Positions 1 to 38,808 of a DNA stretch of 38,808 nucleotides are shown here, in pieces. The position numbers and the translations under genes are program-made. The stretch's first letter is position 1. Every line of letters starts with the position of its first letter. Origin of the DNA: Rhodospirillales bacterium. GTDB lineage: Bacteria; Pseudomonadota; Alphaproteobacteria; Rhodospirillales; Casp-alpha2. The notes under the pieces are model-generated. The model had not been told where the DNA came from. It did no database searches and saw only the letters and a program-made list of their open reading frames with translations. The DNA is taken from contig JABJGO010000086.1 in assembly GCA_018662225.1 (NCBI GenBank), positions 1 through 38,808 on the forward strand. Direction: 5' to 3'.

Positions 1-48
1 GGCAAGATTTTTGATTTATAGTTAGCGAAACTCCGGGAGCAAGAAACA

Positions 49-1641
49 ATGACCACCTGCGGCGAAATGTTGATGGAAATTCTCGAATCCTACGGGGTCG
101 ATACCGTGTTTGGCATTCCGGGCGTGCATACGCTGGAACTGTACCGAGGCTTGCAACGCGCCGATATGCGTCATGTAACGCCACGCCATGAACAGGGCGC
201 CGGCTTCATGGCCGATGGCTATGCCCGTGTCACAGGTAAACCCGGTGTTTGCCTGATCATCACCGGCCCCGGCATGACTAACATCACCACGGCCATGGGC
301 CAGGCGTATGGCGATTCTATCCCCATGCTGGTAATCTCCAGCACCAATTCATCGGGCGAGGCAGGATTACAGGAAGGCCACCTGCACGAGCTTCGAAATC
401 AGCGCGATCTGGTGGCTGGCGTCTCGGCGTTCAGCCAAACCGTACTACGCCCCAAGGACCTGCCCGGTGTTCTGGCCCGTGCCTTTGCCGTGTTTGGTGG
501 CGCGCGCCCGCGTCCGGTTCATATTGAAATTCCGATCGATGTGTTTTCGCAGCCCACAGAAGGCATCAATCGAGGCGTGCCGGTGCATGCTTCGCGACCC
601 GGCCCCTCGCCGGATGCCATTAACGAGGCCGCCGACTGGCTGGCCGGTGCCAAACAGCCGCTCATCTTTTTGGGCGGCGGTACGGTTGAGGCCGCCCCCG
701 AGGCCCTGGCCCTGGCCGAACGGCTCGGCGCACCAACGGCGCTTACCATCAATGCCAAGGGCGTTTTACCGCGCGGTCACGCGTTATCGTGCAGCTCATT
801 CATTCCCTATGCCCCCATGCGGGCCTTGATGGCAAAAGCCGATGTGGTGCTAGCGGTGGGCACCGAAATGGGCGAAACGGATTACGACATGTACCGTAAA
901 GGGGCCAACCCCATCGGTGGCAAGTTGATCCGCATTGATATTGAACCGGACCAGACCGCTCGCAATTACCGGGCTGATCTGGCAATCACCAGTGACGCAG
1001 GCCTTGCTATGGCTGCGCTGAATACCGCACTGGAAGAACGCGGTGTTCGCAGCGATATGGCCGCCGGGGCAGAAGTCGCCAAACAAATCCGCACAGACAG
1101 CGAAGCGGAGATTGGAGAGTGGACAGTCGAACACGAACCCTGGCTGAACGCTATTCAGGCGGCGTTTGATGACCCGGTCGTTGTGGGCGATTCAACCCAA
1201 CCCGTATACACAGGCAACCATATCTACGAATCTGCCAGTCCCCGGTCATGGTTCAATTCGGCCACCGGGTACGGCACGCTGGGGTATGGCCTGCCCGCCG
1301 CCATTGGGGCAAAAATAGCGGCACCAGACCGGCCCGTGGTGTGCATCAGCGGCGACGGTGGCATTCTATTCACGATTGGTGAGCTGGCGTCGGCTGTAGA
1401 AGCCCGCGCCGGGATCGCCATTTTGCTGTGGAATAATTCTGGTTACAAAACGATATCGGACTATATGATCGCCGACCAGATTGCCCCGGTTGGTTGTCTG
1501 GAATACACCCCGGATTTCCTCACTATTGCCAAGGGCTTCGGTTGTGAAGCCACCCGTGTGGACAGCCCCGAAGCCCTGAGCGAAGCCTTAAAAACCGCCC
1601 ATGGCCGCGATATTCCGACGATGATTGAGGTTATGGGCTGA
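49..1641 (+). CDS. Thiamine-diphosphate decarboxylase, probable 5-guanidino-2-oxopentanoate (2-ketoarginine) decarboxylase
   Basis: This 530-aa protein is a complete acetolactate-synthase-like ThDP enzyme with an N-terminal pyrimidine-binding domain, a central domain and a C-terminal pyrophosphate-binding domain. The catalytic Glu is visible in RHEQGAGFMADGYAR (E48), and the Mg-ThDP motif runs from GDG (435-437) to NN (462-463). The start is set by GGGAG nine bases upstream of ATG 49. The opening MTTCGEMLMEILESYGVDTV and the VFGIPGVHTLELYRGL segment resemble proteins annotated as 5-guanidino-2-oxopentanoate decarboxylase (AruI type), which make 4-guanidinobutanal from 2-ketoarginine. That match is from memory. 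Glyoxylate carboligase would fit the glycolate genes downstream, but that enzyme lacks the catalytic Glu. A ureohydrolase that could act later in such a pathway lies about 19 kb away. The ThDP family is certain; the substrate is inferred. Confidence 0.75.
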   Translation: MTTCGEMLMEILESYGVDTVFGIPGVHTLELYRGLQRADMRHVTPRHEQGAGFMADGYARVTGKPGVCLIITGPGMTNITTAMGQAYGDSIPMLVISSTNSSGEAGLQEGHLHELRNQRDLVAGVSAFSQTVLRPKDLPGVLARAFAVFGGARPRPVHIEIPIDVFSQPTEGINRGVPVHASRPGPSPDAINEAADWLAGAKQPLIFLGGGTVEAAPEALALAERLGAPTALTINAKGVLPRGHALSCSSFIPYAPMRALMAKADVVLAVGTEMGETDYDMYRKGANPIGGKLIRIDIEPDQTARNYRADLAITSDAGLAMAALNTALEERGVRSDMAAGAEVAKQIRTDSEAEIGEWTVEHEPWLNAIQAAFDDPVVVGDSTQPVYTGNHIYESASPRSWFNSATGYGTLGYGLPAAIGAKIAAPDRPVVCISGDGGILFTIGELASAVEARAGIAILLWNNSGYKTISDYMIADQIAPVGCLEYTPDFLTIAKGFGCEATRVDSPEALSEALKTAHGRDIPTMIEVMG

Positions 1642-1668
1642 ATATGGGAAAAAAGCGGGAAACCACCG

Positions 1669-1697
1669 TTGACAGACCCCCACACACCCCCTATGTT
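1669..1697 (+). promoter_or_regulatory. Probable sigma-70 promoter of rpmJ
   Basis: A perfect -35 hexamer TTGACA (1669-1674) is followed by a 17-base spacer and TATGTT (1692-1697, four of six consensus bases). It lies 38 bases upstream of the rpmJ start and just past the stop of the preceding decarboxylase gene, so rpmJ is probably transcribed on its own. An AAAGGA ribosome-binding site at 1722-1727 follows. Confidence 0.7.
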
Positions 1698-1735
1698 CCG
1701 CGCCCTGAACGGGTTACACCCAAAGGATATGTACT

Positions 1736-1861
1736 ATGAAAGTCAGAAATTCTCTGAAATCTGCCAAAACGCGCGATCGCAACTGTCGTATTGTTCGCCG
1801 CAAAGGCCGTGTTTACGTTATCAACAAGAAGAATCCTCGGTTTAAAGTTCGCCAAGGGTAA
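1736..1861 (+). CDS. rpmJ: 50S ribosomal protein L36
   Basis: This small gene encodes 41 residues, starting [16 protein letters not shown] and ending [12 protein letters not shown], which is the recognisable alphaproteobacterial L36 sequence. L36 is the smallest protein of the large ribosomal subunit. Only one Cys (C17) is present, so this is the form without the zinc-binding Cys/His set. AAAGGA sits eight bases upstream of the ATG. The gene stands alone between a TTGACA promoter and a hairpin terminator, as is common for stand-alone rpmJ in alphaproteobacteria. Its base use matches its neighbours. Confidence 0.96.
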
Positions 1862-1899
1862 TCTGACGCGCCCATTTTTGGGTGAACGATCTGTACATG

Positions 1900-1923
1900 A
1901 CCGCGCTTTATGCGCGGTTTTGT
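1900..1923 (+). terminator. Rho-independent terminator of rpmJ
   Basis: ACCGCGC (1900-1906) and GCGCGGT (1912-1918) form a perfect seven-base-pair stem with loop TTTAT, followed directly by a short T run. It lies 39 bases past the rpmJ stop. On the other strand there is no T run after the stem, so it should act on rpmJ only and not on the convergent HD-GYP gene. Confidence 0.75.
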
Positions 1924-1935
1924 CGTTTAGGTCTA

Positions 1936-3042
1936 TTATGTTGCGCCATCAAGCAGCATTTCGCGAAAAACGCCTAAAAAATTCTGATCAAGCTGCTTGT
2001 TCATGTTTCCCATGATCTTCAGGGCCTGTTCAGGCGGTACAGGTTCCTTGTAGACCCGCCGGTCTGTGATAGCGCTGAATATATCGATGATGGATGCTAT
2101 GCGCGCCAGTTCGTTCAGCTTTCCGCCCTTAAGCCCATATGGATAGCCTGTACCATCAATTTTTTCGTGATGCTGACCCGCAATAATTAACACACCCTTG
2201 GGCAGCTCTGACGTTTCTTCAAGAAAATCCACTGTGCAGTTCACATGCGATTGCATGATCACATACTCATCTTCCGTTAGCTTGCCGGGCTTGTTCAGCA
2301 CTTCGTGGGGGATATGCATCTTACCCACGTCGTGCAGCAAACCACCGGTCGAAAGTGTCATCAGGTCTTCACCCTTCATGCCCAGCACATTACCGAACAG
2401 GCTGAGGAATGTGGCGACCCTGAGCGAGTGCACATAGGTGTAGTTGTCATGCTCAGACACGCCCGAAAGAATGTCTTTAAAATTATTATTTTGAACGGCT
2501 TCGACCAGTGGAGCGCAGCTATCACGCACATCCTCATAGGGAATGGGCTCACCTTCCTGAATAAGATTGGCGATTGAATTAAACGAACTCAACGTATTCT
2601 TCAGGGCTTTTTTCTGGATTGGTTCGAAGCCCTCCCATTGGGCCTCAACAGAAGCATTAACACCGCTGGAGAGTGCGCCAACGAAGGTGCCTCGTTTGAA
2701 TGGTCGCTCGACCAGAAACACGCGGTCATAAGACGTGGCCTCGGCGATCATTTCGGCACTCTTCGGCTCCGCTGTAAATACAATGGGAATGTTGTTCGTG
2801 TCGTCTCGACCGCGAACTTTCGCTATGAGCCCCGCACCGCCCATAGGTGGTAGAATTTCATCAATAATAATGGCGGTCGGTACCGCTGTTTCAAGACGCT
2901 CAGAAACCGCCGATTCGCTTTCGAACAGCTCGAACAAATAAAAGGATTTAAGATTCTGTGCAATTTCTTCGCGTTGTAGGAGGGAGCCACCAACCACAAA
3001 GACTAGAGATTTTTGAACGCGGTCATCAATAGAAGTGGTCAT
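1936..3042 (-). CDS. HD-GYP domain protein with degenerate receiver domain (putative c-di-GMP phosphodiesterase)
   Basis: From the ATG at 3042 the protein has 368 residues. Residues about 12-130 form a CheY-like receiver: the phosphorylatable Asp is kept in AIIIDEILPP (D61), but the acidic pair at the end of strand 1 is replaced by VVGGS and the usual Lys-Pro is VERPF. The C-terminal half is an HD-GYP domain with LLHDVGKMHIP (HD at about 237-238) and HHEKIDGTGYP (about 291-301), the residues expected for metal and cyclic di-GMP hydrolysis. An in-frame ATG at 3054 abuts AGGAGG (3055-3060) with no spacing, while ATG 3042 lies 12 bases away and is preferred. An Hpt protein gene lies just upstream on the same strand, so both may belong to one phosphorelay. 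Activity is inferred from motifs. Confidence 0.88.
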   Translation of the reverse strand: MTTSIDDRVQKSLVFVVGGSLLQREEIAQNLKSFYLFELFESESAVSERLETAVPTAIIIDEILPPMGGAGLIAKVRGRDDTNNIPIVFTAEPKSAEMIAEATSYDRVFLVERPFKRGTFVGALSSGVNASVEAQWEGFEPIQKKALKNTLSSFNSIANLIQEGEPIPYEDVRDSCAPLVEAVQNNNFKDILSGVSEHDNYTYVHSLRVATFLSLFGNVLGMKGEDLMTLSTGGLLHDVGKMHIPHEVLNKPGKLTEDEYVIMQSHVNCTVDFLEETSELPKGVLIIAGQHHEKIDGTGYPYGLKGGKLNELARIASIIDIFSAITDRRVYKEPVPPEQALKIMGNMNKQLDQNFLGVFREMLLDGAT

Positions 3043-3099
3043 GACGATATACATCCTCCTTAGATAATCCCGCTCCCGGGCCCCATGTCGCACAGCACG

Positions 3100-3115
3100 T
3101 CATATAGCTATGTGA
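3100..3115. promoter_or_regulatory. Near-perfect palindrome upstream of the HD-GYP gene (operator candidate)
   Basis: TCATATAG followed by CTATGTGA is a 16-base inverted repeat with seven of eight pairs matched and no spacer. It lies about 58 bases upstream of the HD-GYP start and 45 bases past the Hpt stop. A transcription-factor site is plausible. No regulator can be named. Confidence 0.35.
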
Positions 3116-3159
3116 TTTCAGGTGCCACACATGAGCATACACACAATTGTAGTCATTCT

Positions 3160-3510
3160 CTATTGTTTGCTACGCCACCAGCTGATGGTCTCTGCCGCAG
3201 CCTTATCCATGGCGGGTAAAAGTACGCCAACGGCGTCCATATCTGCAGATGCCTCTTCCATAAGAGCGCCCAACGCTGAAATACGGTCGGCAAACAGGGA
3301 CCCGCTGGACCCTTTGATAGAGTGGGCGGCTTCATAAATTTGATGTGAATTGGACGCGGCTAAACCCTGGTGCAGTTCTTTCATGCGTTTTTCGAGCGTG
3401 CTTTCCGCCTTGCTCAACAAGGATGCCATCAGCTCAGGCGGCACACTCTCACTGAGTGCCGCCAGCCCTTTCTCATTACCGATTTGTATAGAGCTTTTGT
3501 CTGTCGACAT
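3160..3510 (-). CDS. Hpt (histidine phosphotransfer) domain protein
   Basis: A 116-aa single-domain protein is predicted from the ATG at 3510 (MSTDKSSIQIG). It carries the Hpt core EAAHSIKGSSGSLFA, in which His63 is the phosphoacceptor and the following Lys and Gly residues are the conserved helix features. Family members shuttle phosphate between receiver domains of hybrid kinases and response regulators. The HD-GYP receiver protein lies 118 bases downstream on the same strand, suggesting an operon. No histidine kinase is visible in the window, so the donor would be encoded elsewhere. The longer open frame to 3594 adds residues with no Hpt similarity and is not preferred. Confidence 0.88.
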   Translation of the reverse strand: MSTDKSSIQIGNEKGLAALSESVPPELMASLLSKAESTLEKRMKELHQGLAASNSHQIYEAAHSIKGSSGSLFADRISALGALMEEASADMDAVGVLLPAMDKAAAETISWWRSKQ

Positions 3511-3675
3511 ACGATACCTATTCCAGAGAATTCTCGAACCCATACATACATTAGCAATCAACGCTTCTGTTCGCAAGATGACTACGTATAGCACAGCAAG
3601 GCGTTTATTGTGGTTTTATAGATATTTGACGGATTTATTACATTGTGATTAAACAAGCGCCGGTGGTTTCGTGAT

Positions 3676-3688
3676 TGACACCGTGTCA
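3676..3688. promoter_or_regulatory. Perfect palindrome overlapping TTGACA, upstream of glcDEF
   Basis: TGACAC-C-GTGTCA is a perfect six-plus-one-plus-six inverted repeat 50 bases upstream of the glcD start. The -35-like hexamer TTGACA (3675-3680) overlaps its left arm. A weak alternative promoter, TTGAAA (3695-3700) with TGTTAA (3718-3723) 17 bases away, lies just downstream. The arrangement suggests repressor or activator control of the glycolate operon. No regulator gene is adjacent. Confidence 0.45.
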
Positions 3689-3738
3689 CTCTGTTTGAAA
3701 CGATCACGCTTTGGTATTGTTAAAGAGATCCCACCACC

Positions 3739-5226
3739 ATGCGCATGCCCGAACCCGACGCCGAGATCATCGCCCAGCGCGACCATATTGTCACCGCTCT
3801 CCGACAAATAGTCTCCGGTGAAGGTGTTATCGCCGACGAAAATGAACTCAGCGCCTATGAATGCGACGGGTTATCGGCCTATCGGCAACGCCCCATGGTC
3901 GTGGTCCTGCCCGAAACAAAGGCGCAGGTGGCTCAGGTTCTGAAGTACTGCCATGCGGGCGGCATTAAAGTTGTGCCGCGAGGTGCGGGAACCGGGTTGT
4001 CAGGTGGCGCTTTGCCGCTGGCCGACGGTGTCACGCTGGGTCTTGGCAAGTTCAACAAAATCCTGGAAGTGGATTTGGATAACCGTTGCGTGGTGGCACA
4101 GCCGGGAGTCACCAATTTAGGCATTACCGCCGCCGTGGAACATGCCGGTTTTTACTATGCGCCTGACCCGTCCAGCCAGATTGCGTGCTCTATCGGTGGT
4201 AACGTGGCCGAGAATTCAGGCGGGGTGCATTGCCTTAAATATGGCCTGACCACCAATAACGTGCTGGGTGTGGAAATGATCATGATGGATGGTGAAATCA
4301 TCCGTTTGGGTGGTCGTCATCTGGATGCTGGCGGCTATGATTTATTGGGGGTCGTCACCGGGTCAGAAGGGTTACTTGGCGTTATTACCGAGGTCACTGT
4401 ACGCGTGCTGCAAAAACCCACCACGGCCCGCGCCCTGTTGCTGGGCTTCGGGACCAGTGTACAGGCAGGCGAATGTGTAGCCGGTATTATCGACCACGGC
4501 ATTATTCCGGGCGGTTTGGAAATGATGGACAAACACGCCATTCACGCCACCGAAGATTTCGTCCATGCGGGCTACCCCATGGATGTGGAAGCCCTGCTGA
4601 TCGTCGAGCTGGATGGCCCGCAGGTTGAGGTAGACTTGCTGATCGAGCGGGTTGGAAAAATCGCGTCCGATTGCGGTGCGACCTATAACAGGGCATCGGA
4701 ATCCGAGGAAGAACGCGAACGCTTCTGGGCCGGGCGCAAGAACGCATTTCCCGCCATGGGCCGTATTTCGCCCGATTACATGTGCATGGACGGCACTATT
4801 CCCCGGTCCAAGCTGCCCTATGTTCTGAAACGCATGAGCGAGATGTCGACCCACTATGGCCTGCGCGTGGCCAACGTCTTTCATGCCGGTGACGGTAACC
4901 TGCACCCGCTGATTCTATTCGATGCCAATTTGGCCGACGAGCTTGAAAAGGCAGAGGCCTTTGGTGCCGAAATCCTGAAATTGTGTGTAGAGGTCGGTGG
5001 TGTTCTCACGGGTGAACACGGGGTCGGTGTTGAAAAACGTGACCTCATGGGTGAGATGTTCACCGAAGATGATTTGAAACAACAACAACGCCTCAAGTGC
5101 GCGTTTGACCCCGATCAGCTTCTGAACCCTGGCAAGGTGTACCCCACCCTGCACCGTTGCGCCGAGCTTGGCAAAATGCATGTGCACAATGGCGAGTTGC
5201 CGTTCCCTGATCTGCCCCGGTTCTGA
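3739..5226 (+). CDS. glcD: Glycolate oxidase, FAD-linked subunit GlcD
   Basis: This 495-aa protein is the catalytic FAD subunit of membrane-associated glycolate oxidase, which oxidises glycolate (and often D-lactate) to the 2-oxo acid. The PCMH-type FAD domain shows VVPRGAGTGLSGGALPL near residues 78-94 and the GSEGLLGVITEVTVRVL segment near 210-226. The C-terminal domain carries NVFHAGDGNLHPL and TGEHGVGVEKRDLMG, ending with the typical FDPDQLLNPGKVYP. glcE starts eight bases past the stop and glcF follows, giving the standard three-subunit order. Length is normal for GlcD. The start has a modest AAGAG element about ten bases upstream. Confidence 0.95.
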   Translation: MRMPEPDAEIIAQRDHIVTALRQIVSGEGVIADENELSAYECDGLSAYRQRPMVVVLPETKAQVAQVLKYCHAGGIKVVPRGAGTGLSGGALPLADGVTLGLGKFNKILEVDLDNRCVVAQPGVTNLGITAAVEHAGFYYAPDPSSQIACSIGGNVAENSGGVHCLKYGLTTNNVLGVEMIMMDGEIIRLGGRHLDAGGYDLLGVVTGSEGLLGVITEVTVRVLQKPTTARALLLGFGTSVQAGECVAGIIDHGIIPGGLEMMDKHAIHATEDFVHAGYPMDVEALLIVELDGPQVEVDLLIERVGKIASDCGATYNRASESEEERERFWAGRKNAFPAMGRISPDYMCMDGTIPRSKLPYVLKRMSEMSTHYGLRVANVFHAGDGNLHPLILFDANLADELEKAEAFGAEILKLCVEVGGVLTGEHGVGVEKRDLMGEMFTEDDLKQQQRLKCAFDPDQLLNPGKVYPTLHRCAELGKMHVHNGELPFPDLPRF

Positions 5227-5233
5227 TGTGCCC

Positions 5234-6448
5234 ATGACCGAAACCCTGCACCCTGAAAATGAAGACCAATTGCTGGACGCCCTGAAATGGGCCGTATCCG
5301 CTAGGGCGCCGTTGAATGTGATCGGTTTGGGCAGCAAGGCCACATTGGGCCAGTCTGTTCAGATCGAACAAGCCCTCGATCTGTCTGCGCTTTCAGGCAT
5401 TTTGCATTACGAGCCATCGGAACTGGTCTTGACGGCACGGGCTGGCACACCGCTAAACCACATCCAGCAGGCTCTGGCCGAGAACAATCAGGAAATGGCG
5501 TTTGAGCCGGTCAATCTGGGTGCTGTGCTAAGCAACGACGAAACAGCTAAAGGTTCTATCGGTGGTTTGATCGCCGGTGGTTTTGCCGGTCCCCGTCGCA
5601 TTCGGCAAGGATCGGTGCGCGACCATATGCTGGGTTTCCGTGCGATCAGTGGTCGGGGGGAGCTGTTCAAATCGGGCGGCAAAGTCATGAAGAATGTCAC
5701 CGGTTTTGATTTATCCAAACTGATGACCGGGTCCATGGGCACGCTGGCTATCATGAGCGAAGTTTCCATCAAGGTTCTGCCGGTGCCGGAAAAATCACGA
5801 ACGGTTCTGGTGTACGGGCTATCCGATGAAGACGCGGTTGCAGCCATGCGGTTGGCGGTCAACAGCCCACACGAAGTTTCATCGGCGGCCCACCTGCCAG
5901 CCGCCATCGCAGCACGATCTGGTGTTGATTTAGTCGCCGGTGCCGGTAGTGGCGTTACCGCCATTCGGGTTGAGGGACCGGGGCCGTCTGTAGAGGCCCG
6001 CTGCGCATCCTTGCAGAAATCACTCAGCCCGTTTGGTACGTTGGAAGAACTGCACAGCCAACGCAGCACCCAATTTTGGGCCGAAGTTCGGGACGCAGGC
6101 TATTGGTCGTCTACAGATGTTTCCATCTGGCGCCTGTCGGTGCCGCCATCACGGGGTGCCGATATTGCATCCACCATCATGCAACAGTGTGGTGGTGAGG
6201 CGTTATTTGACTGGGGTGGCGGGCTGATCTGGTTAGCGGTAGAAGACGGTCATCAGGATGCCATTCGTTCAGCACTGAGCGGCGTGGATGGACACGCCAC
6301 ACTGGTTCGCGGGGTTGAGGCCACGCGGCAATCAGCAAACGTCTTTCAGCCGCAACCGGCACCCTTGGCGGCGTTGTCTACTCGCGTGAAAACAGCGTTT
6401 GACCCATACGGGATTCTTAATCCCGGCCGTCTTTATCCGGTAGCCTGA
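5234..6448 (+). CDS. glcE: Glycolate oxidase, FAD-binding subunit GlcE
   Basis: From ATG 5234 (MTETLHPENEDQLLDALKWA) the protein has 404 residues. It has a PCMH-type FAD-binding half with GAVLSNDETAKGSIGGLIAG (about 97-116), and KVMKNVTGFDLSKLMTGSMG is the characteristic GlcE segment. It ends with KTAFDPYGILNPGRLYP, the motif shared with GlcD. GlcE is the shorter paralogue of GlcD and is required for oxidase assembly. The frame opens further upstream at 5168 inside glcD, but that extension is not conserved in character. The gene sits between glcD (7 bases apart) and glcF (3 bases apart), so the three are almost certainly co-transcribed. Confidence 0.94.
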   Translation: MTETLHPENEDQLLDALKWAVSARAPLNVIGLGSKATLGQSVQIEQALDLSALSGILHYEPSELVLTARAGTPLNHIQQALAENNQEMAFEPVNLGAVLSNDETAKGSIGGLIAGGFAGPRRIRQGSVRDHMLGFRAISGRGELFKSGGKVMKNVTGFDLSKLMTGSMGTLAIMSEVSIKVLPVPEKSRTVLVYGLSDEDAVAAMRLAVNSPHEVSSAAHLPAAIAARSGVDLVAGAGSGVTAIRVEGPGPSVEARCASLQKSLSPFGTLEELHSQRSTQFWAEVRDAGYWSSTDVSIWRLSVPPSRGADIASTIMQQCGGEALFDWGGGLIWLAVEDGHQDAIRSALSGVDGHATLVRGVEATRQSANVFQPQPAPLAALSTRVKTAFDPYGILNPGRLYPVA

Positions 6449-6451
6449 TCC

Positions 6452-7729
6452 ATGCAAACAAATTTCTCTGAAACTCAACTGCAAGACCCTTTGATCCGCG
6501 AAGCGGACGATATTTTGCGCCATTGTGTTCACTGCGGATTTTGCACGGCCACTTGCCCGACCTTTGTTGTGTTGGGTGACGAGCTGGATAGTCCGCGTGG
6601 CCGCATTTATCTTATCAAGGACATGCTGGAAGGTGGTGCCACCCCATCTGAGGATGTGGTGAAACACGTGGACCGGTGCCTGTCATGCCTGTCATGCACA
6701 ACAACCTGCCCGTCAGGGGTGGACTATATGCATCTGGTAGACATGGCACGCGCGCGTATTGAGGACAGCTTTGACCGACCCATTCAGGACAAACTGTTCC
6801 GCAGCCTTCTGGCCTTTGTTATCCCACGGCCTGCCATATTCAGGCTGGCGTTGGTGGGTGCGTGGTTTGCCAGGCCATTTCGCAACCTTTTGCCCGGCTC
6901 GCTTGGTGCCATGCTGTCGCTGGCACCGCCCTCTATCAATGGCCCATCGCCTATCGATGGGGCGCAAACGTTCCGGGCGCAAGGCACACGCCGCAAGCGC
7001 GTTGCCCTGATGACAGGTTGTGCGCAACAGGTACTGGCACCGTCCATTAACGAGGCCACGGTGCGGATTCTGACCCGTCATGGCTGTGACGTGGTGGTTG
7101 CCGAAGGTGCGGGGTGTTGCGGGGCGCTGGAACATCATATGGGCAAGGTGGATGGATCACACGCGGCGGCAAAACGTAATATTGAGGCATGGGAACGGGT
7201 CGATGATCTGGACGCCGTGATCATCAATGCATCGGGTTGTGGCACCACGGTTAAAGATTACAGCCACATGTTTAAGGATGATCCGGACTGGGCCGATCGC
7301 GCTAAACGCATTTCGGCCCTGTGCCAGGACGTTACCGAAATTTTGCATGATCTGAGCTTGAACCAACCCGTTCAGAAACCGAACATCACGGTTGCCTATC
7401 ATTCGGCCTGCTCCATGCAGCATGGGCAAAAGATCACCCAAATACCGAAAGATCTGCTGAACCAAGCTGGGTTCCAGGTGCTGTCACCCGCCGAAGGGCA
7501 TTTGTGTTGTGGATCAGCCGGCACCTACAACATGACCCAGCCAGAGCTGGCCGCGACTTTGGGTCGCCGCAAGGCAGGCCATCTTGACGCCACCGGCGCA
7601 GACGTGGTCGCGGCGGGCAATATTGGCTGTCAGATGCAAATTGATCTCTATGGCAATCTTCCCGTCGTTCATACCGTGGAATTGCTGGATTGGGCTACGG
7701 GTGGACCAAAGCCCGCACAACTGGGCTGA
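6452..7729 (+). CDS. glcF: Glycolate oxidase, iron-sulfur subunit GlcF
   Basis: The 425-aa protein has two 4Fe-4S motifs of the CX2CX2CX3CP type: C25-C28-C31-C35 (HCVHCGFCTATCP) and C76-C79-C82-C86 (CLSCLSCTTTCP). Two C-terminal CCG domains follow, with GAGCCGALEHHMG and HLCCGSAGTYN. GlcF passes electrons from the flavin subunits to the quinone pool. The start is three bases after the glcE stop. The last 35 bases overlap the end of the convergent methyltransferase gene, which is real sequence overlap and not a gap. Confidence 0.95.
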   Translation: MQTNFSETQLQDPLIREADDILRHCVHCGFCTATCPTFVVLGDELDSPRGRIYLIKDMLEGGATPSEDVVKHVDRCLSCLSCTTTCPSGVDYMHLVDMARARIEDSFDRPIQDKLFRSLLAFVIPRPAIFRLALVGAWFARPFRNLLPGSLGAMLSLAPPSINGPSPIDGAQTFRAQGTRRKRVALMTGCAQQVLAPSINEATVRILTRHGCDVVVAEGAGCCGALEHHMGKVDGSHAAAKRNIEAWERVDDLDAVIINASGCGTTVKDYSHMFKDDPDWADRAKRISALCQDVTEILHDLSLNQPVQKPNITVAYHSACSMQHGQKITQIPKDLLNQAGFQVLSPAEGHLCCGSAGTYNMTQPELAATLGRRKAGHLDATGADVVAAGNIGCQMQIDLYGNLPVVHTVELLDWATGGPKPAQLG

Positions 7730-8579
7730 AATCCACAGGCTTGTTTGCCTCGCCAGCCGGACGAGCAAGAAACAACGTTGTGTAGATATACCCTGTTTGC
7801 TTCTCGGCGGTGCTATCAATCCCCATGGCAATCTGTTGGTCGATAATACGGTCGGCTTCTTCGGGAGAATGGAACTGGCGGTGCGGTAACGGATCAGGCG
7901 AGACTTGTTCCATCACGTAACCATGCTTCTCAAAAACATCGCTGTACACCGACACATTGGTATAGCGCGGCGGTGCCGTAATCACCCACGGTCTCGAGTC
8001 AGAACCAGCCGCCGCCAAAAGTGCATCAATCACGTGGGGGGCAATGAAAATCGGCACGCCGCTTTCAATGATCAGGGCACCGGAGGCCACAATACGGATC
8101 AGATCGTCCGGCACGGGCGCTTGCATTAAATTGTCATCAAACGCCACATCCAACAGACCCGTGCGCAACCCATAATCAAGCGATGAGCGGGATACGTCCA
8201 ATCCTGCCATGTGACAGGGTTGTCGGGGGTGTTCGGAGAAATACTGCATATCCAATTCAATCACGGACTCGGGCGACATTTGGCGCATGTGGTCGGAATC
8301 ATAGCGCGTCAGCAAATCCTGCACCGCAACGCCGTACAGCAACCCGGCCCCATTGACCCCGAACCCGCAGCCAACATCAAGGATCCAGGGCTCTCCCCCG
8401 CAAAAATGTCCAAAACACCACCGGGCCAGTTGCTGAACATGTTCCGGTGTTCGGTAATCCAACGCACCCAGCGATTGATAGTAGGCACGGGAATCCGGCT
8501 CATCGTACAAGTAGCTCAGGTCCGATATAGGCACGTCATCCGGAGACTTGGGGTCCGATATATGATTATCGTCGTTCAT
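7695..8579 (-). CDS. SAM-dependent class I methyltransferase, substrate unknown
   Basis: A 294-aa protein. Motif I of class I methyltransferases is clear in ILDVGCGFGVNGAGLL (about 66-81), followed by DVSRSSLDYGLRTGLL (about 124-139), where a post-motif acidic region is expected. The N-terminal 40 residues are acidic and include SRAYYQSLGALDYRT. The C-terminal part has VITAPPRYTNVSVYSDVFEKHGY, with an aromatic/Pro-rich block. I do not recognise the subfamily and cannot name the acceptor. It is convergent with glcF and divergent from the TPR gene at 8667, so it is a single-gene unit inside the hydroxy-acid block. It may be unrelated to that metabolism. Confidence 0.78.
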   Translation of the reverse strand: MNDDNHISDPKSPDDVPISDLSYLYDEPDSRAYYQSLGALDYRTPEHVQQLARWCFGHFCGGEPWILDVGCGFGVNGAGLLYGVAVQDLLTRYDSDHMRQMSPESVIELDMQYFSEHPRQPCHMAGLDVSRSSLDYGLRTGLLDVAFDDNLMQAPVPDDLIRIVASGALIIESGVPIFIAPHVIDALLAAAGSDSRPWVITAPPRYTNVSVYSDVFEKHGYVMEQVSPDPLPHRQFHSPEEADRIIDQQIAMGIDSTAEKQTGYIYTTLFLARPAGEANKPVDFSPVVRALVHP

Positions 8580-8666
8580 GTGAGCCTGAGCCCCCCTCGC
8601 GCAATTGTGTAGACAAAATCATCATTCATCGTTGGCCTAAGCGTAAAGGTTACCTATCCTGTTGCC

Positions 8667-9212
8667 ATGATACGACGTTTTTTATTTGCGACGGTTCTTA
8701 TCGTAACAATGCCCGCGCAGGCGGACCAGAATGATCCACGTCTGGACACCCTGTTCGGCCATCTGCAACGAACCACATCACAGAGCGAGGCCACCGGCTA
8801 TACCGATCAGATATGGCGGATCTGGACCCAGCATGGCGATCCCGAACTGAACGAACAAATGACCATTGGTCAGGCAGCCATGTCGATGAACCGGCTGGTA
8901 ACGGCTTTAGGCGTATTCAGCACGATCATCAATGCAGACCCGGGCTTTGCTGAAGGCTGGAATAAACGAGCCACCGTCTATTACCTGATGGGCAAAGTGC
9001 CGGAATCGCTGGAAGACGTAGAACATACTCTGGCGCTGGAACCCCGGCACTTCGGGGCGCTATCGGGGCGCGGGTTGCTATACATCGAAACCGGCGACTA
9101 TTCTCTTGCCATTCAGGCGTTTGAAGAAGCCCTTGCGGTCAATCCCTTCCTGCCGTCGCTCGAGCGGCGCATTAATCAGTTAAAATCCATCATTGGTGAA
9201 AGTGAAATTTGA
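8667..9212 (+). CDS. Periplasmic tetratricopeptide-repeat protein
   Basis: A 181-aa protein with a clear signal peptide (MIRRFLFATVLIVTMPAQA, cleavage likely after AQA). At least two to three TPR units follow: residues around 85-118 (INADPGFAEGWNKRATVYYL), 119-152 (HTLALEPRHFGALSGRGLLY) and 153-175. TPR proteins act as protein-binding scaffolds; the partner here is unknown. The stop overlaps the start of the next gene by one base (TGATG), so translational coupling with the SDR gene is likely. No strong ribosome-binding site is visible close to the ATG. Confidence 0.82.
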   Translation: MIRRFLFATVLIVTMPAQADQNDPRLDTLFGHLQRTTSQSEATGYTDQIWRIWTQHGDPELNEQMTIGQAAMSMNRLVTALGVFSTIINADPGFAEGWNKRATVYYLMGKVPESLEDVEHTLALEPRHFGALSGRGLLYIETGDYSLAIQAFEEALAVNPFLPSLERRINQLKSIIGESEI

Positions 9213-9928
9213 TGCCAAATAAAGAAACAGCCATCGTTGTCGGCGTTGGCCCCGGTCTGGGCGCCGCATTGGTCCGCACATTTGCGGATGCTGGCATGCG
9301 GGTCGCGGCCTGCGCGCGGAGCGCAGACAAACTAACTGACTTGATTGACGAGATTAATGACAATGGTGGTGAAGCCAAAGCCTATGCTTGCGACGCGGCG
9401 GATGAAAATCAGGTCAATGATGTGTTCACCCAGGTGGACAGCGATATGGGTGCGCCAAATGTGGCGATTTTTAATGCTGGTTCCTTTGTGCGCAATAGCA
9501 TCCTTGATACGTCGTCCGAAGAATTTCAGAACTGTTGGCGTGTGGGCTGTCTGGGTGGTTTTCATGTGGCGAGAGCCGCAGCCACCCGCATGGTCCCGAA
9601 TGGTAGCGGCACCATTCTTTTCACCGGTGCCACAGCCGCCCACCGGGGCGGGGCTATGTTCCATAACCTGGCCGTACCCAAGTTCTCCTTGCGTGCCCTG
9701 TCGCAGAGCATGGCACGTGAATTGGGCCCTCAGGGCATTCACATCGGCCATGTGGTTATTGATGGGCTTATTCTTGGAGATAAACACAGCGTTGATGAGA
9801 AAGACGGAAATGCCGATGCTCTGCTGCACCCCGAAGCCATTGCAAAGAACTATCTGATGCTGCACGATCAACCGAACAATGCCTGGACGCTGGAGCTGGA
9901 TTTACGACCATCCGCCGAACGGTTCTAG
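9212..9928 (+). CDS. SDR-fold oxidoreductase-like protein lacking the catalytic Tyr
   Basis: A 238-aa classical short-chain dehydrogenase fold: the nucleotide-binding motif is VVGVGPGLGAALVRTFADAG (near 10-29), with VAIFNAGSF as the NAG motif (about 85-93). In the active-site stretch the usual YxxxK reads LAVPK, so the catalytic Tyr is replaced while the Lys is kept. HIGHVVIDGLILGD follows. Related proteins that I recall also replace this Tyr with Phe, so this is probably a subfamily with altered or no redox activity. ATG 9212 overlaps the previous stop, and an in-frame TTG at 9209 is less likely. Its place before the FAD dehydrogenase suggests a 2- or 3-hydroxy-acid substrate, but this is inference. 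Confidence 0.85.
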   Translation: MPNKETAIVVGVGPGLGAALVRTFADAGMRVAACARSADKLTDLIDEINDNGGEAKAYACDAADENQVNDVFTQVDSDMGAPNVAIFNAGSFVRNSILDTSSEEFQNCWRVGCLGGFHVARAAATRMVPNGSGTILFTGATAAHRGGAMFHNLAVPKFSLRALSQSMARELGPQGIHIGHVVIDGLILGDKHSVDEKDGNADALLHPEAIAKNYLMLHDQPNNAWTLELDLRPSAERF

Positions 9929-9949
9929 GATTTATAAAGAGGTATACTG

Positions 9950-11347
9950 ATGGCGCTTCCGTCCATACATCATGCGGTTGATGATACGTTCATCGAAGCG
10001 CTATCCGCAATCGTCGGTGAGCGAGTTTCCAGATCTGATTCCGTGCGGGAACACCATGGTCAGGACCAAAGCTATCACGCAGCCTCACCTCCTGATGCCG
10101 TGGTCTTTGCCCACAGCACCGAAGAGATCAGCGCTGTGGTCATGCTGTGTGCCGAACACGTCGTGCCCATCATTGCCTTTGGTACAGGCACATCGCTGGA
10201 GGGCCACGTGGCGGCCCTGAAAGGTGGCGTGTGCATTGATGTAACCCAGATGAACGAAGTCCTCGCCGTCAATCAGGCCGATATGGATGTACGGGTCCAG
10301 CCCGGTGTGACTCGTAAACAACTCAACACTTACCTGCGCGACACAGGGTTGTTTTTCCCTGTTGATCCGGGTGCGGACGCATCCATTGGCGGCATGACCG
10401 CAACCCGCGCATCGGGCACTAATGCCGTGCGGTATGGGACCATGCGCGAAAACGTGCTGTCGATGACCGTGGTCATGGCCGATGGCCGTATTGTACGAAC
10501 CAGCAGCCGGTCACGGAAATCAGCCGCCGGGTATGATCTGACCCGTCTGTTTGTGGGATCGGAAGGCACGCTGGGCGTTATTGCCGAGATAACCTTGCGC
10601 CTGCACGGTATCCCTGAGGCCATGTCGGCGGCGGTATGTTCGTTTGATTCCATGGAAGGGGCCGTGAATACGGTCATTGAAACCATTCAATGCGGCGTAC
10701 CGATCGCGCGCATTGAATTACTGGATGAGGTCCAGATGGATGCCATCAATCGGTACTCCGATCTGGATTATCCTTTGGCACCCACATTGTTTTTTGAATT
10801 TCATGGCTCGGAAGCGGGTGTTCAGGAACAAACAGAAACTGTACGCGATTTGGCCGATGGCAACGGCGGCGGTGATTTCCAATGGGCGACCGATGAACAG
10901 CAACGCCTGCACCTGTGGCAGGCCCGGCATGATGCCTATTACGCCTGTCTGGCGCTCCGGCCCGGAACCAAGGGGATGGTGACCGATGTGTGTGTGCCAA
11001 TTTCCCGGCTGGCTGAAAGCATTCTGGAAACCCAGAAAGACATTCAGGATACCGGCCTTCTGGCGCCCATCGTTGGCCATGTGGGTGACGGCAATTTTCA
11101 TCTGTGTATTCTGGTCGATCCGGATGATACCGCCGAGATCGAACGCGCCATGGCCTTGAATGAGCGGCTTGTACTCCGCGCCATTGCCATGGATGGAACC
11201 TGCACCGGCGAACACGGGGTTGGATACGGCAAGACCGCATTTCTCACCGCTGAACACGGTGACGGGGTTTCGGTCATGCGGGCCGTAAAAAATGCCCTTG
11301 ATCCACAAGGCATCATGAATCCGGGGAAAATGATCCCCGGCAACTAA
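9950..11347 (+). CDS. FAD-linked 2-hydroxy-acid dehydrogenase, probable D-lactate dehydrogenase (cytochrome)
   Basis: A 465-aa PCMH-type flavoprotein paralogous to GlcD. The FAD-domain motifs are IIAFGTGTSLEGHVAAL (about 76-92), DPGADASIGGMTATRASGTN (about 141-160) and FVGSEGTLGVIAEITLRL. The C-terminal oxidase domain shows PIVGHVGDGNFHL, the metal-ligand-like His pair, and CTGEHGVGYGK, ending in NALDPQGIMNPGKMIPG. The pattern matches single-subunit D-lactate dehydrogenases that feed cytochrome c or quinone, rather than three-subunit glycolate oxidase. AAAGAGG lies seven bases upstream of the ATG. The gene follows the SDR gene by 21 bases and precedes glycerate kinase. D-2-hydroxyglutarate or another 2-hydroxy acid cannot be excluded as substrate. 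Confidence 0.9.
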   Translation: MALPSIHHAVDDTFIEALSAIVGERVSRSDSVREHHGQDQSYHAASPPDAVVFAHSTEEISAVVMLCAEHVVPIIAFGTGTSLEGHVAALKGGVCIDVTQMNEVLAVNQADMDVRVQPGVTRKQLNTYLRDTGLFFPVDPGADASIGGMTATRASGTNAVRYGTMRENVLSMTVVMADGRIVRTSSRSRKSAAGYDLTRLFVGSEGTLGVIAEITLRLHGIPEAMSAAVCSFDSMEGAVNTVIETIQCGVPIARIELLDEVQMDAINRYSDLDYPLAPTLFFEFHGSEAGVQEQTETVRDLADGNGGGDFQWATDEQQRLHLWQARHDAYYACLALRPGTKGMVTDVCVPISRLAESILETQKDIQDTGLLAPIVGHVGDGNFHLCILVDPDDTAEIERAMALNERLVLRAIAMDGTCTGEHGVGYGKTAFLTAEHGDGVSVMRAVKNALDPQGIMNPGKMIPGN

Positions 11348-11430
11348 ACAATACAATTAAACAACATTGACTTTGCACCAGCGATTCAGCCAAATGCCGC
11401 GCTTAGGCCACTAATTTTACGGAAAACTTG

Positions 11431-12696
11431 ATGTCCGACATCCAAATCGCCCTCATGAACAAAATGTTTGGGGCTGCTGTAGAAGCGGCCATGCCCCGCA
11501 CCTGTGTACCGCCTTACCTGCCGACACCTCCAGCGGGCGGCAAACTTGTGGTTGTGGGTGCTGGCAAGGCTTCCGCTGCCATGGCCAAAGCCGTGGAAGA
11601 GAACTGGGACGGCCCTTTGGAGGGCCTGGTTGTGACGCGGTATGACTATGGTGTGGCCTGTGAACACATCGAAATTGTTGAAGCCGCCCATCCGGTACCC
11701 GACAACGCGGGGTTAGATGCCGCCGCCCGAATTATGGAGATCGCGCGCGGTTTGGGTGAAGATGATGTAATGTTATGCCTTATATCCGGTGGCGGATCGG
11801 CGTTGCTGACCATGCCCGCCGACGGCATGACGCTGGAAGACAAACAAAACGTCAACAATGCGTTGCTGAAATCCGGCGCGACCATTTCTGAAATGAATTG
11901 CGTCCGCAAACACCTGTCCGGCATCAAAGGTGGGCGTCTGGCTGTTGCAGCACACCCGGCAAGGCTGGTCTCGTTGCTCATATCGGATGTACCGGGCGAT
12001 GATCCATCCGTCATCGCGTCCGGCCCGACGGTACCCGACGACACCACCTATTCGGATGCCATGGATATTTTGGAGAAACACGGCATCATGCCCAACAACA
12101 ACGTGGCCGATATTCTGATGGCTGCGGCTGACGAGACGCCGAAGACAGGCGACCCCCGACTGGCAGGCAATGAAACCGAGCTTGTGGCCCTGCCCAAAGC
12201 CAGCCTTGAAGCCGCGCGCGTCATTGCTGAAGAGGCTGGATATACGACCCTTATGCTGGGTGATGACCTGGAAGGTGAAGCCAAGGAAGTGGCCCGTGAG
12301 CACGCGGCGCTGGCCCTGAAAATCAAACAATCCGGCGACTCCAGCTCCACGCCATGCGCCATTATTTCCGGCGGCGAGACCACGGTTATCGTACGCGGAC
12401 CGGGTCGCGGTGGGCGGAACAGCGAGTATATGCTGGCCATGGCCCAAGCCCTGGATGGCACAGAGGGCATCTGTGCCATGGCATGCGATACGGACGGCAT
12501 TGATGGCACCGAAGACAATGCGGGCGCGCTGATCACGCCGACGACCTTAAGGCGCGCAGCCCAAGCTGGGCAGTCGCCGGAAAGTGCACTGGAAAAGAAT
12601 GATTCTTACGGGTTTTTTGAACAAATTGGTGATCTGGTTGTTTGTGGCCCCACTTTTACCAACGTGAATGACTTTCGTGTTATCCTGATTGAATAA
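11431..12696 (+). CDS. Glycerate 2-kinase (MOFRL family, TtuD/GckA type)
   Basis: A 421-aa protein from ATG 11431 (the frame also opens with TTG at 11428). It has the GCK/MOFRL arrangement: a glycerate-kinase N-terminal domain with VVGAGKASAAMAKAVE (about 39-54) and LCLISGGGSALLTMPADGMT (about 113-132), and a C-terminal MOFRL domain with CAIISGGETTVIVRGPGRGG (about 309-328) and DGIDGTEDNAGALI. It converts D-glycerate to 2-phosphoglycerate with ATP. Older annotations call the family hydroxypyruvate reductase TtuD. Next to glycolate oxidase it would complete the route from glycolate through glyoxylate and glycerate. The carboligase and tartronate-semialdehyde reductase are not in the window. 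Confidence 0.92.
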   Translation: MSDIQIALMNKMFGAAVEAAMPRTCVPPYLPTPPAGGKLVVVGAGKASAAMAKAVEENWDGPLEGLVVTRYDYGVACEHIEIVEAAHPVPDNAGLDAAARIMEIARGLGEDDVMLCLISGGGSALLTMPADGMTLEDKQNVNNALLKSGATISEMNCVRKHLSGIKGGRLAVAAHPARLVSLLISDVPGDDPSVIASGPTVPDDTTYSDAMDILEKHGIMPNNNVADILMAAADETPKTGDPRLAGNETELVALPKASLEAARVIAEEAGYTTLMLGDDLEGEAKEVAREHAALALKIKQSGDSSSTPCAIISGGETTVIVRGPGRGGRNSEYMLAMAQALDGTEGICAMACDTDGIDGTEDNAGALITPTTLRRAAQAGQSPESALEKNDSYGFFEQIGDLVVCGPTFTNVNDFRVILIE

Positions 12697-12718
12697 CGAA
12701 TAAAAACACTTCGAACAC

Positions 12719-12724
12719 AGGGAG
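12719..12724 (+). promoter_or_regulatory. Ribosome-binding site that favours a GTG start for the AsmA gene
   Basis: AGGGAG at 12719-12724 abuts the ATG at 12725 with no spacing but lies six bases before the in-frame GTG at 12731. The GTG start gives a protein beginning MRKVLIGFVG, directly at the membrane anchor typical of AsmA proteins. Confidence 0.6.
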
Positions 12725-12730
12725 ATGTCA

Positions 12731-15700
12731 GTGCGCAAAGTACTGATCGGATTTGTCGGCCTTATCATACTTGCTTTCGCGGCGGTACTGATTGTTCCCG
12801 GTTTCATTGACTGGAACACATACAAGAACGACATCACAAACCAGGTCGCATCCCTTACGGGGCGACAGCTAACCATTGACGGTAATATTGAGATGACGGT
12901 GCTACCTGCGCCGGCCATCACCGTGAATGATGTGAGCTTCGCCAACGCGGCGGGCGCGGATGTGCCGCATATGGTGCGCCTTAAATCTCTTGAAGTCCGC
13001 ATCGCCCTCGGCCCGCTATTGAGTGGCGACATTCAGGTTCAGAAGGTCAGGATCGTCGATCCGGTGGTTTTGTTGGAAATTTTACCGGATGGGCAACCGA
13101 ACTGGGCCGTGGAAATATCAACGGGATCGTCAGGTGGCACACCGTCAGCCACCGTTGACTTAAACACGGGTAATGCACCGGCGAGCGACGATAGCGGTTC
13201 CAACATCCAGTTGGACAACGTGGAACTGGTTAATGCGACAATCATCTACCGCGATGCCAAATCCGGCATTGATGAACGTATTGATCAGCTAACCGCATCA
13301 TTCAAGGCGGCATCCCTGCTGGGACCATTCGAGAGCGTCGGCAACATGGTCGTGCGTGGTATCCCGGTATCCTATGAAGTGGCAATCGATGGCGTCTTTC
13401 AGGGCCGAACCGTGCCCGTCACGGCCCTGATCAGATCCGAGGAAGCCAATGCCGAAGCTCAGATCTCCGGTAATGTGTTTAACCTGTCCGAAGATCCCAA
13501 ATTCACTGGTACGATGAAAGCAAAGGGCGGGTCCCTTGCCGCTCTGTTGCATGCTGTTGCCGGAGTCCGTGATCTGCCCGGCGTGGCGAACCAGAACTTC
13601 TCACTCACCAGTGATCTCAATGCGACGGCCACCGCCGTTGATTTAACCGCGCTCGAAATCAAGCTGGGCGACACGAGCTTGATGGGTGGTGTTCAGGCTG
13701 AACTGGCAGACATCATGTCCGCCCATGTGGAGCTATCCGTAAAGCACGTGAATGTGGACAAGATCGTCGGTTTGTCATCTTTTGTGCCGACTACCATCAC
13801 AAGTACTGAAACCACTGCCGAGGTTGTCGCTGAAGCACAAGAGCCCGGGCCAGAAGCAGGGTCAGAAGCTGGGGCAGAGACTGCTCTCGAACTCCCATCC
13901 AATGTGGCCGGCTCTGTGTCGCTTGTGATAGAGGCCCTTACCTACCGAGAGAAGAAAGCGGGCCCTGTTCGACTAAACGCAGATCTGTCCAATAGTGAAA
14001 TAATCATCAGTCAGTTTTCTGCTCAACTACCGGGGACCACTGAATTGGCGTTGTTTGGTTTTGCCAGTGTTCAGGACGGCGAGTTGGTGTTTGACGGCGA
14101 AAGCGAAATTGCTATCGGTAATACCCGAGGGCTGGCCCGGTGGCTGGATGCAGATATCTCACAAATTCCCAATGGACGGTTACGACATGTCCGCGCGACC
14201 GCCAACATCCGCGCTAACCAGAAAGACATCAGGGTTTCTGACATCAAGGCATCTTTTGATCGATCCAATCTGGAAGGTGGCATTACGCTTGCTCTGCGCA
14301 AACGGCTCGCCTTTGGGGCCAGCTTTGTACTGGACCGGATTGATCTGGATGGCTACCTGCCAAAAGCCGACAATGGCGATGGCGGAGGTAGTAGCACCAC
14401 GAGTGTATCCGGTACGGAAGGCACGACTAGCGATTCAAACACGGCCACCACTAGCCCAAATGATCCACTAGCGGCCCTGGCGGCTTTGACCACCTTCGAT
14501 GCCAATGTGCGCGTAAAGGTCGGTGAAATCGTGCATGAGGGCGTATCCATCAAGGGGGCGAACATTGATGGCAGCCTGTACAAAGGCGCGCTGACGATCA
14601 AGAACGCGAGTGTAAAGGACATTGCCGGAGCCCAGGTAGAAGCCAGCGGCAAAATCTCAGACCTGGGTGGCAACCCTCGCTTTGAAGATTTCAATCTGAC
14701 GTTCAGTGCTAAATCAATTGCCAAGCTGGCTGAAATGATGGACGTGGATTTACCCGTACCAGCCAAGAGCATCGGTAAGGTTGCCAGCGATGTGACCATA
14801 AACGGCACAGCACTTTTGCCATCTGTCGCAGGCAAGGTTAGCGGCCTTGGTGCAACAGCCAGTGTGAACGGTCAGTTCTCGGTTCTACCCATTAAACCGT
14901 TGATCAACGCGGATGTGACCTTAAAACACGGCAGCACGATCAAATTACTGCAGGCATTGGGTGTGGACTACACGCCCAGCGGCAAGGTTGGTGCCCTCGA
15001 TTTCGCTGGGCATATCAACGGCGGCCTCGCTGGCATTGAGGTGACCAACCTGAACTTTGAACAAGGAGCTGTCCGTGCGACAGGTTCGGCAGGTATCAAC
15101 CTCAAGGGCGCACGCCCTGTGCTGACAGCCACCATCCGCACAGGTGATATAATCATTGATTCTTACCTGCCAGCCGGGACCGCCCCGATCACGACGCAAA
15201 GCAGCAGTGGCACATCCAGTTCGGGATCAGGTACAGGTTCAGGATCTGGTTCTTCCGGTGCACCGTGGCCAAACGATCCAATTGATCTTGGCGCATTGAA
15301 CGAACTGGACGCGCAAATCCAACTGCAATCATCGGCAATGAAATATGATGCCATCACAGTAACAGATGCGATTGTCAATGCGACGTTGGCAGGTGGCGTG
15401 CTTAAAATTGAGACCATATCCGGGGGCCTGTTTGGTGGTGCCGTCGGCATCACCGGTGTGCTGGATGCCCGAAACGTACCCACGTTCGATACCAACATCA
15501 AATTCAACAACGGCCAAGTGGGCACCTTGCTGGCGACCCTGACCGGCGAAAAATCCGCCACAGGCACCATCAGTCTGGACAATACGTTCGCGGCCAATGG
15601 CCGTAGCGTGGCTGAGATGGTCTCTGCGCTGGATGGCAGTGGATCATTCGCTATCCAGAAATTGGATGTGAAAAATAGCGCCGCAGGCACACCGCTCGCC

Positions 15701-16255
15701 GGGTTTATGGAACTGTTCCTGAACTTTGGTCGAATCGGAGCAGGTCAGGACGTGGATGGTCTAGCTGATGTGTCGGGATCATTTGCCATGAATGATGGCG
15801 TGGCGAAAATTCAGAAATTCGACCTGCTATCGGGTTTTGGTAATGGCACAGCCACCGGGTCCGTGGATTTGGGGCGCTGGATCATGGATGTGAACGGCTC
15901 GGTTAAGCTGACCCAGAATCTGCTGACTGCATTACTGGCAAAATCCACCGGCGCGTTGGAGACCCTGCCATTCAGTATTACAGGGCCGCTGGACAATCCT
16001 GACGTTACTTTGGAAACCGGTTCTCTGCTAACGGGTGGCGGTGATGGTTCGCTTATCCCCGGTCTTGATAAACTGGATGAAAAGTTACCCGGTCTTGGCA
16101 ACGTCCTGCAAGGCATCCTCGGCGGTGGATCGAACGAAGCACCGGCACAGCCTTCAACAAACGATGACGGTTTGCCTGAACCGCAACAGCAGCCGGCACC
16201 TGAGCCTCAGAAGTTAAAACCGGCCGATCTTCTCAATCAGCTTCTTCAGTTCTAG
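12731..16255 (+). CDS. AsmA-family envelope protein (bridge-like lipid-transfer/outer-membrane homeostasis protein)
   Basis: About 1174 residues. An N-terminal membrane anchor (KVLIGFVGLIILAFAAVLIV) is followed by PGFIDWNTYK, the AsmA opening. A long periplasmic region follows, rich in repeated beta segments such as LTGRQLTIDGNIEM and VRLKSLEVRIALGPLLSGDI. Two Ser/Thr/Gly-rich linkers near residues 552-575 and 817-842 each run into an (S/W)PNDP motif followed by a Leu/Ala-rich stretch, suggesting a duplicated module. The C-terminal part has LDGSGSFAIQKLDVKN and the DUF3971/AsmA_2-like DVSGSFAMNDGVAKIQKFDL. It ends with a Pro/Gln-rich tail. Family members span the periplasm and affect phospholipid transport and outer-membrane assembly. 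The last 23 bases overlap the convergent ribbon-helix-helix gene. Confidence 0.9.
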   Translation: MRKVLIGFVGLIILAFAAVLIVPGFIDWNTYKNDITNQVASLTGRQLTIDGNIEMTVLPAPAITVNDVSFANAAGADVPHMVRLKSLEVRIALGPLLSGDIQVQKVRIVDPVVLLEILPDGQPNWAVEISTGSSGGTPSATVDLNTGNAPASDDSGSNIQLDNVELVNATIIYRDAKSGIDERIDQLTASFKAASLLGPFESVGNMVVRGIPVSYEVAIDGVFQGRTVPVTALIRSEEANAEAQISGNVFNLSEDPKFTGTMKAKGGSLAALLHAVAGVRDLPGVANQNFSLTSDLNATATAVDLTALEIKLGDTSLMGGVQAELADIMSAHVELSVKHVNVDKIVGLSSFVPTTITSTETTAEVVAEAQEPGPEAGSEAGAETALELPSNVAGSVSLVIEALTYREKKAGPVRLNADLSNSEIIISQFSAQLPGTTELALFGFASVQDGELVFDGESEIAIGNTRGLARWLDADISQIPNGRLRHVRATANIRANQKDIRVSDIKASFDRSNLEGGITLALRKRLAFGASFVLDRIDLDGYLPKADNGDGGGSSTTSVSGTEGTTSDSNTATTSPNDPLAALAALTTFDANVRVKVGEIVHEGVSIKGANIDGSLYKGALTIKNASVKDIAGAQVEASGKISDLGGNPRFEDFNLTFSAKSIAKLAEMMDVDLPVPAKSIGKVASDVTINGTALLPSVAGKVSGLGATASVNGQFSVLPIKPLINADVTLKHGSTIKLLQALGVDYTPSGKVGALDFAGHINGGLAGIEVTNLNFEQGAVRATGSAGINLKGARPVLTATIRTGDIIIDSYLPAGTAPITTQSSSGTSSSGSGTGSGSGSSGAPWPNDPIDLGALNELDAQIQLQSSAMKYDAITVTDAIVNATLAGGVLKIETISGGLFGGAVGITGVLDARNVPTFDTNIKFNNGQVGTLLATLTGEKSATGTISLDNTFAANGRSVAEMVSALDGSGSFAIQKLDVKNSAAGTPLAGFMELFLNFGRIGAGQDVDGLADVSGSFAMNDGVAKIQKFDLLSGFGNGTATGSVDLGRWIMDVNGSVKLTQNLLTALLAKSTGALETLPFSITGPLDNPDVTLETGSLLTGGGDGSLIPGLDKLDEKLPGLGNVLQGILGGGSNEAPAQPSTNDDGLPEPQQQPAPEPQKLKPADLLNQLLQF

Positions 16256-16460
16256 AATTTTTCAGCACATATACGCGGATGGCGCTGGACAGGTTTCCGG
16301 TTCGCGTTTCGTCGATATCTGTAATCAGTTGATTAAGCGATATTCGTCGGTCACCAGCGATCTGCTTCAACCGATCCCAAAACGCACTTTCCACCGATAC
16401 ACTGGTGCCATGACCGGCGATTTGAACCGACCGCTTTTTAATCAATGTATCATCAATCAT
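16233..16460 (-). CDS. Ribbon-helix-helix domain protein
   Basis: A 75-aa protein beginning MIDDTLIKKRSVQIAGHGTS. The strand-helix-helix pattern is visible: KKRSVQIAGHGTSVSVESAF, then helix WDRLKQIAGDRRI and SLNQLITDIDETR. It fits the alphaproteobacterial RHH family with a Ser-Val-Glu turn (PF13467-like, recalled). Such proteins are presumed DNA-binding regulators, often one-gene units in small operons. Its start overlaps the stop of the hydrolase gene by four bases (ATGA), so the two are co-translated. Its end overlaps asmA on the other strand. The target is unknown. Confidence 0.82.
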   Translation of the reverse strand: MIDDTLIKKRSVQIAGHGTSVSVESAFWDRLKQIAGDRRISLNQLITDIDETRTGNLSSAIRVYVLKNSRTEEAD

Positions 16461-17101
16461 GTCGACAACCCCTGTCTACAATCTTTGGCAAAACTCACTA
16501 ACGCATCGACACCTTCCTGCCAGTTCTGTTCCTCGGTGCGGCCCGATGCCTTACGGGGCTTAAAGTTATGATCGCCATCTTCCAACCAATGGAGTTGGAT
16601 GGTTTCGGACAAGGTGTAGCCAGCCACATCGTCCACATTGCCCAGCGTATCACGCGTGCCCTGAATGATCAGCGTTGGTGTGGGTATGGTGAGCAAATGA
16701 TCCACGCGCAACTTCTCGGGGCGTCCAGCGGGATGAAACGGATACCCAAGGCACACAAGGCCGTCCATTTTTGATTCCGACGCCAGCATGCTCGCCACAC
16801 GGCCACCCATGGACTTGCCACCGATGATGACTGTGGCATCCGAATTCCGTTGATGCACATGGTCAATGACGCCCTGCCATGTTTCGAGCAGAACCGCCAT
16901 GGTGTTTGGGGGGCGCTTCTTACCGGTTTCGCGACGTTCCGCCATATAGGGAAATTCAAACCGCACACAGCTCAATCCGGCGGCCGCTATACCACCAGCG
17001 AAGAACTCCATGAACGGGCTATCCATGGGTGCGCCTGCCCCATGGCCTAAGACAACGGTGGTTGAGGCATCGGCTGGCCCACTGGTCATCAGGTTATCCA
17101 T
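16457..17101 (-). CDS. Alpha/beta hydrolase (KANL3/Tex30-like dienelactone-hydrolase-type)
   Basis: About 214 residues from ATG 17101 (MDNLMTSGPADASTTVVLGH). The oxyanion region is LGHGAGAPMDSPFMEFFAGG, the nucleophile elbow is IIGGKSMGGRVASM (Ser in GKSMGG), and the acid and His are probably in QGTRDTLGNVDDV and LEDGDHNFKP. It matches a family of small hydrolases of unknown substrate whose proteins open with LxxGPADAP and HGAGAPMDSPFM. The frame extends to a GTG at 17173, but that start has no ribosome-binding site and would place the htpG heat-shock promoter inside this gene, so 17101 (or ATG 17089) is preferred. It overlaps the downstream RHH gene by four bases. Confidence 0.85.
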   Translation of the reverse strand: MDNLMTSGPADASTTVVLGHGAGAPMDSPFMEFFAGGIAAAGLSCVRFEFPYMAERRETGKKRPPNTMAVLLETWQGVIDHVHQRNSDATVIIGGKSMGGRVASMLASESKMDGLVCLGYPFHPAGRPEKLRVDHLLTIPTPTLIIQGTRDTLGNVDDVAGYTLSETIQLHWLEDGDHNFKPRKASGRTEEQNWQEGVDALVSFAKDCRQGLST

Positions 17102-17123
17102 GGTCACTTTTTCCGCTTCGGGT

Positions 17124-17152
17124 CTTGCATCAAGAGAGATTTCCGCCCATAT
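17124..17152 (+). promoter_or_regulatory. Probable sigma-32 (RpoH) heat-shock promoter of htpG
   Basis: CTTGCAT (17124-17130), a 15-base spacer, then CCCATAT (17146-17152). The -10 element fits the sigma-32 consensus CCCATNT exactly, and the -35 keeps the essential CTTG. It ends 51 bases upstream of the htpG start, in the region between the divergent hydrolase gene and htpG. Confidence 0.7.
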
Positions 17153-17203
17153 CTTCGGCGCATTATTACGCACTTACGTGCAGACTGAAAACAGAGAGTA
17201 TTT

Positions 17204-19093
17204 GTGACCATGACACAAGAAACGTTTACATTTCAGGCAGAGGTCGGGAAGCTTCTCAATATTGTGGCCCGTTCCCTATACAGCCACAAAGAGGTTTTTC
17301 TGCGAGAGCTGATTTCAAACGGATCAGACGCTTGTGACAAGCTGCGCTATGCGGCGCTGACCGACAAGAAAATGGCTGCCATCGCAGGCGAAACCTATCA
17401 GATTGATCTGACGATCGAGAAAAAGAAGAAAACCCTGACGGTTTCCGACAATGGCATTGGCATGAGTCGGGATGATCTGAACGAGTTACTCGGCACCATC
17501 GCCAAATCCGGCACCCAGGCCTTTGCCGAACAGCTGAGCGGCGACAAGGATGCCGACATGTCACTGATTGGTCAGTTTGGAGTGGGTTTCTATTCGGCCT
17601 TCATGGTCGCCGATAAAGTGGAAGTACGCACCCGCCGCGCCGGTGAAGACAAATCATGGCTGTGGGAATCCGACGGTAAAGGCACCTATACCATCGAAGA
17701 GTCGGACCGCGCCACCTGCGGCACCGATATCATCATGCACCTGTCGGCCAAGGAAAAAGAGTTTCTGGAACCTGAGCGTATTCGCAATGTGGTAAAAACC
17801 TATTCAGATCACGTTGGCGTGCCGGTGAACATGGTCAATGGCGATGACATTGAAACCCTGAATTCCGCTTCGGCTCTTTGGGTACGTGATAAAAAAGACA
17901 TCACCGCCGATCAGTACAAGGAATTCTATCATCACGTGGCCCACGCCTTTGATGAGCCATGGTTGACCATGCATAATTCTGTGGAAGGTGTGCTGTCATA
18001 CAAGAGCCTACTGTTCATCCCCACCATGCAACCGTTTGATCTGTTCAATCCGGAACGCAAAGCCAATATCAAACTGTATGTGAACAGAGTGTTCATCACC
18101 GACGATTGCGATGAACTGGTGCCCTCATACATGCGGTTCCTGCGCGGTGTTATCGATTCCGAAGATATCAGCCTGAACATCAGTCGCGAAATGTTACAGC
18201 GCGATCCCATGCTGGCAAAAATCCGCAAGGGTGTGATCAAACGGGTACTGGGTGAGCTGAAAAAGAAGGCCGACAAAAAGCCTGAGGAATTCGCCACGTT
18301 CTGGGCATCTTTTGGGCCCGTGATCAAAGAAGGCTTATACGAAGACTTCGAAAACCGAGACAAGATTCTGGAAATCTGCCGGTTTCGTACCACAGAAAAT
18401 GACGGACTTTCTACGCTGGCCGACTATGCGGAACGCATGAAAGATGGTCAGGATTCCATCTATTTCATCACAGGTGAAAATGAAGAATCCGTAGCCCGCA
18501 GCCCACAGCTGGAAGGCTTCCGCGCCAAGGGTATCGAAGTCCTGTTGTTAACCGATCCTATCGACGATTTCTGGATGCAGTCTGTAACTGAATTTCAGGA
18601 AAAGTCCTTCAAATCCGTAACCCGCGCTGGTGGCGATCTGGATAGTATGGGCAAAGATGCCAAAGAGGGTGGCGACGGTGCGGACAAGAAAGACGATACC
18701 CCCGGCATGGACGGTCTGGTGGCACGTATCAAAGTGGCACTTGGTGATGCGGTCAAGGATGTGCGTTCATCATCCCGCCTGACTGACAGCGCGGTGTGTC
18801 TGGTCGCCGATGATGGCGACATGGATATGAATCTGGAGCGCATTTTGAAACAGCATAAACAAGCCGGTTTCGAAAGTGCCACACCTCGCATTCTGGAACT
18901 CAACCCCAAACATCCACTAGTCTCCAAACTGGCCGATGCGGCGGCTGAGTCAACCGAAGCCAACCCGGTTATTGATGATGCTGCGCACATGCTGCTGGAT
19001 CAGGCTCGGATTCTGGAAGGCGAGAGCCCGCTTGACCCCACTGCATTTGCCCGGCGGGTATCACAGATTATGGAAAAGGGACTTAGTCTTTAA
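17204..19093 (+). CDS. htpG: Molecular chaperone HtpG (bacterial Hsp90)
   Basis: A full-length 629-aa Hsp90. The N-terminal GHKL ATPase domain carries SHKEVFLRELISNGSDACDK (E and N contacts for ATP-Mg), DNGIGM, and IGQFGVGFYSAFMVADKVEV. The middle domain has DSEDISLNISREMLQ with the catalytic-loop Arg, and the C-terminal dimerisation domain ends NPVIDDAAHMLLDQARILEG. There is no eukaryotic MEEVD tail, as expected. GAGAG (17194-17198) is five bases from GTG 17204 and eleven from the in-frame ATG 17210, so GTG is reported; either start is possible. The divergent hydrolase and the heat-shock promoter upstream indicate its own stress-controlled transcript. Confidence 0.97.
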   Translation: MTMTQETFTFQAEVGKLLNIVARSLYSHKEVFLRELISNGSDACDKLRYAALTDKKMAAIAGETYQIDLTIEKKKKTLTVSDNGIGMSRDDLNELLGTIAKSGTQAFAEQLSGDKDADMSLIGQFGVGFYSAFMVADKVEVRTRRAGEDKSWLWESDGKGTYTIEESDRATCGTDIIMHLSAKEKEFLEPERIRNVVKTYSDHVGVPVNMVNGDDIETLNSASALWVRDKKDITADQYKEFYHHVAHAFDEPWLTMHNSVEGVLSYKSLLFIPTMQPFDLFNPERKANIKLYVNRVFITDDCDELVPSYMRFLRGVIDSEDISLNISREMLQRDPMLAKIRKGVIKRVLGELKKKADKKPEEFATFWASFGPVIKEGLYEDFENRDKILEICRFRTTENDGLSTLADYAERMKDGQDSIYFITGENEESVARSPQLEGFRAKGIEVLLLTDPIDDFWMQSVTEFQEKSFKSVTRAGGDLDSMGKDAKEGGDGADKKDDTPGMDGLVARIKVALGDAVKDVRSSSRLTDSAVCLVADDGDMDMNLERILKQHKQAGFESATPRILELNPKHPLVSKLADAAAESTEANPVIDDAAHMLLDQARILEGESPLDPTAFARRVSQIMEKGLSL

Positions 19094-19171
19094 CGAGGTC
19101 TTGAACATTGCCTGTTCACATGAGTTCACAAAAATGCTCTAAGCCGTTGATATTACGCAAAGCCACCTTCA

Positions 19172-19188
19172 CAAATTGAGTCAATTTG
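19172..19188 (+). terminator. Weak inverted repeat after htpG (possible terminator)
   Basis: CAAATTG and CAATTTG (seven pairs) with loop AGT lie between the convergent htpG and DUF1223 genes. A GGGTTTT stretch follows after a few bases. The AT-rich stem and the interrupted T run make this a weak candidate. Confidence 0.3.
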
Positions 19189-19201
19189 CTCGGGTTTTGC
19201 T

Positions 19202-19984
19202 TTAATTCTCTAAATTCAGGGCGGCGGCACCAATAATGCGGCCGCCCGATACCTCCTGCACCAAAATAGCGTAGCCCAGTGGTTCGCCGGTTACCGCTTC
19301 GGGTACCTTGTACACAAGGCTCTTCGCCATATTGTTCCAGCGCCCGATCCGTTCGAAAGACCGGACGACGTTGCGGTGCTCCAGGGATCGCCCGGCGTTC
19401 TCACCGCGGGTTACTTCTGAGGCGGCCCGACGCATATAGGTGACCATCAACACATCAGCATCAGCATCACCCACCACACCTTCACTGGCACTGGCACTGG
19501 CACCAATCTGGATGTTCGCAATGCGGGTATTATCCATCACAATAGACACAGGAATGCGAGGGACTTCTAGTGCTGCGGTATAGCCATCATTGATTTGTCC
19601 GTCGCGGGAACCGGGGGTGTCGAATACCCCCTGAAAGACCATTTGCGGGGTATAGATGGTGCGATTTTTCAAACTGACGCCATAGGCCCGCTGGCGCTTG
19701 GTATTCTCAGGCCGAGCAAAAGGATCAGCCCAACCGATGTAATCCCAGTAATCCACATGATAGGCCAGCGCGAGAATATCGTCGCGGTCAACCAGCGTGC
19801 TCAGCTTCGCCTCGGCGGGTGGACATGACGAGCACCCTTCTGAGGTAAACAGCTCGATAACGGTGACGGGACGGGACGGATCGGGGCTCTCAGGCAATGA
19901 AACAGCCGCAGCCGAGTCGAACCAGAACACACCCAATACAGCGAGTATCATAACCAGAATTACCGGTGGCAGAGTATTATTCAT
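19202..19984 (-). CDS. DUF1223 secreted thioredoxin-fold protein
   Basis: About 260 residues from ATG 19984 (MNNTLPPVILVMILAVLGVF), with a signal/anchor segment near residues 6-28. The family hallmark VIELFTSEGCSSCPPAEAKL contains the C51-x-x-C54 pair, followed by LALAYHVDYWDYIGWADPFA and RQRAYGVSLKNRTIYTPQMV, all typical of DUF1223. The fold resembles thioredoxin; a periplasmic redox role is plausible but not established. The frame opens further upstream to 20023 without a useful start signal. It is divergent from the bicupin gene, and a perfect palindrome lies between them. Confidence 0.88.
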   Translation of the reverse strand: MNNTLPPVILVMILAVLGVFWFDSAAAVSLPESPDPSRPVTVIELFTSEGCSSCPPAEAKLSTLVDRDDILALAYHVDYWDYIGWADPFARPENTKRQRAYGVSLKNRTIYTPQMVFQGVFDTPGSRDGQINDGYTAALEVPRIPVSIVMDNTRIANIQIGASASASEGVVGDADADVLMVTYMRRAASEVTRGENAGRSLEHRNVVRSFERIGRWNNMAKSLVYKVPEAVTGEPLGYAILVQEVSGGRIIGAAALNLEN

Positions 19985-20058
19985 GCCAGACCATAAACCG
20001 GAACCGTTTCCGACCCAAATCACATGGTGGTGAAGGGCCGTGTTCGCTGGACAAATAT

Positions 20059-20072
20059 TGACTGGTCAGTCA
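20059..20072. promoter_or_regulatory. Perfect palindrome between DUF1223 and bicupin genes (TetR-like operator candidate)
   Basis: TGACTG-GT-CAGTCA is a perfect six-plus-two-plus-six inverted repeat, 52 bases before the bicupin start and 75 bases before the DUF1223 start. The left arm contains a TTGACT -35-like hexamer. The shape is like operators bound by TetR-family repressors. No regulator gene is adjacent. Confidence 0.5.
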
Positions 20073-20123
20073 GAAGATAATAGAACGTGACACAACCTAT
20101 AACGCTTAATTCTGGAGCCCGCC

Positions 20124-20876
20124 ATGAACGTAGATAAAGTTACCCAATTTGAAGTCAATGGCCCCGCTCGTGAAGGCCTTGTGGAATGGGACGCCATGAA
20201 CCCAGCGGATCTGGAATCAGGTGAGCCTGTGCAGCGCGGGTACTTTTATTACAATGATGAGGCCTCAGGTTTTATGGCCGGGGTCTGGGACTGCACCCCA
20301 TTTGTTGGAAAAATAGAAGCCTATGCAGTAGACGAATTCATGTATGTTCTGGAAGGTTCCGTCACCATGGAACTGGAAGGCGGCACATCAACAACCATTT
20401 CGGCTGGTGAGAGCTTCATTATTCCCAAAGGCCTTGTGTGCAAGTGGGTTCAGACAGAATACATGAAAAAATTCTTCGTGATTTCAACGAACGAAGATGG
20501 CCCCGTACACAACAATCCAGCCGAGTTCGGAATCATGTGCCCCAAGATTACCGACCCGACGGAACCTATCATCAATCAGGACCCCAGCCGCATCATCGGT
20601 GCGATACCTGAGCAACAGAACCACATCTATTACAAAGATGCTTCAGGCAAATTCAGCGTGGGCATCTGGCATAGTGATCCGTTTGAGCGTCCGGTTTTTG
20701 AATTTGATCACCATGATCTCATGTGCATTGTCAAAGGTGTGGCCACGGTTTCCGATGGTGCCGACAACCGGCATGTGGTTAAACCCGGCGACGGCATCTT
20801 CGTACCCAAAGGTGCTCAGTACAAATGGCAGAATGACGAACCCGTCACCAAAGTTTACTGCGCGTTTTTCCCGTAA
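20124..20876 (+). CDS. Bicupin protein (Cupin_3/ureidoglycine aminohydrolase-like)
   Basis: A 250-aa protein with two cupin barrels. The N-terminal one shows EAYAVDEFMYVLEGSVTMEL and AGESFIIPKGLVCKWV; the C-terminal one shows FEFDHHDLMCIVKGVATV and PGDGIFVPKGAQYKWQ. Pattern and IPKG...W spacing resemble Cupin_3 (PF05899) proteins. The metal His set is poor in the first barrel, while the second keeps two adjacent His. TGGAG sits seven bases before the ATG. It is convergent with the ureohydrolase gene, 18 bases apart, which suggests a linked role in a nitrogen-rich compound pathway. The substrate is unknown. Confidence 0.85.
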   Translation: MNVDKVTQFEVNGPAREGLVEWDAMNPADLESGEPVQRGYFYYNDEASGFMAGVWDCTPFVGKIEAYAVDEFMYVLEGSVTMELEGGTSTTISAGESFIIPKGLVCKWVQTEYMKKFFVISTNEDGPVHNNPAEFGIMCPKITDPTEPIINQDPSRIIGAIPEQQNHIYYKDASGKFSVGIWHSDPFERPVFEFDHHDLMCIVKGVATVSDGADNRHVVKPGDGIFVPKGAQYKWQNDEPVTKVYCAFFP

Positions 20877-20894
20877 GAAGCGCCGCTGCCTCAC

Positions 20895-21893
20895 TTACTT
20901 GCTGTTCAAATAATCGCTAATCAGGGCGATGAATTCGAACATGATAGCCTGTGCCGTCATGCCTGTAATTTTGGCTTGGGTATCCTTGGATGGAATCATG
21001 CACACGATGTCTGCGCCAATGATGTTCATACCGCGCAGGCCGTGAAAAATTTCAAGGCATTCCCACGCCCGCAAACCCCGGTGCAGGGGCTCCAGGTTGG
21101 ACACCGCCGGTGCTTCGGTCGGGTCCAACACATCCAGATCGAAGGTGATATACAGCGGTGAGTCGCCGACGCGCTCACGAATGATGCGAATGGTTTCCTG
21201 GGTCCCGATGCGGAAGAAATCATCCGCCGTGATCAGCTTGTAACCCAGAATGGAATGATTCACGTCCTCTCGGGGTTTGATGGGATTGCCGCGCATGCCC
21301 AACTGGATACTTTTTTCCGGGTCCACGTGTTCCTCGACCACGGTATAATGCGCCCAGTGGGCCGCTGATCGTTTGCTGCCCAACCAATGCGGGATATGCT
21401 GATAATCATCCCGGTGGGCATCGAAGTGCAGCAGAGCCGTTTTCTCGCCATTCGTCGTCTTCGCCCCTTTACCCGCAATGGCTTTCAGAATTGGCCCCGT
21501 GATGGCGTGATCGCCGCCGACCGAAACCGGTCGTGCACCCGCCGCGTCTACGGTTTTATAGTAGGCCTCGATATGCTGCACCGATATATCGTTGACCATG
21601 GCTTCGGGCAAAGGCGTGTCACCCAGATCATGGATACGAGAAATTTCCCACGGAATGATGTCGTAATGCTGATGCGCCCGGCGGTACCAACCCGACACAT
21701 TGCGAATAGCGCGTGGTGCCAGGTGCTGGTCACGTTCCGTCGAGCCATTGCCGGAGCTGTGCGGCACGCCCACCAACGCAATATCACAGTTGTTGGGGTC
21801 CTCATCCCATGGGCATTTGAAAAATGTCGGAATCCCCCACCAGTTCCAGGGCTGCATTTCCTTCTTGGCTTGCTCGATATCGAAATCATCCAT
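20895..21893 (-). CDS. Ureohydrolase (agmatinase/guanidinobutyrase family) with altered substrate loop
   Basis: A 332-aa protein from ATG 21893, preceded by GGGAG with nine bases spacing. All metal-binding motifs of the arginase/agmatinase family are kept: GGDHA (126-130), HFDAHRDDY (156-164) and FDLDVLDPTEAP (251-262). It hydrolyses a guanidino compound to urea and an amine. Two differences from agmatinase or guanidinobutyrase stand out: the loop after DP...AP reads AVSNLEP instead of GTGTPEP, and the N-terminal substrate loop is VPHSSGNGSTERDQHLAPRA instead of the usual shorter form. The substrate may therefore not be agmatine. The 2-ketoarginine decarboxylase 19 kb away makes 4-guanidinobutyrate conceivable. 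It is divergent from a DMT exporter gene. Confidence 0.9.
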   Translation of the reverse strand: MDDFDIEQAKKEMQPWNWWGIPTFFKCPWDEDPNNCDIALVGVPHSSGNGSTERDQHLAPRAIRNVSGWYRRAHQHYDIIPWEISRIHDLGDTPLPEAMVNDISVQHIEAYYKTVDAAGARPVSVGGDHAITGPILKAIAGKGAKTTNGEKTALLHFDAHRDDYQHIPHWLGSKRSAAHWAHYTVVEEHVDPEKSIQLGMRGNPIKPREDVNHSILGYKLITADDFFRIGTQETIRIIRERVGDSPLYITFDLDVLDPTEAPAVSNLEPLHRGLRAWECLEIFHGLRGMNIIGADIVCMIPSKDTQAKITGMTAQAIMFEFIALISDYLNSK

Positions 21894-21924
21894 GGTAGGT
21901 TGCTCCCTCAAATACCGCCGGTCA

Positions 21925-21944
21925 TAAACTGTATGGATAGTTTA
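21925..21944. promoter_or_regulatory. Inverted repeat between ureohydrolase and DMT exporter genes (operator candidate)
   Basis: TAAACT-N8-AGTTTA is a perfect six-base-arm inverted repeat, 32 bases from the ureohydrolase start and 50 bases from the exporter start. It is placed to control both divergent genes. No regulator is identified. Confidence 0.45.
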
Positions 21945-21993
21945 CGCGCTACGAGGCACACTGCAAGAACGCCGCTGACAATGGGATTTCTTT

Positions 21994-22932
21994 ATGAGCG
22001 AGCCAAGTAGAAGCACCGACCGCATTGGCCTGGGGATTGCCCTGATGGTGCTGTCTGTAGCGGTCTTCACGTGCATGGACGCGATCATCAAACACGTGGC
22101 ACAGGCCGGTTACACCACCCCACAAATTCTGTTTTTCCGAAACCTGTTTGCCTTCATTCCCCTGAGCATTCTGATTCACCGCCAGGGCGGATTATCATCA
22201 TTGGCCACCAAAAAACCCATGGCACATTTGATTCGATCCCTGATCGGATTGACCGCCATGGGATCGTTCTTTTACGGGTACCGGACGCTACCGTTGAGCG
22301 AGGCCATTTCCATATCTTTTGCGGCACCGTTGTTTATGACCGCTTTAAGCGTTCCCATGTTGGACGAACAAGTAGGCATCCGGCGTTGGTTAGCGGTTAT
22401 CGTGGGCTTTGTTGGTGTACTGATTATGGTCAGGCCATCTGCGCACATGGAACCCGCAACACTGGTCATGCTATTTGGCACCGTGTTCTTTTCACTGGCC
22501 ATGATTGTCGTTCGCCGTCTCAGCGCCACAGAAACTTCATCGTCGATTATCTTTTACTTCACCCTGATGGGTGTTGTTTTGTCTGGGGCGCTTATGCCCT
22601 GGTTCTGGATCACACCAAATTTCACCGATCTGATGCTGCTCATTTCCATCGGCATCATCGGCGGCATTGCCCAGATTCTGGTGACCAGTTCTATCAAGGC
22701 AGCACCCATCGCCATTCTGGCACCGTTTGAATATACCGCCCTGTTATGGGCCGTTGGGTTCGATATTGTGATCTGGCAAATTTTTCCGTCGTTCTATACG
22801 TATCTGGGCGCAGGTATTCTGGTCTCAACCGGTTTGTATATCCTGCACCGGGAAACGCGGCGGGGAACGCGTGCCAGGTTCCCGGCACGGTTTTCGCGTA
22901 TTCGTGTCTCTATGGGGGAAAGAAAGCGCTGA
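21994..22932 (+). CDS. EamA/DMT-family transporter
   Basis: A 312-aa integral membrane protein with about ten transmembrane segments in two homologous EamA halves. Segments include IGLGIALMVLSVAVFTCMDA, WLAVIVGFVGVLIMVRPSAH and ILVTSSIKAAPIAILAPFEY. It ends with GLYILHRE and a basic tail. It carries small metabolites; direction and substrate cannot be read from sequence. It shares the GLYILHRE end and general layout with the second DMT gene at 35066-35938, so the two are paralogues. GGGA lies about eight bases before the ATG. It is divergent from the ureohydrolase gene, so amine or guanidino export is possible. Confidence 0.88.
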   Translation: MSEPSRSTDRIGLGIALMVLSVAVFTCMDAIIKHVAQAGYTTPQILFFRNLFAFIPLSILIHRQGGLSSLATKKPMAHLIRSLIGLTAMGSFFYGYRTLPLSEAISISFAAPLFMTALSVPMLDEQVGIRRWLAVIVGFVGVLIMVRPSAHMEPATLVMLFGTVFFSLAMIVVRRLSATETSSSIIFYFTLMGVVLSGALMPWFWITPNFTDLMLLISIGIIGGIAQILVTSSIKAAPIAILAPFEYTALLWAVGFDIVIWQIFPSFYTYLGAGILVSTGLYILHRETRRGTRARFPARFSRIRVSMGERKR

Positions 22933-22964
22933 GCGTGGGAAGTTAGATCGAGTAACGCTCTTTC
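22922..22964. terminator. Bulged stem across the convergent gene ends (weak terminator candidate)
   Basis: GAAAG (22922-22926) and AGCGT (22932-22936) can pair with ACGCT (22955-22959) and CTTTC (22960-22964), with a five-base bulge. It spans the stop codons of the DMT exporter and the convergent cNMP/TPR gene. No T run follows, so confidence is low. Confidence 0.25.
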
Positions 22965-24730
22965 TGGCTTTCGTCGACCTCAGGCTCGCGAACGACGTTG
23001 TCGCGCCACCAGTCCGCATCATTTGCATCATTGGAATCATCATCCATCACCACGTCGGCCCAGCGTTCTTTACGCTGTGCTTTGGTATGATACAGTTTTC
23101 GCAGGTCATCCACCCGTATCAGGTTTCGCTGTACAATGTTGGCATTCCGTCTGGCGCCGGTTTTCATATAAACCTCGAACGCTGCACGGAATGCGTCAGT
23201 AGCCGAATCCAGATAGTCCTCACGCGTGGTCAATTTACCCAACAGGAACAATGCCGATCCCAGAGTATTCTGGGTTGAGGCCCATTGATGAGGCATGCGA
23301 TGACGGCGACGAACCGTCAAAGCATTGCGGCAGGCGGTGACGGCTTTTTCCAAAATTCTGGGTTCACGCCGATGTTCGCCCAGCACCTGGGCCGTCAATG
23401 CGTAGTTATTCATCACATCGGCCCAACGGTCCGGCGTGTCGAAGCGGGTATAGACCTGCATGGCGGCACAGTATGCCGTAATGGATGATTTGAGCATGTC
23501 GGTATCAGCCAGCGCATCGGCCAAATCCAGTTTGTACAGCGACAGGCCAAACTTGTTCTGCGCGATAGCCCATTCGCGCGGCAGGTGACGGCGCGATATA
23601 GCCTTGGTGGCGGCCTCGAAAGCATCTGCGGCTTGCCGCATCGCATCATTGTCGTGATTACGTTCGGCGGCCAAATAAAGGATACTACCCAGTTGCTTGT
23701 GCGTCATACCCCACAGCATGGCATGATCTTCTTCAGAGATAAGTTCAATGGCGCGTTTATAAAGATCGGTAGAAAACGTGAGCAGTTCGGCCTCATCCAG
23801 ACGAAGGCAAACCATCGATACCGCGTTCGCCAGACATACCAACAGGTTGGCCCGGTCCTCTTGTGACATGTCGCGTGGTGGACGTTGCGCTGGCGGCGCA
23901 CCTTCCTCGATGGCGGCTTCCAGATTGGCCTGAACCACGTTGGTCTTGTCCGTTGTGTTGGTTACCACACCCGCCAATACCACCGTATTCAGGAGCGCAA
24001 TCCATGAATCATCAAGATTGATGGGCAAGGGAAGTTCATTATAGCCGTTGAAGGAGCCCGGCATATCTTCGTCATGCGGAATAGCTGAAACCAGATGCAA
24101 ATTGGCGGTCTCACTATTCGATGACATGACACCCCAGATCAACAGATCGCCACTGGATGCATGCAGCAACTGACGGCCCTCACCAATGCAGGCCCCAATA
24201 TTGGCCTTGGCGATCGTTTTCTGCGCAAACGTACCACTGCGACTGAGCATTTTAACCCGAATACCGTCACATTGTCCCAACACCGTAGCCACAGAGCGCG
24301 TAAAGGCCGGTCCACTAGGGCCGTGGAAAGGTACGATACGAACCTCAATAAAGCTGGATTTGTTGCCAACGAAGTTGAGGATACGATCAAGCCAACCCTG
24401 ACCGAGTGGCGGCTTTACGGGAACTGCTGGCACTGCGGGCCCATGAACATTTACGGCGGGTAACATCGGGCTCCCGGGCGCATCCTGATCAACCAATTCC
24501 ACGGTGACCTTGCCGACAGCTGTGGCACTTAGTGTGCGTAGGCCGCCATTCATAACGCCTACTTCACCAAAACGATCCGATTTCTCAAGCACTTCGATTT
24601 CAACATTGCCATGCGCCGTATCCTTTGAAAGGGCCACCCTGCCTTTCAATATGACATATCCATCACGACCGGGATCACCTTCATGGAAGATGATCTCACC
24701 GTCTTCAAAAGATTTCTTGTTTCGCGCCAC
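22943..24730 (-). CDS. Cyclic-nucleotide-binding-domain plus TPR protein without DNA-binding domain
   Basis: A 595-aa protein starting with GTG at 24730, GGAG six bases upstream. Residues about 5-85 are a CAP/CRP-like cNMP domain (EDGEIIFHEGDPGRDGYVIL, FGEVGVMNGGLRTLSATAVG). A Pro-rich linker (about 88-110) leads to a middle domain (about 125-260) with IEVRIVPFHGPSGPAFTRSV and HASSGDLLIWGVMSSNSETA that I do not recognise securely; a TolB-like fold is a guess. The C-terminal half has repeated TPR-like units each carrying a WA..N pattern: REWAIAQNKFGLSLYKL, DRWADVMNNYALTAQVLG and HQWASTQNTLGSALFLLG. No HTH is present, so it is not a CRP-type transcription factor; ligand control of a protein-protein scaffold is more likely. 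The tail is charged. Confidence 0.8.
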   Translation of the reverse strand: MARNKKSFEDGEIIFHEGDPGRDGYVILKGRVALSKDTAHGNVEIEVLEKSDRFGEVGVMNGGLRTLSATAVGKVTVELVDQDAPGSPMLPAVNVHGPAVPAVPVKPPLGQGWLDRILNFVGNKSSFIEVRIVPFHGPSGPAFTRSVATVLGQCDGIRVKMLSRSGTFAQKTIAKANIGACIGEGRQLLHASSGDLLIWGVMSSNSETANLHLVSAIPHDEDMPGSFNGYNELPLPINLDDSWIALLNTVVLAGVVTNTTDKTNVVQANLEAAIEEGAPPAQRPPRDMSQEDRANLLVCLANAVSMVCLRLDEAELLTFSTDLYKRAIELISEEDHAMLWGMTHKQLGSILYLAAERNHDNDAMRQAADAFEAATKAISRRHLPREWAIAQNKFGLSLYKLDLADALADTDMLKSSITAYCAAMQVYTRFDTPDRWADVMNNYALTAQVLGEHRREPRILEKAVTACRNALTVRRRHRMPHQWASTQNTLGSALFLLGKLTTREDYLDSATDAFRAAFEVYMKTGARRNANIVQRNLIRVDDLRKLYHTKAQRKERWADVVMDDDSNDANDADWWRDNVVREPEVDESQKERYSI

Positions 24731-24768
24731 GTAATGCTCCGCCGCACAGAGCCGAATAAGCTCCGCAC

Positions 24769-24793
24769 AAAGTTAACCTGTATGGTTAACTTT
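24769..24793. repeat. Perfect 10-bp inverted repeat with 5-base loop upstream of the cNMP/TPR gene
   Basis: AAAGTTAACC (24769-24778) and GGTTAACTTT (24784-24793) are exact reverse complements around TGTAT. It lies 39 bases upstream of the GTG start of the cNMP/TPR gene and 54 bases past the end of the broken glycosyltransferase gene, both on the minus strand. The AT-rich stem lacks a T run outside the stem, so an operator is more likely than a terminator. Confidence 0.6.
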
Positions 24794-24846
24794 ACCCACA
24801 GAGTGGTAAATAAATGGTTGTTTTTTAAGGAACTTATCCAGCCTGA

Positions 24847-26364
24847 TTACGAGATGGCACGCTCATACAAAGCATCATGAAGCGCCGAAAATACTGAATC
24901 CCAATTGCCCGGTGTGACCTGCCTGAATAACCGCATAGACGGATACCACACGGACGCTGGTTGGTCATCATCCGCTGAATGCCAGCGCCAATCAGATGTG
25001 TAGGGCAATAAAACCCAGGTTTCCTTGCCCAACGCCCCCGCCACGTGTGCCGTGGCGGAATCCACACATATAATCAGGTCCAACTACTCAATTGCCGCCG
25101 CTAGATCGGCCAGATCAGTCAATCGCGACCCCACATCGGACAACAATGCATCGCACGCCTCGGCCTCACGGTCTGCTGCCCGCTCCCCAGTTTGCAAACT
25201 GAAGGCTGTCACGCCCGGAATGGCTAAAACCTCGATCAGCCTGCTCAACGGACATGAACGGTCCACCGCGCCTTTCGATGGTACCCCCGGTGACCAGCAC
25301 AAGCCGGTCCGCATTTGTCGCCCATGCGACGGCGGCAGTTGAATCGTGCTCTGTTCTGGTGGCTTGAGGTAAGGCACCGTGCTGGCAAGGGTATCATCAC
25401 CCGGTGCCAGGACGTGCGGCAAGCTCATGATCGGGATCTGTACGTCGTAAGGCGGCAGCTGGCCACCCAACATCACCACCTTGTCCACGCCCGGCATGGC
25501 AGCGATTAACCTTGATACCTTGGCGTGGCACTCAACCACGATGTTGGCTTTACGCTCTTTCACCAACGGGATGTAGCGAGCGAACTGTAAAAGATCACCC
25601 AGGCCGCCTTCCTGACGGATTAGAATGGTCTTGCCATCCAGCGCAGAGCCATCCCAGCGGGGTTTTTCGGAATCATCGACAGGAGGCACCTGCGGCAGAC
25701 GGTGCCGCCATTCGAACTCCTCGAACCCTTTGGTCAATTCTCCCTTCATCATCAGGGTCGTGCCCAGATCCATGTGGCAAGCAGCATAGTCATTGCGTAG
25801 TGTCAGAGCGCTTTCAAAACAGGTCTGCGCCTTCTCACTGTCACCGGCGTCACGCAGGGCCAGGCCCAGATTATAAACAGCTTCGGGTGATTTCGGGGCC
25901 ATACGAACCGCCTTGGACAACGATACAATTGCCTGATTGAAATGGCTCATGACCCGTAGCGTATTGCCCAGATTGGAAAGCACACCAGCGTCATTGGGTT
26001 TCAACACCAAAGCCCGGCGATAACACGTGATTGCGGCAGCCAGTTTGCCTTGCGCACGCAAACACACACCCAAATTGTTGTATATGTCCGCATTCGCAGG
26101 ATTCAGGTTCAGCGCACGGGAGTACGCCGATACAGCTTGATCAAATTCACCCCGACGGTGCAGATCAATGGCCAGAGCGAAGACCCGTGCGGCTTCCCGA
26201 TCACGTAACGAAGGCCCGCTTTCCGGACGTTCACTTAAGGGCGTTTCTGAGGATGGATCCGCCGGTGGCGTTTCTGCGTCCGTTGCCCCAGCGACAGTAG
26301 CTGTCACAGTGGGCTTCCTGATCACAGGTTTTCTAGGCGAAACAATTTTTGGTTTTCGAGCCAC
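24847..26364 (-). pseudogene. TPR-containing family 9-like glycosyltransferase interrupted by an in-frame TAG
   Basis: The first open segment (26364 to 25084, 426 aa from a GTG) has a basic Pro-rich start, TPR units from about residue 60 to 235 (YSRALNLNPANADIYNNLGV, CYRRALVLKPNDAGVLSNLG) and the front of a GT9/ADP-heptose-transferase-like domain (WDGSALDGKTILIRQEGGLG). It stops at TAG 25084-25086. The very next codon in the same frame continues as LDLIICVDSATAHVAGALGK and ends with ETWVLLPYTSDWRWHSADDD, the conserved nucleotide-sugar-binding C-terminus of this family, up to TAA at 24847. The joined protein would be about 505 residues, the normal size of such proteins. One CAG-to-TAG change, where relatives often have Gln or similar, explains the break. 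It may be a nonsense mutation, a strain variant or a sequencing error. Confidence 0.85.
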
Positions 26365-26418
26365 GGATTACCCCACTATTTAGCGTGCACCAGCCATTAT
26401 GGTTGCGGGGACTGGATA

Positions 26419-26760
26419 TTACAATATATCCAGTACGCTTTCAGGCGGACGACCGATCCGGGCCTTGTCATTTGCCAGAACAATAGGTCGCTCAATAACG
26501 CTTGGGTTCTTCACCATGGCCCGGATCAATTCCGCATCAGATAACGCCGGATCATCAAGGCCTGCTTCCGCGGCTTCTTTTTTTCGCATCAATTGCCGCG
26601 GACTCATGTCCAGCTTGGACAATATATCCCGCAATCCTTCTTCATCCGGTGGCGTGTCCAGATACGTCACAATATTGATCTCGCCACCACGGTCTTCAAG
26701 CAGCTCTAGTGTTTGCCGAGATTTCGAACACCGGGGATTGTGAAGGATTGTCACACTCAT
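26419..26760 (-). CDS. ArsC-family (glutaredoxin-type) arsenate reductase or Spx-like protein
   Basis: A 113-aa protein with the ArsC thioredoxin-like fold. The active-site segment is ILHNPRCSKSRQTLELL (Cys11), and the conserved NPSVIERPIVL supplies the Arg of the anion pocket; MSPRQLMRKKE is the other family signature. This is the glutathione/glutaredoxin-dependent arsenate reductase layout. No arsR, acr3 or arsB is nearby, so arsenic detoxification is not certain and a housekeeping redox role is possible. The start ATG 26760 has AGGTG close upstream. It is 82 bases downstream of recX on the same strand. Confidence 0.88.
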   Translation of the reverse strand: MSVTILHNPRCSKSRQTLELLEDRGGEINIVTYLDTPPDEEGLRDILSKLDMSPRQLMRKKEAAEAGLDDPALSDAELIRAMVKNPSVIERPIVLANDKARIGRPPESVLDIL

Positions 26761-26842
26761 ATGGTCACCTTGATCGTTGGGTTGGGAAGCTGTGGGGAAA
26801 TAGTGGATACGTACCGAACTTTATGGCCTTGCGGGCGATGGG

Positions 26843-27493
26843 TCAAATTTCTTCATAACGCATATTCGCCAACACATCCTCTGGCGTTTCTGCATCAATG
26901 ATACGTTGTGCAAGGTCATATCGGAAACCCGCCCGAGCCATGGCGGCGAGCGATTTTTCGCGCTTGGCATCGCGTTTGCCCGGTTCAGCGAACGGCCCGA
27001 ACCGCCGCCTGCGGGCAAATTGAATGGCCGCTTCTGTTTCCGCATTACCGTCCTGTTCGCCGGTACTGGTCAATGCGCCCTGAATCACCTGTGTCGGAAC
27101 CCCTTTTGCAGAAAGCTTCGCCATAACCATTCGATTGCTGTTGCCGCGCGCGCGCAAAGCCCGGACTTTGGTCTCCGCATACGCGTTATCATCCAAAAGC
27201 CCTGATTGCAGGTACCGTTCGACAATTTCATCAACCCAGGTAATGCCCTCCTGCTCATCCGTTTCGTGATGATGGGCTGATCTCAGCACTTTCCGGACCA
27301 GCACCCGGCGAAGATTCTCTGAAGAACTAGCATATCGTTGCAGGTGATAAAGTGCTGCATTTTGCAGATAGGTCATGGATATCTTGCGGGGCTCGCGCTT
27401 TTTTTTCTTAGCGGGCCCAGACACAGACACAGCTTGTTCCTTAATATCGTCGTATTCCGGACTCAACGCGCTTCCTGACTTTGCAATTTCCAC
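26843..27493 (-). CDS. recX: RecX-family regulatory protein
   Basis: A 216-aa protein with the RecX three-helix repeats: YLQNAALYHLQRYASSSENL, RVLVRKVLRSA, IVERYLQSGLLDDNAYAETK and AKLSAKGVPTQVIQGAL, ending FGPFAEPGKRDAKREKSLAA and RAGFRYDLAQRII. RecX binds the RecA filament and limits its activity. The first 40 residues are basic and low in similarity (AKKKKREPRKI), so the true start is unsure: GTG 27493 is reported and ATG 27376 (MTYLQNAALY) is the alternative. recA is not in the window. It is divergent from the ABC-2 permease gene. Confidence 0.9.
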   Translation of the reverse strand: MEIAKSGSALSPEYDDIKEQAVSVSGPAKKKKREPRKISMTYLQNAALYHLQRYASSSENLRRVLVRKVLRSAHHHETDEQEGITWVDEIVERYLQSGLLDDNAYAETKVRALRARGNSNRMVMAKLSAKGVPTQVIQGALTSTGEQDGNAETEAAIQFARRRRFGPFAEPGKRDAKREKSLAAMARAGFRYDLAQRIIDAETPEDVLANMRYEEI

Positions 27494-27539
27494 GGCATCG
27501 GGTACAAACCATCAACCCTATATATCAGTAACGGCCCGC

Positions 27540-28319
27540 ATGACACCACTCCCCACCCACAACTGGATCGGACTTTGGACGCTTTATTGTCGCGAGGTCC
27601 GCCGGTTCATGAAAGTTTACACCCAGACGCTGGCGGCACCCTGTGTCACCACACTGTTGTTTCTGGCCGTGTTTGCATTGGCGCTGGGCGGGTTGGACCG
27701 CCAGGTAATGGGCATGCCTTTTGTGGAATTTCTGGCCCCCGGCCTGGTCATCATGACCGTCGCCCAGAATGCCTTCGCCAATACATCATCATCCATCGTG
27801 GGTGCCAAGATCCAGGGCAACATTGTAGACATCCTCATGCCGCCCTTTACAGCCAATGAGCTGACCATGGGTATTGCACTTGGTGGGACCACACGCGGTA
27901 TTATGGTCGGTGCGACCGCTGGCCTGGCCATGAGCCTGTTTGTAAATATGCAAATTCATCAGCTGTACTTCATTGTGTTCTTCGGGGCCGCAGCCTCCCT
28001 GATGATGGCATTGATCGGCATTATGGCCGGTATTTGGTCGGAAAAATTCGACCATATCTCAGGCGTCACAAATTTCGTGATCATGCCACTGTCGTTCTTG
28101 TCCGGAACGTTCTATTCCATCGATAGCCTGCCCGAAGCCGCACAAACCCTGGCCCACCTCAATCCGTTTTTCTATATGATTGACGGATTTCGGTATGGTT
28201 TCATCGGTCAGTCAGACGCCAACCCAATGACGGGGGTCTTGGTGCTTTGCGGTGTGAATGCGGTTCTTTGGATGATGTGTCACCGCATGTTTGCGACCGG
28301 CTATAAGCTAAAATCCTGA
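27540..28319 (+). CDS. ABC-2-type transporter permease
   Basis: A 259-aa membrane protein from ATG 27540 (MTPLPTHNWIGLWTLYCREV). It has about six transmembrane segments and the ABC-2 family pattern: FMKVYTQTLAAPCVTTLLFL at the first helix, MPFVEFLAPGLVIMTVAQNA, and the late signature FVIMPLSFLSGTFYSIDSLP followed by AHLNPFFYMIDGFRYG. Such permeases export polysaccharides, drugs or lipids with a separate ATPase. No ABC ATPase gene is next to it here, so its partner must be encoded elsewhere. It is followed by a strong hairpin and then argD. Confidence 0.88.
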   Translation: MTPLPTHNWIGLWTLYCREVRRFMKVYTQTLAAPCVTTLLFLAVFALALGGLDRQVMGMPFVEFLAPGLVIMTVAQNAFANTSSSIVGAKIQGNIVDILMPPFTANELTMGIALGGTTRGIMVGATAGLAMSLFVNMQIHQLYFIVFFGAAASLMMALIGIMAGIWSEKFDHISGVTNFVIMPLSFLSGTFYSIDSLPEAAQTLAHLNPFFYMIDGFRYGFIGQSDANPMTGVLVLCGVNAVLWMMCHRMFATGYKLKS

Positions 28320-28376
28320 TTTTAGGCGACGAGTCCGCACATGCCCGTTGACACGTAAGGGGGCAATCACGATAAT

Positions 28377-28440
28377 CCCCGGCTCTCCCGGATACTGGCC
28401 CCATGCACGGTGCATGGCGTCATCCGGGGTTTGTTGTTAG
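28377..28440 (+). terminator. Structured hairpin between the permease gene and argD (terminator or attenuator)
   Basis: An inner perfect inverted repeat CCATGCAC-G-GTGCATGG (28401-28417) is enclosed by CCCGGAT (28387-28393) pairing with ATCCGGG (28422-28428). CCCCGG (28377-28382) can pair instead with CCGGGG (28424-28429), giving two exclusive folds. A T-rich stretch (GTTTGTTGTT) follows. It may end the permease transcript or attenuate argD. Confidence 0.55.
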
Positions 28441-28445
28441 AGGAG
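28441..28445 (+). promoter_or_regulatory. Ribosome-binding site that sets a GTG start for argD
   Basis: AGGAG at 28441-28445 lies six bases before GTG 28452, giving MISNLMPTYARTDIAF. The longer frame from GTG 28410 starts inside the hairpin and has no such site. Confidence 0.75.
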
Positions 28446-28451
28446 ACGATT

Positions 28452-29636
28452 GTGATTTCTAACCTTATGCCCACGTACGCCAGAACAGACATCGCCTTTG
28501 AGCGCGGTGAAGGAGTTTACTTGTTCGACGACGCCGGGCGACGATATCTGGACTTTGCAGCCGGTATCGCGGTGGACTCACTTGGCCATTGTCACCCTCA
28601 CCTTGTTTCGGCGCTGACCGAACAGGCTGGCAAGCTGTGGCACACCTCCAACCTGTTCCGAATTCCGGGTCAGGAGAAACTGGCTGACCGCTTGGTCGCC
28701 AACACGTTTGCTGATTCTGTGTTTTTCAATAACTCAGGCGCTGAAGCCATTGAAACGGGCATCAAGATGATGCGGCGTTATCACCATGATAATGGTGCAC
28801 CTGAGCGCTATCGCGTGATCTGTTGCACCGGCGCGTTTCATGGCCGAACACTGGCAACGATTGCCGCTGGTGGTCAGGAGAAACACCTGGCTGGGTTCGG
28901 TCCCGTCGTCGATGGTTTTGACCATGTGGCGTTTGGTAATCTGAACGAGCTGCGCGCGTCCATTACACCTGAGACGGCTGGTATTCTGGTCGAACCCGTA
29001 CAGGGTGAAGGCGGTATTCGCCCGGCACCCGACGGTTACCTGAAGGGTCTTCGCGATGTGGCCGATGAATTTGGCATCCTGTTGATGTTTGATGAAGTTC
29101 AATGTGGCGCGGGACGTACCGGCAAGTTTTTTGCCCATGAGTGGTCTGGTGTTACGCCCGATGTGATGGCCGTTGCCAAAGGCCTGGGAAGCGGTTTCCC
29201 GGTCGGTGCTTCATTGGCTGTTGAAAAAGTGGCTTCCTGTTTGGTGGCTGGTACTCATGGCACAACGTTCGGCGGCAATCCACTGGCTATGGCTGCGGCT
29301 AATGCTGTTCTGGACGTGATGCTGGCCGATGGCTTTATGGATCACGTCACGCGTATCGCTCAATATTTGGCAAAATCCATGACCGGACTTGTCAGTGAGT
29401 TTCCTGAACTGTTCGAAGAAATTCGCGGCCAGGGCCTTATGGTGGGTTTGAAGTGCGTCAAAGACGGCCAGAACGCCGCTATTTGCGCCAAGCTAACCGA
29501 ACTCGGCATGCTGACGGTGCTGGCTGGTGACAACGTTCTGCGCCTGGTGCCACCGCTGATCATTGAAGAATCCCACGTGGACGAAGCCATGGTATTCCTG
29601 CGCGAAGCATGCCAGGCCATTCAGGGCGGAGACTGA
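28452..29636 (+). CDS. argD: Acetylornithine aminotransferase (class III PLP)
   Basis: A 394-aa class III aminotransferase. N-terminal TYARTDIAFERGEGVYLFDD and HLVSALTEQAGKLWHTSNLF are the ArgD opening. The PLP-phosphate site appears in NSGAEAIETGIKM, the Asp contact in LMFDEVQCGAGRTGKFFAHE, and the Schiff-base Lys in MAVAKGLGSGFPVGASLAV (about K243). It transfers the amino group from glutamate to N-acetylglutamate semialdehyde in arginine synthesis. argF starts three bases downstream, giving the standard alphaproteobacterial argD-argF pair. Members of this family can also act in lysine or 4-aminobutyrate metabolism, but the neighbour makes arginine most likely. Confidence 0.94.
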   Translation: MISNLMPTYARTDIAFERGEGVYLFDDAGRRYLDFAAGIAVDSLGHCHPHLVSALTEQAGKLWHTSNLFRIPGQEKLADRLVANTFADSVFFNNSGAEAIETGIKMMRRYHHDNGAPERYRVICCTGAFHGRTLATIAAGGQEKHLAGFGPVVDGFDHVAFGNLNELRASITPETAGILVEPVQGEGGIRPAPDGYLKGLRDVADEFGILLMFDEVQCGAGRTGKFFAHEWSGVTPDVMAVAKGLGSGFPVGASLAVEKVASCLVAGTHGTTFGGNPLAMAAANAVLDVMLADGFMDHVTRIAQYLAKSMTGLVSEFPELFEEIRGQGLMVGLKCVKDGQNAAICAKLTELGMLTVLAGDNVLRLVPPLIIEESHVDEAMVFLREACQAIQGGD

Positions 29637-29639
29637 ACC

Positions 29640-30608
29640 ATGGTAACTCAACCAGAACAGGCCACTGAACTGGCCACTGAACAGACCAGTGAACAGACCA
29701 GTGAACCAAGCGATATCCGGCACTTCCTTGACTTGGACAGGCTGGACACCGCTACCTTGCGCGGGATCCTCAACACCGCTCATGAATACAAAATCGGCAA
29801 CAAGGATTACCAGCCGTTGCACGGCGAAATCCTGGCCATGATCTTCGATAAACCATCCATGCGTACACGCGTGTCGTTTGAGGTTGGTATTCGTCAATTG
29901 GGCGGCGAAGCAATTATGCTACCCGACAATGAAACCCAGTTTGGGCGCCGGGAATCGGTGGCCGATACGGCACGGGTTCTGTCACGATACGTGGACGCTA
30001 TCATGGTGCGAACAGATGATCAGACCAAGCTGCATGAACTGGCAGAATACGCGACAGTGCCAGTGATCAACGGCCTGACCGATGACACGCACCCCTGTCA
30101 GATCATGGCTGATATTATGACCTTTGAAGAACACAGGGGCGACATTACCGGTAAAACCGTGGCCTGGTGCGGTGACGGTAACAATGTAACCGCCAGCTGG
30201 GTTCATGCCGCCGCACAGTTTCATTTTACCTTGCGCATTGCCACACCCGACAGCCGCCGGGTTGATCCCGCCATCATCGCCTGGGCTCGCGCGCAGGGTG
30301 CCGATATCGTGGAAACGAACGACCCCGTAGTCGCCGTCAGTGGAGCCGATGCTGTCATTGCCGACACATGGATTTCCATGGGCGATGAGGAAGCCAACGT
30401 GCACAATCTGTTCATGCCTTATCAGGTCAACGAGGCATTGATGGCCGAAGCCGACAAAGAAGCCATTTTCATGCACTGTCTGCCAGCGCACCGCGAAGAA
30501 GAGGTTACCACCGGCGTGATCGATGGCCCACAATCCGTGGTCTTTGATGAAGCGGAAAACAGGCTGCATGCTCAAAAAGGCATTCTGGCCTGGAGCCTGA
30601 TCGGCTAA
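29640..30608 (+). CDS. argF: Ornithine carbamoyltransferase
   Basis: A 322-aa enzyme with the carbamoyl-phosphate motif SMRTR (73-77), HPCQ (151-154) and the ornithine loop [11 protein letters not shown] (from 279), complete and in order. It makes citrulline from ornithine and carbamoyl phosphate. The first residues are unusual: four tandem 12-base units encode [16 protein letters not shown] before the true family start ([12 protein letters not shown]), adding about 20 residues of low complexity. The core begins near residue 24. It follows argD by three bases and precedes a GNAT gene by two bases, so co-transcription is expected. Confidence 0.95.
29655..29702 (+). repeat. Four tandem 12-base repeats at the start of argF
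   Basis: Units at 29655-29666, 29667-29678, 29679-29690 and 29691-29702 follow the pattern GAACAGNCCANT; the last two are identical. They add Glu/Thr/Ser-rich residues to the N-terminus without changing frame, as expected of slippage in units of four codons. Confidence 0.85.
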
Positions 30609-30610
30609 GC

Positions 30611-31393
30611 GTGACCAACGATCCAACCCCCGTCGACATTGGGGCCGAAATCAAGGCTGCTGAAAGTCATGCCTTCAAGGCTTGGCCAGCCGAGGCATGT
30701 GTAGGCTTGGGTGGCTGGGTTCAGCGCCGCACCCCCGGCGCCCGAACCCGGCGCACAAATTCCGTCTGCGCCAATGCATTGTCGGATGGATACGATGTTG
30801 ATGATCTGATCATCCAGGTCGAGGCGTTCTACCGCCTACACAATCTACTGCCCCGGTTTCAGATTTCACCCGCCGTAGAACCATCTGATCTGGATGCTAG
30901 GCTTGAGGCACGCGGCTATACGTTGGAAGCCCCGACCCTTGTTCAGTGGGCCAAAAGTACCGATGTTCAAAACGCCACACCCGAGGCAGGCGATCTTCAC
31001 AACGTGGATACCCGGTCAACGGGCTGGAATACCGTGCACCGGGATGCATCGATCAGCGACGAAGATTTATCCGCCCGTAACGCCATCATTGATCGCATCA
31101 CCGCAAAAAAAGCCCTGATGCTGGTAGAGCAGGATGGTCAAGCAGCCGCCATAGGGCTTGGTGTGTTCGAGGGCGGATGGTGCGGAATATTTTGCATGCA
31201 TACCCTGTCCTTGTACCGTCGACGCGGGCTGGCCGACCGGGTTTTAGCGTTGTTGGTGGACTGGACCGAACAGCAGGGTGGCACAAATCTGTACCTGCAA
31301 GTAGAACAGGACAACACCATCGCCCAATCATTCTATGCCGCGCGCGGGTTTACCACCGCCTACGGCTACCATTACCGAACGCTGTTCAACTGA
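30611..31393 (+). CDS. GNAT-family N-acetyltransferase
   Basis: A 260-aa protein with GTG start two bases after the argF stop. The N-terminal half (WPAEACVGLGGWVQRRTPGA and TRRTNSVCANAL) is a variable region seen in two-part GNAT proteins. The C-terminal half holds the acetyl-CoA motif A: FCMHTLSLYRRRGLADRVLA, where RRRGLA is the Q/RxxGxG/A-like loop, then YLQVEQDNTIAQSFYAARGF, the motif B end. The acetyl acceptor is unknown. The argF-GNAT-hslO arrangement may hold it for arginine-linked N-acetylation, but coupling could be only transcriptional. Confidence 0.87.
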   Translation: MTNDPTPVDIGAEIKAAESHAFKAWPAEACVGLGGWVQRRTPGARTRRTNSVCANALSDGYDVDDLIIQVEAFYRLHNLLPRFQISPAVEPSDLDARLEARGYTLEAPTLVQWAKSTDVQNATPEAGDLHNVDTRSTGWNTVHRDASISDEDLSARNAIIDRITAKKALMLVEQDGQAAAIGLGVFEGGWCGIFCMHTLSLYRRRGLADRVLALLVDWTEQQGGTNLYLQVEQDNTIAQSFYAARGFTTAYGYHYRTLFN

Positions 31394-31404
31394 CGAGAAT
31401 TTCA

Positions 31405-32340
31405 ATGACCGAGACTGTGACCCAAACCCCCACATTCACCGATAGCGTTCAGCACTTTCAGGTCGAAGGCCCCGGCTTGCGTGGCAGAATGGTTCGGATC
31501 GGACCGGCCCTTGGACAGGCGCTGGACGCTCATGGTTATCCGGATGCCGTAGCACGGCTATTGGGCGAAACGGTGGCGGTTACGGTCGCGCTGGCCAGTG
31601 CGCTTAAATACGATGGTGTCTTTACCTTGCAAGCTATCGGAGACGGCGCGGTTCAGACTCTAATGGCCGATATCACCAGCGATGGCGCGTTCCGCTGTTA
31701 TGCCCGGTTCGATGACGACAAATTGGATGAGGTTTTAAAAAATGATGCCGACCCATCTCTACCCCGTCTCATGGGGGCTGGCCATTTGGCATTTACCGTT
31801 GATCAGGGCGCAGACACTGAACGATATCAAGGCATTACGGAGTTAACCGGCAGCACCCTTGCTGATTGCGCCCACCATTATTTCCGCCAGTCCGAACAGC
31901 TACAAACCGCCATGGTTGTTATGTGTGACCCGGACGTGCGGTCCGCTGGCGCGATCATGCTGCAACAATTGCCCGAAGAAAACGAGCGGCCTGTGGATTT
32001 GGGTGAAGAGGTGGAAGAATCTGAAGAATGGCGCCGGGCGGTGATCCTGATGAGCAGCCTGAAATCATCCGAGCTATTGGATGACACCCTGCCACCATCT
32101 GATCTGCTATTTCGCCTATTCCATGAAGATGGCGTGCGCCTGTTCGATGCAAACCACATCCGTAACCAGTGCCGGTGTTCCGAACAAAAGGTGCGCGGCA
32201 CGCTGAAATCCTTTCCCCGCCATGAAATTGACGCAATGCATGAGGATGGTGTGGTGACGGTCACCTGTGAATTCTGTATGGTAGATTACGTCTTTGATGG
32301 TGCCGCCCTGGACACCCTGTTTGCCGAAACGGATACCTGA
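31405..32340 (+). CDS. hslO: Hsp33 redox-regulated chaperone
   Basis: A 311-aa protein from ATG 31405 (MTETVTQTPTFTDSVQHFQV). The C-terminal zinc motif is complete: CRC (C256, C258) and CEFC (C288, C291), with 29 residues between, as required for oxidation-sensing zinc release. The N-terminal domain has GRMVRIGPALGQALDAHGYP and TLQAIGDGAVQTLMADI, typical of Hsp33. Oxidative unfolding turns it into a holdase. The reading frame is open well upstream in the GNAT gene, but the conserved start is at 31405. A Thr/Gln-rich lead precedes the core. It is 12 bases after the GNAT stop. Confidence 0.95.
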   Translation: MTETVTQTPTFTDSVQHFQVEGPGLRGRMVRIGPALGQALDAHGYPDAVARLLGETVAVTVALASALKYDGVFTLQAIGDGAVQTLMADITSDGAFRCYARFDDDKLDEVLKNDADPSLPRLMGAGHLAFTVDQGADTERYQGITELTGSTLADCAHHYFRQSEQLQTAMVVMCDPDVRSAGAIMLQQLPEENERPVDLGEEVEESEEWRRAVILMSSLKSSELLDDTLPPSDLLFRLFHEDGVRLFDANHIRNQCRCSEQKVRGTLKSFPRHEIDAMHEDGVVTVTCEFCMVDYVFDGAALDTLFAETDT

Positions 32341-32343
32341 TAC

Positions 32344-32931
32344 ATGCTTAAGAAAATTCTGAAGACATTTATGGTCGTGATCATGTTGAGCGGCCTCACC
32401 GCCTGCGTCAGTGAATCCCGTCAACTCTTTCCCGATGTGACGTTTACGCATCTACCCGGTATTCAGATGGCGGTTAGCGACATAACCATCGAGCAGCGAT
32501 ACAAATCGCCCATGACGGCAGAATATGCCGATCATCGTATCCCCCTTAGCCCACAAACAGTCATGACCCGCTGGCCCGGTGATCGGATTTCCCAGACAGG
32601 TGGGGAAGCACGCGCTAAATTCATCATCATGGATGCCAGCGTTAAGGAATATGGACTGGACATCGACGGTAACTTCACGGCCTATTTCACCGATGAACAG
32701 GCCTTACGTTACGAAGCAACGGCCGAGGCCATGTTCCAGATATCCAGTAATGACGGCAACACCCATGGCAAAGTCCGTGCACGGGTGAAACGCTCCGTCA
32801 CCGTGCCGGAAAATGCTTCGCTGAACGAACGAGACAAAATTCTATTTGATTTGACCGCTGCCCTGACACGAGAATTCGACGTTCAAATGGAACAGGAAAT
32901 CCGCAAGTATTTGGGTGCGTGGCTACCCTAG
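32344..32931 (+). CDS. Putative outer-membrane lipoprotein of unknown function
   Basis: A 195-aa protein with a lipoprotein signal: MLKKILKTFMVVIMLSGLTA followed by Cys21, lipobox LTAC. The mature part opens VSESRQLFPDVTFTHL, with a central WPGDRISQTGGEARAKFIIM and a C-terminal helix (LTREFDVQMEQEIRKYLG). I do not recognise a named domain, although similar lipoproteins seem common next to hslO in alphaproteobacteria (recalled). It starts three bases after the hslO stop, so it belongs to the same operon. Its stop codon overlaps that of the convergent flavoprotein gene by two bases. Confidence 0.78.
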   Translation: MLKKILKTFMVVIMLSGLTACVSESRQLFPDVTFTHLPGIQMAVSDITIEQRYKSPMTAEYADHRIPLSPQTVMTRWPGDRISQTGGEARAKFIIMDASVKEYGLDIDGNFTAYFTDEQALRYEATAEAMFQISSNDGNTHGKVRARVKRSVTVPENASLNERDKILFDLTAALTREFDVQMEQEIRKYLGAWLP

Positions 32932-34970
32932 ATAACCACCCGGTCCCGATCAGCTTCTATCTCATTGGCCCCCATCTCGCGGGCATAACGATGACCGGCG
33001 AAGACGGCTTGAGCGATGATATGGGGCGCCGCGCAGTCGCCAATGCGTTCTACCGAGACAATACCAGCGTCCCGTAACCGGTCCAGATCGGACGTGAGAT
33101 CAAGATAGAGATCCTCGTTCGGCTCGCGTGATGTGACCGGCACGAATGTCTTGCAGGCGCGCGTCTGCTCGCGACCTGTATAACCACAGATAATCGTCAC
33201 CTGATCGCCATCAAACTTGATCACACTGTGAGACGTTATCAAATCAATGCCCATTTCCATGACCTGGGTCTGAATGCGGCCCTGTTCAAGGGTGGCATCG
33301 GTGGACGGCGACAGGTTGGCTGAACTGGTTACCAGCAGCACGTCATGACCCGCCGCTTTCAATTTCTCAGCAATCACGCCACCCATATAGAAATGATCAT
33401 CGTCATAGACCACCACAGGTCCGGTAGCATCTGCGCCCGCCATCACATCATCAACGCTCATCACGCCGTCCAGATCACACCCGTCCATGGCGGCGGGGGT
33501 ATAGCGACCCCGGCCGTCACGTCGCCAATGGGCACCGGTGGCGATGCACACGTGCTCAAACCCGAATTCCAGCACCTGTTCGGCGTCCAGTTTACTTTCC
33601 CGGTAGATGTCCACGTTGGGCATTTGAATCAATTGCTGTACCCGGTAATCGCGCACCCGAGACCATTCGCTCAATCCCGGCAGGCTGCTTTCCGCATTGA
33701 CCCGACCGCCCAGCTCTGATGTAGCTTCGGCCAGCACCACGTCGTAGCCACGATGACCCAGTATACGTGCCGCTTCCAACCCGGCCGGACCAGCGCCCAC
33801 GACCAGAATTTTTTCTTCGGCATGGCGCGGGCTGACTTTTTCCGGATGCCATCCACGACGCCATTCCTCACCACGGGTGGGATTCTGTGTACAACGCAAC
33901 GGCACCGAATTGCCGTTACCCCAGATACAGATATTGCAGCCAATGCATTCGCGAATATCGTCCGTGCGGCCTTCGTCGATCTTGGTGGGGATAAACGGAT
34001 CAGCAATAGATGGTCGCGCAGCACCAATCAAATCAAGCACGCCGCGTTTAACCTGACCGACCATGGTATCGGGGCTGGTAAACCGGCCCACACCCACAAC
34101 GGGCTTGTCGGTAACCTGCTTAACAAAGCTGACGTATTGTTCCTGGGCAGCTTCGGGGGCGAAACGAGATGTTCGAGCGTCGGCTTCAAAATTAGCCAAA
34201 TTGACATCCCACAAATCAGGTACATCGGCGAGGTATTCCACCAGTTCGCGGCCCTCACCATCAAAGGTAATGCCCAGATCACGATCCAGATTATCCACCG
34301 CAAACCGAAAAGCCACCGCGCAACTATCGCCAATGGCTTCTTTGGTATCGATCAGTAATTCACGGATCAGGCGTGCGCGGTTCTCAAAACTGCCGCCATA
34401 TTCATCGGTGCGGGTATTTTCCACACGCGACAGGAACTGGGCGGGAAGGTAGCCGTGCGCCGCATACACATAGACAATATCGTAGCCTGACCGTTTGGCC
34501 CTGAGCGCTGCATCCCGGTGCCATTTTCTCAAGTTGGCGATATCCGTTTTATCCATGGCCTGGGTCTGTCCCACGCCGTGCCACGCAGGCATGCTGGTGG
34601 GGGCCAGGGAGTTCTCACGGGTCAGCTGGTTGCCGGATGCGAACCCGCCATACCACAGTTGAACCCCGGCCAGTGCACCATGACGATGCACGCCTTCGAC
34701 CATTTTGCTCATGTTGTTCACGTCACCCTCATCCCACAAGGTACATTGCGGATACGGGTCTTCGTTGGCGGAGGGGTGGATGGAACAGTATTCCGTATTC
34801 ACCACACCCCAACCGCCCTCGGCGGTCATTTCGCGCATTTTGTTCACGGTATTGGGGCGCGTGTAGCCCATACCGGTACAATGCGGCACCTGATAGAACC
34901 GGTTTTTGGCGGTTACTGGGCCGATTTTTATGGGCTCAAACAGAATATCGTAGCGCGGGTCGCGAGTCAT
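32928..34970 (-). CDS. Trimethylamine-dehydrogenase-like flavoprotein (FMN/4Fe-4S/FAD-fold oxidoreductase)
   Basis: A 680-aa protein starting ATG 34970, AGGGAG nine bases upstream. Full-length resemblance to trimethylamine dehydrogenase (recalled) includes FEPIKIGPVTAKNRFYQVPH followed by Cys31, the residue that binds FMN covalently, NTEYCS with the substrate-cage Tyr, YVYAAHGYLP with Tyr and His of the active site, and the cluster C342-x2-C345-x2-C348-x11-C360. The C-terminal half has the nucleotide-binding motif ILVVGAGPAGLEAARILGHR. The cage Trp that sits before the conserved Asp in the trimethylamine enzyme is Phe here (LANFEADARTSRF), so the substrate may be another N-methylated compound such as dimethylamine, dimethylglycine or N-methylproline. 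It is probably co-transcribed with the DMT gene upstream. Confidence 0.88.
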   Translation of the reverse strand: MTRDPRYDILFEPIKIGPVTAKNRFYQVPHCTGMGYTRPNTVNKMREMTAEGGWGVVNTEYCSIHPSANEDPYPQCTLWDEGDVNNMSKMVEGVHRHGALAGVQLWYGGFASGNQLTRENSLAPTSMPAWHGVGQTQAMDKTDIANLRKWHRDAALRAKRSGYDIVYVYAAHGYLPAQFLSRVENTRTDEYGGSFENRARLIRELLIDTKEAIGDSCAVAFRFAVDNLDRDLGITFDGEGRELVEYLADVPDLWDVNLANFEADARTSRFAPEAAQEQYVSFVKQVTDKPVVGVGRFTSPDTMVGQVKRGVLDLIGAARPSIADPFIPTKIDEGRTDDIRECIGCNICIWGNGNSVPLRCTQNPTRGEEWRRGWHPEKVSPRHAEEKILVVGAGPAGLEAARILGHRGYDVVLAEATSELGGRVNAESSLPGLSEWSRVRDYRVQQLIQMPNVDIYRESKLDAEQVLEFGFEHVCIATGAHWRRDGRGRYTPAAMDGCDLDGVMSVDDVMAGADATGPVVVYDDDHFYMGGVIAEKLKAAGHDVLLVTSSANLSPSTDATLEQGRIQTQVMEMGIDLITSHSVIKFDGDQVTIICGYTGREQTRACKTFVPVTSREPNEDLYLDLTSDLDRLRDAGIVSVERIGDCAAPHIIAQAVFAGHRYAREMGANEIEADRDRVVI

Positions 34971-35019
34971 GGCTGGAACTCCCTTGAATTCAGGAATTTT
35001 AGAACAAGGGCCACCCCTG

Positions 35020-35036
35020 CGTATATATCGAATACG
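35020..35036. promoter_or_regulatory. Short inverted repeat upstream of the flavoprotein gene
   Basis: CGTAT-N7-ATACG lies about 50 bases upstream of the flavoprotein start, between it and the DMT gene on the same strand. A regulatory site is possible but the arms are short. Confidence 0.3.
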
Positions 35037-35065
35037 GGCTACAAGGATGAAAAAATCTATGCCAC

Positions 35066-35938
35066 CTATGCAGAAGGTCGTCCACGTTCCCGGTGCAGAA
35101 TGTACAGCCCGCTGCCAATGATCAGGCTACTGCCCGCCAGGGTCCAGCTATCGGGGATATCGCCCCAGACCGCGAAACCAATGCCGATACCCCAAATCAG
35201 ACTAAAGTATTTGAATGGTGCCAGTGTGGTGACCTGGGCATGGCGGTATGCGATGATCGTAAACAACTGCGCCAGACTGACCATAACGCCGGTTATCGCG
35301 AACAGATACCAGTCCCCCAAATCAGGCATTACCCAACCAAAGGGTATGGTGGCAGTACCGGATATCGTTACCGCCACCAGGGCGTAAAACAGAATGCCTG
35401 TGGGATGATCCTGACCGGCCAGCGTGCGCGTGGTTATATCGCGTACAGCGCTTAGCAAGGCCGAGCCAAGAGGTAACAACAACACCCACTGCATGGCCCC
35501 GAAGCCGGGCCGGAAAATTACAATGACACCGATGAACCCGACGGTGACGGCAGACCAGCGGCGCCAACCCACATGCTCGCCTAGAAACCGGGGTGCCATG
35601 GCGGTAACGATCAGCGGTCCGGCAAAGCTCACAGACATAGCCGTTGCCAAAGGCAGGTACTTCAAAGCCGAGATGAATGCTACCGTGGTGCAGACCACCG
35701 TCAGCGCCCGCAGTAACTGCAACCGCCCGTTGGTTACACGCAGCACACCGATACCACCCTGCCGCCATATCAAGACGCCCGTGAACAGCAAGGCGATAAT
35801 ACCGCGGATGGTCATGATCTCGCCAGTGGGGTATGCCCCGGTCATCCATTTGATAACCGCGTCCTGTGCCACGAACAGAAAGCCGGCAAGCAAGGTGCAG
35901 GCGATACCGCGATACTGATCGGGTATGGAAAAACGCAA
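35066..35938 (-). CDS. EamA/DMT-family transporter, second copy
   Basis: A 290-aa membrane protein with about ten transmembrane segments in two EamA halves. Recognisable parts are RGIACTLLAGFLFVAQDAVI, YLPLATAMSVSFAGPLIVTA, WSAVTVGFIGVIVIFRPGFG and ITGVMVSLAQLFTIIAYRHA, ending GSGLYILHRERGRPSA. It is a paralogue of the exporter at 21994-22932, sharing the SISFAAPL/SVSFAGPL and GLYILHRE segments, but it starts shorter and lacks the basic tail. It precedes the trimethylamine-dehydrogenase-like gene by 95 bases on the same strand; uptake or export of a related amine is possible. Substrate unknown. Confidence 0.88.
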   Translation of the reverse strand: MRFSIPDQYRGIACTLLAGFLFVAQDAVIKWMTGAYPTGEIMTIRGIIALLFTGVLIWRQGGIGVLRVTNGRLQLLRALTVVCTTVAFISALKYLPLATAMSVSFAGPLIVTAMAPRFLGEHVGWRRWSAVTVGFIGVIVIFRPGFGAMQWVLLLPLGSALLSAVRDITTRTLAGQDHPTGILFYALVAVTISGTATIPFGWVMPDLGDWYLFAITGVMVSLAQLFTIIAYRHAQVTTLAPFKYFSLIWGIGIGFAVWGDIPDSWTLAGSSLIIGSGLYILHRERGRPSA

Positions 35939-35987
35939 ATGCGGACTCCGGTCTGGCGGGATTATGCAATCGAGCGAGAACTCTACC

Positions 35988-36470
35988 CTAATTCGTCGGT
36001 AATATCCCGCGCGATATAAGCTGGTCAGCGGTCCTTAATGCTTTGTCGTCCATGCCGCGCGCGTACACGTGGCGTTGTTGAATGGCCCAGTTGTAACCCG
36101 GTTCAGCGGCTAACCCGACCCACCTGTAGGCCCGCACCCGGTCCTTCGTTCCGCCAATACCACGGGCTGCAAATTCCGCCAGCGTCATGCGCGCCACCGC
36201 GTCGCCTGAACGGGCGGCAATCGTGTACCACCACACAGCGCCCGGTACATCAACTGGTGTGCCGATTCCCCGGTACAGCATATCGGCTAGCGAGGTGATG
36301 GCATCCGGGTGCCCTTTTCCGGCGGCCTCGTGCCACATCATCAGCGCCGTTTCATAGTCGCCACCATCATAGGCCTCAAGCCCGTCAGCGAAGGCCTCGG
36401 CACCATTCCGGTCATCCGCGTGAACCGGTAATGCCAATATGAGCAGAAGGATAAAGCTGATTAATTTCAT
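35988..36470 (-). CDS. Secreted Sel1-repeat protein
   Basis: A 160-aa protein with signal peptide MKLISFILLLILALPVHA and two to three Sel1 repeats: GDYETALMMWHEAAGKGHPD, then LADMLYRGIGTPVDVPGAVW and WYTIAARSGDAVARMTLAEF. Sel1 proteins are periplasmic protein-interaction scaffolds. It lies 49 bases upstream of the DMT gene on the same strand, which could place it in the same transcript. There is no enzyme motif. Function unknown. Confidence 0.85.
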   Translation of the reverse strand: MKLISFILLLILALPVHADDRNGAEAFADGLEAYDGGDYETALMMWHEAAGKGHPDAITSLADMLYRGIGTPVDVPGAVWWYTIAARSGDAVARMTLAEFAARGIGGTKDRVRAYRWVGLAAEPGYNWAIQQRHVYARGMDDKALRTADQLISRGILPTN

Positions 36471-36536
36471 GGCTCTAGCATGACATCAAACCAAATAATT
36501 CGCGAATCACACTTCGGTTACAATCGCCAGTAACCC

Positions 36537-37499
36537 CTATGGGAATAGATCAACAGGGATCAGGCCCGTGGTGATGGCATACAGCAGGGCTGAAACGCTG
36601 AACACAGAAAACAGGGTCGTGATCAAAATACAGGCTGATGCCCGTTCCACCCAAAAATCGTACTGTTGCGCCAGCACGAACACATTGGTTGCTGTTGGTA
36701 ATGATGCCAGCAGCACAGCGGTAAACACCCATGTGGCGTCGAAATGGCCAACCCAGCTTAAAACCACATACACGATGATCGGGTGCACAATCAGCTTGAT
36801 CGGTACAATGAAAGAAAGTTCTACCGGCACCCGTTTCAACGGATTCAACGCCAACGTCACACCCATGGCGAACAGGGCGCTTGGTGCCGCCGCCTGCGCC
36901 AGATAATCAATCAGGCGTTCCACCGGTACGGGCGGCACGAAATGAATAATGGCCGCGCCAACACCGAGAATCGTGGCAATGATGAAGGGATGAAACAGGA
37001 TGCTGCGGGCGATTTTCAACATAAGCTGCACAGGACTCCGTTTTTCTGTACCGGCCAGCGCCATCATGGTCGGTGCCACGGTAAAGTGCATCACGTTGTC
37101 GAAACAGAATATCAACGCCACGGGTACCGCCGCTTTTTCGCCAAATGTGAGGATCGCTAGACCCGGCGCCATATAACCGATGTTACCATAGGCCCCGGCC
37201 AGTCCCTGAATTGTGGAATCCTGAACGCTGGCGCGGCGAACAAGCTTTGCCAGTCCAAAGGTCAGCACGAAGACCGCGAAAGTCGCCGATGTACTGCCCA
37301 GCACAAAATCCCAACTGGCCAACTTTTCCACCGGTGTTTTCGATAGCAATTTAAAAAATAATGCGGGCAGCGCCAAATAGATAATGAAAGTGCTGAGCCA
37401 ACCCATGGCCTCTTTGGATTGATTGGAAAGCCGGGCCGTAATATACCCAATCAAAATCAGACCAAAAAACGGCAGTACTAATCCAGCAACTTCGATCAT
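36537..37499 (-). CDS. AEC-family (auxin efflux carrier) transporter
   Basis: A 320-aa membrane protein with about ten transmembrane helices: VLPFFGLILIGYITARLSNQ at the start and VFTAVLLASLPTATNVFVLA near the end, the late segment with the PTATNVF signature of the family. The middle carries LAGAYGNIGYMAPGLAILTF, the conserved N-G-Y region. AEC proteins export or import small carboxylates such as malonate or malate. The substrate cannot be read. The gene is preceded by trkH on the same strand by 15 bases, so the two may be co-transcribed, though they look functionally unrelated. Confidence 0.88.
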   Translation of the reverse strand: MIEVAGLVLPFFGLILIGYITARLSNQSKEAMGWLSTFIIYLALPALFFKLLSKTPVEKLASWDFVLGSTSATFAVFVLTFGLAKLVRRASVQDSTIQGLAGAYGNIGYMAPGLAILTFGEKAAVPVALIFCFDNVMHFTVAPTMMALAGTEKRSPVQLMLKIARSILFHPFIIATILGVGAAIIHFVPPVPVERLIDYLAQAAAPSALFAMGVTLALNPLKRVPVELSFIVPIKLIVHPIIVYVVLSWVGHFDATWVFTAVLLASLPTATNVFVLAQQYDFWVERASACILITTLFSVFSVSALLYAITTGLIPVDLFP

Positions 37500-37514
37500 C
37501 GACCGTTACACCCG

Positions 37515-38808
37515 CTAGCCACGCCAGAACGCGCGCGTAAACAAGACCAGAACTGTGAACAGTTCCAACCGGCCCAACAGCATACCCCAGGCCAGAAGCC
37601 ATTTGGCACCGTCGGGCAGGGACGAGAAGTTACCTGCGGGTCCGACGATGGGGCCCAATGCGGGCCCAACGTTTGAGATGGCGGTGGCGGCACTGGAAAT
37701 AGCGCTCAGAAAATCGAGACCCAACATGCCAAGGCCCAGCGCCAACAACGCATAACAAACACCGAACACGAAAAAGAAACTGAGCACAGAAACAATAACC
37801 TCATCCGAGATCGGGCGACGATTATAGTGCGGGATAAAGATACCGCTCGGCTGCATCAGATGATGCATTTGGGTGCTGGCGGCAGCGTACAGAACCTGAA
37901 ACCGAAAGACTTTGATGCCGCATGTGGTAGACCCGGCGCAACCGCCAATAAACATGATAAAGAAGAACAACGGCGTCGCGAACGCACCCCACAGGGTGTA
38001 ATCCTCCGTCGCATAGCCGGTGCCGGTGATGATGGAAACCACGTTGAATGCGGCATGGCGCACTGCGCTTGAAATGGCGCGCCCATCATCTAGCCACAGC
38101 CACGCGGTGGCCACCAGAATGGCCGCACCTACGGCAATCAGAAACCACTGGACCTGGCTGTCATTGAATAACGCGCGCCAGTCACCCTGAATGGTTTTCA
38201 GGTACAACAGAAACGGCAGCGCGCCCATAATCATGCCCACCGTGGCGATAATATCTATATATGGATTGTCAAAGTAGCCGAGCGAATCGTCATGGGTGGA
38301 GAATCCACCGGTGGCAATGGTGGTCATGGCATGGGTGATCGCATCAAAGCCACTCATGCCGGCAAACCAGTAGGCAGCCGACCACACGATGGTGAGAAGT
38401 AGATAAATCACGCCAATGACCATGGCGATTTCTGCGGCGCGGGGCAGCGCTTTATCGCCCTGCTCAGACGATTCCATCCGGAACAACTGCATACCACCAA
38501 CCCGTAACAGGGGTAAAATAGCGATCGCCATCACGATGATACCGATACCACCAAACCATTGCAGCAAAGACCGCCACAACAAAATACCGGGCGGCGCGAA
38601 ATCAAGCCCGGTGATCACGGTTGAACCGGTGGTGGTCAGACCGGACATGGCTTCAAAAAAAGCATCCGTGAAGCTCAGTCCCAGAGACGAAAAGCGGAAT
38701 GGAATAGAGGCAAAAATAGCCAGCAATACCCACGCCAGCGTGGTCATCAGAAACGCCTGTCGGATGTTCAGGCGCGCACCACCCGTGTTGCAGGCAAAGG
38801 CCATAGCC
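37515..38808 (-). CDS. TrkH-family potassium uptake protein, 3' part (cut by the window edge)
   Basis: The gene runs off the right end; about 430 C-terminal residues are visible. Four potassium-filter segments are clear: GLTTTGSTVITG, TTIATGGFST, GTGYATEDYTLWG and SNVGPALGPIVGPAG, each with the Gly of the selectivity filter. Hydrophobic helices such as LLQWFGGIGIIVMAIAILPL match TrkH/KtrB transport subunits. It takes up K+ with a TrkA/KtrA regulatory partner that is not in view. The N-terminal first helices and start lie outside. The stop is at 37515, 15 bases before the AEC gene. Confidence 0.92.
   Translation of the reverse strand, partial: AMAFACNTGGARLNIRQAFLMTTLAWVLLAIFASIPFRFSSLGLSFTDAFFEAMSGLTTTGSTVITGLDFAPPGILLWRSLLQWFGGIGIIVMAIAILPLLRVGGMQLFRMESSEQGDKALPRAAEIAMVIGVIYLLLTIVWSAAYWFAGMSGFDAITHAMTTIATGGFSTHDDSLGYFDNPYIDIIATVGMIMGALPFLLYLKTIQGDWRALFNDSQVQWFLIAVGAAILVATAWLWLDDGRAISSAVRHAAFNVVSIITGTGYATEDYTLWGAFATPLFFFIMFIGGCAGSTTCGIKVFRFQVLYAAASTQMHHLMQPSGIFIPHYNRRPISDEVIVSVLSFFFVFGVCYALLALGLGMLGLDFLSAISSAATAISNVGPALGPIVGPAGNFSSLPDGAKWLLAWGMLLGRLELFTVLVLFTRAFWRG

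Follow-up and report, generated by a model that had tools for sequence, protein, structure and literature searches.

Locus and nucleotide-binding domain

The window analysed here is a stretch of 38,808 nucleotides from a Rhodospirillales bacterium. Its minus strand carries, in this order, genes for RecX, an ArsC-like reductase (assigned by eye), a TPR protein whose glycosyltransferase part is weakly supported (25084-26364; Pfam and ORF clustering) and a 595-residue protein in which a cyclic-nucleotide-binding (CNB) domain precedes an anticodon-binding-like middle domain and a TPR array (22943-24730). The latter frame starts with GTG, has a likely ribosome-binding site, GGAG (24737-24740, same strand), six bases upstream, and shares the context before the start, CGGAGCAT, with its relatives L005 and L006. 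The genome holds one full-length copy, three other matches spanning the CNB part only, and the protein is conserved over its full length in two Rhodospirillales MAGs (68% identity in L005, 48% in L006). On these sequence grounds, that is because of the single full-length copy and the length-wide conservation, the frame is a real gene.

Upstream of the start lies a perfect 19-bp inverted repeat, GTTAACC-N5-GGTTAAC (24772-24790, strand not assigned), a possible operator; the L005 equivalent is ATTAACC-N5-GGTTAAT, in which both outer bases have changed together. The whole genome has a single occurrence of the 17-bp core, as it has of a backward-read control pattern, so that one site is near chance, and a regulon was rejected.

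The CNB domain (residues 6-81; 24488-24715, minus strand) matched PF00027 with 53.1 bits against a curated cut-off of 27.5 (E 3.1e-14), and its sequence matches in the PDB were PKA regulatory subunits, CRP/FNR proteins and PKG. Alignment and published contacts located its phosphate-binding cassette at residues 54-70 (FGEVGVMNGGLRTLSAT; 24521-24571, minus strand). The CRP/FNR protein of solved structure 3h3u, which we take to be M. tuberculosis CRP, has FGELSIFDPGPRTSSAT at the place of the Arg region and shares the RT.SAT run. By sequence comparison, G55, E56, R65 and T66 occupy the positions of ligand contacts in cAMP and cGMP receptors; the contacts named for S. meliloti Clr include G85, E86, R95 and S96 (PMC10127613), and those named for PfPKG include E484, R493 and T494 (PMC12422582). 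The interval of nine residues from E56 to R65 is the same as between E86 and R95 of Clr and, in PfPKG, between E484 and R493, which T494 follows. An earlier note on this DNA had recognised the FGEVG of the pocket, and residues 55-56 are its GE; its suggestion that an Arg region reading LRTLSATA alters ligand binding did not hold up, the arginine not being displaced, since R65 and T66 are in place at the Clr and PfPKG spacing and 3h3u is alike.

GE and R are kept in 25 of the 32 aligned rows that have the cassette segment. The other seven are L021, L024, L026, L032, L068, L069 and L051, the last being an upstream open frame without a recognisable CNB domain. The contact residues GE..RT are all present in the window protein and in L005, L006, L011, L013 and L019. 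The domain has the pocket residues for a cyclic nucleotide, and may bind one.

A capping C-helix is usual in the PF00027 family and absent in some members; in CRP it joins the dimer. By hand count, 17 of the 32 rows, L014, L015 and L025 for example, carry a helix after the barrel, of the type MGKLVERLRxANERLA. In the alignment of the window protein no capping helix follows the barrel over residues 83-112 (24395-24484, minus strand), where we find the Pro-rich linker that the earlier note had placed after the nucleotide-binding module; in L005, L011 and L013, too, a linker rich in proline or otherwise of low complexity stands where others have the helix. The C-helix is described as capping the ligand in CNB domains (PMC12422582), and because a linker replaces it in the window's genus, affinity or coupling may be poor. 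If ligand binding is altered, the missing helix would be a likelier cause than the Arg region.

The linker runs into a short hydrophobic segment, GWLDRILNFVG (residues 112-122; 24365-24397, minus strand), and CNB-bearing relatives have similar short segments before the middle domain. Its amphipathicity is unexceptional by hydrophobic moment, being reached by a median of 24% of segments drawn at random from the same proteins (n=52), and membrane anchoring through this segment was rejected on that test. Nowhere does the window protein contain a hydrophobic stretch long enough for a membrane segment, the top KD19 value, 1.48, lying within the TPRs.

Middle domain, TPR array and related cyclases

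The middle domain (residues 122-260; 23951-24367, minus strand) was delimited by alignment, model and profile comparison, and has the order b-a-b-a-b-b-b-a with a DLLIWG motif. Across an alignment of 48 members, numbered along a 161-residue stretch, L78, D84, W88, G89, L122 and P125 are near-invariant. The earlier note could not assign this domain, which stands as far as families go: among the 48 homologues Pfam gave no credible match (nine families, one member each, best E 0.022). A PDB profile search found no sequence relative of the domain, returning two designed proteins only (best E 0.27). Its fold, on the other hand, can be assigned from a predicted model to an anticodon-binding-like group, as follows.

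An AlphaFold2 model of the whole protein, from three sequences, had a mean pLDDT of 66.5, with residues 1-124, the poorly modelled CNB domain among them, below 50. Because Foldseek with the whole model gave mainly TPR and other helical-repeat proteins, the middle domain was folded alone (pLDDT 80.8, pTM 0.79; two of five models were low, at 36.7 and 35.9). No Foldseek match of the lone domain reached E 0.001. The best were GNA1162 (2.3e-3) and PelBC (4.6e-3), with TolB sixth (1.4e-2); the unrelated entries between, at ranks 3 to 5, were ribosome-assembly factors and a ubiquitin-activating enzyme, and they were weighed less because a finer aligner preferred FlgT and synthetases. That aligner gave the middle-domain model Z scores of 9.3 with FlgT (118 aligned, 3.8 A), 9.1 with HisRS (99, 2.6 A), 8.2 with TolB (109, 3.4 A) and 7.8 with PelC (99, 3.0 A), and also ranked glycyl- and prolyl-tRNA synthetases and the polymerase gamma accessory subunit, nearly all of the matches listed sharing the anticodon-binding-like fold. 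The domain is predicted to have this fold, as in FlgT, TolB, PelC and HisRS; the Z scores are moderate, and the agreement within the list is what persuades.

Structure prediction and fold search of the middle domain, the check set beforehand, thus gave neither an HTH fold nor an enzyme fold. No HTH family matched the window protein up to E 1 in Pfam or NCBIfam, where the models for NtcA (0.035) and CRP (0.13) match over the nucleotide-binding part only, and the single HTH match among the 48 homologues (HTH_23, E 0.079) is at chance level. An HTH or an enzyme in this domain is unsupported by Pfam, NCBIfam, the PDB profile search, the 48 homologues and the fold comparison alike.

The TPR array (residues 260-552; 23075-23953, minus strand) has 12 helices in the model, and its best structural matches are the TPR arrays of LGN/Pins (Z 23.5, 291 residues, 4.9 A, from the predicted model). 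The later repeats step by about 47 residues and WA..(Q/M)N motifs stand at residues 387, 436 and 483, in agreement with the long array of repeated WA..N motifs originally described. Pfam sees the repeats weakly (TPR-S 0.0019 and TPR_12 0.07, both below cut-off). Plasmid-borne matches came to 18 records, mostly annotated as TPR or CHAT, none of which covers 80% of the window protein. An acidic, Trp-containing tail (residues 553-595; 22946-23074, minus strand), modelled with low confidence, ends the protein. The overall order of CNB domain, Pro-rich linker, middle domain and TPR array without an HTH was confirmed with Pfam and models.

The genome of the window has 11 class III cyclase domains over the cut-off. 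Three of its proteins (L119, L120 and L121) run from a cyclase through a TolB-N-like domain (KPSIAVLPF...GVRYVVEGSVRK) to TPRs, an order confirmed by family scans for L120, whose TolB-N-like stretch matches TolB TIGR02800 (E 8.9e-6), FlgO (3.9e-4) and HilA/CadC models. Compared by hhalign with 31 cyclase TolB-N-like domains, a narrow middle-domain alignment gave 16.7% (E 1.5e-3; 0 of 300 shuffles as high), which alone was unconvincing because the cyclase domain's score of 24.3 was closely followed by that of the top family among 27 unrelated neighbour families, 23.1. With 19 wider relatives added, the comparison gave 59.3% (E 9.1e-5; 0 of 397 shuffles), and the best unrelated family scored 22.0 against 30.6. 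Remote homology of the middle domain to the cyclase TolB-N-like domain is, on these profiles, likely but not proven. Direct sequence homology to genuine TolB was not seen: hhalign against TolB N-termini gave 0.1% (four TolB sequences of relatives only), and TolB_N was not among the Pfam hits of the 48 members. The link to TolB itself would be one of fold only, as judged from the models.

Distribution, N-terminal forms and neighbouring genes

Of the 100 genomes in the relatives set, which includes the window's own, 85 have the middle domain, as do 20 of 289 genomes across the class and 8 of 299 in the phylum, where four of the eight lie outside the class; in the window's genus each of the two genomes has one match. 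The domain comes with three kinds of N-terminus: one with a CNB domain, one consisting of a short stretch only, and one with a hydrophobic helix. The CNB domain also occurs in deeper relatives (L094, L095, L100 and L102 by Pfam; L096, L101, L103 and L104 by eye). The short form is about 470 residues long, and one example, L043, has no Pfam match at 0.01. All six proteins L154-L159, from four genomes, have the hydrophobic helix, with KD19 values of 1.87-2.78. In these six, from outside the class, the middle domain comes next and is followed by long TPR arrays with WA..QNNLG, and one contig (G498:C143) has three copies. Frame lengths, which are a proxy only, were typed from relatives-set matches with E up to 1e-20: a frame of 560-720 residues occurs in 64 of 100 genomes, and 39 of 100 also hold a shorter frame. 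Because the middle and TPR parts are found both with and without the CNB domain, and also behind a hydrophobic helix, that domain behaves like an added input to them. By eye, the long N-termini of L050 and L051, two candidates for fusions, look like wrong-frame sequence, and both were dropped.

Class III cyclase domains were found in 60 of the 61 genomes searched. No homologue with an established function was found in the searches made. A large protein of the window's own genome, L004 (958-3234 on G000:C35), seems by eye to combine ABC-ATPase-like sequence, a CNB domain and a possible GGDEF-like end, which would be another use of a CNB domain outside CRP. At two loci (L042 4303-6699 and L046 597-2915) a convergent gene of about 800 codons, of one cluster, lies beside a short CNB-free paralogue, and the L042 copy was scanned as a sulfate permease-STAS protein with a C-terminal CNB domain.

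Synteny was read from ORF clustering in the window and 20 further loci (L059-L078), one per genome. The clustering placed a relative of the TPR-glycosyltransferase-like gene in 15 of the 21 loci; by hand-reading it is always upstream and on the same strand, eight times adjacent and seven times with one ORF between. It accompanies 12 of the 18 loci with the CNB domain and all three without it (L075, L077 and L078), and none of the 20 loci of another set (L039-L058, short or TPR-only forms), whose stretches are about half as long. At L068 the middle-TPR gene is 6601-8532, the automatic pick there having been an antisense frame. In L075, L077 and L078 a middle-TPR frame without the CNB domain stands beside the same neighbour, a case of a sensor lost or gained at one locus; the protein family can therefore do without the domain.

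The glycosyltransferase part of the neighbour is weakly matched, GT9 reaching 20.7 bits against a cut-off of 22 (in L062) and heptosyltransferase III falling far below its cut-off. In the window this gene has an in-frame stop (25084-25086) about 78 codons before the end kept in L062, and the same frame stays open to 24847; the stop would be either a real nonsense change or a sequence error. FlmG of Caulobacter is described as a flagellin glycosyltransferase with a TPR plus GT-B plan (PMC7591256), and its likeness to the neighbour is one of plan alone. Four of the 21 loci (L065, L066, L068 and L077) have a PagL-cluster gene on the opposite strand between the TPR-glycosyltransferase-like and middle-TPR genes, its identity (lipid A deacylase) resting on a scan of the L065 copy. 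No cyclase was found by Pfam among the nine window neighbours scanned.

Possible function and known systems

A nucleotide module, a middle domain that shows neither a DNA-binding nor an enzyme signature, and TPRs in one chain would most naturally be read, as the earlier note proposed, as a ligand-controlled scaffold. We give about an even chance to a specific form of it, in which the window protein is a cytoplasmic, cyclic-nucleotide-responsive TPR adaptor. The starting points are the architecture, its conservation, the pocket residues, the lack of a detectable HTH and the predicted fold; from these we infer a ligand, its coupling, an oligomer and a partner. With the pocket residues present, the CNB domain would bind cAMP or cGMP from the cell's class III cyclases, and the ligand would alter the packing of the barrel, on its flexible linker in the window's genus, against the middle domain. 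The middle domain would be a platform presenting the TPR superhelix and, judging from its fold relatives, could self-associate. The superhelix would hold a partner protein, and the ligand would change what it holds. Synteny suggests the TPR-glycosyltransferase-like neighbour, or its substrate, as the first candidate partner, or may reflect descent as a gene block without interaction.

The chief alternative, unlikely but worth serious attention, is a constitutive scaffold in which the middle and TPR parts work ligand-free and the CNB domain is a structural or degenerating remnant. In its favour are L075, L077 and L078, with the same neighbour and no CNB domain, and the commonness of frames too short for that domain (both lengths in 39 of 100 genomes, on length only); the loss of GE or R in seven of 32 rows and the missing C-helix in the window's genus point the same way. 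A remnant would not, however, be expected to keep GE..RT, as the window protein, L005, L006, L011, L013 and L019 do, and by the length proxy 64 of 100 genomes retain the frame of 560-720 residues.

TolB works in the envelope, and so, by their entry titles, do the fold relatives FlgT, PelC and GNA1162. Counting TolB with them, one might suppose that middle domains assemble on the inner membrane as a ring or patch from which the TPRs recruit envelope or surface-glycan enzymes. The hydrophobic helix before the middle domain in six of six distant relatives (L154-L159), the short hydrophobic segment at that place in the window protein, and the neighbours (the TPR-glycosyltransferase-like gene, and the PagL-cluster gene in 4 of 21 loci) would fit. 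We nevertheless consider this doubtful for the window protein: its CNB domain implies the cytoplasm, its top KD19 of 1.48 falls short of a membrane segment, and the amphipathicity of the short segment is matched by a median of 24% of random ones.

A more elaborate possibility, and a rather improbable one, is a complex of writer and reader in which class III cyclases and CNB proteins co-assemble through homologous TolB-N-like platforms and TPRs, so that the nucleotide is made and read within one complex; if true, it would give bacteria an equivalent of anchored, local cyclic-nucleotide signalling. A search across the order with the TolB-N-like domain of L120 gave matches in 18 of 60 genomes, five of the matches being in the window's own genome, and this restricted occurrence counts against a general pairing. 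A transcription regulator of the CRP/FNR kind with its HTH lost or replaced is very improbable: the CNB domain is of CRP/PKA type and L015 matches PRK11753 over residues 7-117, C-helix included (E 6.6e-10), which speaks for such an origin, but searches up to E 1 gave no HTH family for the window protein, its modelled middle domain is unlike an HTH and the 48 homologues gave a lone chance-level HTH_23 match.

Should the adaptor reading be true, a cyclic-nucleotide output would act elsewhere than at DNA, through a long-form frame present, by the length proxy, in 64 of 100 genomes. The middle domain, for which the Pfam copy searched gave no credible match and which is likely linked to the cyclase TolB-N-like domain, offers a testable family. 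No description of the same architecture or function was found among the listed titles and abstract openings in the open-access literature searched. On sequence evidence, the protein would thus combine known modules in an arrangement found undescribed with a domain that lacks a credible Pfam match and is common in the relatives set.

HilA/CadC-type regulators carry a winged HTH. Their models match the cyclase L120 across its TolB-N-like and TPR part, the same plan behind another N-terminal module, and NCBIfam gave no match of these models to the window protein. The most prevalent bacterial cAMP and cGMP receptors are described as Crp-Fnr transcription factors (PMC10127613). Such factors, Clr of S. 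meliloti among them, share with the window protein the CNB domain and the contact positions G, E, R and S/T, whereas the window protein has no HTH match and no C-helix and is unrelated to them in its C-terminal two thirds. With FlgT, the N-terminal domain of TolB, PelC and GNA1162, all envelope proteins, it has in common the fold predicted for its middle domain. CHAT- and caspase-associated TPR proteins have related repeats, but the window protein has no peptidase domain. Pycsar effectors join a CNB domain to a TIR or transmembrane part, and the CNB domain and C-helix of L015 (residues 8-121) match PycTIR (E 4.6e-9) and a TIR effector model (1.2e-11); the window protein, by contrast, has no TIR in Pfam and no segment of transmembrane length, PADLOC gave no family match for it or for L005, and a Pycsar-like role in anti-phage defence was rejected on these grounds.

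The TolB-N-like class III cyclases L119, L120 and L121 have the same order of parts, a cyclic-nucleotide module followed by a TolB-N-like domain and TPRs. No BLAST-level similarity to the window protein was seen, and the cyclase TPRs match classic Pfam repeats whereas those of the window protein are longer and carry WA..(Q/M)N. In such a scheme the cyclases would make the nucleotide, and the window protein would read it.
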